Virus record (IMG/VR): IMGVR_UViG_3300036761_001467
Location: 1-43,041 of that record
Reading direction: 5' to 3' (one strand)
Source: a virus
Length of the DNA stretch: 43,041 bases
In this document: piece after piece, positions 1-43,041 of the stretch
How positions within the stretch are numbered: position 1 is the first letter of the stretch
Layout: each line of letters starts with the position of its first letter
The notes under the pieces: model-generated
The model's input: the letters and a program-made list of their open reading frames with translations, nothing else
Database searches by the model: none
What the model was told of the DNA's origin: nothing
Translations under genes and position numbers: made by a program

Positions 1-191
1 ACCTTCTCCAGCGTCTCGATAAGCGCCTGACGCTGCACGTAGATCATGAGGGGCTCGAGGGCGCGATACGCGCGATGGACGACGGGAATCATGCTCTCAG
101 CCCAGCAACGGGCGGCAGCCTCGACCTCGCGCCACTGGCGTCGCCTCAGACGGGCCTCGTGCCGGTAGCTGTACCACTGTTCGCGTGTCAC
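1..191 (-). CDS. Small basic hypothetical protein (3' end cut by window edge)
   Basis: The GTG start is at 191, preceded by a purine-rich ribosome site (GAGAGGGGG). The frame runs off the left edge; the complete copy is at 41051-41257 (68 aa). The product is short and rich in Arg and aromatic residues (TREQWYSYRHEARLRRRQW near the N-terminus), probably helical. It is near the end of the early operon, just upstream of the HTH gene at 40449-41054. I do not recognise a family. Confidence 0.6.
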   Translation of the reverse strand, partial: MTREQWYSYRHEARLRRRQWREVEAAARCWAESMIPVVHRAYRALEPLMIYVQRQALIETLEK

Positions 192-216
192 GGATTCCCC
201 CTCTCGCAGGCCGACT

Positions 217-681
217 CTACGCGCCGGCGCCGGAGGATTCCAGCGTCGCCATCTCGAGCTGGCGGACATCTCGCTCAGACCCGCTCCGTTGCCGTCCGTG
301 ACGCAGGCCCCGCCTCGTGAAGCGATGCGGCCAGTCGACCAGCTCGTAGCCTGCTTCGCGCTCCACGGCGTGGATCCGCATGCGGTGGCGCCGGCGCAGC
401 TTCCCCACGGCCTTGTTGACGTCGATCGCGTCGGCGGTGATGCCCCGGGCGGCAAGCGCGACCTGCACGTGGACGCGGCCCTCGCCGAGCGCCTTTCCCA
501 TCAGCAGGACGCTCGCCACGGCGCACAGCAGGTCGTCCGGGCCAAGGGTGCGCGCCGACCCGGCTGAGCCCGCCTGCCGCGCGCAGGCGGCGCAGAGGCA
601 GTCCGGCTCGTCTGCGGCCCGGTAGCGCGACAGGAGGGCTCCGCAGGACGCGCAGCGGGGCCTCTCGGCGACGCTCGTCAC
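217..681 (-). CDS. Zinc-ribbon protein with possible winged-helix C-terminus
   Basis: This 154-aa protein starts at GTG 681, which overlaps the stop of the VRR-NUC gene as GTGA. The first 35 residues hold two cysteine pairs (CASC and CAAC), typical of a zinc ribbon. Residues about 50-125 look like a compact helical DNA-binding domain, with a basic stretch (KLRRRHRMRIH) followed by a Glu/Tyr/Leu β-hairpin. The tail is basic. A DNA-binding role in the early operon is inferred. The longer open frame upstream of 681 overlaps the nuclease gene and is ignored. An identical copy is at 41283-41747. Confidence 0.6.
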   Translation of the reverse strand: MTSVAERPRCASCGALLSRYRAADEPDCLCAACARQAGSAGSARTLGPDDLLCAVASVLLMGKALGEGRVHVQVALAARGITADAIDVNKAVGKLRRRHRMRIHAVEREAGYELVDWPHRFTRRGLRHGRQRSGSERDVRQLEMATLESSGAGA

Positions 682-971
682 CGGCGGCAGCCGTTCACGA
701 GGTCGACGAACTCGGCGGTGCTGCGGATGACCCAGGTGTGGACGTGCTGGTCGGCGCGCTTCCACTGCGCCAGCACCTGGCCCGGTGAGAGCTTGCCCTT
801 CGGCGTCTTGAACTCGACCGGCTGGCACTTGCCCGCACAGTAGAGGAAGGCGTCGGGGAGGCCCACCGTCGTGCCCGATCCGTCGGCGCGGTGCTGCCCG
901 GCGACCTCGAGGTAGGCGTTCATGGCCCGCGCGACCTTGAGGCACTCGGAGACGAGCTGCTTCTCAGTCAC
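678..971 (-). CDS. VRR-NUC domain nuclease
   Basis: This 97-aa protein matches the minimal VRR-NUC (virus-type replication-repair nuclease) fold of the PD-(D/E)xK superfamily. The visible motif is GLPD (Asp about residue 40), a hydrophobic strand, then VEFK (Glu53, Lys55) and SPGQ (Gln65). The length matches stand-alone phage VRR-NUC proteins. The GTG start at 971 overlaps the preceding gene by 8 bases and gives a clean N-terminal helix (TEKQLVSECLKVARAMNAYL). Family members act as nucleases, often on branched DNA, and in phages often sit beside Snf2-type helicases. Here a Snf2-methyltransferase fusion lies in the same operon. An identical copy is at 41744-42037. Confidence 0.85.
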   Translation of the reverse strand: MTEKQLVSECLKVARAMNAYLEVAGQHRADGSGTTVGLPDAFLYCAGKCQPVEFKTPKGKLSPGQVLAQWKRADQHVHTWVIRSTAEFVDLVNGCRR

Positions 972-1254
972 CGTTGCCGCCGGTGAAGTAGACCGTGACG
1001 AGTACGGGCGGACGCTTCGCTGAGCGCCACACGACGAGGCGCACCGGCCCGGCGTCGTAGAGCTCTTCGCCGGTGGCGGTGCGGCCGGAGAGCTGCGCCC
1101 CGGCGGCGAGGCGCTTGAGGGCGTCGTGCGCCCCGCTGCGGCGTGCCCCGGGGACGCGGGTGAGGTAGGAATCGACCGCGTGCCAGGTGACCTCACAGGC
1201 GCCGAGACGGCGGCGGTGCCGACGTCGCGGATGGACCCAGGCGGATGACCTCAA
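964..1254 (-). CDS. Hypothetical 96-aa early protein with TTG start
   Basis: No ATG or GTG is available between the upstream stop and the folded part. A TTG at 1254 overlaps that stop as TTGA, matching the coupling used along this operon. The N-terminus is short and Arg-rich. The body reads WHAVDSYLTRV... DALKRL... GEELYDAG and ends in alternating β residues (VRLVVW, PVLVTVYF), suggesting a small α/β protein. I do not recognise a family. It sits between a zinc-ribbon gene and the VRR-NUC gene. An identical copy is at 42030-42320. Confidence 0.55.
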   Translation of the reverse strand: MRSSAWVHPRRRHRRRLGACEVTWHAVDSYLTRVPGARRSGAHDALKRLAAGAQLSGRTATGEELYDAGPVRLVVWRSAKRPPVLVTVYFTGGNGD

Positions 1255-1577
1255 CGGTCGCCGCGCTGGAAGTGGACGCAGCCGAAGTCGGGCGGCACGA
1301 TCGGGAACGCCGGCACGATCGGGAACGCCGTGTCGAAGGCGTCGCTGACGGCCTCGTTCGTGCACTCGGCGCCGTACATGAAGGCGCACGCCTCGTCGAA
1401 GGCGTCGCTGACGGCCTCGTTCGTGCACTCGGCGCCGTACATGAAGGCGCACGCCTCGCAACGCACGACGGGGGCGGCGTCGAGGATGGCGAAGACGGCC
1501 TTGTTGAGGACGTTGCCCCGGTAATCCAGCGCCGTCCGTAGCTCGTTCCTGCTGATGAGGTCGTCGGTGGCGGTCAT
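1251..1577 (-). CDS. Small zinc-binding phage protein with internal tandem duplications
   Basis: This 108-aa protein starts at ATG 1577 (ATGA overlap). It begins DDLISRNELRTAL and continues to PVVRCEAC, the pattern of a common small phage family: a DLISR helix, an 'AAPVVRC..C' segment and a closing Cys. The cysteine-containing core of 21 residues is present twice in tandem, and the hexapeptide AFPIVP is also doubled, both in frame. The usual family form has a single core of about 70-80 residues. Function is unknown; metal binding is likely from the cysteines. An identical copy is at 42317-42643. Confidence 0.75.
   Translation of the reverse strand: MTATDDLISRNELRTALDYRGNVLNKAVFAILDAAPVVRCEACAFMYGAECTNEAVSDAFDEACAFMYGAECTNEAVSDAFDTAFPIVPAFPIVPPDFGCVHFQRGDR
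1293..1328. repeat. 18-bp tandem repeat, two copies
   Basis: The unit CGGCACGATCGGGAACGC is present at 1293-1310 and 1311-1328. It encodes the doubled AFPIVP in the zinc protein. It recurs in the second genome copy at 42359-42394. Confidence 0.95.
1333..1458. repeat. 63-bp tandem repeat, two copies
   Basis: Bases 1333-1395 and 1396-1458 are identical. The duplication adds 21 codons with four extra Cys residues' worth of zinc-binding sequence and keeps the frame. Perfect identity between copies implies a recent event or an assembly/replication slippage. The second genome copy carries it at 42399-42524. Confidence 0.95.
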
Positions 1578-2014
1578 GCGACCTCCTCCTCGGCGGCGAG
1601 GATGCACAGGCGCAGACCGTGGTCGCGCCGGCTGACGCGCTCGTGCAGGTTCCGCTCCCGGCCGTCCTCCTCGCCGCTGACGATGAAGTCGGCGAGGTCG
1701 CCGGTGTAGCCGGAGAACGTGACGTAGTCGGCGACCAGCTCGAGGTAGGTCGTGTTCTCACCGATCTCGGTGACGTGCGGCTCCGGGTCGTTCGGCCAGA
1801 GGACCACGACGCAGGGAGACTTGGTGTCCGTCGCCCGCTGCTGCGCCAGGCCCGCCACGGCGGCGTCGAACTCCGCCAGGGCTTCGACTGCTTCGGACAG
1901 CTTCTCTTCGGCCTTGCCGATCGACTTCTCCCGGCGGTCGACGTCTGCTTCGAGGCGCCTGCGGACGACCGCGAGACGTTCTGCGGGGGTGCGCGGGATC
2001 ATGCCGTCGCTCAC
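1574..2014 (-). CDS. Hypothetical early protein with N-terminal coiled coil
   Basis: This 146-aa protein starts at ATG 2014 (ATGA overlap with the upstream stop). Residues about 10-60 are strongly helical and charged with heptad spacing (RLAVVRRRLEADVDRREKS... KLSEAVEALAEFD), probably a coiled coil. The C-terminal half is α/β with acidic loops. I do not recognise a family. It lies between the helicase-loader candidate and the duplicated zinc protein. The second copy starts beyond the right window edge (42640-43041). Confidence 0.65.
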   Translation of the reverse strand: MSDGMIPRTPAERLAVVRRRLEADVDRREKSIGKAEEKLSEAVEALAEFDAAVAGLAQQRATDTKSPCVVVLWPNDPEPHVTEIGENTTYLELVADYVTFSGYTGDLADFIVSGEEDGRERNLHERVSRRDHGLRLCILAAEEEVA

Positions 2015-2535
2015 GGCTCTACCTCCTTCATCTTCGGCAGCAGGCCGGCGGGAAGGTGGCCCTCGATCGCGACGCGACTCTCTTCGCGCGCCGATCGCGT
2101 CACGAGGTCGTCGTAGATCCTCATGAAGGCCGAGCGGGTGAAGGACAGTTCGCGCTCACTGCTCGCGAAGCAGATAGCGTGCCAGCCGGTGGCCCTGGCT
2201 GCCGCAGTGGCTTCTGGACTGCCGAGGTCTGGCACCTGCCCTTCGCTGTAGCCGGTCGTCTCCGCCGCATTGATCGCCGCGGCCCACGCCACGCCGGCGC
2301 CGAGATGCTGCGGCCCCGTGAGGCCGCGAATGTCGGCCGGTGTCGGCGGGCGGTCGCTCACTCTGCCGTGCTGTCGAAAAGCGGCGACGCCGATCTCGTC
2401 GGAGATGTCCGAGAGGGCGTCTGCCCAGAGATTCGCCATGAGCTGCAGCTCTCTCGAGCTGCTCGGCGTCTGGAAGCGCGCGCCGTAGAAGGAGCTGCAG
2501 ATGGTGAAGCCCTGAAGGATCGCCTTGACGTTCAT
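2011..2535 (-). CDS. Putative replicative helicase loader (G39P-like)
   Basis: This 174-aa protein has an N-terminal helical region of the form seen in SPP1 G39P-type and related loaders: MNVKAILQGFTICSSFYG, LWADALSDISDEIGVAAFRQH, then PPTPADIRGL. That family (short helices, W-x-x-x-L, 'P-P-T-x-A-D-I-R') delivers host DnaB-type helicase to a phage initiator. The C-terminal half is less diagnostic. It is directly downstream of, and overlaps by ATGA, the replication initiator gene, the expected initiator-loader pairing. Loader identity is inferred. Confidence 0.6.
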   Translation of the reverse strand: MNVKAILQGFTICSSFYGARFQTPSSSRELQLMANLWADALSDISDEIGVAAFRQHGRVSDRPPTPADIRGLTGPQHLGAGVAWAAAINAAETTGYSEGQVPDLGSPEATAAARATGWHAICFASSERELSFTRSAFMRIYDDLVTRSAREESRVAIEGHLPAGLLPKMKEVEP

Positions 2536-3413
2536 TCGTCCTCCAGTTCGCGGTAGAGCGCGCCGATCGCGCCGAAGGCGGAGTCGACGGCACGACCGGA
2601 GCGTTGCGCGTTGCCACCGCCGTTGCGGGAGAAACTGGCGGCGGCGCGCTTCACGTAGTTCGCGTTCGGGGCTTGGGCAGTGATCGCCGCACGAAGTCCG
2701 TAGCGCATGGCATCCGCGGAGACCGTGCCCTCGAGCTCGACGAGCGGCTCGTAGATCTGGCGTATGACGCGGGACAGTGCGGCGCGCCCGGTCTTGTTCT
2801 CCGCCGCCATGATCTCGGCCAGCTGGAGGAGGTCGCTGGGGAAGGCGGAGGCGGCGAGCAGCTCCTCGGCTCTCTGGGCCAACTTGTCGACCTTCGGAGC
2901 CTTCACTTTCGGGGGTGGGCCCGATTCTTCGGGCAAAGAGGGTTCTTGGTTCTCTTCGGTTGGGTTAGGTTCGGTTGGGTTAGGTTCGGTAGCTGAACAC
3001 GTGCGCGCACCGTGCTTCGCACGTGCATCGCACGTGTCTGAGGAACCTTGCTGCCGTGCCTCGCGCATGCGCTCACGGTTGCGTTCGCGTCGCTCCATGA
3101 ACTTGCCGGCGTAGTCGTGCCAGTCGTGGATGCGGCGCTGTTCGTCGACGAAGCCGGACTCGGTGAGCGCGTCGATCAGGACCTTCGGCGAGCCGTCGTA
3201 GCGACACGCCCTGGCGATCTGGCGGTCGGTGAAGTGCGACAGGTCGCCGTCCTGGGCGTAGTCCAGCGCCCACCACCAGAGCTCGTGCAGAAGCCCGATC
3301 GCGGCGTAGTCTGCGACGTCGTTCTGCACCGTTCCGGCGAAGAGAAGCTCGGCTAGGTGGTCCTTGCGGGGGTGGTCGCGAAGGGTCTGGTGCGACTCGA
3401 TCCAGGCGCTCAT
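2532..3413 (-). CDS. Phage replication initiator (replisome organiser type)
   Basis: This 293-aa protein begins MSAWIESHQTLRDHPRKDHLAELL and continues with HELWWWALDYAQDGDLSHFTDRQIARACRY. This is the winged-helix N-terminal domain (about residues 1-105) typical of actinobacterial phage/prophage replication initiators. A basic helix (KFMERRERNRERMREAR) and a flexible Pro/Glu/Asn linker (about 135-165) follow, then a helical C-terminal domain (about 175-293). The linker DNA holds iteron-like repeats (2955-3036), as in lambda O. The ATG start at 3413 overlaps the upstream stop as ATGA. With the downstream loader candidate it should recruit host helicase and polymerase. Confidence 0.8.
   Translation of the reverse strand: MSAWIESHQTLRDHPRKDHLAELLFAGTVQNDVADYAAIGLLHELWWWALDYAQDGDLSHFTDRQIARACRYDGSPKVLIDALTESGFVDEQRRIHDWHDYAGKFMERRERNRERMREARQQGSSDTCDARAKHGARTCSATEPNPTEPNPTEENQEPSLPEESGPPPKVKAPKVDKLAQRAEELLAASAFPSDLLQLAEIMAAENKTGRAALSRVIRQIYEPLVELEGTVSADAMRYGLRAAITAQAPNANYVKRAAASFSRNGGGNAQRSGRAVDSAFGAIGALYRELEDE
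2955..3036. other. Candidate replication origin (iterons inside the initiator gene)
   Basis: The 15-bp unit TTCGGTTGGGTTAGG is repeated at 2955-2969 and 2970-2984, with a partial third copy (TTCGGT) at 2985-2990. It is followed by three CACGTG palindromes at 2998-3003, 3020-3025 and 3031-3036, plus an imperfect CACCGTG at 3008-3014, spaced roughly one helical turn apart. This is locally the least GC-rich, most repetitive DNA in the gene. Lambdoid and other phages place the origin within the initiator gene; the assignment here is inference. Confidence 0.55.
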
Positions 3414-3793
3414 GTCCCCGCCCTCACGGCCAGCAGGCTGCCGACGTCATAGGTGACCGGGATACCCAGCCGCCCCGACTCCGTGATCTCGTCCGCGACG
3501 CCGCTACTGATGATGCCATCGCGGTGCTTGGTGGCGACCACGAACACGGCCGCGGGCCTCCCTTCCAGTAAGCGCAGCAGATCCATACTGCGGCGCTTGT
3601 ACTTCGAGTCCGCGAGCGGCACCGGGGACGCGAGCCCTTCCAACATGTCGCCGGCTGGGTTGATCGGACACATGCCCAGTTCGATGAACTGGCGGGCGTA
3701 GCGGCTCATCTCGGCGCAGCTAGCCAGGTAGTCACCGGGATAGCCCGTCATCGGACAGATGATGTAGACGTAGAAGGGGGCGGCGGGGGTCAT
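3410..3793 (-). CDS. DUF4406-like / nucleoside deoxyribosyltransferase-fold protein
   Basis: This 127-aa protein starts at ATG 3793 (ATGA overlap). It opens with a β-strand and ligand loop (YVYIICPMTGYP), then a helix and 'LGMCPINPAGD', a central MDLLRLLEGRPAAVFV strand, and SSGVADEITESGRLGIPV. This is the DUF4406 pattern within the nucleoside 2-deoxyribosyltransferase-like superfamily. The Glu in 'ADEITES' corresponds to the usual active-site acidic position. Its substrate is unknown; phage nucleotide salvage or NAD-type ligand processing are possibilities from the fold. Confidence 0.65.
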   Translation of the reverse strand: MTPAAPFYVYIICPMTGYPGDYLASCAEMSRYARQFIELGMCPINPAGDMLEGLASPVPLADSKYKRRSMDLLRLLEGRPAAVFVVATKHRDGIISSGVADEITESGRLGIPVTYDVGSLLAVRAGT

Positions 3794-4011
3794 GGCGTCA
3801 CCGCCGGGTCGTCGTAGAAGCCCAGAAACGGCATCTCGACCCGCCCACACTTCGAGCAGGCGGCGTTGCCGTCCGGCTTCTCGACGTAATCCTCTAGGCC
3901 GCTGACGAACACGTTCTCGTCGGGCGCCACAAACCGTCCACACTGAGGGCAGCGTCGGGAGAAGAGCATCCCGCCGGCGTAGCTCTGATATGGACTCTCG
4001 AAAGAGGTCAT
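3790..4011 (-). CDS. Small four-cysteine zinc-ribbon protein
   Basis: This 73-aa protein starts at ATG 4011, overlapping the helicase-methyltransferase stop as ATGA. CPQCG near residue 21 and CSKCG near residue 52 make a CxxC/CxxC zinc ribbon separated by about 30 residues. It has no other recognisable domain. Tight coupling to the large helicase-methyltransferase gene suggests an accessory or regulatory role in early DNA metabolism, which is inference. Confidence 0.65.
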   Translation of the reverse strand: MTSFESPYQSYAGGMLFSRRCPQCGRFVAPDENVFVSGLEDYVEKPDGNAACSKCGRVEMPFLGFYDDPAVTP

Positions 4012-6269
4012 GGCGTCACCGCCGAGAACAGCGAGCGATGGTCAAGTGTCGCCTCGGCGTGAGCCAGATTCCGGGAGGCGGTGCGCCAGTAGGATTCCTT
4101 CAACTCGATGCCGACGAAACGGCGCTCGAGCCGGACGGCCTCGTGGCCCTCGCTGCCGATTCCGGCGAACGGGCTGAAGACGACCTCGCCGGGTGCGCTC
4201 CAGAGCTTCACGATGCGCTCGATGACCGGCAGCTGTAGCGGGCAGATGTGGCGCTCGTCGGCGGATTCGCGGGCGACAGTGACGTTGAGCACGTCGGTCT
4301 CCGAGATCCCGTCTCCATCGGGGGACCAGTCCTGCGCGTACCAGACCGGACGCGCCCACCGTATCCACTCCTCCTGCGTGACCCAGCCGCTCGGGTTGCC
4401 GTACTTCTCCGAGACTCCGGCGCGGATGGGGCTCGCGTTGTCCCCGTCCTTGCGGAAGTGCAAGACCCAGTCCGGCAGCGCGACGTGCATCATCGACGAG
4501 TCCGTGGCCAGCGTCTTGAACAGAAGCCCACGGTCCTTGGTGCGGATGGCCTTCACTTGCGGGTTCTTGTCGATGGTGATCTCGCCGTAGTAGCGCCAGC
4601 CCGCGTCCTGCATCATCTCGATGGTGCGGCCCCTGAAGTCCTTGAGGCCCGCGAATCCGTCCGAGTTGATGTGGGCGACGTACTGCGTCAGGTGCACGAA
4701 CGCGGAGCGACCCGGCCGGGTGATGCGGAGAAGTTCCGGGGCCAGATAGCCGAAGTGCGCCATGAGGTCGTCGATGCCCTTCGCGTTGCCGATGTCGCGC
4801 ACGCTGTTCGAGTAGGTGTACATACCGGGGAACGGCGGACTGAAGACGGACAGGTCGACCGATTCGGTGTCGACCTTCTTCGTGACCTCGACGCAATCCC
4901 CGAGGTAGAGCGTCCACGCGCCGCCCTCGACGACGTCCTCGCGGTACTCGGCGTCCTGCCTGGTCGCGCGACCAGCGACGGCGTCGTGCGTGAACTTGAC
5001 GATCTGCGCCATCGTCTTGGTGGCCTCGCGCTCCTTCCGCTTGACGTTCTGCACTACGGCCCCCTCCGCGTCCGAGGTCACGACGTAGGCCGTGACGGGC
5101 TTGTCCTGCCCGAAGCGCCAGCAGCGGCGCAGGGCCTGGTAGAACTGCTCGTAGGAATCCGAGAGGCCGACAAACGCCATGTCGGAGCAGTGCTGCCAGT
5201 TCATCCCGAACCCGGCGATGGACGGCTTCGTCACAAGGACGCGCACGTTGCCGGCGGCGAAATCGAGCATGGCCTTGGCCTTGTGCTCGGGCGAGTCGGA
5301 GCCGCGCACCTCGACGGCGTCGGGGATGGCGTCGGCGAGGGCCTCGGACTCGGCGTTGAGGTCGCACCAGCAAAGGAAGGGGCGGTCAGTGCCGTTCGCC
5401 AGATCGGTCGCCGCCTGTACGCGGTTGCCGAGCGAGGCGCGGCGGGCTCGCCTGCGTTCCTGAATCCCGATGCGCTCGCTGGTGAAGAGGGCGTCAGGTG
5501 TGATGTTCTCGCCCTCGACCACGACCTCGCGGATGTCCAGTGCGGGCAACTCGAAACGACCGTCAGGGAATCCGAGGTCTGACGGCTTCCGCATGGCCAC
5601 GGACCATGTCGCCATCCAGCGGTAGAAGTCCTCGTGCGAGTGGCCCTTGAGCCGCCACCGCGTGGTCGTGCCGTCGGTCGTGAAGTAGAGCGCCTTGACC
5701 TCGCTCTCCGTCATCACGCCGAGATACTCCGCGTGGTTGCAGAGTTCGGCAGGGTCGTTCGGGGCGGGCGTCGCAGTGCAGGCCAGCCGAAACGGGATGC
5801 GCTCGGCGAAGGCGATGACCTCGGTGCGGGTCTTGCCGTCGTAACTCTTGAGGATGGATGACTCGTCGAGCACGATGCCAGCGAGCAGGTCGGGGGAGAA
5901 GTGGCGCAACATCTCGTAGTTCGTGATGTTCACGCCCAGCGTGACGTCTTCGCCCGTTCGGCAGACGTTCACGGGAACGGAGAACTTGTCGCCCTCGCGC
6001 GCGGTCTGCTCGGCTACTGCTAGCGGCGCGACGATGAGGACGATGCCGTCCCGCCGCTCGCATACCAGCCGCGCCCACTCCAACTGCATCGGTGTCTTGC
6101 CGAGACCGCAGTCGGCGAAGATGGCGGACCTACCCTTCTCGCAGGCCCAGGCCACGAGGGCGCGCTGGAAGTCGAACAGTTGCGGATTGATTGCGGACTC
6201 GGCGACCTTGAAGCCGTCGCCGTGATCCATCATGGCGCGGGCCTCGAGGAAGGCGGCGTAGTCGCTCAT
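4008..6269 (-). CDS. Snf2-type helicase fused to N-type DNA methyltransferase
   Basis: This 753-aa protein starts at ATG 6269 (ATGA overlap), preferred over a GTG 14 codons upstream. Residues about 25-430 are a superfamily 2, Snf2-like ATPase: Walker A DCGLGKT (about 54-59), DESS box (about 135-138), TATP (about 165-168) and a motif VI QALRRCWRFGQ (about 378-388). Residues about 440-753 are a class β amino-methyltransferase: catalytic SPPF (about 477-480) precedes the AdoMet motif FSPFAGIGS (about 698-706). No nuclease domain is present. It probably translocates on DNA and methylates adenine N6 or cytosine N4. Roles could be protection from host restriction or replication/recombination; the specificity cannot be read from sequence. 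Confidence 0.9.
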   Translation of the reverse strand: MSDYAAFLEARAMMDHGDGFKVAESAINPQLFDFQRALVAWACEKGRSAIFADCGLGKTPMQLEWARLVCERRDGIVLIVAPLAVAEQTAREGDKFSVPVNVCRTGEDVTLGVNITNYEMLRHFSPDLLAGIVLDESSILKSYDGKTRTEVIAFAERIPFRLACTATPAPNDPAELCNHAEYLGVMTESEVKALYFTTDGTTTRWRLKGHSHEDFYRWMATWSVAMRKPSDLGFPDGRFELPALDIREVVVEGENITPDALFTSERIGIQERRRARRASLGNRVQAATDLANGTDRPFLCWCDLNAESEALADAIPDAVEVRGSDSPEHKAKAMLDFAAGNVRVLVTKPSIAGFGMNWQHCSDMAFVGLSDSYEQFYQALRRCWRFGQDKPVTAYVVTSDAEGAVVQNVKRKEREATKTMAQIVKFTHDAVAGRATRQDAEYREDVVEGGAWTLYLGDCVEVTKKVDTESVDLSVFSPPFPGMYTYSNSVRDIGNAKGIDDLMAHFGYLAPELLRITRPGRSAFVHLTQYVAHINSDGFAGLKDFRGRTIEMMQDAGWRYYGEITIDKNPQVKAIRTKDRGLLFKTLATDSSMMHVALPDWVLHFRKDGDNASPIRAGVSEKYGNPSGWVTQEEWIRWARPVWYAQDWSPDGDGISETDVLNVTVARESADERHICPLQLPVIERIVKLWSAPGEVVFSPFAGIGSEGHEAVRLERRFVGIELKESYWRTASRNLAHAEATLDHRSLFSAVTP

Positions 6270-6589
6270 CCCGGCCCCCACGTGTCCGAGTACGCCCGCC
6301 GCGTCGGGCACTTGAGGTGCGGGTAGTCACGATTGAGCAGGCGCGCCAGGTCTGACGAGAGGTGGTCGTTCACGAGCACCGGCTCGTGGTCGCGTCTCGT
6401 CAGGCCGAGACGGCTCGCGAAGTGTGGCCGGCGCAGCAGGCACAGATAGAGCCGCGTCGACGGGGCGATGCCCTGCAGGCGGTCCTCATGAGCCCACGCG
6501 ACGATGACTCGCCAAGCCTGCGGGTTGCGGTATCGCCAGGCGAGGGCGTCAGTCAGAGGATCCACCGTGATGGTGAGCTGCTCGCTCAT
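6266..6589 (-). CDS. Hypothetical 107-aa early protein
   Basis: The ATG at 6589 is preceded by an in-frame GTG at 6592 immediately after the upstream TGA; either may be used. The N-terminus is β-rich (EQLTITVDPLTDAL), followed by helices (WRVIVAWAHEDRL, STRLYLCLLRRPHFASRLG) and a basic tail. The stop overlaps the helicase-methyltransferase start as ATGA. I do not recognise a family. It lies between the annealing-protein candidate and the helicase fusion. Confidence 0.6.
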   Translation of the reverse strand: MSEQLTITVDPLTDALAWRYRNPQAWRVIVAWAHEDRLQGIAPSTRLYLCLLRRPHFASRLGLTRRDHEPVLVNDHLSSDLARLLNRDYPHLKCPTRRAYSDTWGPG

Positions 6590-6592
6590 CAC

Positions 6593-7504
6593 TCAGAAGT
6601 CGGACGCGGAGTCACGCGCGGCGCGGAACTCCTCGGCGTCCATGCCGGGCGCCTCGTCCTCGTCGTCGCCCTGCTCGGCCCGGGCCTCCTCGTAGTCGAC
6701 GTCGACGACCTCGCCCGAGATCGGGTCGACCTTGTCGGGCAGGGCGACGAGCTGCTCGATCATCCAGCCGTAGAGGCCCGCCGGCACGTCGTCGAGCCGG
6801 CCACGGTAGTTCTGGTGGACGCGGGCCGCCTTGAGCAGTCCGGCCTGGTCGGTGCCCTTGACCGCGGCCAGGCGCAGCAGCGTGGCGATCGCCTCGTCGC
6901 CGACGCGCTGCGCGGTCTTCTGACCGGCCGCGTCGGAGGTCCCCTCGACGAGCACCTTGCCGCGCACGCCGAGCACGGCCAGGATGGCGTCGGAGGCGGC
7001 CCGCTTGCAGGCCATCTTGAGCGCCGTGTTGGTCTTGTCGTCGCTCTCCTCGCGGACCTGATAGTAGCGTTCGCCCTTCTTGGTGAACTTCTCCCGGCGG
7101 CGGTCGGGCGCCGTGGCGTCGTACTCCTTGTTGTGGGCGCTGCGCCATTTGTACTTGGTCTCGGACGTGGAGCACTCGCCGAGGCCGCTACCGAGGAAGG
7201 TGCCGCTCGGCTGGTGGATGACGCGGCAGGTGGCGACGTAGCGCCGGCCGTCGTCTGAGGCGTCGGTCTCGATGACGTACTCGAGCGCCAGCTGGAAGCT
7301 CGCGGCGAGGAGCTCGACGCCGGCCTTGTAGAGCATGTTCCCCGGCACGCCGGGGGCGACGGGGCCGTAGTGGATGCCGGGGCTCATGACCTCGGCGACG
7401 ACCTTCTCCACGGCCTGCATCCTGGCCAGCAGGACGTCGGCCGCGATGGCTTGCAGCTCGATCGGCGGCAGAGCCGCCTCGGTCTTGACGATCTCGGTGC
7501 TCAC
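6593..7504 (-). CDS. Possible single-strand annealing recombinase or ssDNA-associated protein
   Basis: This 303-aa protein starts at GTG 7504 (GTGA overlap; GGAGA ribosome site). Recognisable blocks are MSPGIHYGP, LYKAGVELLAASFQLAL, a β-rich stretch (YVATCRVIHQPSGTFLGSGLGECST), then NTALKMACKRAASDAILAVLG. The last block resembles the helix of Rad52/Erf-like phage annealing proteins, where 'K-x-A-x-x-R-A' precedes a Gly. The C-terminus is acidic (EARAEQGDDEDEAPGMDAEEF), as in ssDNA-binding partners. It sits directly upstream of the helicase-methyltransferase in the recombination/replication operon. The annealing assignment is inference. Confidence 0.45.
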   Translation of the reverse strand: MSTEIVKTEAALPPIELQAIAADVLLARMQAVEKVVAEVMSPGIHYGPVAPGVPGNMLYKAGVELLAASFQLALEYVIETDASDDGRRYVATCRVIHQPSGTFLGSGLGECSTSETKYKWRSAHNKEYDATAPDRRREKFTKKGERYYQVREESDDKTNTALKMACKRAASDAILAVLGVRGKVLVEGTSDAAGQKTAQRVGDEAIATLLRLAAVKGTDQAGLLKAARVHQNYRGRLDDVPAGLYGWMIEQLVALPDKVDPISGEVVDVDYEEARAEQGDDEDEAPGMDAEEFRAARDSASDF

Positions 7505-7692
7505 GGGGTCTCCTCTTCTCTTGCGCCCTGGCGCTCGGCGAAGGCGCGCAGGCGCAGGGCCTCACGCAGGGCGGTCATGGACAGGTCAAGCTCGCGGAGC
7601 TCGTCGTAGGTGCGGGCGTTCTGCCCCCCCCGGACCTCGTCCTCGAACTCGAGCTCCTCGAGGCGGCGCTCTTCGGCGGAGAAGGCGCTCAT
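7501..7692 (-). CDS. Small charged helical early protein
   Basis: This 63-aa protein begins at ATG 7692, which overlaps the stop of the 33-aa membrane peptide as ATGA; longer upstream starts overlap that gene. The sequence is almost entirely charged helix (ERRLEELEFEDEVRG, LRELDLSMTALREALRLRAFAERQ). I do not recognise a family. It could be a small regulator or adaptor. Confidence 0.6.
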   Translation of the reverse strand: MSAFSAEERRLEELEFEDEVRGGQNARTYDELRELDLSMTALREALRLRAFAERQGAREEETP

Positions 7693-7790
7693 CGGCTGCG
7701 CATCCATGCGGCCCACGCCAGCACGCAGAGCACGAGGGCGTAGGCGATCGCCACGGCGGCGACGGCGAGGCCGGCGGCGGTCGGGTTCAC
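7689..7790 (-). CDS. 33-aa single-pass membrane peptide
   Basis: The GTG at 7790 overlaps the upstream stop as GTGA, and its TGA overlaps the next ATG, so it fills the gap between neighbours exactly. The peptide is one hydrophobic segment (AAGLAVAAVAIAYALVLCVL) ending in a basic MRSR. The double coupling is the main evidence that it is translated. Function is unknown; it is a membrane peptide in the early operon. Confidence 0.6.
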   Translation of the reverse strand: MNPTAAGLAVAAVAIAYALVLCVLAWAAWMRSR

Positions 7791-7984
7791 GCCGTCCGCC
7801 TGGCGTAGGCCGGGTGCGACCAGTCGGCGACGATCTGGCGCCCGGTCTCGAGGGTGACGAGGCAGTTGCGTCCCCAGCGTTCGATGCCGAGGATGCGCAC
7901 CGGCTCGCCGTGGAGCAGGTAGTAGACGTGGCGGCGGGTGTACTTCATCGCGCGCCGCAGGGTGATGCGCCGGTAGCCGTTCAC
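7787..7984 (-). CDS. Small basic β-rich hypothetical protein
   Basis: This 65-aa protein starts at GTG 7984 (GTGA overlap). It has a basic N-terminus (NGYRRITLRRAMKYTRRHVYYLL) followed by alternating β strands (VRILGIERWGRNCLVTLETGRQIVADW), consistent with a small barrel or SH3-like nucleic-acid-binding fold. It lies between an excisionase-like HTH gene and the 33-aa membrane peptide. I do not recognise a family. Confidence 0.55.
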   Translation of the reverse strand: MNGYRRITLRRAMKYTRRHVYYLLHGEPVRILGIERWGRNCLVTLETGRQIVADWSHPAYARRTA

Positions 7985-8256
7985 GGCCGTTCCTCTCTCG
8001 TCGGCCTGCTCTGCTCGGCCAGGAAGCGGACGACCTCCTCGGCGTAGAAGAGGAAGTCGCGCTTCGCGTAGGCGAGGCGCTGGAGCTGGCCCTCGTTGGC
8101 CAGCCGGCAGACCGCCTCGCGGCTGATGCGCAGGACGTCGCCGGCCTGGCCGGCGTCGAGGACGGTCGGCAGGTCGGCGAGGTTGGCGGGATGGATGCGG
8201 GTCTCGCGGCGAGTGCCCGGCGTGCGGCCGCTGCTCTTCGGGGGCCGGGCGCCCAT
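7981..8256 (-). CDS. Excisionase/MerR-like HTH protein
   Basis: This 91-aa protein starts at ATG 8256 with a TGATG junction to the upstream gene. After a basic N-terminal arm, residues about 30-80 form a MerR/excisionase-type winged helix: VLRISREAVCRLANEGQLQRLAYAKRDFLFYAEEVVRFL. This is the 'helix-turn-helix domain, excisionase family' layout, with the wing ahead of a final helix. It could be Xis for the integrase at 38895 or an early regulator. Its place near the start of the early operon suits either. Confidence 0.7.
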   Translation of the reverse strand: MGARPPKSSGRTPGTRRETRIHPANLADLPTVLDAGQAGDVLRISREAVCRLANEGQLQRLAYAKRDFLFYAEEVVRFLAEQSRPTREERP

Positions 8257-8561
8257 CAGAGGATGCCCTCGGCCCGGGCCGCGGCCATGAGCACGACGAG
8301 GAAGATCCCGCCGTAGAGGACCAGTCCGGGCAGTCCACTGACGAGCCCGGCGGCCAGGCCGGCGGCGGCGATCAGGACAAGGAAGCCGGCGAGCCCGGCG
8401 AAGGTGAGCGCGAAGCGTCCGAGAATGGACGCCGAACGCTTGCAGAGTCGTGTATGGTCCTGTATACCCTCACAGCGTGAGGCGGTTTCTCGCAAGGTTT
8501 CCGCTGATCCGAAGCGCCCTATCTCTTTGCCGGGAGGGGCGCTTCGTAGTCTTTGCGACAT
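8256..8561 (-). CDS. Small two-helix membrane protein, first gene of the early operon
   Basis: The 101-aa frame starts at ATG 8561 behind AAGGAG. The C-terminal half has two hydrophobic segments (LTFAGLAGFLVLIAAAGLAAGLV and LVLYGGIFLVVLMAAA). The first 45 residues are polar and basic and overlap a predicted rightward promoter and dyad, so the true start could lie further in, though no ATG/GTG is available there. It is the first frame downstream of the leftward promoter at 8643-8670. I do not recognise a family. Confidence 0.5.
   Translation of the reverse strand: MSQRLRSAPPGKEIGRFGSAETLRETASRCEGIQDHTRLCKRSASILGRFALTFAGLAGFLVLIAAAGLAAGLVSGLPGLVLYGGIFLVVLMAAARAEGIL
8440..8468 (+). promoter_or_regulatory. 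Predicted rightward σ70-type promoter
   Basis: The -35 TTGCAG (8440-8445), a 17-bp spacer and -10 TATACC (8463-8468) match consensus well in an otherwise GC-rich region. It would transcribe toward the plus-strand gene at 9002-9196, antisense to the HTH gene at 8667-8876, ending at the terminator at 9205-9238. Confidence 0.45.
8468..8482. promoter_or_regulatory. Operator-like dyad abutting the rightward promoter
   Basis: CCTCACAGCGTGAGG is a perfect 6-bp inverted repeat with a 3-bp centre. It begins at the last base of the predicted -10 box, so it covers the expected start site. That position suits a repressor site. Confidence 0.45.
8510..8546. other. Hairpin between the two converging promoters
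   Basis: CGAAGCGCCC (8510-8519) pairs with GGGCGCTTCG (8537-8546) around a 17-nt loop. It lies between the predicted leftward and rightward promoters and could act as an attenuator or protein site. There is no T-tract, so simple termination is less likely. Confidence 0.4.
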
Positions 8562-8642
8562 CGAAGCTCCTTATGTGTACTGGACGGGTGACGGTTTCTC
8601 GGCTGCTACCTCCTCTCGTTCACGGCGTTGCTGGTGGTCCGT

Positions 8643-8670
8643 AAGTTATCAGTTCTACTAACTGAGTCAA
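8643..8670 (-). promoter_or_regulatory. Leftward early promoter with a dyad in its spacer
   Basis: On the minus strand the -35 TTGACT (8670-8665) and -10 TAACTT (8648-8643) are 16 bp apart. Within that spacer CAGTT-CTACT-AACTG (8650-8664) forms a perfect 5-bp inverted repeat, the classic placement of an operator. The -35 overlaps the stop codon of the HTH gene. This should drive the early operon from 8561 leftward. Confidence 0.65.
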
Positions 8671-8876
8671 TACCCTTTGGCGCGCAAAGTCTCCACCAGT
8701 GCCTCAGCCTCTGACTCCGTGATGACCCACTGGCTGCCGACCTTCTGACCGAGCCTGCCGAGCAGGCAGAGGCGCTCGATAGAGGGGCGCGAGTAGCGCA
8801 CGCCGCGCTCCCGCACGAACTCGTGGGTCTGCGTGATGCTGAAGAGGCGGCAGGGTGTCTTCTTGCGCGGGGTCAT
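8667..8876 (-). CDS. Small HTH regulator (repressor or excisionase-like)
   Basis: This 69-aa protein starts at ATG 8876. It holds one MerR/excisionase-type HTH: RLFSITQTHEFVRERGVRYSRPSIERLCLLGRLGQKVGSQWVITESEAEALVETLR, with a recognition helix, a turn and a closing helix. It is the only gene between its own leaderless-type promoter and the early promoter, whose -35 overlaps its stop. That position suits the regulator of the early operon. No full-length CI-type repressor is visible elsewhere. Excisionase is the main alternative. Confidence 0.65.
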   Translation of the reverse strand: MTPRKKTPCRLFSITQTHEFVRERGVRYSRPSIERLCLLGRLGQKVGSQWVITESEAEALVETLRAKGY

Positions 8877-8885
8877 GGGGGACCT

Positions 8886-8916
8886 ATCCTACCGCCGCCG
8901 CTTTCGTGGCGGTCAA
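8886..8916 (-). promoter_or_regulatory. Leaderless-type promoter of the HTH gene
   Basis: On the minus strand TTGACC (8916-8911) and TAGGAT (8891-8886) lie 19 bp apart. The ATG at 8876 is only 9 bases past the -10, so the mRNA should begin at or next to the start codon. Leaderless regulator transcripts are common in actinobacteria and their phages. Confidence 0.5.
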
Positions 8917-9001
8917 GGGTCATCGTGGTGGACATTGTCGCGGCTCTTCATCGGTGGCACGATGGTTCCACGACGGGCGGACGGACAGACCGGGGGGCAT
9001 C

Positions 9002-9196
9002 ATGGACGACGAGCAGAAGACCGAGCAGGAACCCGAGCAGAAGCCAGGCTGGGCCGAGCGCATGGTCTCTGCGGGCGAGGGGATGGAGAAGGCCGGCGGC
9101 TCGATGGAGAGCGCCGGCTGCAGCGCGATGACCTTCTTCGTGATGCTGGCGATCGTCGCCGTTCTCGGCTTGATGATCTGGGCCGTCAGTTGCTAG
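9002..9196 (+). CDS. Small membrane protein, plus-strand island in the control region
   Basis: This 64-aa protein starts at ATG 9002 behind a G-rich ribosome site (GGGGGGC). The N-terminal 40 residues are acidic and helical (EQKTEQEPEQKPGWAERM... EGMEKAGGSMESAGC). The C-terminus is one membrane helix (MTFFVMLAIVAVLGLMIWAV). Apart from the integrase it is the only plus-strand gene, and it has its own terminator. This expression pattern suits a gene used in the lysogen, such as superinfection exclusion, but no family assignment is possible. Similar small acidic-plus-membrane-helix proteins are common in prophages. Confidence 0.7.
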   Translation: MDDEQKTEQEPEQKPGWAERMVSAGEGMEKAGGSMESAGCSAMTFFVMLAIVAVLGLMIWAVSC

Positions 9197-9204
9197 GACA
9201 CGTG

Positions 9205-9238
9205 AGGCCCCGCCGCGTCCTCCACCGCGGCGGGGCCT
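9205..9238. terminator. Strong bidirectional terminator
   Basis: AGGCCCCGCCGCG (9205-9217) pairs perfectly with CGCGGCGGGGCCT (9226-9238) around an 8-nt loop. It lies between the convergent plus-strand gene ending at 9196 and the late minus-strand operon ending at 9284, so it can stop both. It separates late transcription from the control region. Confidence 0.85.
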
Positions 9239-9283
9239 CCTGGCCGCCTGGCAAGGGCGGCGAGCCGGGGACGCCGGCTATCC

Positions 9284-9592
9284 TTAGGGTTCTGTAGTCC
9301 CTGAGCGCGGTTTGACCCACAGTTCGTAGAAGCCGGTTGCGGTCGCGTACACGGTGCCCATGAAGGCGAAGACCTGGGCGGCGGTCAGCGCTTCGCCGCT
9401 CTCGAGTAAGCCGAGCACGTCGCCGGCGAGCCAGGCGGTCGCGAGGCCGAAGATGGCGCTGATGCCGATCGAGAGCAGCCACTTCGGGCGGCTTCCCCAG
9501 CCCGAGCGCTTGATCCACTGGATCAGGTAGGTGGCCACGCCGCCGGTGACGAGCAGCATGGCGATCAGCGAGATGACTTCTGTGGTACTCAC
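9284..9592 (-). CDS. Putative holin
   Basis: This 102-aa protein starts at GTG 9592 with AGGAG about 6 bases upstream. Three hydrophobic segments are visible: residues about 5-25 (VISLIAMLLVTGGVATYLIQW), 38-58 (WLLSIGISAIFGLATAWLAG) and 73-92 (VFAFMGTVYATATGFYELW). They are joined by short charged loops, and the tail is polar, as in three-pass class I holins. It is the last gene of the late operon, next to a 23-aa membrane peptide and a secreted transglycosylase, consistent with a lysis role. Confidence 0.7.
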   Translation of the reverse strand: MSTTEVISLIAMLLVTGGVATYLIQWIKRSGWGSRPKWLLSIGISAIFGLATAWLAGDVLGLLESGEALTAAQVFAFMGTVYATATGFYELWVKPRSGTTEP

Positions 9593-9611
9593 GTGCGCTC
9601 CTTTGTCGGTG

Positions 9612-9683
9612 TCAGGTCGAGACGATGAGGCCGAAGTCGTAGAGCCAGACGGCGAGGGCGGCGGCCGTAAGGACGAACTTCAT
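9612..9683 (-). CDS. 23-aa hydrophobic peptide
   Basis: ATG 9683 follows GAGGG and opens a 23-codon frame, mostly hydrophobic (KFVLTAAALAVWLYDFGLIV), filling the gap between the transglycosylase and holin genes. It could be a small lysis-associated membrane peptide. Evidence is limited to position, ribosome site and composition. Confidence 0.4.
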   Translation of the reverse strand: MKFVLTAAALAVWLYDFGLIVST

Positions 9684-9692
9684 CGGGAGCCC

Positions 9693-10202
9693 TCAGTAGG
9701 TGGTCCATGGTCGCCACCCGGAGCCCCGGTAGAGCTTGAGTCCGTAGGCGAGGTTGAGTCGCACGTGGAGCGGGTCGAACTTGCCCCGCCAGTGACAGGG
9801 CGCGAGCTGCAGCAGACCGGCACATCCCGAGTAGGCGTTGCGTGCTCGCGGGCTGCCGCCGGACTCGGCGCGGATGATGCGCCCGAGCGTCCACAGAGCT
9901 GCGTCCGGCCAGCCGACGTCGATCGCATCGTCGGCCCAGCGTCCGACAGAGCGTCCGTAGGCCCCAGTCCACCGCCGAACCCAGCCATCCGCGTAGCGTT
10001 CTGCGCGCGCCTTCTCTGCAGCTCGTCGAGCGGCCCTGGCGGCAGCGGCTGCGGCCTCGCGTCGCGCCTCCAGAGCCGCGGCCACCATGGCTGCGTCCTT
10101 GCGAGCAGGCGGCGGACCGCGGCGAGCCAGGGCATCGGCAGGAGCGGCCGAGACGGTGATGGTGACGAGGAGCGCGATGACCAGGTGACCGACATTCGAC
10201 AT
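9693..10202 (-). CDS. Secreted lytic transglycosylase-like protein
   Basis: This 169-aa protein starts at ATG 10202 behind AAGGGGAAGG. Residues 1-26 are a signal peptide (GHLVIALLVTITVSAAPADALA). An Ala/Arg-rich helix (about 35-70) follows, then a lysozyme-like domain with IIRAESGGSPRA (catalytic Glu about residue 113) and 'YSGCAGLLQLAP', the SLT motif pattern. It should cleave peptidoglycan outside the membrane. Its position next to the holin suggests host lysis; a tail-associated or cell-entry role is the alternative. Confidence 0.75.
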   Translation of the reverse strand: MSNVGHLVIALLVTITVSAAPADALARRGPPPARKDAAMVAAALEARREAAAAAARAARRAAEKARAERYADGWVRRWTGAYGRSVGRWADDAIDVGWPDAALWTLGRIIRAESGGSPRARNAYSGCAGLLQLAPCHWRGKFDPLHVRLNLAYGLKLYRGSGWRPWTTY

Positions 10203-10229
10203 GCCTTCCCCTTGATCGCCTGCAGAGTC

Positions 10230-10264
10230 GGCGCGGGCCGGGCGGTACCACGCCGGCCCGCGCC
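10230..10264. terminator. Hairpin upstream of the transglycosylase gene
   Basis: GGCGCGGGCCGG (10230-10241) pairs with CCGGCCCGCGCC (10253-10264) around 11 nt. The reading operon crosses it just before ATG 10202. No T-tract follows, so it may attenuate, or stabilise mRNA ends, rather than terminate fully. Confidence 0.5.
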
Positions 10265-10313
10265 TGTCGCGGAAGGGGGTACCAATCACGACGAGCCCAG
10301 CGTAGGCTGCGCG

Positions 10314-10520
10314 TCACCGCCCCCCGGGCTCGGGGCCGCCCCCCGGACGACGGCTGTGCTCCGGGACGTAGAGCACGCAGTCGACGACCACGTCCGGAAG
10401 GCTGCGTCGCCCGCAGGACCCGTAGTCGGCGACCAGCTCGCGCAGGGCGCGCAGATAGGGCGCGCAGGTGGCCTCGGCGCGGCACTTGCGGCAGGGCCGG
10501 GTGACGCGCAGCTCAGCCAC
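10314..10520 (-). CDS. Small cysteine-containing hypothetical protein
   Basis: This 68-aa protein starts at GTG 10520, two bases after the HNH gene stop. It has a CRKC pair near the N-terminus plus further Cys residues (TCAPY, GSCGRR, DCVLYVPEHS), suggesting metal or disulfide stabilisation, and a Gly/Pro/Arg tail. I do not recognise a family. Confidence 0.5.
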   Translation of the reverse strand: MAELRVTRPCRKCRAEATCAPYLRALRELVADYGSCGRRSLPDVVVDCVLYVPEHSRRPGGGPEPGGR

Positions 10521-10521
10521 G

Positions 10522-10884
10522 TCAGACTGCCGGCCTGCGGGCGCCGTCGTGGCAGCAGGTCCCGCAGACGAGCAGGTTCTCAGGCGTGTTGTTCTGCGGG
10601 TTGCCGTCGATGTGGTGGGTCTGGGCGACGATTCTGCCGTTGGCGCGATGCGGCAGCCGTTTGCCGCAGGCTTCACAGTGGCCCTTGGCGCGCCTCAAGG
10701 CCGCGCGCCGGGCGGCGCGGTAGGCGGCGGAGCGGTAGCCGGCGCGGCGTGGATCGGCGAGCAGGCGCGCGACCTCGCCGAAGTGGAGCTCGCAGACGCT
10801 CTCACCGGGGATCGCCGGCTGCGCGCAATAGCGGCAGCCCGTCCGCTCAAGGTGCAGGGCGCCGGACTGGCGGAAGATGCTCAC
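10522..10884 (-). CDS. HNH endonuclease
   Basis: This 120-aa protein starts at GTG 10884 (GTGA overlap). The HNH nuclease core is clear: CEACGKRLPHRANGRIVAQTHHIDGNPQNNTPENLLVCGTCCHDG, with zinc-binding CxxC pairs, the HH of the first motif, Asn in 'NTPENLLVC' and the closing Cys/His. An extra N-terminal zinc-ribbon-like segment (CRYCAQPAIPGESVCELHF) precedes it. HNH enzymes in HK97-type phages often assist terminase cleavage, but those lie beside the terminase. This one sits with late regulators, so homing or another role is equally likely. Confidence 0.85.
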   Translation of the reverse strand: MSIFRQSGALHLERTGCRYCAQPAIPGESVCELHFGEVARLLADPRRAGYRSAAYRAARRAALRRAKGHCEACGKRLPHRANGRIVAQTHHIDGNPQNNTPENLLVCGTCCHDGARRPAV

Positions 10885-11294
10885 GAGCCCTCCACCTGGA
10901 TGAGGGCGCGCCGGCGGCGCTGGAGCTTGGAGCGCGCCGCCCACAGGTCGCGCTGCGCCTCGATCTCGTCGATGTGCTGCTCGTGCAGGGCGATGCGGCG
11001 CTCGACGTGGCAGGGGCCGCACATGCCCGTCCTGGCGACGGTCACGTAGCGCTTGCCGCAGGCCGGGCAGAGGGGCGCCAGGGCGAGGTGACGGACCCGG
11101 ACAGTCACGGCCTCGGGGGTGAGGGTCAAATCGGGGTCACTATTTCGCGAGCGGGAAAGCACCACGCCTAGCCTCTTGGCCTGACACTTCACGCTCTCGT
11201 GCGAGCGCCCGAGTGCCGCCGCCGCCTCGCGCCCACCGATGCGCGGGCCAAGGTAGCGAAGCGCCTCGATCTCGAGAGTCGTCCAAGGCTTCAA
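10881..11294 (-). CDS. SANT/HTH and zinc-ribbon regulator
   Basis: This 137-aa protein starts at TTG 11294. Residues 1-45 form an HTH/SANT-like domain (WTTLEIEALRYLGPRIGGREAAAALGRSHESVKCQAKRLGV) of the kind found in phage DNA-binding regulators. A zinc ribbon follows (CPACGKRYVTVARTGMCGPC, two CxxC pairs), then a long basic helix to the C-terminus. It probably binds DNA, perhaps as a late-operon or HNH partner. The stop overlaps the HNH gene start as GTGA. Confidence 0.65.
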   Translation of the reverse strand: MKPWTTLEIEALRYLGPRIGGREAAAALGRSHESVKCQAKRLGVVLSRSRNSDPDLTLTPEAVTVRVRHLALAPLCPACGKRYVTVARTGMCGPCHVERRIALHEQHIDEIEAQRDLWAARSKLQRRRRALIQVEGS

Positions 11295-11344
11295 CCTGAG
11301 TCAATCATGCCAGCCGGTCGGGCCGGGCTCTGCACCGTGTTAGC

Positions 11345-11381
11345 GCGGACCGCCGCGCGCGGGCCGAGCACGGCGGTCCGC
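11345..11381. terminator. Intergenic hairpin 1
   Basis: GCGGACCGCCG (11345-11355) pairs with CGGCGGTCCGC (11371-11381), an 11-bp stem with a 15-nt loop. It lies between the spanin-like gene (ends 11415) and the regulator (starts 11294). Confidence 0.55.
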
Positions 11382-11383
11382 TG

Positions 11384-11409
11384 GCACCTGCCGGGGGTGA
11401 GGCAGGTGC
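11384..11409. terminator. Intergenic hairpin 2
   Basis: GCACCTGCC (11384-11392) pairs with GGCAGGTGC (11401-11409) around 8 nt. In the reading direction it comes first, directly after the stop at 11415, followed by hairpin 1. The pair probably separates tail and regulator/lysis transcripts. Confidence 0.6.
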
Positions 11410-11414
11410 GTCCT

Positions 11415-11816
11415 TCAGGCGGGCGCCGACGCGACCTGGGCACCGCCGGCCTGCACGTTGCGCCGCCGATCGCCGGGGTTGTAGTTGGAGCAGTTCGGGG
11501 CGTTGGCGCAGAGCCCCATGGTGGTGATCGTCAGGACCAGTGCGCGGTAGTCGCGCTCGAGGTCGGTGATGCGCGTCTCGAGGCGCGTCTCGCGGACGTG
11601 CCAGCCCTCCTCGAGCCTGGACCACTCGCGCTCTCGCGTCTCGCCCTGATTGCGCAGCAGGTCTGTCTGCTCGCGCATGAGGTCAATCGTCGCAGTGGCC
11701 TCGGTGAGCGCGGCGGCGCGCGACTCGCGGTGGTCTTTGCGCAGCATCGCGTAGGCGGTCGCCACGCCGACGATGATGCCGATGGCGGCGCTGCCGATGG
11801 CGATCAGTTCGGGCAT
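11415..11816 (-). CDS. Membrane-anchored coiled-coil protein (spanin-like)
   Basis: This 133-aa protein starts at ATG 11816. Residues about 2-25 form a membrane helix (ELIAIGSAAIGIIVGVATAYAML). A long charged helix to about residue 100 with coiled-coil spacing follows (RAAALTEATATIDLMREQTDLLRNQGETREREWSRLEEGWHVRETRLETRITDLERDYRALV), then a short tail with two Cys. This resembles Rz-type inner-membrane spanins or the membrane-coiled-coil proteins found near actinophage lysis genes. A spanin role in a single-membrane host is uncertain. Confidence 0.55.
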   Translation of the reverse strand: MPELIAIGSAAIGIIVGVATAYAMLRKDHRESRAAALTEATATIDLMREQTDLLRNQGETREREWSRLEEGWHVRETRLETRITDLERDYRALVLTITTMGLCANAPNCSNYNPGDRRRNVQAGGAQVASAPA

Positions 11817-11821
11817 GGAGT

Positions 11822-12067
11822 TCAGGTGACGCCGATCCCGATGAGGTCCACGCCGTCCGTGAGGAACCACATAGCGGAGCCCTCAACCGGGGTGACGTCA
11901 GAGAAGTGCACGACGCCGGCGAGCACCGTCTCGGAGCCGGCGAGCGTGACGTCGCAGGTGCCGTCCTCGTTGTCGGTCACGACCGTCCCTTGGCGCAGGC
12001 GCACGGACGACCGCGCGCCGGCCGGCGTGTTGCCCTTGACGATCTGTGCGACGCGGTGCAGGTCCAT
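11822..12067 (-). CDS. Small β-barrel tail/baseplate protein
   Basis: This 81-aa protein starts at ATG 12067 behind AGGAAG. It is nearly all β strand with Gly turns (VRLRQGTVVTDNEDGTCDVTLAGSETVLAGVVHFSDVTPVEGSAMWFLTDGVDLIGIGV), consistent with an OB-fold like those of small baseplate and spike-hub components. It directly follows the large hub gene. The structural role is inferred from position and fold pattern. Confidence 0.55.
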   Translation of the reverse strand: MDLHRVAQIVKGNTPAGARSSVRLRQGTVVTDNEDGTCDVTLAGSETVLAGVVHFSDVTPVEGSAMWFLTDGVDLIGIGVT

Positions 12068-12075
12068 CGTACTTC

Positions 12076-15000
12076 CTAGTATGTGATGCGCGTCTCGCGC
12101 GCCGTCGCGGTCTGGACGTCGGCGGCGCTCAGCGGGATCGAGAGCTCGTCGATGATGTAGGTGTGCAGGGCGCCGGTGTCGTCCTCGAGCTCCACCGCCT
12201 CGAGCGGCACGATCGCCGGGTTCGGTATCTGCTCCCACGAGAGCGACTCGACCCGGCCGCGGACGCGCTCCAGCATGGAGCCCGCGACCTCCTCGGCCGT
12301 CTCCGCCGTCTTGATGAGCGGCGACGAGTAGAAGTAGGGCACGCGGCCGAAGGGACCGTCGACGAAGGTCGGGCTCTGCGGGTCGAGGTCCCACGCCTCG
12401 CCGCGCACCGGCGTCGCGAGCGTCGAGCCCTCGCCGGTGGCGATGACGCCGTTGTAGGTCTGCTCCATCGGCGAGACGCGCGTCTGCGCCGTCACCACGG
12501 CAAGCTCGTCGCGGCGGTAGAGGTAGGCCGGCACGACGCTCGCCGCGTCGGGCGGCTGCATGAGGCGCACGACGCCCTCGACGTCGAGGTAGAGCGTGAA
12601 GCCGTGGGCCTCGGCGAGCTTCTGCGCGTCCGACCACGGGTCCGACGAGTCGCCGGCCTCGAAGACCACCGGGGCGTCGATCGTGTTGTCGATCACGTTG
12701 GCGTCGAGCGCCATGCGCACGTCGGGCCAGCGGTCCGAGAGAAGCTCGACGAGGCCGGCCACGAGCGTCGTGCCGGCGGTGATCTGGTAAGGGTCGGTCC
12801 AGCGGGCGCGCGAGATGCGCACCGAGAGGTCCGAGCAGGCGCACGTGACCTCGGTGCCGGACTCGTTCTCAGTGAAGGTCGCTTCGTCGACCGTGAAGCG
12901 ACCGAGACTGACGAGGACCTCGCCGCCGCCGGCCGTGACCCAGCCGCGCCGGATGACCAGTTCGATCCCGGGCGTGACCAGCAGGTCGTATATCTCGCGG
13001 TGCGTCCATCCGTCGCTCGGCGAGAACGAGACGTCGGCGGTGCGCCACACCGTCCGGCGCGCGTCGGCGCTCACCGAGCCGTCGACCGCCTCGAGCTCCG
13101 CCATGAGCACGCCGTCGTAGTAGACGAGGATGCCGGCGATGACGACCTGCGCCGGGTCCTGACCCGAGACGCCGGCGGCGGTGCTGGTGTCGAGGACGAA
13201 GATAGACGCCGAGAGGGCCGGGCTCGTGTTGAGGTCATGATCTCGGTACTCGACCTCAAGCTGGCGCGACCCGTAGCCGCCGAGCTCGTAGGCGACGTAC
13301 ATCCAGCCGCGCTTGCGACCGCCGTGGAACGTCTGCCACGCCGACCACGCGCCGCCTTGCTCGCGCAGGCGGTAGTCGGTGGGCGGGTTGCCGGCTGAGC
13401 TCGTGGCGCGCAGCCCGAGCTCGACCTCGAGCGAGGCCGTCGCCTCGGCGCCGCCGTTGATGCGCAGCCACGTCGCCCACGTGATCGTCAGCGTCGTCGA
13501 GCCCTCGACCACCGGGCTCGTGTTGCCGTCGTTGTCGCGGAACTGCGCCGACAGCGTGAACAGGTGAGGATCGGCGTCGTCTTGCGGCGGCAGGTCGTAG
13601 TCCTGCCAGCCGGGAGCGAACGCTGCCCACTCGCTCCAGTTCGCGCCCTCGTCCCACGAGAGGCGCTGCTCGATGACGGCGCCGGCGCTCGAGACGGCGG
13701 CGAGGTTGTAAGCGACCGCGTTGTCGACCGGGTTGGCCTCGTCGAAGGTGACGCTTGCCGTCCAGTCGAGTTGCAGGTCGATCGAGTCGCTGACCGCTTC
13801 CGATTCGTACCACTCGCCCTCGTAGGTCACGCGGAACTTGCCGTACACGCTGAGCGTGTGTGGCTCTTCATCGGCCTGTGACGGTAGCTGGTAGGCGCGC
13901 GAAGTCGCGTACTCCTCCCAGTCGCTCCACGTCACGCCGCCGTCCGAGAAGCACATCTCATCCGGCGCCTGTGCCGCGCCGCCAGCGAGCGAGACCGAGG
14001 AGGAAACGGCGAGCGTTACATCGTTGTCGTCGGTCGACGCCGCGCCCGCGTTGATGATGACGCTGCTGCTGTCCCATACAACGGCGAGGGCATAGCTCAG
14101 GCTGTCGTGTGCCGTCCCTAGCCAGTCCCAGCCGCTCGAATCGCCGTCGTAGTATTCGCTGAACTCAGCCTCTGAGAAGTCGATGCGGACGTTGGTAACG
14201 CGCGGGCAGTTACCATTCACGTCGCTCCAGGCACCGGTTGCTGTCGTCGCCCCAAGACTCACCTGGAGGTAGTACATGCCTGCCGGGACGGTGTACGAAA
14301 TCGTGTAGGTGACAAAGCCGTCCTTGTGGACGGAATGCGTGACCGTCTCTGCAAGGGTGTCTTCCGGGGTGCTGCCCGGTCCATCCTTGCCCCAGGCCCG
14401 GATGCGGACAAGAAACGGGTATCCGGTCGTGCCCGGCCAATACAGGTCGAGGCGGGCCGCGACGTCTTGGCCGGAGCTGACGGGGAAGACATCGGATTCC
14501 ATGTAGGTGGCGAGGGATGAAGACTGGACGAACTTGCAGCAGGCGTCAGCAGGAGCTGGTAGGTCGACTCCCGGCGCGGCGTCTCGGGACACGGTGAGGG
14601 GCGCGCCGGTCTTCGTCCAGCCATCGGCGACGTTGACAGCGAAGCGGGGGTTTACGACATAGTTGTAGTCCGTCACGCCCTCTTCCGCAGGCAGCGACCA
14701 AGTGACGACAAGGCTGGGATCGTTCGCGATGCCGGAAATCTCCGAGGTCTTGAAGGTGGTGTACTCGCTCGAGGCTGGCGGCGCGCTTCCGGCGACCTCT
14801 CGGTCGCTGACAATCACGAGGTCCGTAAAACCGCCGACGTTGACCGCCGCGAGCATCGCCGCCTTGCTCGCGAACTGGTTGAGTGTGGCAGTCGTCCAAG
14901 CTCCGCCCGCCGTGGCGAAGTCGGCGAGCACGTCGGCGGCGGCGAGGTTCCTCGGGTCGACCCAATCCTCGGTGCCGATTGCGGCTCCAAAGTTCGCCGC

Positions 15001-15279
15001 GTAGGCCCTCAGTACGATGTCGTCGCCGGAATAGGTCGCGCCGGCCTGGAGGAACAGCACGGCCGATTCGATGATGGCCTCGTCCGGAATGACTGAGGTG
15101 CCAAACCTCAGGCAACCGGCCCAAACGTAGTAGGTCCCAGCCGAGAGTCGCTGACCAATCGTGCAGGTCGAGGAAGTAGGGTTCACGGCCAGCGTGCCCC
15201 CCGCGCAAGCCGTTGCATAGTCGGCATTCGTCGACTGAAGGCGGGCATCCTCCGAGGGATAGAAGGTCTGTCGGAACAT
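12076..15279 (-). CDS. Large tail hub and receptor-binding fusion protein
   Basis: This 1067-aa protein starts at ATG 15279 (gap of 1 base). Domains in order: β-rich N-terminus (about 1-195, with 'DEAIIESAVLFLQAG' like DNRLRE-type modules); a carbohydrate-binding-module-like jelly roll (about 205-370) ending YYDGDSSGWDWLGTAHDS, a motif typical of actinophage minor tail proteins; three Ig-like repeats of about 95-100 residues, each with a W-S-x-W signature (WSDWEEY, WSEWAAF, WSAWQTF; about 410-700); and a DUF5047-like hub domain (about 700-1067). It probably sits at the tail tip and binds host surface glycans. The N-terminal 415 codons look lower in GC than the rest, suggesting mosaic acquisition. 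Confidence 0.75.
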   Translation of the reverse strand: MFRQTFYPSEDARLQSTNADYATACAGGTLAVNPTSSTCTIGQRLSAGTYYVWAGCLRFGTSVIPDEAIIESAVLFLQAGATYSGDDIVLRAYAANFGAAIGTEDWVDPRNLAAADVLADFATAGGAWTTATLNQFASKAAMLAAVNVGGFTDLVIVSDREVAGSAPPASSEYTTFKTSEISGIANDPSLVVTWSLPAEEGVTDYNYVVNPRFAVNVADGWTKTGAPLTVSRDAAPGVDLPAPADACCKFVQSSSLATYMESDVFPVSSGQDVAARLDLYWPGTTGYPFLVRIRAWGKDGPGSTPEDTLAETVTHSVHKDGFVTYTISYTVPAGMYYLQVSLGATTATGAWSDVNGNCPRVTNVRIDFSEAEFSEYYDGDSSGWDWLGTAHDSLSYALAVVWDSSSVIINAGAASTDDNDVTLAVSSSVSLAGGAAQAPDEMCFSDGGVTWSDWEEYATSRAYQLPSQADEEPHTLSVYGKFRVTYEGEWYESEAVSDSIDLQLDWTASVTFDEANPVDNAVAYNLAAVSSAGAVIEQRLSWDEGANWSEWAAFAPGWQDYDLPPQDDADPHLFTLSAQFRDNDGNTSPVVEGSTTLTITWATWLRINGGAEATASLEVELGLRATSSAGNPPTDYRLREQGGAWSAWQTFHGGRKRGWMYVAYELGGYGSRQLEVEYRDHDLNTSPALSASIFVLDTSTAAGVSGQDPAQVVIAGILVYYDGVLMAELEAVDGSVSADARRTVWRTADVSFSPSDGWTHREIYDLLVTPGIELVIRRGWVTAGGGEVLVSLGRFTVDEATFTENESGTEVTCACSDLSVRISRARWTDPYQITAGTTLVAGLVELLSDRWPDVRMALDANVIDNTIDAPVVFEAGDSSDPWSDAQKLAEAHGFTLYLDVEGVVRLMQPPDAASVVPAYLYRRDELAVVTAQTRVSPMEQTYNGVIATGEGSTLATPVRGEAWDLDPQSPTFVDGPFGRVPYFYSSPLIKTAETAEEVAGSMLERVRGRVESLSWEQIPNPAIVPLEAVELEDDTGALHTYIIDELSIPLSAADVQTATARETRITY

Positions 15280-15280
15280 G

Positions 15281-16927
15281 TCAGGCGACCGGCGGCCGGC
15301 CGACTTCGGCGTACTCGAGCCCGTAGGGACGGCGCGGCGCTACCAGCGTCCCGGCGCGCATCCACGAGGGCTTGATGACGCGGGCGTAGAAGGCGTCGCC
15401 GAAGGCCGTCTCGACGTAGAGCACGTCGTTACACTCGACGATCGCCACGAGGTCGTCGATCTCGTCGGCGTCGCGCGCCGTGATCTCCAGCGTGCCGAGC
15501 TCGCCGGCGCTGGCGCCCGACACCGAGACGGCGCTGCCGCGCCCCAGCGGGCGGAAGATCGTCACGAGTTGCTCGCGCTCGGCCTGCGGGTTCTGCTTGA
15601 TCGGCGCGGCCAGCCAGTTGAGCTCCTCGTTGCTCGGCACCTTGAGGTTCCAGCCGACGAGAGCCGGCCCGGTGCAGGTGTCGCTCGCCCAATCCGACGA
15701 GAGCTCGGTGGAGTCGCTCGTCAGTACGTCGACGATGCGCGCCCGGTAGGACAGCGCGACGCCGCGCGCCGCCTCGTAGTCGGATGCCAGCGCGTTGTCG
15801 CCGACGATGACGGCGACGTCGGCGCAGCCGCGCACCGTCTCCCACGTGACGCCGGCGTCATCGGAACGCTCCACGAGCGCCGTCACAGCGTCGCCGTTGT
15901 AGAGCGCCGTGGCGTCGACGTGGAGCGCGATGTCGACGCGCTGCTCGGCGTCGTCGGTCGTTACCACGAGGGTCGGGGTCGTCGGCAGGTCAACGTCGAT
16001 CGTGAAGGGCTCCTGCGACCAGTCCGACCAGTAGAGTTGCGAGCCCTCGGGGACGTCGCGGCTGACGCGCGTAAACAGGATGTAGTCGCCGTTCTCGAGC
16101 CGCACGTCGGGCTCGATCGAGACGTCCTGCGCGGTCGGCGTCGTGCCGTCCGAGTAGGCCATGTCGATGAAGCGCGCGAAGTCGCTCCACAGCGGCGTCG
16201 CGAGTGAGGACGACGGCGGCGCGGTGGAGCCGCCCGGGATGTCGGCCGCGTCGTAGATGCGGTACTCGACGTCGCCCTCGCAGAGCCACGGCTCCTCGTC
16301 GGTCGGGACCTGCCACGTCTCGACCACGGTGTTGATCCCCACGGTACAGGTCGGCATCTGCGTGTCGCTGATGGTCCCGGTGGGCGCGTCCGGCGCGTCG
16401 ATCGTCGCCTCGAGCAGGTAGTACAGCTTGAGGTAGGCGCGGTACACGTAGGCGCGTCCTGCGGCTGCCGACGAGTCAGAGAGCCCGAGCGCCGCGTCGT
16501 CGGCGGTCATCACGTGAGTCGCCGGCCGGCCGTCGAGGCCAATCGGGCCGCCCACCGCCTGAGCCCAGCCGAGATTGTGACAGCCGCGATGCGCCGGGAG
16601 CTCGTGGTTGCCGGCGTCGGCGCCGTGCGGGATGTTGAGGTAGACGCCGCGTGAGGCAATCTTGGAGTTGTAGTGGGTGCAGACGAGGGCCTTCGCCGTG
16701 CGGTAGCCCTCCTTCTTGGAGCGCACGAACGGGCAGACGCTCACGAGCCGGCCGCCCGGCGGCGCCGGGTTCTCGCAGCGCAGCACGACGCGCACGCCGG
16801 CGTTGTTGCTGCGCGCGTAGGTGCCGTTGTCGGCGTCCGAAAGGACCGTGTGCAGGTCGCCGCCGGTCGCCGTCCAGCTTTGCACGTTCGAGACGCGAGC
16901 TGTGACGTCGATGGATTCGCTGGGCAT
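15281..16927 (-). CDS. Minor tail protein with Ig-like domains
   Basis: This 548-aa protein starts at ATG 16927 behind GAGGTAGG. It is β-rich throughout, with Ig/FN3-like segments around residues 170-380 that carry a WSDW motif (YWSDWSQEPF). The C-terminal part (VGWNLKVPSNEELNWL... EITARDADEIDDLVAIVE) resembles distal-tail-type proteins joined to the tube. Its place directly after the tape measure and before the hub protein is where the distal tail protein normally lies, so a Dit-like or adapter role is likely. Confidence 0.65.
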   Translation of the reverse strand: MPSESIDVTARVSNVQSWTATGGDLHTVLSDADNGTYARSNNAGVRVVLRCENPAPPGGRLVSVCPFVRSKKEGYRTAKALVCTHYNSKIASRGVYLNIPHGADAGNHELPAHRGCHNLGWAQAVGGPIGLDGRPATHVMTADDAALGLSDSSAAAGRAYVYRAYLKLYYLLEATIDAPDAPTGTISDTQMPTCTVGINTVVETWQVPTDEEPWLCEGDVEYRIYDAADIPGGSTAPPSSSLATPLWSDFARFIDMAYSDGTTPTAQDVSIEPDVRLENGDYILFTRVSRDVPEGSQLYWSDWSQEPFTIDVDLPTTPTLVVTTDDAEQRVDIALHVDATALYNGDAVTALVERSDDAGVTWETVRGCADVAVIVGDNALASDYEAARGVALSYRARIVDVLTSDSTELSSDWASDTCTGPALVGWNLKVPSNEELNWLAAPIKQNPQAEREQLVTIFRPLGRGSAVSVSGASAGELGTLEITARDADEIDDLVAIVECNDVLYVETAFGDAFYARVIKPSWMRAGTLVAPRRPYGLEYAEVGRPPVA

Positions 16928-16935
16928 GGCCTACC

Positions 16936-19599
16936 TCACGTCGCGTTGATCTCGCGCGCCAGCTTCACGAGCGCCTGCTCGAGCCCGCTGCGCGCCGCCG
17001 TCTTGACCTCGCCGGGCCGCACGCCGGCGCCCACGGTGATCTCTACCTGCACGGCGCCGCGCGAGATGACAACGGCCCCAGAGCGTCCATAACCGCCTCC
17101 GGCGCCCCGGAACCCTCCCGGGCCGCCAAACGCCGGCAGCGCCGCTCCAGCGAGCGCCTGCGCGGCTCGGCGCACCATCGGGTGCGTGCCGTCCATCCCC
17201 AGCGCCATGCCGAGCCCGATGTTCTTGCCGACCTCGGCGAACACCTTGGACGGGCTCGAGATGCCCAGCGCCTTCTTCGCCCAGCCCGGCAGCAGGTTCT
17301 TAAAGAACGAGTACACCTTGTCCTTGAGCCAGCCGGCGATGGAGCTCATGCCGTTCCAGACGCCGCGCAGCACGTCGGCGCCGAAGCCGTAGAGGAGCTT
17401 CGCGCCGCTTCCGACTGCGGAGAGGATGCGGCCCGGCAGGCCGGCGGCGTAGGAGACGATCGAGTTGAACGCGCCCACGGCGCCGTCGCGTATCCGCTGC
17501 CAGTTCTTGACCAGCAGGATCACGAGGTTGCCCATGGGACCGATGAGGACGCGGACGATCAACGTGCCCCACTTCTTGAAGAACCCGACGATCCAGTTGA
17601 ACACCGTCACGGTGGCGCGCTTGATCGCGTTCCACGCCCCGGTGACGATCTTGCGGAACCTCTCGGACTTCTTGTAGGCGATGATGAAGGCGGCCACGAG
17701 GGCGGCGATTGCGACCACCACGAGCCCGATGGGGTTCGCCGTCAGGGCGATGTTGAGAAGCCACTGCGCGGCAGCGCTGGCCTTGGTCGCGGCGGAGTGC
17801 GCGATGGTGGCGGCCGTGGCGGCGACCTTGGCGGCCGTCTCGGCGGCCCACGCGGCAGCCTGCTTGGCGGCTATCGCGGTGGCGACCGCGGCCTGCCGCG
17901 TCCATGCCGCGATCGTCTTCGCCGTCGAGGCGACCCACGCTGCCGCCATGCGGCCGGCGGCGGCAACCTGCGCCGCGGCGGCTCGAGCGGCAGAGCCTAC
18001 CCACGCCGCGGCCTGTCGCGCCGCGCTGGCAGCGGCAGCGGCGGCCTGCCGCGTCCATGCCGCGATCGTGCGCGTCGCCGACGCCGCCCACGCGGAGCTC
18101 GCGCGCGCGGCGGCGGCGACCTGCCGGGCGGCGGCCTTGGCCGCCTGCGCTATCCAGACAGCGGCGGACCGGACCATGCGCGCCGTAGTGGTCACGAGCG
18201 ACCTGGCGAAGCCTGCGACCGCTTTGGTCGCGCCGGCGATGGCGCGTGCATACTTCGGCGCCGCCGCGGCGCCCTTACCGAAGGCGAGCGTGATCTTGGC
18301 GACGACGCCGACGAGCCGTCCGATCCCGACCGCGAGCTTACCCACGACGACGAGCAGCGGTCCGGCGACGGCGGCTGCCACGCCGAGCTTGACGATCCAC
18401 GTCCGCGTGCCGGAGTCGAGCCGTGAGAAGGCGTCGCCGACGCGCTTCAGGTCGCGCACCATCGCGGTCGCCGCCGGCATGAGGGCGTTACCGATCTGGA
18501 TCGCCGACGTCGAGAGCGTCGCCTTGAGGTTCTCCCACTTGGCGCTCAGCCGGTCGGCGTTGGCCGTCACGAGCTTGTCGAACTTGCCCGTGTTCTTGGC
18601 GATCTGCTTCTCCTTGTCGAGCAGGGTGTCGTAGCCGTTGACGAGCGCCATGATGGTGCCGCCGCCTCGCGCGCCGCCGAAGGCTGCGGCGAGCAGTTGT
18701 CCCTGCTTGATCTCGGAGAGCCCCTTCATCTTCTCGCGGAGCAGACCGATGGCCTCAGAGATGCCGCCCTTGCGCAGGGCCTTGGCGAGGTCGGTCGACT
18801 TGAGCCCGATGTCGGCGAGCGCCTCCTTGGCCTTGTCGGTCGGTGCCGCCATCATGCTCATCGCCATGCGGAGGCGAGTGGCGGACTGCGCCGCCGGCTG
18901 GCCCTGGGCGGTGAACAGGGCGATCGAGGCGCCGACCGACTGCAGCGAGACGCCGAACGTCTTGGCGGTCGTGAGGATGCCGGTGCCGAGGGCGGCGTTG
19001 AGATCCTCCATGCGCAGGTTGCCGGCGCCGACGACGGCGTTGATCGTGCCCATCGCTTCCTTGAACGTGGTGGCGCCTGCGACGCCCACGCGCCACGCGC
19101 CGGCGAGCGCATTGGTCGTCGCCTCAAGGTCGGCTTGGCCGACAGAGGCGCCCTCGGAGGCGATCTTGAGCGCCTTCATGGCGTCGGCGTTCTCCATGCC
19201 GACGCTCTTGAGGTGGTAGAGGGCGTTCGAGAGCTCTGTGGGACCGTGCTCGCCGCTGGGGGCCAGCTTGAGGACGGCGGCCGAGAGCTCGCGCACGTCG
19301 GCCGCCGAGCCGCCGGCCTGCGTCTGAATGAGCTTCATCGACTTCTCGAAGTCGGCCGCCATCTTCAGCGAGACGACGCCCACGGCGACGAGCGGCAGCG
19401 AGAGGCGCTTGCTCATCGACGCTCCCACGGCCGCGGTGCTGGCGCCGACGCGGCGCATCGACGCCGAAGCGGCGAGCATCGAGCCGCTCATGCGCTGCCC
19501 GGAGAGCGCCGCCTGCTTCTGCATCAGCGAGAGGTCGCGCATGGCGCGCTTGGCACCGGCGCCGTTGTAGGTGGTGACGATGTTGACGAGGACGCTCAC
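16936..19599 (-). CDS. Tape measure protein
   Basis: This 887-aa protein starts at GTG 19599 (GTGA overlap). The N-terminal domain shows the usual phage TMP pattern (AADFEKSMKLIQTQAGGSAADVRELSAAVLKLA... LSNALYHLKSVGM). Membrane-seeking stretches follow (VAAAVAGPLLVVVGKLAVGIGRLVGVV; IGLVVVAIAALVAAFIIAY). Between them is an Ala/Trp-rich repeat region. The C-terminal signature GISSPSKVFAEVGKNIGLGMALGM is diagnostic for this family. Length suggests a tail of about 130 nm, using roughly 1.5 Å per residue. Confidence 0.95.
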   Translation of the reverse strand: MSVLVNIVTTYNGAGAKRAMRDLSLMQKQAALSGQRMSGSMLAASASMRRVGASTAAVGASMSKRLSLPLVAVGVVSLKMAADFEKSMKLIQTQAGGSAADVRELSAAVLKLAPSGEHGPTELSNALYHLKSVGMENADAMKALKIASEGASVGQADLEATTNALAGAWRVGVAGATTFKEAMGTINAVVGAGNLRMEDLNAALGTGILTTAKTFGVSLQSVGASIALFTAQGQPAAQSATRLRMAMSMMAAPTDKAKEALADIGLKSTDLAKALRKGGISEAIGLLREKMKGLSEIKQGQLLAAAFGGARGGGTIMALVNGYDTLLDKEKQIAKNTGKFDKLVTANADRLSAKWENLKATLSTSAIQIGNALMPAATAMVRDLKRVGDAFSRLDSGTRTWIVKLGVAAAVAGPLLVVVGKLAVGIGRLVGVVAKITLAFGKGAAAAPKYARAIAGATKAVAGFARSLVTTTARMVRSAAVWIAQAAKAAARQVAAAARASSAWAASATRTIAAWTRQAAAAAASAARQAAAWVGSAARAAAAQVAAAGRMAAAWVASTAKTIAAWTRQAAVATAIAAKQAAAWAAETAAKVAATAATIAHSAATKASAAAQWLLNIALTANPIGLVVVAIAALVAAFIIAYKKSERFRKIVTGAWNAIKRATVTVFNWIVGFFKKWGTLIVRVLIGPMGNLVILLVKNWQRIRDGAVGAFNSIVSYAAGLPGRILSAVGSGAKLLYGFGADVLRGVWNGMSSIAGWLKDKVYSFFKNLLPGWAKKALGISSPSKVFAEVGKNIGLGMALGMDGTHPMVRRAAQALAGAALPAFGGPGGFRGAGGGYGRSGAVVISRGAVQVEITVGAGVRPGEVKTAARSGLEQALVKLAREINAT
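17888..18069. repeat. 153-bp period repeat in the tape measure gene
   Basis: A 29-bp sequence starting GCGGCCTGCC is identical at 17888-17916 and 18041-18069. The period of 153 bp equals 51 codons, matching the doubled Trp-bearing segments (AAWTRQAA) of the protein. Such in-frame repeats change tail length by recombination. Confidence 0.8.
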
Positions 19600-20087
19600 G
19601 TCATCCTCGCCGTGTACTCAGCCTCGACGGCCTTGATCTCGGAGCCGACGGCGCCCATATAGGAGTCCTTCTTTGCGTCCCACGCCTCCCAGAGGAAGCG
19701 GCCCGGCGAGCCGTAGCGGGCGTTCAGGGTGTCGATCAGCGAGCGGGTGCGCTTGACGTTCTCGGGGCGCGCGTTGCGCACGCCGGCGGCGAGCTCGAAG
19801 ATGCGTGCCAGCACGCCGGGCTCGCTGGACCACTTCTCGTGCGGTCCGACGCTGCCGGGAACGGTCGTGACGCCCTTGGAAAAACCGTAGGCCCTGGTGC
19901 GCGTGCGCACCCGGTAGGCGCTGCCGGTCATGCCGGTGCGCGCGAGGTTGCTCTGCGCGCCGGCTTTGAGGTCGCGGGCGACGACGTTGAGCGTGCTGTC
20001 GAGACGCTTGAGCAGGTCGGGCTGGAAGCGCGCCATGAGGGCGCGCGTCCGATCCACGCCTACGACTTCAACGACAGAGCCGGCCAT
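19596..20087 (-). CDS. HK97 gp10-like tail/connector protein
   Basis: This 163-aa protein starts at ATG 20087, directly after the T-frame stop at 20092. The pattern VDRTRALMARFQPDLLKRLDSTLNVVARDLKAGAQSNLA followed by a β-rich domain ('WSSEPGVLARIFELA') and a C-terminal helix resembles HK97 gp10-like tail completion proteins. In most HK97-type genomes these lie before the tail tube gene. Here it lies between the GT chaperone and the tape measure. It overlaps the tape measure start as GTGA. Confidence 0.6.
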   Translation of the reverse strand: MAGSVVEVVGVDRTRALMARFQPDLLKRLDSTLNVVARDLKAGAQSNLARTGMTGSAYRVRTRTRAYGFSKGVTTVPGSVGPHEKWSSEPGVLARIFELAAGVRNARPENVKRTRSLIDTLNARYGSPGRFLWEAWDAKKDSYMGAVGSEIKAVEAEYTARMT

Positions 20088-20091
20088 GGGC

Positions 20092-20672
20092 CTAGCGCCC
20101 GCCCGTCAGCCGCCGGCCGAGAGACGCGAGCCGCGCGTCCCGCGTCGAGTCGTCGCCTCCTTCCTCGTAGAGCAGGTCGACCATGGCGTCAAAGACCCCG
20201 GGAGCGAAGCGCGGGATGCCCAGCAGGTCGCAGAGGTGGCCGACCGGCTGCATGGAGTCGAGGGCCACGCGAGCTAGACTGCGCTCGGTGGCCCGCTCTG
20301 TTCCCCCGCGTCTGACTCCTCATCATCGGCCTCTCCTTCGGCGTCAGGGATGGTCACGAGGCTCAGCCACTCGAGCCAGCCCTCCTCGCTGCCGCGCAGC
20401 TTGCCGCGCACCGCACCGAGATAGACGGCGTAGAGGCCGGCACGCCACTCGCGTTCCTCCTCGACCTGGGCGCGCTCCGTACGCCAGAGCTCGCGGTTGA
20501 ACTCGATCTCGGACCCGCTCAGCGCCTCGCCGAGCTCCGGCTTGTCCGGGTAGGGATACTCGGCCTTCGCCCAATCCTGCGCCCGGATCGAGTCACCGAT
20601 CCCGATGAGGACCTGCTGCGTCTCCTGCGTGTCGACGTAGATGACGTCGATCAGCTTCGCGCCCTGCGCCAT
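20092..20672 (-). CDS. Tail assembly chaperone GT (predicted -1 frameshift product)
   Basis: The G frame (start 20672) is followed by a second open frame in -1 running to TAG at 20094-20092. A slip at the CGCGGGGGAA tract (20310-20301, five G at 20307-20303) would join 123 residues of G to 70 residues read in -1, giving about 193 aa. The T part reads DSMQPVGHLCDLLGIPRF... FDAMVDLLYEEG, a helical domain lacking its own good start. The G/GT pair placed between tube and tape measure genes is a conserved feature of long-tailed phages. Confidence 0.65.
20274..20672 (-). CDS. Tail assembly chaperone G
   Basis: This 132-aa protein starts at ATG 20672. It is mixed α/β with many acidic residues and ends in an acidic, Ser/Pro-rich tail (EGEADDEESDAGEQSGPPSAV). 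The helical core (WRTERAQVEEEREWRAGLYAVYLGAVRGKL... WLEWLSLVTIP) fits tail assembly chaperones. It lies directly downstream of the major tail protein gene, and its 3' end carries a G5 slippery tract that would extend it into the T frame. Confidence 0.7.
   Translation of the reverse strand: MAQGAKLIDVIYVDTQETQQVLIGIGDSIRAQDWAKAEYPYPDKPELGEALSGSEIEFNRELWRTERAQVEEEREWRAGLYAVYLGAVRGKLRGSEEGWLEWLSLVTIPDAEGEADDEESDAGEQSGPPSAV
20301..20310 (-). promoter_or_regulatory. Candidate -1 frameshift site
   Basis: Read on the minus strand the site is CGCGGGGGAA, with G-frame codons GCG GGG GAA. A -1 slip re-reads one G and continues as GGA ACA GAG into the T frame. G-run slippery sites are used for G/GT in related phages. 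Confidence 0.55.
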
Positions 20673-20698
20673 GTCTTACCCCCTGTAGATCTCTGGAC

Positions 20699-22021
20699 TT
20701 AGTAGCTCGCGACGGCGTTGACGACGGTGGCCGTGAACGCCGGGTTGCCGTAGCAGCGACCGCTGAGCGTGAGCTCCGCCGGACCGCCGGCAGGACTCGC
20801 CTCGGGCTCGCTGGTCTTCCACGCGACCCGGGTGGCCTGGAGGGTCACGCTGACTGCGGCCTCGGCGAAGACGATCGAGAACTCGCCGTAGGGCACCGCG
20901 CCGCTGATCGAGGTGCCGCCCACGGCCCCGGTGAGCAGGGCGCGCACGGGCAGCAGGTCGGGGACGCGCACCTTGAGCTCGACGTCGATCTCGAGGTCGC
21001 CCTCGTAGACGTCGCCGTTGAGCAGGTTCCCGGAGTAGATGTCGCCGGCGAGGTTGCGCTTGATGTCGAGCGAGCCGCCGAGGATCTTGGCGCCGCCGTC
21101 GTAGTTGGTGCCGTCGAGGTCGATCTCGGTGGTCGCCGAGAGGTCGATGCCCTTGAGGTACTCGAGCAGGGACTCGTCGAGGCCCGGGTTGTTGGTGGCC
21201 GGGGCCCAGTCGGCGTCGATGCCGGCCCAGGTCGGGCGCACCTTCACCGGGGCGTTGCCCTCCCACTCGATCTTGAGCTCATCGAGCTTGCAGTCCTCGG
21301 CCGCCTTGTAGCTCGTGTCCTTCTTGCCGAACACCGTGCACCAGGGCAGGGTCGCGGCGGGCTCGATGACGTGCGTGTAGGCACCGCCGCCGCCCGCGGC
21401 GGCGCCGCCGGCGAGGTGGGTCGCGGTCAGCACCGTGACGACGCCGTTGCCGGTGTTGCCCGGGGCGACCGACGCGGTGATGAGGGCCTTGGCGTCGGTG
21501 TCGGCGTTGAGCGCATCGCGGACCTGCTTGGCGGTCGAGGTGATGGCGCCGAGGGGGCCGGTGGCGAGGCTGACCTCGATCGCCAACGCGACCACCGTGA
21601 TGTCGAGCACCTGGTCGTTGCCGGCCGGATCCGAGAGCTCGACCGTGATCCCGTTGCCGGCGGTGCCGGCCGTCTTGGCGAGGAAGGTGAGGTCGTTGTT
21701 GACGCCGGCCAGCGCGGTCGTGTAGACCGCCGGCACGGCGGGCGCGCCGCCGCTGGTGTCGACGTCGCCGAGTACCGAGTAGAGCAGGCCGGCGATGGAG
21801 CCCGGCCACATGCGGCTCTCGTAGTCCGCGGCCACGGCGGCCGACTCGCGGAACTCGCCGATCCCGCCGACCTCGGCCGAGGTGAGCTCGTCCTCGACCT
21901 GCTCGAGGGCGAAGTCGACGAGCTTGCCGCCGCCGACCGGGCCCCAGTAGTCCGGCTGAGCCTCGGGGGCGCCCTTGGCCGACTGGATGGCGAAGCCGGC
22001 CGCTGACAGTTTCAGGTTCAT
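20699..22021 (-). CDS. Major tail (tube) protein
   Basis: This 440-aa protein starts at ATG 22021 (ATGA overlap). The N-terminal (about 1-90) and C-terminal (about 220-440) parts are β-rich with the tube-protein pattern (LDLDGTNYDGGAKILGGSL... VELKVRVPDLLPVRALLTGAVGG). Between them, about residues 105-205 form a separate module (NDLTFLAKTAGTAGNGITVELSDPAGNDQ... AKQVRDALNADTDAKALITASVA), a domain seen in many phage surface proteins. This insertion explains the length, about 100 residues longer than usual. It is followed by G/GT, as expected. Confidence 0.8.
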   Translation of the reverse strand: MNLKLSAAGFAIQSAKGAPEAQPDYWGPVGGGKLVDFALEQVEDELTSAEVGGIGEFRESAAVAADYESRMWPGSIAGLLYSVLGDVDTSGGAPAVPAVYTTALAGVNNDLTFLAKTAGTAGNGITVELSDPAGNDQVLDITVVALAIEVSLATGPLGAITSTAKQVRDALNADTDAKALITASVAPGNTGNGVVTVLTATHLAGGAAAGGGGAYTHVIEPAATLPWCTVFGKKDTSYKAAEDCKLDELKIEWEGNAPVKVRPTWAGIDADWAPATNNPGLDESLLEYLKGIDLSATTEIDLDGTNYDGGAKILGGSLDIKRNLAGDIYSGNLLNGDVYEGDLEIDVELKVRVPDLLPVRALLTGAVGGTSISGAVPYGEFSIVFAEAAVSVTLQATRVAWKTSEPEASPAGGPAELTLSGRCYGNPAFTATVVNAVASY

Positions 22022-22218
22022 GCGGACTCCTTACTCGCTGTGGGCTTCGACGCCCTGACCGCCTTGCCGGCGGCGATGAGGCGCGCGAGCACCTCGGGGT
22101 CGAGGTCCTTTTCTGACACGATCCCGGCCTCGAGCTCGTAACGCAGGCGCCCGCTGGCGCCCACGAACGAGCCGCTGACCCACTCTTTGATCTCGTACTT
22201 GGCGAGGCTCTTGCTCAT
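22018..22218 (-). CDS. Small tail/head-associated hypothetical protein
   Basis: This 66-aa protein starts at ATG 22218 behind AAAGGACA. It has a short basic β segment (YEIKEWVSGSFVGASGRLRYELEAG) and a helix with EKDLDPEVLARLIAAGKAV. Its pattern, with G...V.L...E.A..L...G.A, resembles the small phage 'KOW/eeA-G' proteins found before tail genes. I do not recognise a function. Confidence 0.6.
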   Translation of the reverse strand: MSKSLAKYEIKEWVSGSFVGASGRLRYELEAGIVSEKDLDPEVLARLIAAGKAVRASKPTASKESA

Positions 22219-22239
22219 GGGCTCATTGTCCTTTCCGCG

Positions 22240-22665
22240 TCACCAGCACCGGCATCCGACGACGATCTCGAGGCACAGCTGGCGGTGAGTCCCGTCCGTG
22301 CCGGCGTCGAGCTTGTACTCGGGCACGCCCCACGCGGGCACGACGGCGGCGAACTTGTCCGACTCGAGCGCGTCCTCCACGGCGGCGGCGAAGGTGCGCA
22401 GGCGGCTACGCACGTCGGGGTAGGGCTCGGCGCGCTGCGTGTAGACGAAGACGGAGAGGCGGAACATCTCAGCGGACGGCTTGGTGCCCGACAGCTCCCA
22501 CGACATCGCGCCCGACGACTCGCCCCCGATCCAGACGTGGTCGGGCTGGATCGAGGCGGGGAAGCCGAGTTCGACGGTGATGTCTTCGGGCTGCAGCGCC
22601 GGCTGGTCGTTGAGCGCGTCGAGCAGGGCGTCCTGCGCCGCCCACAGGTTGAAGTCGGTAATCAT
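22240..22665 (-). CDS. Tail terminator/completion-like protein
   Basis: This 141-aa protein starts at ATG 22665 (ATGA overlap). It begins with a helix (ITDFNLWAAQDALLDALNDQP) followed by β strands with a central 'MFRLSVFVYTQ', then another helix (DVRSRLRTFAAAVEDALES) and closing strands. This α-β-β-α order fits tail terminator or minor tail U-like proteins of siphophages. It lies directly after the head-tail connector gene and before tail genes, which agrees. Confidence 0.6.
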   Translation of the reverse strand: MITDFNLWAAQDALLDALNDQPALQPEDITVELGFPASIQPDHVWIGGESSGAMSWELSGTKPSAEMFRLSVFVYTQRAEPYPDVRSRLRTFAAAVEDALESDKFAAVVPAWGVPEYKLDAGTDGTHRQLCLEIVVGCRCW

Positions 22666-23234
22666 CCCGTGACCGGCTTGTCGGCGCCGAGCAGACCGAT
22701 GATGGCGTCGACGTCGGGGATGCCGGTCTTGCCCGTCTTGTCGGCCTGGCTGATGCGGTAGCTGCCGAGCTCGGTCGAGAGTGAGGTGGCACGCCGCGGG
22801 ATCGTCGAGGGCAGCGCGCGCTCGGCGGCGAGCATCATCACGGCCTGCTTGGCGAGCTCGGGGACGACGCTGCCGCCGTGCGTGTAGGCGACCTCGATCT
22901 CGGCGCCGTCAGGCCACGTAGCGGCCCACTCGATCGCACCATACTTGCGCACCACGACCTCGGCGAGCTCGCCCACCGTGAGCGGCGTACCGTCGACCTT
23001 CACCGAGCTCACGGGTCCGACGTCGACCCAGTGCGGCAGAAACAGGCGCCGGCGGCCGGTGCCGGTGAGGATCGCGGTCGCCGAGCGCCGCAGGTAGGCG
23101 CAGTGCGCCGCGGCCTCGAACCACTGCTCGGCGAAGGTGCGCGCCGCGGCGAGCTTGTAGTGCGGGTAGCGCGTCGTGTTGGCGAGCTCCGGGTAGGCCG
23201 CCCGCAGCTCAGTCGTGGAGAAGTAGTAGGGCAT
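22662..23234 (-). CDS. Head-tail connector (gp6-like) protein
   Basis: This 190-aa protein starts at ATG 23234. It has the usual N-terminal 'FSTTELRAAYPELANTT' helix, a central helix (AARTFAEQWFEAAAHCA), β strands (RRLFLPHWVDVGPVSSVKVDG) and 'VAYTHGGSVVPELAKQAVMMLAAERAL', the signature of HK97 gp6-like head-tail connectors of Gram-positive phages. It probably forms the ring under the portal. Confidence 0.8.
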   Translation of the reverse strand: MPYYFSTTELRAAYPELANTTRYPHYKLAAARTFAEQWFEAAAHCAYLRRSATAILTGTGRRRLFLPHWVDVGPVSSVKVDGTPLTVGELAEVVVRKYGAIEWAATWPDGAEIEVAYTHGGSVVPELAKQAVMMLAAERALPSTIPRRATSLSTELGSYRISQADKTGKTGIPDVDAIIGLLGADKPVTG

Positions 23235-23237
23235 GGC

Positions 23238-23360
23238 TTACCTCCGCCGGTCGTTCCTGCGCCGGCCGATCTCGATGGTGAGTATCCAGACCGCTGCGCA
23301 GACGAGGGCCACGAGGAACCAGGCGCCGACGAACGCGAGTGCCGACTGCCACCAGGTCAT
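23238..23360 (-). CDS. 40-aa single-pass membrane peptide next to the amidase
   Basis: ATG 23360 overlaps the amidase stop as ATGA; the frame ends with TAA three bases before the connector gene start. The peptide is MTWWQSALAFVGAWFLVALV plus a second hydrophobic stretch and ends in a basic tail (GRRRNDRRR), so it has one membrane helix with a positive C-terminus. Position right behind the endolysin suggests a holin-like or antiholin role. Size and coupling are the only evidence. Confidence 0.55.
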   Translation of the reverse strand: MTWWQSALAFVGAWFLVALVCAAVWILTIEIGRRRNDRRR

Positions 23361-23953
23361 CGCCGGACCTCGTCGACCTGGCGCTGCGCCCACTCCGGCA
23401 GGTGCGCGTAGGCGCCGCCGGCCGGAGCGTCCTTGCGCGGGTGCAGGATGTACCAGAAGAGGCGCGCGGCCGGGAAGTTGGGCTGCAGGTCGATCTTGCC
23501 GCGCAGATTGACCGCCTCGTGGTCGGTGACGTCGCGCAGGCGGAAGTTCGGGCAGAGCCGGTCATAGCGCCGGATGAGGGCGGCGCAGGTGCGGACCTGC
23601 ACGTCCGGGTAGCTGTCCTTGCCGTCGCCGCGGTTGCAGAGCTCGATCCCGATGGTGTGCGAGTTGACCGCGCTCTCCCACGCCTCCAGCTGGCCGTCGC
23701 GGTCCCAGTCGTAGCGCCGGCAGAGCCCGGCCTGCCAGGCGGCGTGCTTGTAGGGGACGCAGTGGATCACGAGCCCGTCGTCGCCCACGACGTCGTGCGC
23801 GGCGACCTCGAACGAGGCTCGGGAGAACATATTCGCGACCGCGACGGCGCTGCTGCCCGCCGATACCGTGTGATGCAGGATCGCCCCGTAGACGTCGAGG
23901 AGGCCGCGCGGACGCGGGCTCCAGTTCGGGCTTCTGATCGTGCGCTCCATCAT
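23357..23953 (-). CDS. N-acetylmuramoyl-L-alanine amidase (endolysin, type 2)
   Basis: This 198-aa protein starts at ATG 23953 (a second ATG follows). It is a single PGRP/amidase-2 catalytic domain: zinc-ligand region ILHHT (His27/28), strand IGIELCN (about 101-106) and TDHEAVNLRGKIDLQPNFP (His145, Asp155), giving the His-His-Asp/Cys zinc site. No separate wall-binding domain is present. The family cleaves the bond between muramic acid and L-Ala in peptidoglycan. Its placement in the head module, about 13 kb from the holin and transglycosylase, is unusual for an endolysin; a virion-associated role is possible. Confidence 0.85.
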   Translation of the reverse strand: MMERTIRSPNWSPRPRGLLDVYGAILHHTVSAGSSAVAVANMFSRASFEVAAHDVVGDDGLVIHCVPYKHAAWQAGLCRRYDWDRDGQLEAWESAVNSHTIGIELCNRGDGKDSYPDVQVRTCAALIRRYDRLCPNFRLRDVTDHEAVNLRGKIDLQPNFPAARLFWYILHPRKDAPAGGAYAHLPEWAQRQVDEVRR

Positions 23954-23955
23954 GA

Positions 23956-24291
23956 CTACGCCTCTCGGTCGCCGCGCGCGTCCTCGATGGCGGCGATGTA
24001 CTCGTTGCGCGTGTTGGCCTCGCCGGGGTCGATGTCCTCGGCGCGGCAGAGGGCTTGCAGGTCGGCGAGCTTCATGCGCTCGAGCTTGGGCGCCGGCGCC
24101 TGGTCCTCCGGGTCCGGGTCGCGCTCGGGCAGCATCGTCAGGCCCCGGTCGGGCTCGGGCTCGGGGGCGCCGCCGGGGAGGAGCCCGGCGCGGCGCGCCT
24201 CCTCGTCGCTGAGCTTGGTGCCCGGCGTGTAGGCAAGGACGGTGCGTCCGTCCACTGCCTTGCGATAGATGCGCTCCTTGACGATGAACAT
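23956..24291 (-). CDS. Head-associated hypothetical protein sharing a domain with the glycosyltransferase
   Basis: This 111-aa protein starts at ATG 24291 behind AAGGGGG. The first 40 residues (IYRKAVDGRTVLAYTPGTKL then SDEEARRAGLLPG) match the C-terminal tail of the glycosyltransferase just upstream. A Pro/Glu-rich linker follows, then a helical domain (LERMKLADLQALCRAEDIDP... TRNEYIAAIEDA) of the SAP/Rho-N-like type common in phage capsid-module proteins. It lies between the capsid region and the connectors. Confidence 0.6.
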   Translation of the reverse strand: MFIVKERIYRKAVDGRTVLAYTPGTKLSDEEARRAGLLPGGAPEPEPDRGLTMLPERDPDPEDQAPAPKLERMKLADLQALCRAEDIDPGEANTRNEYIAAIEDARGDREA

Positions 24292-24340
24292 CGCTTACCC
24301 CCTTGACGTATTGGCTGCCGAGCTGATTGTCGGGCCGGCG

Positions 24341-25186
24341 TCACCGGGCGAGCAGGCCGAGCCGCACAGCCTCGGCCTCGGACACGATCGCGCCGGCCGG
24401 GTAGAGCAGGCGCCGGCGCCCCTCGAACGTCTCGTAGTAGCGCCCGCCGATGACGTACATGCCGGGCTCACCTTCCGCCGGCGCGACCGGCGGCAGGCCC
24501 GGCGGCTCGTAGGGCGAAGGCTCGCGGAAGCGGCTGCGCAGGAACCGCTCGAGGCCCTCGAAGGTGCCGTCAGACGAAGAGAGGTAGGCGCCGTCGATCC
24601 TGGTCCGCGCCTCGCGCTTGCTGATCTTGCAGTCGCCGATGCGCTCGCCGCCGATGCCGGCCAGGTTGCCGTACAGGGTGCGCTTGTGCAGGACGCGGAT
24701 GCGCGTCGCGGCGCCGACGTCGAGCGCCTCGAGCATGGCCGTCTTGTGGATCGGCAGCGGCACGTGGAGCTCGTAGGAGAGCGGACGCGGGTAGCCGAGA
24801 CGCCTCAGCAGGTTGAGCGTCTGCGCCATGCCCTTGCTGTACTGCGAGACGCCGCCCCAGCGTTCGCGGTACTGGCGCAGCACGCCGGATACCGGGCCGC
24901 GGTGCAGGACCGGGACCTCGGCGACCGGGCGGATGACGTAGAAGTCGTCGTTGAACAGGTAGAAGGGGTCGCTGGTGCCGGGGTGTTCGCAGGCGGCGCG
25001 CAGGGCGCGCGTCGTCACGCGGTATTTGACGTCGCGCTGGTCGGTGGCGACGAACTCGACGCCGCGCAGCCACTCGGGCGCGCCGCCGAAGATCCACACG
25101 CGCTCGTGCGGCAGGTTGGCAAGCGAGCGCAGCGAGTAGCGCAGCTCCTCGTTCTCACCGTCGCGGCAGAGGTAGACGACGTCCAC
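24341..25186 (-). CDS. Stealth-like glycosyltransferase/phosphotransferase
   Basis: This 281-aa protein starts at GTG 25186 behind AGGGGAAG. It shows the Stealth (CR1-CR2) pattern: VVYLCRDGENEELRYSLRSL near the N-terminus, VWIFGGAPEWL, then FYLFNDDFYV, where Asp80-Asp81 would bind the metal-nucleotide. The family transfers sugars or sugar-phosphates to polysaccharides or protein-bound glycans. The C-terminal 40 residues (GGRYYETFEGRRRLLYPAGA... SEAEAVRLGLL) are a small β module shared with the next gene. Proximity to capsid and head genes suggests virion glycosylation; surface conversion of the host is the alternative. Confidence 0.7.
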   Translation of the reverse strand: MDVVYLCRDGENEELRYSLRSLANLPHERVWIFGGAPEWLRGVEFVATDQRDVKYRVTTRALRAACEHPGTSDPFYLFNDDFYVIRPVAEVPVLHRGPVSGVLRQYRERWGGVSQYSKGMAQTLNLLRRLGYPRPLSYELHVPLPIHKTAMLEALDVGAATRIRVLHKRTLYGNLAGIGGERIGDCKISKREARTRIDGAYLSSSDGTFEGLERFLRSRFREPSPYEPPGLPPVAPAEGEPGMYVIGGRYYETFEGRRRLLYPAGAIVSEAEAVRLGLLAR

Positions 25187-25205
25187 GGCTTCCCCTCACG
25201 AGAAA

Positions 25206-25238
25206 CGGCCCGGGCTCGCGCGCTGCGAGCCCGGGCCG
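25206..25238 (-). terminator. Strong terminator after the capsid gene
   Basis: A 14-bp perfect stem (CGGCCCGGGCTCGC at 25206-25219 with its complement at 25225-25238) has a 5-nt loop. In the minus-strand direction it is followed by TTTCT. It lies directly downstream of the capsid stop at 25260 and should cap the abundant capsid transcript. Confidence 0.8.
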
Positions 25239-25259
25239 CCTGCGTTCACGCTACCGGGG

Positions 25260-26612
25260 TCAGGAGCCCGAGCCCGCGCTGATCTCGGCGAAGGCGACCG
25301 TCTCCATGGCGCCGGCTGCGGCGCTGAACTCGGCGAGGATCGCTACGAGGTTCTTGACGAAGTAGTCGGCGTGGCTGTCCGAGAGGGCGATGCTGATGCC
25401 CTCGTGCATCCACACCGCGAACTCCCGCCAGATGCCCATGACGCTCATCCCGGCCGGCAGGTCGAAGTTCGGCAGCACGAGCGTACCCTCGACCTCGATC
25501 GGGTTCGGCCGCGTGGGCGGACCGAAGATGAACGACCCGGTGTTGGCACCGCCCTCGTCGTTGCGCGCGAAGCGCAGGAGCTTGTAGTCGGCGCGTCCGA
25601 CGAAGCACACATTGGGCGCCTCGCCGTAGGCGTCGCCGATCGTCACGGAGCCGTCGTAGATGTCCTCGATGAGGCTCATCGCGTCGACGCCGCTGCGGTC
25701 CACGTGGCCGATGCCCGGGGTGTTGCAGATGCCCTGCAGGTTCGGACCGATACCGTTGCCGTTGATGACCTGCCGGGCGAGCCGACGCCGCAGGCCCCAC
25801 TCGAGCTTCGCGTCGATCAGGCTGCGCACGCCGGCGACGTCGCGCAGCGACTGCTTTGAGGCCGGCATCCAGTGGGCGATCGTGGTCACGTCGAAGGTCA
25901 CCGGCTCGAGCGTCAGGGCGCTCTCCGGCTTGGTGACCTCGGTGTTCTGGACCGACTCGGCGACCTCGGCCGCGGCGTTCGTGAAGACGTTCTCACGGAC
26001 CCACTTGACGGAGTTCGAGTCCGTGCTCGCCATGGTGATCAGGTCGAGCACCGTCAGCGGCGGCAGGAGCGGCAGCGGACGGATTCCCGGCTGGGCGTCC
26101 GGCTCGACCACGGTCGCCGGCGTCGAGAAGATCGTCGCCTGCGGGCCACGCAGGATGGCGCGGGCCTGGTCGCGGTCGGCGACCTGCACCGGCGCCGTGG
26201 TGCCGATCTGCAGCTTCGAGTTCGGCGTGTCGGGGATGCGCGCCGCGAGGTCGTGGAAGACGTCGCTGGCGGTGAACTGCTCGCCCATCGAGACGGGCGC
26301 CCCGCTGGCCGGCGCCTGCGGCGTCATGCGGGCGGTCGGGGAGCCCTCCGGCGCCTCGGTGCCCATGAGCTCTAGGACGCCCTTGTAGGCGTCCTCGGCG
26401 CTGCGCGCGACGCCGGCGGCCGTGTCGTAGGCCGTCTTCGCCTCCTGCGCGGCGGCGTACTCCCCCGTGTCCGTGAGGGTCTTGCCCTCGGGGAGCTCGA
26501 CGTTGGCCAGCCCGTCGCGGGCGACGACCAGCGCGTCCCACTTGGTTTGCGCCTCCGTGGTGGCGGCGTCGGCCTGCTCACGCAGCGCGCGAGCACGTTC
26601 CTTGAGCTTCAT
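25260..26612 (-). CDS. Major capsid protein, HK97 fold
   Basis: This 450-aa protein starts at ATG 26612 behind AAGGAG. Residues about 1-120 form a charged coiled helix (KLKERARALREQADAATTEAQTKWDALVVARDG) acting as the delta/scaffold region. The body shows HK97 features: LLPPLTVLDLITMAS, TFDVTTIAHWMPASKQSLRDV, GLRRRLARQVINGNG, LPNFDLPAGMSVMGIWREFAVWMHEGISI and SDSHADYFVKNLVAILAEFSAA. It is preceded by the ClpP-type protease that would remove the N-terminal region, and followed by a strong terminator. Confidence 0.9.
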   Translation of the reverse strand: MKLKERARALREQADAATTEAQTKWDALVVARDGLANVELPEGKTLTDTGEYAAAQEAKTAYDTAAGVARSAEDAYKGVLELMGTEAPEGSPTARMTPQAPASGAPVSMGEQFTASDVFHDLAARIPDTPNSKLQIGTTAPVQVADRDQARAILRGPQATIFSTPATVVEPDAQPGIRPLPLLPPLTVLDLITMASTDSNSVKWVRENVFTNAAAEVAESVQNTEVTKPESALTLEPVTFDVTTIAHWMPASKQSLRDVAGVRSLIDAKLEWGLRRRLARQVINGNGIGPNLQGICNTPGIGHVDRSGVDAMSLIEDIYDGSVTIGDAYGEAPNVCFVGRADYKLLRFARNDEGGANTGSFIFGPPTRPNPIEVEGTLVLPNFDLPAGMSVMGIWREFAVWMHEGISIALSDSHADYFVKNLVAILAEFSAAAGAMETVAFAEISAGSGS

Positions 26613-26624
26613 GTGGTCTCCTTC

Positions 26625-27455
26625 CTAGTGCCGCTTGGCCGTTGTCAGCAGCGACGCCAGCCCTGCTGTGTCCATGGTCGCGGGAGCGTCACCCGAACGC
26701 GCGTCGGGCTCTTCTTCCTGCTGGTCCTCGAGCTGGGCGAGGACCTCGTCGATCTCGTCGCGGGCGCTGCGCAGCTTGGCCTCGTTGGCGGCCGACAAGG
26801 TGCGCCCGATGGCGTTCGGGGAGCGGTAGCCGAGCGACTCGAGCACCGAGCTGTCGCAGGCCGCCGCCGGCATCCGGCTCTCGAGCACCGCGTCGACGAA
26901 GCCCCACTCGGCCGCCTGTTCGGCGGTCAGGTAGGTCTCGGCGTCGAGCGCCTCCTGGAGCTCGCCCTCGGGCTTGGTGCAACGCTCGAGGTAGACCTTG
27001 CTCATCAGGTCGCCCACGCGGTCGAGGTAGTCGGCGTACTCGCGCATCTCGCGCGCGTTGCCGACGTTGACGCCCCAGGGGTTGTGGATCATGAACATCG
27101 TGTTGTCGAACATGCGCACGCTGTCCGCGGCCAGCGCGACCACGGTGGCGATGGAGCCCGTCCAGCCCTCGATCAGCGAGGTCACCGTGGCCGGGTGGGT
27201 GCGCAGGGCGTTGTAGATCGCCACGCCGTCCGAGACCGAGCCACCGGGACTGTTGAAGTGCAGCACGATCTCCGGCGTCTCGATGGCGACGATCTTCTGG
27301 CAGAGCTCCTTGGCGGTCAGCGAGGGGTCGAACCAGTCGTCGCCGATGACGTCGTAGATCCAGATGTCGGTAGCAGTCGGCTCGCCCTCGGCCCGGACCG
27401 CCGCCTTGACCTCGTAGAAACAGCCCTTAGCCTTGGGGAACTGCCGCTGCAACAT
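26625..27455 (-). CDS. Prohead protease, ClpP/S14 type
   Basis: This 276-aa protein starts at ATG 27455 behind AAGGAGG; a longer frame starts upstream without such a site. The ClpP-fold core shows FNSPGGSVSDGVAIYNAL, EGWTGSIATVVALAAD (catalytic Ser about residue 101), MIHNPWGVNVG (His about 124) and DAETYLTAEQAAEWGFVD (Asp about 171). The C-terminal 75 residues are charged and helical (EAKLRSARDEIDEVLAQLEDQQEEE), possibly an internal scaffold. It matures the capsid. Confidence 0.9.
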   Translation of the reverse strand: MLQRQFPKAKGCFYEVKAAVRAEGEPTATDIWIYDVIGDDWFDPSLTAKELCQKIVAIETPEIVLHFNSPGGSVSDGVAIYNALRTHPATVTSLIEGWTGSIATVVALAADSVRMFDNTMFMIHNPWGVNVGNAREMREYADYLDRVGDLMSKVYLERCTKPEGELQEALDAETYLTAEQAAEWGFVDAVLESRMPAAACDSSVLESLGYRSPNAIGRTLSAANEAKLRSARDEIDEVLAQLEDQQEEEPDARSGDAPATMDTAGLASLLTTAKRH

Positions 27456-27505
27456 CGTCGTCCTCCTTGTCTTTGCGCATGATGCGGGAACCGTCACCCT
27501 CGCGC

Positions 27506-27856
27506 TCACGCCGTGCCGGCCAGGACGACCAGGTCGGGGTCGAGTTCGGCGAGGGCGCTGGCGTAGTTGAGGTCGACGACCGTGGCCTGCATCTCACACG
27601 TCGGAGCCGCGAGACTGACCTCGATGCGGGCGTCGATCCGCCGCGGCGGCAGAGCCGCGACGAAGCCGACACCCTCGGGGACGGCGGGGGCGGTGACCGG
27701 CGCCTGCATCACGCAGACCGGCGCCGCCAGGGAGACGTCGATCGAGATGCGGATCTCGGCGGCGACCTCCTCCTCGATCCAGCCGGCGAAGGCGCGGTCC
27801 TTGGCGCTCGAGTCCGTGACCCAGCCGCGGAAAGCCCTGTCGTAGTAGGAGGTCAA
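27506..27856 (-). CDS. Hypothetical protein with a repeated β motif
   Basis: This 116-aa protein starts at TTG 27856 (TTGA overlap with the upstream stop). The strand pattern IDVSLAAPVCVMQAPV recurs 45 residues later as IEVSLAAPTCEMQATV, indicating an internal duplication. The N-terminus reads YYDRAFRGWVTD and KDRAFAGWIEE, a second short repeat. It is the last gene of the insert between portal and protease and probably structural. Confidence 0.5.
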   Translation of the reverse strand: MTSYYDRAFRGWVTDSSAKDRAFAGWIEEEVAAEIRISIDVSLAAPVCVMQAPVTAPAVPEGVGFVAALPPRRIDARIEVSLAAPTCEMQATVVDLNYASALAELDPDLVVLAGTA

Positions 27857-29100
27857 GAGAGCTTGCCTCTCGTCTTGAGGTCTTCATCCCACGTCCAGAC
27901 ACCGAGGACGGCGATCCCGTCGTCGTCGTAGAGCGTCACGCCGGTGTCGTCCTCGACAGTCTTGTTGGTCAGCAGCTTGCGGACCAGGCTGGTCTCATCG
28001 ACCTCCTGCCTGATCAGAGCCGGGTTGTTCAGGCCACTGAGGTCTATGGCGAAGTCTGGGTCGGCGTTGTTCTCCACCAGCCCAAATCCGCCAATGACGA
28101 GCTGTCCTCCTGAGCAGGAGGAGTCGACGATGATCTTCCCTCCATCCAGTCCGATGATCGCTTCCGAGCCATCACTCATGCCGTGGACCTCGCACATGTC
28201 CGAACAGCGAGTGAAAGAGACCTGGGTGCCATCGTTCATCACGAGCACCGAGGGGATGTTGGCGTACATCGGGAGCAGGTTGTCGAAGAAGGAGGAGCCG
28301 AGCGTAGTGGGATCGGGATTGACGTATGGGGCCAGCTCGACGCGGGCTATCGAGCCGCCCCTGACCCAGCCGAGGAAGTTGGTGACGTCCTCTACCCAGC
28401 AGTCGACCATCACGTTCCAGGATCCCGACATCTCCCCGTACAGGTCGACCTGGTAGAACTCCGTGTCCGTGGTGATCGCCCCGGGTTCGACCGTGACGAT
28501 GTTCCACGTATCCGATTCGATCTTGTAACCGGAGACATCCTGACCGGCTGCTATGGTCAGGTCGGCGGTGGTCTTGATTCGCGTGAATCCCCAGGCCTCT
28601 GCGATGAGTCTGGCGTCCTCCAGATTGTCGACCGGATGTGAGAACGTCCCAGTGGGGTAGTCCGCGCCGGGCTCGCCGGTCTCAGTGTTGACCGTGACCG
28701 CGTTGACGTACCTCGAATACTGGATCTCCAGAGACTGTGCGAAGGTCGCGTCGGAGAGGTTCGACACCTGCATGACGATGGTCACTGTGTAGGAACCGAG
28801 GGTCGAGACGAACGGAGAGAAGCCGGATGGATCGGTGTAGATGTTGCCCTCGATGGTCAGCCAGTGATTGGCCTCCTGTGGTCGAATCCGCCATCCGTTC
28901 AGCATGAAGAACGTCGTGCCGAGGTCCTTCGTGTCGGAGAGCGGGTCGCCACCGACCGTCCGCATGGCGGGCAGGTACTTGCTGTTGTCGGAGGTCAACA
29001 TCCAGTCGATCCACCGGCTCCACATGTCTTCCACCGTTATGTCTGTCGTGCCGGGTGTCAGCACGATCAGTCTGTTCGGGCCATCAAAGGTGTAGCCCAC
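27853..29100 (-). CDS. Appendage-like structural protein 3
   Basis: This 415-aa protein starts at GTG 29100. It begins YTFDGPNRLIVLTPGTTDITVEDMWSRWIDWMLTSDNSKYLPAM and continues NGWRIRPQEANHWLTIEGNIYTDPSGFSPFV, a block that recurs in environmental phage structural proteins. The rest is repeated β strands (about 130-370) consistent with a parallel β-helix (VSGYKIESDTWNIVTVEPGAITTDTEFYQVDLYGEMSGSW), suggesting a fibre or appendage. It also ends in a charged tail. Function beyond structural is unknown. Confidence 0.65.
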   Translation of the reverse strand: MGYTFDGPNRLIVLTPGTTDITVEDMWSRWIDWMLTSDNSKYLPAMRTVGGDPLSDTKDLGTTFFMLNGWRIRPQEANHWLTIEGNIYTDPSGFSPFVSTLGSYTVTIVMQVSNLSDATFAQSLEIQYSRYVNAVTVNTETGEPGADYPTGTFSHPVDNLEDARLIAEAWGFTRIKTTADLTIAAGQDVSGYKIESDTWNIVTVEPGAITTDTEFYQVDLYGEMSGSWNVMVDCWVEDVTNFLGWVRGGSIARVELAPYVNPDPTTLGSSFFDNLLPMYANIPSVLVMNDGTQVSFTRCSDMCEVHGMSDGSEAIIGLDGGKIIVDSSCSGGQLVIGGFGLVENNADPDFAIDLSGLNNPALIRQEVDETSLVRKLLTNKTVEDDTGVTLYDDDGIAVLGVWTWDEDLKTRGKLS

Positions 29101-29109
29101 CGCCGCCCC

Positions 29110-30735
29110 TTAGTCGGTGTACGCCCTGTCCTGCTCGGCGGTCATGGTGATCGAGATCGCCTTGGATTCGTTGATCAGTCCGGTCGCCACGACCGGCTTC
29201 GCGGAGCCCTTGTTGCCGGCGACGACCGTGACCGCGGCGTCCTGATCTGGCGTCCTACCGCCCTGCACGTTGCCGGTGTAGTCGAAGGTGAAGGCGATCG
29301 AAGCGGCGCCGATGGTGCCCTCGATGGGGTTCCCGGCGCTGTCGTTGACGGTGACGGCCCCGTCCTCGCCCCAGGCGTCCCCAGCGCCGACCGTCGGGTC
29401 GGTGAAGTACATGCGGTAGTAGCCCGTGCTGCCGGCCGTGAGGAAGCTGTTGAAGTTGAGGTTACCGGCCGAGGCGTAGGGGTAGGCCAGCGGCGCGTAG
29501 GTGTTGTCGTAGAAGGTGATGCTGTTGACGTCGGCGGCGCGGATGCCCTCGACCATCACGCCGGCGCCGCCGCCGTTCGGGTTGGTCGGCGCGTAGAAAC
29601 CGGCGATCAGCGTCGGGCCGACGAAGTTGAGCAGCAGGCTGGCTGTCTTGCCATTGACGGTGCCCGCCGTGGCGTCGATGTCGGCGTCTTGCCGCAGGTC
29701 GTACTGGATGCGGGTGTAGATCTCCTGAAGAGTGGCGACGACCGGCGTTGGCCGCTGGAGCGTGAAGCTAGCGGCACTGGCGGCTCCCAACAGGTTCGGA
29801 GTGACCGGCACGGACCCGGCAGCAACGATGGTGCCGATGGTGTAGGTGCCCTTCGCCGCGCCTTCATGGATGGTCAGCGTGCCACCATCGTAGGTGCCGT
29901 CGATCGGGATACCGGCGTCGGCGGTGGTCATAGCCGATGCCCCGCCCGCTCCAGCACCATCGACGCCGGAGAACGTGCCGACGTCGATCACGACGCCGAA
30001 GGCGTAGGGCGAGTCCTCGATGTCGACGTCCTTGGCGTAGGCTCCGTCGAAGTAGCGGATCTTGATGTCCTTGTACGGCGCGTTCGTCATCTCGACGTCT
30101 TCATCGGTGATGTCGAGGTCGACTTCGTTCGACAACAGCATGTTGACGATGAAGGCTCCGGTCGCTGTCTTACCAGTGTCGCCCAGGACCGAGTCCTTGA
30201 ACTTGTAGCCCTGCTCGCGGACGAAACCCTTGAAGAAGCTCCGCGTGTTTCGGGCCGGGTCGACGTCGTAGACGAGGATGCCCTCGTTCACCTCGTCCTC
30301 GAAGGTGAAGTCGGCCGCGGCCTCGGTCGCGGTGCGCTGGTAGTACAGCTGCGCCCCGCTGTTGACGTTGCCCAGCGACACGATGCCGACGTACTGCGCA
30401 TCGAGCACGCCGCCCGAGGTGTACTCCGACCAGCCGCCGTCGCGGAGCATCTGGCGGGTGGCGTCGGTGGCCGGCTTCCAGCCGCTGTAGGTGGCGCCGT
30501 CAGTGCCGAACTGGAACTGGCCCGACAGAGCGTCGATGGCGTACATCGGGAACGGGTACTTGTTGTAGGCCGAGGTCTCCCAGAGCTTGATGAACTTGGA
30601 GTAGACCGCCTGGAGCGTCACGCCGTCCTTGGCGACGAGGCCGTCCTGACCGGCCACCAGCGTGAAGGTCTTGGCGGTGGTGTTGATGGTCAGGTTGTTG
30701 GTGGTCAGTTCGTCGGGGTCGGTCAACTTAGCCAT
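29110..30735 (-). CDS. Appendage-like structural protein 2
   Basis: This 541-aa protein starts at ATG 30735 behind AAGGAGG. It opens AKLTDPDELTTNNLTINTTAKTFTLVAGQDGLVAKDGVTLQAVYSKFIKLWE, the hallmark of a structural protein class found in environmental phages. A mixed region (about 60-180) and then long β segments (about 190-540) with Gly-Thr repeats follow. It lies between two similarly unusual β-rich proteins in the portal-protease interval. A capsid decoration, neck fibre or receptor-binding role is inferred, not shown. Confidence 0.65.
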   Translation of the reverse strand: MAKLTDPDELTTNNLTINTTAKTFTLVAGQDGLVAKDGVTLQAVYSKFIKLWETSAYNKYPFPMYAIDALSGQFQFGTDGATYSGWKPATDATRQMLRDGGWSEYTSGGVLDAQYVGIVSLGNVNSGAQLYYQRTATEAAADFTFEDEVNEGILVYDVDPARNTRSFFKGFVREQGYKFKDSVLGDTGKTATGAFIVNMLLSNEVDLDITDEDVEMTNAPYKDIKIRYFDGAYAKDVDIEDSPYAFGVVIDVGTFSGVDGAGAGGASAMTTADAGIPIDGTYDGGTLTIHEGAAKGTYTIGTIVAAGSVPVTPNLLGAASAASFTLQRPTPVVATLQEIYTRIQYDLRQDADIDATAGTVNGKTASLLLNFVGPTLIAGFYAPTNPNGGGAGVMVEGIRAADVNSITFYDNTYAPLAYPYASAGNLNFNSFLTAGSTGYYRMYFTDPTVGAGDAWGEDGAVTVNDSAGNPIEGTIGAASIAFTFDYTGNVQGGRTPDQDAAVTVVAGNKGSAKPVVATGLINESKAISITMTAEQDRAYTD

Positions 30736-30744
30736 GTCGCCTCC

Positions 30745-32322
30745 TTAGGGCGTGTAGTTCCGGTCTGCGACTTGCGCGATCGGGAGCGAGGCATTGGTGC
30801 TCGCCAACAGGTAACTGCGGACGTAGAAGGGCACGTAGCCGGCCTTGAAGACGCCGACGTCGATGTAGGTGCTCGGGGTGTAGGTGTAGCCGTAGGCGTA
30901 GGTCGTGCCCGAGTTCTGGTCGACGTTGACGAGCTCCGTCTCGGTGCCCGCCGTGAGGATGACGATGTCGGAGCCTGTTTTGAGTCCAGTGAGCGTCAGG
31001 GTGAGGAGCTTCTGCACGACGACCGTCGCACCGGCCGACTTGTACGAGGGCGCGTCCCCGGTGTAGTTGATCGTGACCGTGCCCACGGTGCGCTTGACGT
31101 GAATCACCGAGTCGTTCTGCGCGTTCGACGCATTGAATCCGCTGTAGATCTGCCCCACCAGGTTGACCGTCGTCGGGGATGACGTGCCGAGCTCGATCGC
31201 GTGATGCGCGTTCGTGCCCTTGATGAACTTCATGTTGTCGAGCTTGCCGCTCGGGTCGGTGTTCACGTCCCACACCAGAGCCGACGTGTCTGCGGCGACC
31301 GTAGACGAGTCGATGAGCGTGCCGCTGAAGTTGGAACCGGGGGCGGTGATCTGACCGCAGCGCCGGAAGGTGCTGATGAGCACGTCCGAGGCGGCCTTGA
31401 AGATGAAGGTCGCCAGGTCGACGAACGTGCAGCCGCTGAAGTTCACGTCAGCATCGTCGATGACCTCGAAGCTGCCCTTGGAGGCGGTGGTCGAGGGCGA
31501 GAGGCAGACGAACGAGATGCCCGTCCAGTCGACTCGCGAGCTCGCCTGCCGGATCTCAATCTTGTTGAAGGTGGAGGCCACCTTCCTCGTGTCTTGGATG
31601 AAGATGGTCTTGTTGGAGTCGCGGAAGTCGACCGCAGACGAGTATCCGAGCGTCATCAACCCCTTCCACAGATAGCCTCCGTCAGTGGTCTGGATGAGTC
31701 CCCAGCGCGCAGTCGAGGCGTCGTTGAGGGCGGCGAAGCCGGAGAACGTCGCATAGTTCGACGTCTGGCCACCGTTGAAGCGCGCTTCGGCCCTGCCGTA
31801 GCGGATGATGTCGCAAACGTGTGGCTGGCCCTTGGCGACGGCTTTCGTGAGGACACCCGCACTGCCGACGGCGTAGTAGTTGGCAGTCGGCGGTGTCCCG
31901 TTGGAGTAGTCAGACGAGACCGTCGGGTCGATGGGATTGTTGACCCACTTCCCGTAGGGGAACGGCGGCGTGTCGTAACCGCCGACCGCCCACGCCTTCC
32001 AGTTGTCGAGGTCAGTCCCGACGACGAGGCGCAAGCCACCGTTGGCATAGGTCGCCAGGGCAGTCGCTACGCCGTGTCCATGCCAGACGAGGAACACGTA
32101 GCCAGCAGAAAGCGTGACCGGGCTCGTCAGCACACGCCCCATCGAGAAGGCGCTCGTCGTGTTGCAGGCGTGTGAGACGGTGTTGGTGCCCTGAAGCGCA
32201 CTCTCGGTGTCGGCCTCGTCGGGGAGAGCACCAGCCGCCATGCCCGTGAACCTAAGCCAAGCGGTCGTGTCGGTGTCGAGGATGTGGTCTGTGAGGTCGT
32301 TAGTGTAGGACGGGACGGCCAT
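30745..32322 (-). CDS. Appendage-like structural protein 1 (β-helix)
   Basis: This 525-aa protein starts at ATG 32322. From about residue 190 to 420 it shows repeated short strands (SFEVIDDADVNFSGCTFVDLATFIFKAASDVLISTFRRCGQ) typical of a right-handed β-helix, as in phage fibre or spike proteins. The C-terminal region (about 450-525) is another β domain. It follows directly after a small gene (32326-32748) and precedes appendage protein 2. A host-binding or decoration role is inferred. Confidence 0.6.
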   Translation of the reverse strand: MAVPSYTNDLTDHILDTDTTAWLRFTGMAAGALPDEADTESALQGTNTVSHACNTTSAFSMGRVLTSPVTLSAGYVFLVWHGHGVATALATYANGGLRLVVGTDLDNWKAWAVGGYDTPPFPYGKWVNNPIDPTVSSDYSNGTPPTANYYAVGSAGVLTKAVAKGQPHVCDIIRYGRAEARFNGGQTSNYATFSGFAALNDASTARWGLIQTTDGGYLWKGLMTLGYSSAVDFRDSNKTIFIQDTRKVASTFNKIEIRQASSRVDWTGISFVCLSPSTTASKGSFEVIDDADVNFSGCTFVDLATFIFKAASDVLISTFRRCGQITAPGSNFSGTLIDSSTVAADTSALVWDVNTDPSGKLDNMKFIKGTNAHHAIELGTSSPTTVNLVGQIYSGFNASNAQNDSVIHVKRTVGTVTINYTGDAPSYKSAGATVVVQKLLTLTLTGLKTGSDIVILTAGTETELVNVDQNSGTTYAYGYTYTPSTYIDVGVFKAGYVPFYVRSYLLASTNASLPIAQVADRNYTP

Positions 32323-32325
32323 CGG

Positions 32326-32748
32326 CTACCCCAAGTGCTGCGTGATCAGCCACCTGGTGATGGCCACGATCGCGCCGAAGGTGATGCGCTTGTCGCTCAG
32401 GGTCAGGTCGGCATCATCGTCGGGATCGCCGGCCGTCCCCTGGCAGGCCGGACCGCCGCTGGACGTGGACGCCCTCCACCATGCCGCCAGTCCTGCCGCG
32501 ACCGCGGTGCTCGAGGGGATGCTCATGGCCTCGAGCACCTCGTCGATCGCGTCGGCGAAGACCGGGTCGGGGAGAGCGAACTCGATCAGCGCTGGGGCAA
32601 GCCCGACCGGGTCGTCGCAGGCCTCCGGGGCGACCCCGGGATAGACCGAGACGCTGCCGCCGGCGATGTATTCGCCGAGCCCGCGAGTCGTCCCATCGCC
32701 GAGCATCGCCGCGGCGGCGCCGTGCGAGATCTTGAACGCCTTAGCCAT
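32326..32748 (-). CDS. Hypothetical protein between portal and appendage genes
   Basis: This 140-aa protein starts at ATG 32748, overlapping the portal stop. It has a helix (AKAFKISHGAAAAMLGDG), a Gly-rich loop, a long central helix (DPVFADAIDEVLEAMSIPSSTAVAAGLAAWW) and an acidic turn before a final helix (ITFGAIVAITRWLI). I do not recognise a family; packaging or head-assembly accessory is possible from position. Confidence 0.5.
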   Translation of the reverse strand: MAKAFKISHGAAAAMLGDGTTRGLGEYIAGGSVSVYPGVAPEACDDPVGLAPALIEFALPDPVFADAIDEVLEAMSIPSSTAVAAGLAAWWRASTSSGGPACQGTAGDPDDDADLTLSDKRITFGAIVAITRWLITQHLG

Positions 32749-34336
32749 CCTCGTAGACCTCGGTCTCGGTCTTGCCGACGATGCGGCCCGACTGATCGAG
32801 CTCGAACTTGGCGTGGCGCTTCACGGCGCGCGGGGGCTGGGGTTCGGGGAGTGCGACGTTGACGATCGGCGCTTCCGCCGCCGCGACGTTGACGATCGGC
32901 GCCTGCGCCGCCGCGACGTTCACCGTCGGCGCCGGCTGCTCGGGGACGTTGACGATCACCTGCATGGGCTCCGCTGGAGCAGCCGCGGCGATGCTCAGGC
33001 CGAGGTCCTGGATGGCGCGCACGACCGGGACCTCTTGGGCCGTGAGCACGTCGTCGATGAACTTCTGCACGTCGAAGGCCGGCATGGTGGCCTGTGCCGG
33101 CTGCTCCTGCTCGGGCGCCTCCGGGTCGAGCAGGTTCGCCGGCACACGGGGCCGGTTGTACGGGTTCTCGGGGTCGGACGGGTCGCCGATCGGGTCCATG
33201 CGCTTGAGCTTGCGGTTGTCGTTCGTCGAGTTGGTGCCCGATGAGGTGAGGAGCATGAGCGACTGCGCCTCCTGCAGCGGATCGGGCTTGAGGATCTCGC
33301 CCATGTCGAACTCGACGAAGATGCCGGCCGACTTCCACGCCGGCTCGGGCTGGATGAGCTGCGCCTGCTCGGTCTCCTCGATGAGGGTCAGGTAGGGCGC
33401 CACCGTGTCGACGTAGAACGAGCGTCGCAGCTCGCTGATGTTGGAGTAGGTGGCGTGGTCGAGGATGCCGATCATCGGCGCCGGGATGCCGAAGCAGGCG
33501 GCGACCTCTTCGCGCGTCGCCTTGCGCGTCTCGATCACGCCGACGTCGCCGGCCGACTGGCTGATGCTGGAGAACTTGAGCCCCTGGTCGAAGAGCCCGA
33601 GGGCGTTGCCACCGGGGCCGGCGTAGAGCTCCTCGAGCTCGGCGCGCAGGCGCGGGATGGTGCGGTCGGAGAGGGTGGCGTCGGTGGCGAAGGCGCCGCG
33701 CAAGCTGGGGCCGTTCTCGAGCGCCTGCATCTGCCAGTCCATGCCGGCGTCCTCGATGCCCAGCGTGCGCCGCAGGGGCTCGAGCGGTGAGCGCCCGCCC
33801 ATGAGGCGGTAGTGCACGACGTCCGCGGGCGAGAGGGGGTAGGGGGCTCCGGTGCCGGTGAAGACGCGGTAGCCGACGATCTCGGTGCCGTCCTTGATCT
33901 CCTGGACCCAGGTGTAGGGGATCGGCCAGAGCTCTTCCGGCGGGGCGCCGATCGCGGGCCTGATCTTGAGCTCGACGTGGTTGCCCTGGCTGAAGAGGTT
34001 GTAGGCGAGGTCGCCCTTGCGCTCGAAGCCGGAGCCGCCCCTGTGGGGCGTGCGCAGCAGGCGCGCGACCTCGTGATCGCGCAGGCGATGGCGGTCCTCG
34101 CCCTCGAGCCCGCTGTAGACCTTGTCGGGCAGCCGGCCGATCGCCAGGTAGAAGGTGCGAATCGCGGCGTACACCCAGGGCTGGTTGAAGACGATCTGCT
34201 CATAGGTCGCCGACCTGCCACCCCAGAGCCCGACGCTGCCGCCGTTCGGGCCTGCGTACACGGTGGGGCTCTTGCCCGACCACGGCAGCGAAGCCTGCGC
34301 GCGGACGTGGGCGCCCTTGCTTATGATGACCGTCAT
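32741..34336 (-). CDS. Portal protein, HK97/SPP1 family
   Basis: This 531-aa protein starts at ATG 34336 (ATGA overlap). Portal features include PWVYAAIRTFYLAIGRLPDKVYSG, 'AYNLFSQGNHVELKIRPAIGAPPEELWPIPYTWV', DVVHYRLMGGRSPLEPLRRTLG and 'EVAACFGIPAPMIGILDHATYSNISELRRSFY'. The C-terminal 75 residues are unusual: four copies of a ten-residue unit (VNVPEQPAPT, VNVAAAQAPI, VNVAAAEAPI, VNVALPEPQP) then a basic tail. It forms the dodecameric DNA channel at the capsid vertex and anchors the connector. Confidence 0.9.
   Translation of the reverse strand: MTVIISKGAHVRAQASLPWSGKSPTVYAGPNGGSVGLWGGRSATYEQIVFNQPWVYAAIRTFYLAIGRLPDKVYSGLEGEDRHRLRDHEVARLLRTPHRGGSGFERKGDLAYNLFSQGNHVELKIRPAIGAPPEELWPIPYTWVQEIKDGTEIVGYRVFTGTGAPYPLSPADVVHYRLMGGRSPLEPLRRTLGIEDAGMDWQMQALENGPSLRGAFATDATLSDRTIPRLRAELEELYAGPGGNALGLFDQGLKFSSISQSAGDVGVIETRKATREEVAACFGIPAPMIGILDHATYSNISELRRSFYVDTVAPYLTLIEETEQAQLIQPEPAWKSAGIFVEFDMGEILKPDPLQEAQSLMLLTSSGTNSTNDNRKLKRMDPIGDPSDPENPYNRPRVPANLLDPEAPEQEQPAQATMPAFDVQKFIDDVLTAQEVPVVRAIQDLGLSIAAAAPAEPMQVIVNVPEQPAPTVNVAAAQAPIVNVAAAEAPIVNVALPEPQPPRAVKRHAKFELDQSGRIVGKTETEVYEDG
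32851..32970. repeat. 30-bp tandem repeat in the portal gene
   Basis: Four units of 30 bp, with GACGTTGACGATC at their centre, begin near 32851, 32881, 32911 and 32941. They encode the VNV decapeptide repeats of the portal C-terminus. The outer units are degenerate. Confidence 0.75.
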
Positions 34337-34572
34337 GCGTCTCCCGTCTCTAGGATGCGCTGCAGGAACGCGACGCGGCTCGCCGGGATGAGGACCTCGC
34401 CGTCCGCGACCACCTTGGAGCCGTCCGGGTTCAGGTAGGCGGCGTGGCGCAGCACGTAGACGTCGGAGTGCACGGCCACGAGCACGCCGCGGATGGAGGC
34501 GTCGTCGCGCGTGTGGACGACGACAGTCTCGGCCTCGAGGTCCTTGAGGTAGGGCTTGCGGCTGATCCTCAT
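34333..34572 (-). CDS. Small LSm/Sm-like barrel protein
   Basis: This 79-aa protein starts at ATG 34572 (ATGA with terminase). The pattern LEAETVVVHTRDDASIRGVLVAVHSDVYVLRHAAYL... GEVLIPASRVAFLQRI matches an Sm/LSm-type five-strand barrel: helix, then strands with a Gly at the 'G-V-L' position and an 'I-P-A-S-R-V' closing strand. Such small genes are seen next to terminase and portal in some phages. Function is unknown. Confidence 0.55.
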   Translation of the reverse strand: MRISRKPYLKDLEAETVVVHTRDDASIRGVLVAVHSDVYVLRHAAYLNPDGSKVVADGEVLIPASRVAFLQRILETGDA

Positions 34573-36176
34573 GGCACCATGTTGGCGACGGCGTCACCGG
34601 AGCGACGGCGGCCGCGCATCCTCGAGTCACCTCGGCGCCGCGGGGAGGCGGTGACGACGCGCGGCTCGGCCGCGGTGAGGGCTTCTGACTCGGCCAGGTA
34701 GGAGGCCATCACGCAGGCCACGGCAGCGTCGATCTTGAGGTCGTCCTGGACCTTGGTCAGGCGCCAGCCGTGCGGCGTCTCCTTGAGTCCGGCGTTGAGC
34801 ATTTGGTCGGTGAGCTCGGGATCGCCGCCGTGCCGGCCGCGGCCCTCCTTGAGCACGTCGAGGAGCATCATCGAGGCGGCGCTCATCTTGAAGTCGTTTT
34901 GGCGGAACTCCTCCACCGGCAGGCCGTACTCGTTCTGCAGGCGCAGCATGGAGCGCGTGAAGTAGTTCGGGTCGCAGGCCACGCGGCGGACGTTGAAGTC
35001 CTCGCAGAGCTCGACGATCTTGGCCTCGATCGGGTCGTGGTCGATGTAGCCCAGGGCTTCGTCCTTGCGCCACACCCAGGCGAGCCAGTTGTGCCAGCCG
35101 GCGGCGTCGACCTGATCGAAGACGACGGCGGTCGTGTCCCGGGTCCACGAGGCGTCGAGGCCGATGACGCTGGGCCGCTCGGTGTCGATGCGCGGACGCT
35201 CGGCGCAGGCGTGCCAGAGCTTCGCCGGGTAGGCACGGTTCGTGCCCTTGCTCGGGAAGCGGTTGAGGTGGTAACGCTCGAAGGCCGGGAAGGGCATCGA
35301 GTTGTAGGCGTCGAGCAGGTCGCGGTCGCTGACCCACGACTGCGGGTTGGCGGCGCGCCACACCGCCGGGTCGTGGCCGTCGGCGTCTTCGGCCGCCCCG
35401 ACCCAATAGACGTAGGCGCGCGGGTCCTGCGGGGCGCTCTTGAGCAGCTCCCACAGCGCACCCTTGCGCTCCTCGCCCGCGGTCGAGATCGTGATGAGGA
35501 GCGCGCCCGGCTGCCCGATCATGCCCGAGAGGATGGCGTAGCGCATCGAGTCGTCCTTGTGGACGTGGTACTCGTCGATGATCGCCACCTGGGCGTGGAT
35601 GCCCTGCGCGCCGCCGGCGTCGTAGGCGACCGTGTAGATGCGCTGGCCGGTCTCCTTGATGATGATCTCGTGGGTGCGCACGTCGCAGGCGGCGCGCAGC
35701 AGCGGGTCGGCGTAGACCATGCGGCGCATCTTGTTGAAGACGATCGCCGCCTGCTTGCGGTTGCGCGCCACGCAGACGTACTCGCCCTCGACGATGGGCT
35801 CGGTGAAGGCGATCGCCAGGAGCAGCGCCGCCGAGAGGTTCGACTTGCCGGAGTTGCGCGGCAGGCCGATGAGGGCCTCGCGGTACTTGCGGCGCCCGCC
35901 GCGGTCGACGCAGGCGAAGAGGGGCAGCAGGATGTTGTCGAGCTGCCAGGTCTCGAGGACGAACGGACGGCCGGCGAACTCGCGGTCGGGGTGCTTGAGG
36001 AAGCCGGCGAGGAAGGCTCCCACGAGGCGCGCGCGCTGCATGCCCTTGACCGTCGCCCGGTGACGGCCGGGAACGCTCGGCAACGGCCGCCTGGCCGCGC
36101 GCCGCCGCGGCTCGGCGCGCTTGGGCTTGGCCTTTCTGGCCGGTGGACGCTTTGGCGTAGTCTTGGCGGCGCTCAT
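34569..36176 (-). CDS. terL: Terminase large subunit (ATPase and nuclease)
   Basis: This 535-aa protein starts at ATG 36176 (ATGA overlap). A basic N-terminus is followed by the ATPase: Walker A GLPRNSGKSN (about 104-113) and Walker B IIDEYH (about 199-204), then motif III (LITISTAGEE). The RNase H-like nuclease contributes IGLDASWTRD (Asp about 341), CDPNYF and KIDAAVAC. It is of the HK97/Terminase_1 class. It pumps DNA through the portal and cuts concatemers. Confidence 0.95.
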   Translation of the reverse strand: MSAAKTTPKRPPARKAKPKRAEPRRRAARRPLPSVPGRHRATVKGMQRARLVGAFLAGFLKHPDREFAGRPFVLETWQLDNILLPLFACVDRGGRRKYREALIGLPRNSGKSNLSAALLLAIAFTEPIVEGEYVCVARNRKQAAIVFNKMRRMVYADPLLRAACDVRTHEIIIKETGQRIYTVAYDAGGAQGIHAQVAIIDEYHVHKDDSMRYAILSGMIGQPGALLITISTAGEERKGALWELLKSAPQDPRAYVYWVGAAEDADGHDPAVWRAANPQSWVSDRDLLDAYNSMPFPAFERYHLNRFPSKGTNRAYPAKLWHACAERPRIDTERPSVIGLDASWTRDTTAVVFDQVDAAGWHNWLAWVWRKDEALGYIDHDPIEAKIVELCEDFNVRRVACDPNYFTRSMLRLQNEYGLPVEEFRQNDFKMSAASMMLLDVLKEGRGRHGGDPELTDQMLNAGLKETPHGWRLTKVQDDLKIDAAVACVMASYLAESEALTAAEPRVVTASPRRRGDSRMRGRRRSGDAVANMVP

Positions 36177-36661
36177 TCGAGCAGTTCGCGCAGGCGCTTC
36201 TGGACCTCGAGCACCATGCTGCCGGCGGCGGCTTCCATGAGGTTGCCGCGGATCCGCGCCAGCGGGTTGAGGCCGAGCACGTCGGAGAGCTGGCGCATGG
36301 TCGTCGCGGCGTCCTTCTGGACCTTGAGCAGAGGGTTGGTCACGGCGCCGTTACTGCCCTTCACAAGGACGCCTTTCTCGGTCACGATGCGCGATGCCTC
36401 GGCGTGCACCTGGGCGGCCTGACAGAAGGCGAGCACGAGCGGCAGGTCGACCTCGCGCAGGGTGCGCAGGGCGGCCATGTCGCCGAGGATCACGCGCCAG
36501 GTATCGGCGGCCACGGGGCCGATGTCCGGCGGCGGCGCGCGCAGGGCGATCGCCTTGGGCACCGGCACGAGCTCGACGGGCGCCGCCTCGCCGGTCTGGG
36601 CGCGGTGGCCGGAGCTGTGACTGCGCCCGCGCGCCGGGTCCCGCGGCCGGCCCTTAGCCAC
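36173..36661 (-). CDS. terS: Terminase small subunit (P27 family)
   Basis: This 162-aa protein starts at GTG 36661, overlapping the PLD-like gene by 8 bases. The N-terminus (AKGRPRDPARGRSHSSGH) and the helical body (IGPVAADTWRVILGDMAALRTLREVDLPLVLAFCQAAQVHAEASRIVTEKGVLVKGSNGAVTNPLLKV) match phage P27 small terminase. It recognises packaging sites and loads the large subunit. Its stop overlaps the large subunit start as ATGA. Confidence 0.9.
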   Translation of the reverse strand: MAKGRPRDPARGRSHSSGHRAQTGEAAPVELVPVPKAIALRAPPPDIGPVAADTWRVILGDMAALRTLREVDLPLVLAFCQAAQVHAEASRIVTEKGVLVKGSNGAVTNPLLKVQKDAATTMRQLSDVLGLNPLARIRGNLMEAAAGSMVLEVQKRLRELLE

Positions 36662-37334
36662 GCTTCCCCGGCTTGAGCTCGTAGGGCTGCCAGTCGGGGA
36701 AGCTCTTGTCGAAGCTGATGATGGCGTCGTAGAGCTTCTTGTAGAAGCGGGCCAGGCCGGCGTCGACCGTGACGGTGGTGTTCTCGCATCTGGGGTTCGT
36801 GTTCACGTTGGCGCTCGACTCGATGACCACGTCAAAGGAGCGCCCGAAGCCGAGCATCACCTTGGAGTGGTTGCGGAAGATGGCGGCCCGGCCGCCGCAG
36901 GAGGCGGCGAGCTCGGCGAGCATGAGCCACTCTTCCGAGTAGGACGCCTGGAATATCTCGCCGACGTAGAAGTCGGCCCGCGTGATGAGGCCGCGGCCGA
37001 TCCACTCGCCGAGCTCGAGCACGTCGGCTTTGGCCATGCACCAGGTCGAGAGCACGACGTACTGGAGCGGCTCTTGCCGGAGCACGTGGCGCAGGTAGCT
37101 CAGTGAGTCGACGTCGCCGAACGAGACGCAGTGGTACGCCTCGCCGCGGCTGAAGTGCCAGTCGAGCGCGCGCTCGAGCGCGGCCTCGGACTTGAGTCGG
37201 CGCAGGCGATGGCGATCGGTCGTCTTGTAGACCTGCACGCCGCGCTCCTCGGCCGGCTCGATCTCCGGTGTCGGAGCGTCGAAGAGGTCGTTGAGGTCGG
37301 GCAGGTCGTCACCGAGTCCGGCCAGGGCGCCCAT
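36654..37334 (-). CDS. PLD-like domain protein upstream of terminase
   Basis: This 226-aa protein starts at ATG 37334 (TGATG junction). It carries one phospholipase-D-like half-site: AAIFRNHSKVMLGFG (HxK) followed by a conserved ESSANVNTNPRCENTTV, as in phage-associated PLD-like proteins found beside terminases. The rest is α/β (LQYVVLSTWCMAKADVLELGEWIG). Such proteins may be nucleases or simply structural relatives. Position next to packaging genes suggests a role in DNA processing. Confidence 0.75.
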   Translation of the reverse strand: MGALAGLGDDLPDLNDLFDAPTPEIEPAEERGVQVYKTTDRHRLRRLKSEAALERALDWHFSRGEAYHCVSFGDVDSLSYLRHVLRQEPLQYVVLSTWCMAKADVLELGEWIGRGLITRADFYVGEIFQASYSEEWLMLAELAASCGGRAAIFRNHSKVMLGFGRSFDVVIESSANVNTNPRCENTTVTVDAGLARFYKKLYDAIISFDKSFPDWQPYELKPGKRG

Positions 37335-37702
37335 CAGAAGATGCCCCCGAAGTAGTCGTCGATCGCCGACGCGATCGCGGTGCCGAGCTTCTCCGAGCGC
37401 CAGGCGAACTGCGGGCGGGCCTCGTGGCCGAGACGCAGCCAGGTGCCGGCGATGCCGCGCGTCTCGAGCAGGGTCCTGGCGACCTGTTCGTCACTGGAGG
37501 CGGGCCGTCCCCGTGCCGGCCCGGCCGCGACCGACGGCACTCCGCCGAGGTCCTGCAGGGCGAGTGAGCCGGCCCGGCGCTGACGGAAGGCCCTCACGCG
37601 GCAGGTGTCGCGGGCGTACTCAGCCGGCCGGCCGCGTCCCTTGCTCGCCGGCAGCGGTAGGCCGCAGCCGCACTTGCACAACGGGATCCCGGATCGGCTC
37701 AT
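37334..37702 (-). CDS. Cysteine-rich DNA-binding-like protein before the packaging genes
   Basis: This 122-aa protein starts at ATG 37702 behind GGAGC. The N-terminus has CKCGCGLPLPASKGRGRPAEYARDTCRVRAFRQRR, a short zinc-finger pattern common in small phage proteins, followed by a helical C-terminal domain. It is the first gene of the packaging block. A DNA-binding role is likely from the basic zinc finger; I do not recognise a specific function. Confidence 0.65.
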   Translation of the reverse strand: MSRSGIPLCKCGCGLPLPASKGRGRPAEYARDTCRVRAFRQRRAGSLALQDLGGVPSVAAGPARGRPASSDEQVARTLLETRGIAGTWLRLGHEARPQFAWRSEKLGTAIASAIDDYFGGIF

Positions 37703-37848
37703 GCTCCGATGATGCCGGGGCCGTCACCCGTTTCGTTACAGCGGGGCTCGTAACGCTAATCCAGAACTCCCATTTTCGGGCTCGCGCACGGATACCGGCA
37801 GGCAGGGTCCACAACACAGGCTCGCCGTGGCGCGACCCGTTACCCCCC

Positions 37849-38223
37849 TCAGCGAATCCGGCAGGCAGGACTCCCCGCCCAAACTTCTCCGGCCGGCACG
37901 TCCCTTGTCACGACCGACCCGGCACCGACCACAGCGCCCTCGCCGATCACGTTGCAGGACTCGAGCACGATCGCACGCGCACCGATGAAGGCGCGCGCCT
38001 CGATGACGAGGGGGGAGTAGACCATGCACGGCTGACCGTTGAGGAAGTGGTCGTGGGTCAGCAGCATGGCGCCGTCGCTGACGATGGCGCCCTCGCCGAT
38101 CGTCACGTCGCAGGTGATGTCGATGTCGACGTTCCTCGCGATGAAGGCGCCCGTCTCGATCACGAGGTCGCCGCAGGGATAGCCGCGCCGGCGGTGCCGC
38201 CGGATGGTGGCGTAGCGGCTCAC
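37849..38223 (-). CDS. Left-handed β-helix acyltransferase (hexapeptide repeat)
   Basis: This 124-aa protein starts at GTG 38223 (GTGA overlap). From about residue 20 it shows hexapeptide rungs (GAFIAR, NVDIDI, CDVTIG, EGAIVS, DGAMLL, then RAFIGARAIVLESCNVIGEGAVVGAGSVVTRDVPAGEVWAGSPA), with His in THDHF as the probable base. Acyl- or acetyl-CoA-dependent sugar O-acylation is usual for this family. It is coupled to a glycosyltransferase, so the two probably build or modify one glycan. Confidence 0.85.
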   Translation of the reverse strand: MSRYATIRRHRRRGYPCGDLVIETGAFIARNVDIDITCDVTIGEGAIVSDGAMLLTHDHFLNGQPCMVYSPLVIEARAFIGARAIVLESCNVIGEGAVVGAGSVVTRDVPAGEVWAGSPACRIR

Positions 38224-38843
38224 CCGTTGCCCTGCACGTCGAACAGGTAGGGCGTGTACGGCGGCGAGTAGCCACGGCCGGCAGGGATGGACTCGAGACG
38301 CAGACCACGCTCGTCCAGCATGTAGTCGAACCCACGCGCCTTGTTGTCCCACGTGTTCGCGATGCCGTGCACGCGCGCCCTCTCGGCGCGGTTCGCCGGG
38401 TCGATCATCTTCAAGTGGTAGATGTTGAGGTCGATCGTCCGCGTCGGGTCGGCCGCCTTGATCCGCCGCTTGCCCGGGCGAAAGAACCTCGTGTGGCCCT
38501 TGCTCCCCCAGAAGCTGTCGACGCGGTAGGCGTCGGGCGTCCACATCTCGCGCAGGTGCAGGCGGTAGCGACCGGGCGCACGGCGGCTCAGCCGGCGCAG
38601 GACACGGGCGCCCCGATCCTCGAGCCGCTCGTCGGGCGCCGTCCAGTAAATCCAGTCGGGCTCCATCTCGAGGGCGATGGCGCGCAGGTCCGCGTTGCGT
38701 TGGGCACGCGGGCTCCACAGGTCCGAGCGTCCGCGCTCGTCGAGCTCGGCGAAGCCGTCCACCCACGAGAGGTTCTCGCGCAGCTGGTCGACCAGCCAGT
38801 CGGGCTCGTAGCGGTAGGCGAAGGCGGCGATGATGCGCGGCAT
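38220..38843 (-). CDS. GT-A type glycosyltransferase-like protein
   Basis: This 207-aa protein starts at ATG 38843. It begins with the GT-A Rossmann-like strand (RIIAAFAYRYEPDWLVDQLRENLSWVDGFAELDE) and has WSPRAQRNADLRAIALEMEPDWIYWTAPDERLEDRG, where the 'Asp-x-x-x-x-x-Asp' region and 'PDER' suit a family-2-like donor site. The C-terminal part (LNIYHLKMIDPANRAERARVHG... FDYMLDERG) agrees with phage GT2-like proteins. It sits between integrase and acyltransferase and could glycosylate virion or host surface (lysogenic conversion). Confidence 0.7.
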   Translation of the reverse strand: MPRIIAAFAYRYEPDWLVDQLRENLSWVDGFAELDERGRSDLWSPRAQRNADLRAIALEMEPDWIYWTAPDERLEDRGARVLRRLSRRAPGRYRLHLREMWTPDAYRVDSFWGSKGHTRFFRPGKRRIKAADPTRTIDLNIYHLKMIDPANRAERARVHGIANTWDNKARGFDYMLDERGLRLESIPAGRGYSPPYTPYLFDVQGNG

Positions 38844-38880
38844 CGTTCAAGGATGCCGTCTTCGTCACGCGGCCCGGTGC

Positions 38881-38886
38881 TATGAT
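38881..38886 (+). promoter_or_regulatory. Integrase -10 element (leaderless-type)
   Basis: TATGAT lies 8 bases before the integrase ATG at 38895. The -35 region (about 38858) is not consensus. The spacing implies a leaderless mRNA, and a weak -35 suggests regulation or an activator. Confidence 0.45.
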
Positions 38887-38894
38887 GCCGGGCG

Positions 38895-40256
38895 ATGAAG
38901 GGGGAACTGACTGGCCGGGTCCGGCCCGTCCTCGAAGACGGCCGCGCAGTCCGGGGCAAGTACCAGCTCGTCGTCAACCTGCCGTCCCTGCCCGTGCTGG
39001 ACGATCTCGGCAAGGCGGTTCTCGACGAGCAGGGCGAACCGCGGCGCCGCTACCCTGAGACGACGAAGCTCGTCAGCGCCTCGGGCGTGAAGGATTCGCA
39101 GCGTCAGCTGCAAGCGTGGGTCGCCGAGCTCGAGGCGCACAACTGCGTCGACCCCGAGCGCCTCACAGTGGCCGGCCTGGCGGCTCTCTACCTGGCGGCC
39201 GCCAAGGAGGAGCTGCGCGCCGTCAGCTGCGATACCTACGCGCGAAACCTGCGCCTCCACATCCTGCCGGCGCTCGGCGAGATGCTGGCGCGCGACCTGC
39301 GCCGTCACCACCTGTCACGCTACTACACGGACAAGCGCGCGACCCTCGCCGAGACCACGGTCTACCATCACGCCACGGCGATCAGCGCGATGTTCACCTG
39401 GGGCGAGGGTGAGGGCTACGTCGGGCAGAACCCGGCCCGGCGCGTGAAGAAGAGTTCGAAGCCGCGCCTCGTCGTGCGGCCGCGGCGCAGGGTATGGGAG
39501 ATGAGTGAGATCGTCGAGACCGTGATCGCAGCGCGCAAGACGCAGCTGCACCTGGCCGTGCTGCTGGCCGGCCTCGCCGGCCTGCGCGCAGGCGAGATCT
39601 GCGCCTTGCGGCGCGCCGACCTCGAGCTGGACCGCGGGTACTGCCGCGTCATCCACACCGTCGAGGAGACGGGCAGCTCGGCGGGCAGCGACCGTCGCCT
39701 CGTCGAGTACCCGCCGAAGGGCGGACCCGGCGTCGTGCCGCTGCCACGCTTCGCCTGCGACGAGCTCCGCAAGGCGTTCGCCGCCCAGGACGAGATGCGC
39801 CTCGCGCGGCCGGGCTGGAACCGCGAGGGCTGGGTCCTGCCCAAGGTCGACGGCGCACAGATGTGGCCCTCCACGCTCAAGGGCCAGTGGGCGCGCTGGC
39901 TCGCCGGGCACCGCCGGCGCCTGCGCAAGCGCCTCGAAGAGGATCTCGGCCGCGAGCTGCACGACGTCGAGCTCCTGCCGCGCCTCTCACTCCACGGCCT
40001 GCGCGACTCCTACGGCTCGGACGTCTTCAAGCACGAGGGCCTGAAGGCGGCTCAGGAGCGTCTACGCCACAAGGACCCCGTGGTCACGCTGCGGCACTAC
40101 GTCGAGGTCTCGGACCTCGACGAGCTCGCCGGCCTGGCCCGCATGGAGCAGGACGTGATGGCCGCCGTGTCGGCTGCCGAGGCCAGTTCGCCGGGAGATT
40201 CCCGAATCATTCCCGAGAACGTCGTCCGACTCGCTGGACGGTCGGCGAAGAAGTAG
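38895..40256 (+). CDS. int: Tyrosine recombinase integrase
   Basis: This 453-aa protein starts at ATG 38895. It has an arm-binding N-terminal domain (about 1-75), a SAM-like core-binding domain (about 90-185) and a catalytic domain with Arg231 (LRAGE), Lys275 (PPKGG), His367-x-x-Arg370 (HGLR), His392 (LRHKD) and Tyr402 (LRHYVEV). All catalytic residues are present. attP overlaps its 3' end and follows it. It integrates the phage at a tRNA-Arg gene. Confidence 0.95.
   Translation: MKGELTGRVRPVLEDGRAVRGKYQLVVNLPSLPVLDDLGKAVLDEQGEPRRRYPETTKLVSASGVKDSQRQLQAWVAELEAHNCVDPERLTVAGLAALYLAAAKEELRAVSCDTYARNLRLHILPALGEMLARDLRRHHLSRYYTDKRATLAETTVYHHATAISAMFTWGEGEGYVGQNPARRVKKSSKPRLVVRPRRRVWEMSEIVETVIAARKTQLHLAVLLAGLAGLRAGEICALRRADLELDRGYCRVIHTVEETGSSAGSDRRLVEYPPKGGPGVVPLPRFACDELRKAFAAQDEMRLARPGWNREGWVLPKVDGAQMWPSTLKGQWARWLAGHRRRLRKRLEEDLGRELHDVELLPRLSLHGLRDSYGSDVFKHEGLKAAQERLRHKDPVVTLRHYVEVSDLDELAGLARMEQDVMAAVSAAEASSPGDSRIIPENVVRLAGRSAKK
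40196..40216. promoter_or_regulatory. P-arm integrase-binding repeat
   Basis: Within the last codons of int, ATTCCCGA occurs at 40198-40205 and 40209-40216 with an 11-bp spacing. The block AGATTCCCGAATCATTCC matches the right arm copy in 17 of 18 bases. It fits an arm-type site. Confidence 0.65.
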
Positions 40257-40274
40257 CTGCAAAGCCCACAGTTT

Positions 40275-40317
40275 GCCCCCGTAGCTCAGTGGATAGAGCA
40301 CAGGTTTCCTAAACCTG
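40275..40317 (+). other. attP core: 5' half of tRNA-Arg(CCT)
   Basis: Bases 40275-40317 match tRNA positions 1-43: acceptor 5' strand GCCCCCG, D-arm GCTC...GAGC and a full anticodon arm CAGGT-TTCCTAA-ACCTG with anticodon CCT (Arg). No T-arm or acceptor 3' strand follows, so it is not a complete tRNA. The 5-bp inverted repeats around a 7-nt loop fit the strand-exchange region of a tyrosine recombinase. Confidence 0.85.
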
Positions 40318-40417
40318 TGGCCTCCTCTGACGTGGGGCCTTTCTTCCCTGCTAATCGTCCACTTTCCGCCGGACCTGCTGCCCGCAACTGTCGTGCCTGA
40401 GCGTGGAGTCGGCTGCA

Positions 40418-40438
40418 AGATTCCCGAATGATTCCTGA
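40418..40438. promoter_or_regulatory. P'-arm integrase-binding repeat
   Basis: ATTCCCGA at 40420-40427 and ATTCCTGA at 40431-40438 are 11 bp apart, mirroring the left arm. The pair brackets the attP core (62 bp left, 101 bp right). Confidence 0.65.
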
Positions 40439-40448
40439 CCTTCGAGTG

Positions 40449-41054
40449 CTAAGCGGCGCCTACGCCGGGGTTCGTTTTCGGCAGATAGCCCTTGAGCCGG
40501 CACTGCTGTATCAGCTTCGCCGCCTGGTCGGGCCGGAGCCCCAACGCCTCGGCCGTGTCGCGGCCCGGCGATCTACTCCCGGCCTTCCAGAGCTCGCGGT
40601 ATACCGTGGCGACGCACTGGTAGTCGTTGGTCGTGTAGCGGGGACGCTGGCGCGGCTTGCCGCGTGTAGTCTCCAGCCTCGCCGGTTCCAGCTCAGGCAC
40701 GCGGCCGCCCATCCGGCGCGCCAAGTCCTCGAGCATCTCGTCGCTTCTGCGGGTGACTCCCTCGTCGCCCAGCGCGCGTGCCAGCAGCGCGGCGAAGGGG
40801 AAGCGAAGGTGCGCGGCGCGCAGCGGTCGCTCGCGGAGTCTCGCGAACGGGTAGGGGTGCGGCCTGATATCGAGGCCCACGCACTCCGGCCTGCCGGCGA
40901 TCCGCTTCACGTGGAACGACAGACTCCACTCCGAACCGTCCGGGGCCCCCCAGATCGTCCCCGCCTCGTAAGGTTCGCCGCTCTCCGCCAGCACGGCCTG
41001 GCGTGACGTCGCGTCCTCCGGCGTGCCGCTCATTGGCTGTCCTGGCGTCTTCAT
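40449..41054 (-). CDS. Actinobacterial-type HTH protein, last gene of the early operon
   Basis: This 201-aa protein starts at ATG 41054 (ATGA overlap); a second ATG eight codons in is possible. The C-terminal 55 residues are an HTH (DYQCVATVYRELWKAGSRSPGRDTAEALGLRPDQAAKLIQQCRLKGYLP), a form common in actinobacterial mobile elements. The N-terminal half is mixed β (TIWGAPDGSEWSLSFHVKRIAGRPECVGLDIRP) with a helical segment (RFPFAALLARALGDEGV). It ends beside attP. A regulatory or integration-accessory role is inferred. Confidence 0.7.
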   Translation of the reverse strand: MKTPGQPMSGTPEDATSRQAVLAESGEPYEAGTIWGAPDGSEWSLSFHVKRIAGRPECVGLDIRPHPYPFARLRERPLRAAHLRFPFAALLARALGDEGVTRRSDEMLEDLARRMGGRVPELEPARLETTRGKPRQRPRYTTNDYQCVATVYRELWKAGSRSPGRDTAEALGLRPDQAAKLIQQCRLKGYLPKTNPGVGAA

Positions 41055-41257
41055 CGCGCGTCCCTCACCTTCTCCAGCGTCTCGATAAGCGCCTGACGCT
41101 GCACGTAGATCATGAGGGGCTCGAGGGCGCGATACGCGCGATGGACGACGGGAATCATGCTCTCAGCCCAGCAACGGGCGGCAGCCTCGACCTCGCGCCA
41201 CTGGCGTCGCCTCAGACGGGCCTCGTGCCGGTAGCTGTACCACTGTTCGCGTGTCAC
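41051..41257 (-). CDS. Small basic hypothetical protein (complete copy)
   Basis: This is the full 68-aa version of the gene truncated at 1-191. Its TGA overlaps the ATG of the HTH gene at 41054 as ATGA, confirming that the two ends of the window join. It begins with GTG at 41257 and is Arg-rich and helical. Confidence 0.6.
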   Translation of the reverse strand: MTREQWYSYRHEARLRRRQWREVEAAARCWAESMIPVVHRAYRALEPLMIYVQRQALIETLEKVRDAR

Positions 41258-41282
41258 GGATTCCCCCTCTCGCAGGCCGACT

Positions 41283-41747
41283 CTACGCGCCGGCGCCGGA
41301 GGATTCCAGCGTCGCCATCTCGAGCTGGCGGACATCTCGCTCAGACCCGCTCCGTTGCCGTCCGTGACGCAGGCCCCGCCTCGTGAAGCGATGCGGCCAG
41401 TCGACCAGCTCGTAGCCTGCTTCGCGCTCCACGGCGTGGATCCGCATGCGGTGGCGCCGGCGCAGCTTCCCCACGGCCTTGTTGACGTCGATCGCGTCGG
41501 CGGTGATGCCCCGGGCGGCAAGCGCGACCTGCACGTGGACGCGGCCCTCGCCGAGCGCCTTTCCCATCAGCAGGACGCTCGCCACGGCGCACAGCAGGTC
41601 GTCCGGGCCAAGGGTGCGCGCCGACCCGGCTGAGCCCGCCTGCCGCGCGCAGGCGGCGCAGAGGCAGTCCGGCTCGTCTGCGGCCCGGTAGCGCGACAGG
41701 AGGGCTCCGCAGGACGCGCAGCGGGGCCTCTCGGCGACGCTCGTCAC
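41283..41747 (-). CDS. Zinc-ribbon protein (second reading of 217-681)
   Basis: Same gene as 217-681, read again because the window passes the genome's start point. See that entry for domains and start choice. Confidence 0.6.
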   Translation of the reverse strand: MTSVAERPRCASCGALLSRYRAADEPDCLCAACARQAGSAGSARTLGPDDLLCAVASVLLMGKALGEGRVHVQVALAARGITADAIDVNKAVGKLRRRHRMRIHAVEREAGYELVDWPHRFTRRGLRHGRQRSGSERDVRQLEMATLESSGAGA

Positions 41748-42037
41748 CGGCGGCAGCCGTTCACGAGGTCGACGAACTCGGCGGTGCTGCGGATGACCCA
41801 GGTGTGGACGTGCTGGTCGGCGCGCTTCCACTGCGCCAGCACCTGGCCCGGTGAGAGCTTGCCCTTCGGCGTCTTGAACTCGACCGGCTGGCACTTGCCC
41901 GCACAGTAGAGGAAGGCGTCGGGGAGGCCCACCGTCGTGCCCGATCCGTCGGCGCGGTGCTGCCCGGCGACCTCGAGGTAGGCGTTCATGGCCCGCGCGA
42001 CCTTGAGGCACTCGGAGACGAGCTGCTTCTCAGTCAC
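41744..42037 (-). CDS. VRR-NUC nuclease (second reading of 678-971)
   Basis: Same gene as 678-971, read again in the duplicated end. The motif residues are unchanged. Confidence 0.85.
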   Translation of the reverse strand: MTEKQLVSECLKVARAMNAYLEVAGQHRADGSGTTVGLPDAFLYCAGKCQPVEFKTPKGKLSPGQVLAQWKRADQHVHTWVIRSTAEFVDLVNGCRR

Positions 42038-42320
42038 CGTTGCCGCCGGTGAAGTAGACCGTGACGAGTACGGGCGGACGCTTCGCTGAGCGCCACACGA
42101 CGAGGCGCACCGGCCCGGCGTCGTAGAGCTCTTCGCCGGTGGCGGTGCGGCCGGAGAGCTGCGCCCCGGCGGCGAGGCGCTTGAGGGCGTCGTGCGCCCC
42201 GCTGCGGCGTGCCCCGGGGACGCGGGTGAGGTAGGAATCGACCGCGTGCCAGGTGACCTCACAGGCGCCGAGACGGCGGCGGTGCCGACGTCGCGGATGG
42301 ACCCAGGCGGATGACCTCAA
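42030..42320 (-). CDS. Hypothetical TTG-start protein (second reading of 964-1254)
   Basis: Same gene as 964-1254, including the TTGA junction at its start. Confidence 0.55.
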   Translation of the reverse strand: MRSSAWVHPRRRHRRRLGACEVTWHAVDSYLTRVPGARRSGAHDALKRLAAGAQLSGRTATGEELYDAGPVRLVVWRSAKRPPVLVTVYFTGGNGD

Positions 42321-42643
42321 CGGTCGCCGCGCTGGAAGTGGACGCAGCCGAAGTCGGGCGGCACGATCGGGAACGCCGGCACGATCGGGAACGCCGTGTC
42401 GAAGGCGTCGCTGACGGCCTCGTTCGTGCACTCGGCGCCGTACATGAAGGCGCACGCCTCGTCGAAGGCGTCGCTGACGGCCTCGTTCGTGCACTCGGCG
42501 CCGTACATGAAGGCGCACGCCTCGCAACGCACGACGGGGGCGGCGTCGAGGATGGCGAAGACGGCCTTGTTGAGGACGTTGCCCCGGTAATCCAGCGCCG
42601 TCCGTAGCTCGTTCCTGCTGATGAGGTCGTCGGTGGCGGTCAT
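42317..42643 (-). CDS. Duplicated-core zinc protein (second reading of 1251-1577)
   Basis: Same gene as 1251-1577, including both internal tandem repeats, so the repeats are present in both readings. Confidence 0.75.
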   Translation of the reverse strand: MTATDDLISRNELRTALDYRGNVLNKAVFAILDAAPVVRCEACAFMYGAECTNEAVSDAFDEACAFMYGAECTNEAVSDAFDTAFPIVPAFPIVPPDFGCVHFQRGDR

Positions 42644-43041
42644 GCGACCTCCTCCTCGGCGGCGAGGATGCACAGGCGCAGACCGTGGTCGCGCCGGCTG
42701 ACGCGCTCGTGCAGGTTCCGCTCCCGGCCGTCCTCCTCGCCGCTGACGATGAAGTCGGCGAGGTCGCCGGTGTAGCCGGAGAACGTGACGTAGTCGGCGA
42801 CCAGCTCGAGGTAGGTCGTGTTCTCACCGATCTCGGTGACGTGCGGCTCCGGGTCGTTCGGCCAGAGGACCACGACGCAGGGAGACTTGGTGTCCGTCGC
42901 CCGCTGCTGCGCCAGGCCCGCCACGGCGGCGTCGAACTCCGCCAGGGCTTCGACTGCTTCGGACAGCTTCTCTTCGGCCTTGCCGATCGACTTCTCCCGG
43001 CGGTCGACGTCTGCTTCGAGGCGCCTGCGGACGACCGCGAG
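42640..43041 (-). CDS. Coiled-coil hypothetical protein, 5' end cut by window edge
   Basis: Same gene as 1574-2014 with its first 13 or so codons beyond the right edge. The complete copy is near the left edge. Confidence 0.65.
   Translation of the reverse strand, partial: LAVVRRRLEADVDRREKSIGKAEEKLSEAVEALAEFDAAVAGLAQQRATDTKSPCVVVLWPNDPEPHVTEIGENTTYLELVADYVTFSGYTGDLADFIVSGEEDGRERNLHERVSRRDHGLRLCILAAEEEVA

Follow-up and report, generated by a model that had tools for sequence, protein, structure and literature searches.

Results

Genes and features of the early control region

We wanted to describe a putative early control region in the window, which here means the whole stretch of DNA analyzed, a virus record of 43,041 bases. 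Two further records, L103, found by a scan with the replication gene, and L124, found by a scan with the TM101 pair, were used for comparison, which thus comprised three sequences, two of them close. The genes and features at the locus are as follows.

9002-9196, + strand: divergent gene for a 64-aa membrane protein, with coding-like codon use; membrane protein/lipoprotein genes lie there in L103 and L124
8886-8916, − strand: P1, candidate promoter, TTGACC-N19-TAGGAT
8667-8876, − strand: HTH69, 69-aa candidate regulator with a MerR/Xis-like winged-helix model, HTH_17-like; positional counterparts in L103 and L124
8643-8670, − strand: P2, very likely the early leftward promoter, TTGACT-N16-TAACTT with an extended −10; its place is matched in L103 and L124
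8649-8665, no strand assigned: dyad 1, 17 bp, possible operator, fills the P2 spacer
8609-8618, − strand: leader motif CGAGAGGAGG, SD-like but not followed by a start codon; GAGGAGG is also present in L103 and L124
8256-8561, − strand: TM101, 101-aa membrane protein, putative first early gene, with the SD AAGGAG at 8567-8572; homologues in L103 and L124
8510-8546, + strand: conserved hairpin at +15 of TM101, which folds better on the + (antisense) strand
8547-8554, + strand: U-rich tail TAGTCTTT, terminator-like, after the hairpin
8475-8577, + strand: rod-forming stretch
8468-8482, no strand assigned: dyad 2, CCTCACAGCGTGAGG, inside TM101
8440-8468, + strand: rightward promoter of the original prediction, weak; at best it would drive a short antisense RNA
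7981-8256, − strand: HTH91, 91 aa, excisionase-like HTH_17 protein, putative next early gene (HTH_17, E 0.0016; phrog_4691 excisionase, E 8e-4)

The record ends in an exact repeat of 1,975 bp, which leaves 41,066 bp of unique sequence; its GC content is 68.7%, and nearly all of its genes run leftward. A tyrosine integrase is encoded at 38895-40256 (+ strand), and, as read from the sequence, the 5′ portion of a tRNA gene (anticodon CCT) lies beside it at ∼40278-40321. This arrangement makes a temperate lifestyle very probable, and the phage has both the integrase and the attP expected of temperate phages. The apparent attP core is the tRNA 5′ part just after the integrase gene (40278-40321); the near-repeats ATTCCCGAATCATTCCCGA (from ∼40200) and ATTCCCGAATGATTCCTGA (from ∼40420), which lie on either side of it, may represent arm sites for the integrase. 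Relatives of the terminase, portal, and capsid occur in three IMG/VR contigs, but the early region has almost none; the terminase of one related phage, G002, is 69% identical to that of the window phage. DNA searches with the control region gave no useful match, no viral relatives of HTH91 or of a 303-aa protein were found, and 80 helicase loci that we compared had little in common besides the helicase. We note that the protein encoded at 4008-6311 in the window joins an SNF2-like helicase to an N6/N4 DNA methyltransferase; proteins of mycobacteriophages and other phages match it at 46-49% identity, and one in another locus, L110, at 84%. Further, the divergent membrane gene and the late genes, which run leftward, have between them a perfect 14-bp GC stem (9204-9239), probably a two-way terminator without a U tract.

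Leftward promoters

The original prediction had placed a leftward promoter at 8670-8643, and our analysis bears this out. P2 consists of TTGACT (8670-8665), a 16-bp spacer, and TAACTT (8648-8643) with the extended −10 TGATAACTT, and its −35 element overlaps the HTH69 stop codon. When both strands of the 41 kb were searched for TTGACN-N16-18-TANNNT, two sites were found against 0.26 ± 0.48 expected, P2 being the sole minus-strand site and well above chance. Widening the spacer to N15-19 added a single further minus-strand site genome-wide, P1 (8916-8886), which lies directly upstream of HTH69; the HTH69 ATG follows the P1 −10 element by 10 nt and has no SD, and a P1 transcript would be a leaderless HTH69 mRNA. 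The promoters with support in the sequence are thus a leftward tandem pair (8916-8886 and 8670-8643).

Counterparts of P2 are present at the matching place in L103 (TTGACA-N17-TAGTCT) and L124 (TTGACA-N17-TAGAGT), and each overlaps the end of the HTH gene, with the stop codon in the −35 element in the window and L103 versus the −10 element in L124. The distance of GAGGAGG from the start of the −35 element is 55, 57, and 57 nt in the window, L103, and L124, respectively, and no site other than these three, across the window and 1.6 Mb of loci, combines TTGACN-N15-19-TANNNT with GAGGAGG. The conserved leader element GAGAGGAGG (window 8609-8618, L103 ∼4198-4208, L124 ∼2813-2823) appears to be an orphan SD-like sequence. 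The three phages, all with an integrase in their records, have in common the order divergent membrane/lipoprotein gene, small HTH gene (70-72 aa in L103 and L124), promoter, GAGGAGG leader, and 101-aa membrane gene. P2 is very probably real, and, because this promoter, leader, and gene layout is common to L103 and L124, it is very likely the early promoter of the phage. Overall, the comparison supports the view that this is an early-transcription control region of a kind common to at least three uncultured phages. The divergent slot holds an envelope-type gene in each of the three phages, and these genes are unrelated to one another, a pattern that lysogenic-conversion genes would be expected to show; the one in L124 (1972-2457, − strand) is lipoprotein-like and points away from the HTH gene.

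The membrane gene downstream of P2

The TM101 homologues are exactly 101 aa long and are 51% (L103) and 47% (L124) identical to TM101. Codon use had raised the possibility that 8430-8561 is non-coding, which we dropped given these full-length homologues; a search for TM101 in 396 genomes (the phylum of an Aeromicrobium genome) gave weak matches that appear to be chance hydrophobic similarity. The GC content at third codon positions is low in the first 46 codons of the gene in all three phages (0.54-0.67 versus 0.91-0.95), which fits either an extra constraint or a relaxed protein constraint, and the codons common to L103 and L124 show no significant excess conservation in the N-terminal part (p 0.53). 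Because the comparison of homologues places the TM101 start at 8561, the rightward site, dyad 2, and the hairpin all lie within a coding gene.

HTH69 as a candidate regulator

The small HTH proteins that the original prediction had noted near the control region are indeed encoded there, at 8667-8876 (69 aa) and 7981-8256 (91 aa), both on the − strand. HTH69 scores 15.7 bits (E 0.018) against HTH_17 (PF12728), below the Pfam cut-off of 27; its L124 counterpart passes with 36.2 bits, and its L103 counterpart, at 21.8 bits, does not. The structure model of HTH69 (pLDDT 82) has RacA, BldC, MtaN, BmrR, and the Xis of mycobacteriophage Pukovnik as its best PDB neighbors in Foldseek, all with E > 0.05, and a TM score of 0.5-0.65 to RacA, BldC, MtaN, and Xis. 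The counterparts are alike in position, size, and HTH_17 character at 23-28% identity, and the L103 protein is too diverged for BLASTP to align it with HTH69; from their position the L103 and L124 HTH genes are putative orthologues of HTH69. A search for HTH69 relatives in viral contigs, phage records, and genome contigs found only one weak, unrelated HTH.

The prediction that a CI-type repressor is absent also agrees with our searches: no HTH_3 (PF01381) protein was detected in the window record, in a search with positive controls, and none scored above the cut-off in the window, L103, or L124, so the HTH_3 repressor of a lambda-type CI/Cro system was not found. These observations support HTH69 as the natural candidate regulator, and its position suggests that it would repress P2. 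A 201-aa ORF at 40449-41054 (− strand), which adjoins attP, has no Pfam match and a C terminus that is HTH-like by eye, is a possible alternative regulator.

Dyads near the promoter sites

Dyads with arms of at least 6 bp number two in the 281-bp region, compared with 0.53 ± 1.01 expected. Dyad 1 (TCAGTT-AGTAG-AACTGA) taken alone has a chance p of ∼0.06, and dyad 2 is at chance level and unrelated to it. No second full copy of either dyad was found, and a common operator for both was rejected, as the sequences differ and have no half-site in common. The core of dyad 1, CAGTTN5AACTG, has one further copy, at 3677-3691 in a gene, and none in 1.64 Mb of other loci, a recurrence that is suggestive only. 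This copy is part of a second 17-bp dyad, CCAGTTCGATGAACTGG (3676-3692, inside the gene at 3410-3943), which is absent from L110, the locus with the 84% identical helicase, and may serve as a secondary binding site or be due to chance. Dyad 1 is not kept at the orthologous promoters: L103 has no dyad there, and L124 has a different one with 7-bp arms. Because the P2 spacer dyad is not conserved, the comparison identifies no operator; operators may well diverge together with their proteins.

A conserved hairpin inside the membrane gene

A hairpin with a 10-bp stem had been predicted between the two promoter sites, and the stem at 8510-8546 is well above chance (z −4.9 on the + strand and −4.1 on the − strand). 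We found a hairpin in three of three phages, at +15, +17, and +17 nt from the first base of the membrane-gene start codon in the window, L103, and L124, respectively, although the stem sequence of the window differs from that of the other two; here we compared the three by position, as three-way MAFFT alignments of leader and hairpin misplaced the anchors. In L103 and L124, z is −3.4 and −4.4 on the antisense strand versus −2.4 and −3.2 on the sense strand, and the sense-strand fold is weaker by 3.5 to 5 kcal/mol in each of the three phages. Between the L103 and L124 stems, we note one double compensatory change (G-C to C-G) and another change that gives a mismatch on the mRNA strand and a G-U pair on the antisense strand. 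U-rich tails follow the hairpin on the antisense side only (window TAGTCTTT, L103 GCTCTTTG, L124 GCCTTTTG). In a scan of the genome for T-tailed hairpins, the window hairpin ranks second; the top one (36663-36702, + strand) lies at a gene boundary in a leftward operon (36173-36661, 36654-37334).

Upstream of the hairpin on the antisense strand, 45 nt before it, L103 and L124 have a 14-nt invariant block (antisense TACGATGCGCGGAC) that reads as an extended −10, TGNTACGAT, amid otherwise variable sequence. At the equivalent place, the window has TATGGT/TATACC, the rightward −10 of the original prediction; a good −35 for an antisense promoter is present in none of the three phages. We conclude that the hairpin resembles the terminator of a short antisense RNA. 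The antisense-favored fold, the one-sided U-tails, and the extended −10 common to L103 and L124 together suggest an antisense transcription unit of ∼80 nt inside the first early gene. The antisense strand is favored, yet structure is above chance on the sense strand too, so the hairpin may act on either. The RNA of the + strand at 8475-8577 folds into a 41-pair rod with 10 G-U pairs, and none of 1500 shuffles was as stable; a genome-wide scan ranks the rod only about eighth among the peaks, which makes it suggestive rather than strong evidence for an RNA, and the case is instead built on the conserved hairpin. An Rfam search gave no credible match.

The rightward site

The motifs of the original prediction are all present where it had placed them, and those of the rightward promoter are TTGCAG (8440-8445), a 17-bp spacer, and TATACC (8463-8468), with a further −10-like TATGGT at 8453-8458 (+ strand). 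This site matches at 7 of 12 positions, as do ∼420 equally good sites, and its −10 lacks the T at −7. No rightward gene follows before 9002. Because the conserved hairpin carries a U-tract, a rightward transcript, if it exists, would be expected to be a short antisense RNA that ends before P2 rather than elongating through it.

Discussion

From the positions, statistics, conservation, and folds described above, we infer a control region in which P2 would fire the leftward early operon, comprising the membrane protein, the Xis-like HTH91, the helicase-methylase, and the replication genes. HTH69, expressed from its own upstream promoter, would bind at or near P2 and limit it, and would most likely take the place of a CI protein as the regulator of lysogeny or early shutoff. 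The hairpin with its U-tail, read rightward, would end an antisense RNA of ∼80 nt that starts near 8465-8475 and pairs with the 5′ coding part of the membrane-gene mRNA, and this terminator would also shield P2 from opposing transcription. As a joint explanation, a P2 early operon, limitation of P2 by HTH69, and an antisense RNA ended by the hairpin account best for the observations, and we give the combination a probability of about 0.5.

The original prediction went further and suggested a possible lysogeny switch, which would be bistable, made of two promoters that face each other, have a dyad (as operator) apiece, and work by transcriptional interference under HTH69. Its CI-less half, with a small HTH regulator, is plausible in a temperate phage without HTH_3, and a rightward −10-like site is present in all three phages. 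The converging half found no support: the rightward site is at background level, drives no gene before 9002, and lies inside the conserved leftward TM101; the dyads are near chance, mutually unlike, and not conserved at the orthologous promoters; and a terminator-like hairpin stands between the two promoters. We therefore regard such a switch as very unlikely. Whether the hairpin might instead act in the mRNA is a separate matter. A plain early promoter followed by a sense-strand hairpin that controls membrane-gene translation, or serves as a nut/put-like or attenuation element, with no antisense RNA, would account for a spacing to the start codon that is fixed across the three phages and for a sense-strand fold above chance; it is, however, at odds with the weaker folding of that strand in each phage, with an inner helix and one outer pair that hold on the antisense strand only, and with the one-sided U-tail, and we think it unlikely.

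The part assigned to HTH69 has its own alternative, namely that HTH69 is an excisionase-like or early auxiliary protein and that immunity is provided by another protein (e.g. the 201-aa protein of 40449-41054) or by host factors. Both HTH69 and HTH91 resemble Xis-type HTH_17 proteins, and the 201-aa ORF beside the integrase is without a Pfam match, but HTH69 has its own promoter and stays beside P2 in three phages; this alternative is possible, if somewhat doubtful. Returning to the preferred reading, with HTH69 limiting P2 and the hairpin ending an antisense RNA, we note several known systems with which it can be compared.

In the face-to-face early switches of phages P2 (C/Cox) and 186 (CI/Apl), each convergent promoter drives a gene. 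The window resembles them in its small regulators without a lambda-type CI, its Xis-like regulator near the early promoter, and its opposing promoter-like sites, but its rightward site drives no gene and sits inside the first early gene, and two active convergent promoters driving regulator or early genes were not found. Such a switch also has two proteins that act against each other's promoters; the HTH proteins encoded near the window's early promoter are HTH69 and HTH91. With Xis, Cox, Vis, and BldC (HTH_17/MerR-like), HTH69 has in common a predicted β-α-α-β-β-α winged helix of ∼65-70 residues, although it falls under the Pfam cut-off and has no close sequence relative. G002, with capsid genes related to those of the window phage, has a CI/integrase module (L007 91-1560) in which the integrase is neighbored by a 95-aa protein that matches HTH_3 weakly, whereas the window phage has no such protein and a different early module. 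Short antisense RNAs located in an opposite-strand gene, such as the sar RNA in ant of phage P22 and the lambda-type oop RNA, act in the choice between lysis and lysogeny (PMC13397905). The ∼80-nt RNA predicted in the window is likewise embedded in an opposite-strand gene, and of the promoter and intrinsic terminator that such a unit has opposite a gene, the window offers a weak promoter and a conserved terminator-like hairpin. It differs from sar and oop in being a prediction only, in covering the 5′ coding part rather than the ribosome site, and in having an uncharacterized membrane protein as its target.

The comparison supports a conserved CI-less early cassette with a small HTH protein, and the new element is the conserved hairpin, which folds better on the antisense strand. 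The wider proposal of an actinophage-like temperate family with CI-less early control by a 70-aa MerR-like protein and a conserved self-terminating antisense RNA in the first early gene is, in our estimate, rather unlikely to hold in full. How lysogeny is maintained in temperate phages without a recognizable repressor is often unexplained, and this locus offers a compact conserved candidate, which consists of a 210-bp gene, a single promoter, and a 45-nt hairpin, in three genomes. Should the antisense RNA prove false, the comparison would still place the early promoter, together with a likely regulator, and remove the idea of converging promoters; should it prove true, early control would gain a further layer, made of RNA, in a group of phages for which metagenome contigs are the only source.

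Follow-up and report, generated by a model that had tools for sequence, protein, structure and literature searches.

Genome organization and the half-tRNA core

The window (the whole 43,041-nt stretch of viral DNA analyzed here, an IMG/VR virus record) begins and ends with the same 1,975 nt, so the contig closes as a circle of 41,066 bp, with a GC content of 69%. A 63-bp tandem duplication at 1314–1458 and 42380–42524 is seen twice because it falls inside this terminal identity. A single frame of 767 aa on the minus strand (4008–6311) joins an N6/N4 DNA methylase domain to SNF2-type/helicase C-terminal motifs, a fusion unusual for a phage. The features of the integration region and the contig ends are as follows:

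1–1975, no strand assigned: terminal identity, left copy, equal to 41067–43041 over 1,975 nt
38881–38886, plus strand: putative −10 element of int, TATGAT, separated by 8 bp from the int start codon, suggesting a near-leaderless layout
38895–40256, plus strand: tyrosine integrase gene (int), 453 aa, with motifs HGLRDSYG and RHKDPVVTLRHY in the translation
40198–40216, plus strand: P-arm candidate, ATTCCCGAATCATTCCCGA, within the 3′ coding end of int, two ATTCCYGA units
40275–40317, plus strand: probable attP core, tRNA-Arg(CCT) nucleotides 1–43, with the anticodon loop at 40306–40312 and the anticodon CCT at 40308–40310
40420–40438, plus strand: P′-arm candidate, ATTCCCGAATGATTCCTGA, two ATTCCYGA units
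41067–43041, no strand assigned: terminal identity, right copy, equal to 1–1975

The 43 nt at 40275–40317 read GCCCCCGTAGCTCAGTGGATAGAGCACAGGTTTCCTAAACCTG and comprise the 5′ strand of the acceptor stem, the D arm and the full anticodon arm. Five exact matches were present among the 84,980 genomes searched, and each of them corresponded to nucleotides 1–43 of a complete tRNA-Arg(CCT) recognized by ARAGORN; an exact match of this length to a tRNA is evidently not due to chance. All five genomes belong to Actinomycetota (two Coriobacteriales MAGs, Nakamurella and two unclassified actinobacterial MAGs), and we infer an actinobacterial host at the level of the phylum. After nucleotide 43, the sequence continues with GTGTCG in all five genomes but with TGGCCT in the phage, showing that the identity stops exactly at nucleotide 43. 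The core therefore matches the beginning of a genuine tRNA gene over 43 of 43 nt and stops inside that gene. ARAGORN identified no tRNA in the whole window, and downstream of 40317 there is neither a T arm nor an acceptor 3′ strand, so that the locus does not fit a conventional attP with a 3′ half. The initial annotation had described tRNA positions 1–43, including the complete anticodon arm and lacking the T arm; its coordinates were correct to the base, as the five matches show, and the description was confirmed by these matches and by ARAGORN.

The integrase and the candidate arm sites

The int product matched PF00589 (E 7.6e-9), PF14659 (E 2.5e-5) and phrog_1 integrase (E 1.3e-39), and the gene looks intact. 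It reads toward the half-tRNA, and its stop at 40256 lies 18 bp short of the core start at 40275. According to the open reading frame list, the genes to the right of the core are probably encoded on the minus strand, pointing toward the core. Close homologues of the integrase were found neither among phages and viral contigs nor in the 84,980 genomes (scanned with a peptide pattern) or approximately 440 actinobacterial genomes; the nearest relatives, present only in G005 and G004, were about 30% identical. Another phage (G002, locus L005) has a terminase 69% identical to that of the window phage and a different integrase. At positions 1–40 of L005, the contig end beside that integrase, there is an apparent tRNA 3′ part running from the anticodon loop to the T arm. 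Between these related phages, the integration module and the tRNA half appear to have been exchanged.

The direct repeat ATTCCCGAATSATTCCYGA has one copy on each side of the core (40198–40216 and 40420–40438) and is absent elsewhere in the genome. The half-unit ATTCCYGA is present in four copies in the whole window, all within these two sites, and a pair as similar over 22 nt was reached in only 4 of 300 random placements. The paired repeats look as P and P′ arm sites should, and are treated here as candidate arms. With a tyrosine integrase 18 bp away and candidate arm-type repeats on both sides, the locus belongs with the elements that carry a 5′ tRNA fragment, and the half-tRNA is very probably the attP of the circular phage.

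Predicted outcome of integration

We propose that the tyrosine integrase of this temperate actinobacterial phage would use the host tRNA-Arg(CCT) gene as its target, with the crossover in the anticodon arm or next to it. One junction would run from the host promoter through a dead 5′ half into the phage right arm. The other would run from int through a complete tRNA, composed of phage nucleotides 1 to ~43 and host nucleotides 44 to 76, into host DNA. Since int precedes the core and the tRNA reads in the same direction, recombination within the shared 43 nt should place the intact tRNA behind int. Judged by sequence geometry and anatomy, it would have phage DNA upstream. That the attP carries the 5′ half, with the intact tRNA at the integrase end and its upstream DNA coming from the phage, had been proposed in the initial annotation and follows from the sequence. 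An integrated copy of the window phage was found neither in the viral contigs nor in the 84,980 genomes or the ~440 actinobacterial genomes, and its attL and attR are accordingly given as predictions.

Integrated elements and other 5′-half loci

Both junctions were read in three other proviruses. In G403 (43,483 bp), one end consists of a TATAAT-bearing flank, the 5′ half and phage DNA, and the other consists of phage DNA, whose int is divergent and about 93 bp distant, followed by a complete tRNA-Arg(CCT). In G425 and G427 (about 40 kb each), a displaced 5′ half with int beside it marks one end, and the opposite end holds a complete tRNA preceded by phage DNA. Moreover, in G411 a complete tRNA-Arg(CCT) lies about 10 bp behind a co-directional int, which is the junction predicted for the window. 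The 5′ swap is real for the 5′-half class, and the geometry claimed earlier is directly visible in G403, G425 and G427. The check suggested at the outset, reading attL and attR in integrated relatives, gave no junction for the window phage, which we infer from its anatomy to perform the same swap.

Genomes with two copies of tRNA-Arg(CCT) were also inspected; the copies were complete tRNAs, and none was a clear 5′-type provirus. In MAG G253, the end of L171 (C5) and the start of L172 (C13) have a tRNA-Arg(CCT) 3′ half and downstream DNA in common, with differing 5′ halves and upstream DNA. This case of two 5′ halves was rejected, since the genes upstream resemble those of a host and only 19 bp precede the shared motif in the second branch.

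A degenerate search of IMG/VR for the 5′ part of tRNA-Arg(CCT) yielded at least 119 loci, which were sorted using ARAGORN and an integrase profile built for this analysis. Among the loci listed, 16 were called as 5′ half only, and an integrase lay within 600 bp in 10 of these 16. The layout of the window, with int upstream and co-directional and the tRNA-Arg(CCT) 5′ half after it, was found in four (L049, L051, L052 and L107). L051 (G407) is a second circular record, of 58,798 bp with a 50-bp end repeat, in which int ends about 30 bp before the half. When the 3′ half was searched for instead, 22 loci with only that half and an adjacent int were obtained; 10 versus 22, from patterns that differ in stringency, hints only roughly that the 5′ type is not uncommon at tRNA-Arg(CCT). 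Loci with a 5′ half and an adjacent integrase were also found for tRNA-Arg(TCT) and tRNA-Lys(CTT), the latter mostly in one family of viral contigs (L176, L181, L232, L237, L242, L244, L252, L258, L264 and L265), in which a distant integrase-like gene follows the 5′ half after 24–75 bp. In L107 (G419), the 5′ half is followed directly by a 12-nt stretch that is the exact reverse complement of the start of the tRNA (TGCGCCCGTAGC/GCTACGGGCGCA); L130 has a 7-nt version.

One subfamily has int beyond the core, and its half-tRNA is preceded by TTGACR, 17 bp, and then TATCGG, TATCCG, TACCGA or TAACGA. The consensus TTGACR-N17-TAHCSR is present in all five elements of this subfamily (L059, L126, L112, the right end of G425 [L409] and G427 [L410]), and tandem TGTKCCG repeats adjoin it, as compared in an alignment of four of the five. 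These sites look like replacement promoters carried in attP, which would then consist of a promoter plus a half-tRNA. G411 resembles the window in having nothing comparable.

Expression of the rebuilt tRNA

On the int strand, TANNNT occurs at three sites within 38860–40275, including TATGAT at 38881. The last of these before the half-tRNA is at 39363, and none lies between 39369 and 40275. A sigma-70-like promoter scan of 38600–41100 found no site with 0.1 expected; the promoter scans are crude, and promoters of GC-rich actinobacteria are poorly conserved and can be cryptic. Within the 110 bp before the half-tRNA, the best promoter-like site scored only 7/12. As no promoter-like site lies within ~900 bp upstream of the half-tRNA, a lysogen most likely obtains the tRNA by read-through from int. 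The int transcript would continue at its 3′ end into the rebuilt tRNA, which RNase P would then presumably release. Of the two sources named in the initial annotation, a phage promoter or int read-through, the lack of a promoter-like site in these last ~900 bp favors the second.

A possible terminator in which the acceptor strand of the tRNA pairs with phage DNA (fold z −3.5) was considered and rejected: the length of the GCCCC complement is no better than chance (p 0.23), and the complementary stretch is missing from most other half-tRNA elements.

Alternative explanations

Taken as a whole, a 5′-half attP that recombines with the host tRNA-Arg(CCT) gene within or next to its anticodon arm, with expression by int read-through, is an explanation in which we place high confidence. 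The failure to find integrated relatives of the window phage in the searched viral contigs and genomes would also fit a half-tRNA that is a leftover of imprecise excision, or a captured tRNA fragment, with attB elsewhere. However, the 43 nt stand without a single change directly behind int, the paired repeats are unique to the surroundings of the core, and an equal layout recurs in unrelated elements with different tRNA sequences, which together make a leftover very unlikely. Another alternative is tRNA-dependent lysogeny, in which the tRNA gene is lost upon integration and a tRNA carried by the phage takes its place; this is known in actinobacteriophages, with cores of roughly 8–17 bp (PMC10865867). 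A complete cognate tRNA is absent from the window by ARAGORN, and the 43-nt core would rebuild the host tRNA exactly, so this alternative deserves hardly any credence.

A different question is whether the same attP and geometry are combined with a dedicated phage promoter in the 3′ end of int that drives the rebuilt tRNA. The TTGACR-N17-TAHCSR sites before the half-tRNA in the attP of L059, L126 and L112 and in the phage ends of G425 and G427 speak for such a promoter, as does TTGACA-N17-CAAAAT in L049. The window itself provides no counterpart, given the 7/12 best site, the empty scan and the TANNNT-free stretch before the core, and we consider a dedicated promoter there unlikely, although worth keeping in view. 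More speculative, and in our estimate rather improbable, is that the 5′-half attP acts as an integration-state switch, which would provide the host tRNA and at the same time reduce the expression of int once the phage has integrated. Under such a switch, int and the host tRNA would form a single transcription unit in the lysogen only, and RNase P would cut the int message 18 nt past the stop codon once the tRNA is whole; the half-tRNA of the free phage would be no substrate for RNase P and would leave the message uncut. The effect would be comparable to the retroregulation of lambda int by sib.

Relation to known systems

An attP with a 5′ half is uncommon and already known. The Islander collection holds 3,760 islands with a 3′ tRNA fragment versus 159 with a 5′ fragment, 3,919 in total over all tRNAs (PMC4383910), which bears out the earlier statement that most phages carry the 3′ part in attP. 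Islands of the 5′ class share with the window an attP made of the tRNA 5′ part, a rebuilt gene with island DNA upstream and an anticodon-centred site. Conventional 3′-half phages have in common with it a tyrosine integrase, a long identity block and a rebuilt tRNA, but they carry the opposite tRNA half and keep the host promoter. According to a FEMS review, recombinant bacterial tRNA genes keep their original promoter with very few exceptions, whereas the pTN3-like integrases of archaea act on the 5′ half and thereby place expression of the tRNA under the integrase promoter, a situation seldom met in bacteria (PMC8371274). In pTN3, the tRNA loses its original promoter when it is rebuilt (PMC5495485). 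The Thermococcales pTN3/TKV4-type elements resemble the window in that the shared stretch is the 5′ half of the tRNA gene, 41 bp there (PMC5495485; PMC8371274). However, their attP lies inside int, which is split by integration, whereas the window has a bacterial host and a complete int that ends before the core. Fionnbharth and other phages with tRNA-dependent lysogeny likewise use a tyrosine integrase and a tRNA attB and make tRNA expression in the lysogen dependent on the phage, but they have a short core, leave the host tRNA unrebuilt and carry a whole tRNA (PMC10865867).

To these known cases we add about ten further examples of the 5′-half arrangement and three inserted phages. What appears new from the sequences is the subfamily with a conserved promoter-like motif (TTGACR-N17-TA) before the half-tRNA, which the window lacks. 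Our literature search found no study on the expression of the rebuilt bacterial tRNA in 5′-fragment islands.

Implications for host and prophage

That the prophage is tied to host fitness through tRNA-Arg(CCT) is doubtful. We do not endorse such a tie because AGG is rare (3.0 per 1000 codons in 15 phage open reading frames), because tRNA-Arg(UCU), which can in principle read AGG by wobble, may cover it, and because precise excision restores the host gene. A safer prediction is that, if the tRNA matters, deletions of the int end would be selected against in decaying prophages of the 5′ type.

The arrangement in the window offers a clear-cut example from bacteria of a prophage that would commandeer the promoter side of a tRNA gene of its host. 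The collected set splits into carriers of the promoter-like motif and elements like the window, which apparently rely on int transcription. This split makes a neglected question testable, namely how the rebuilt tRNA is expressed in lysogens of 5′-type phages, and also whether selection preserves the int end of decaying prophages.
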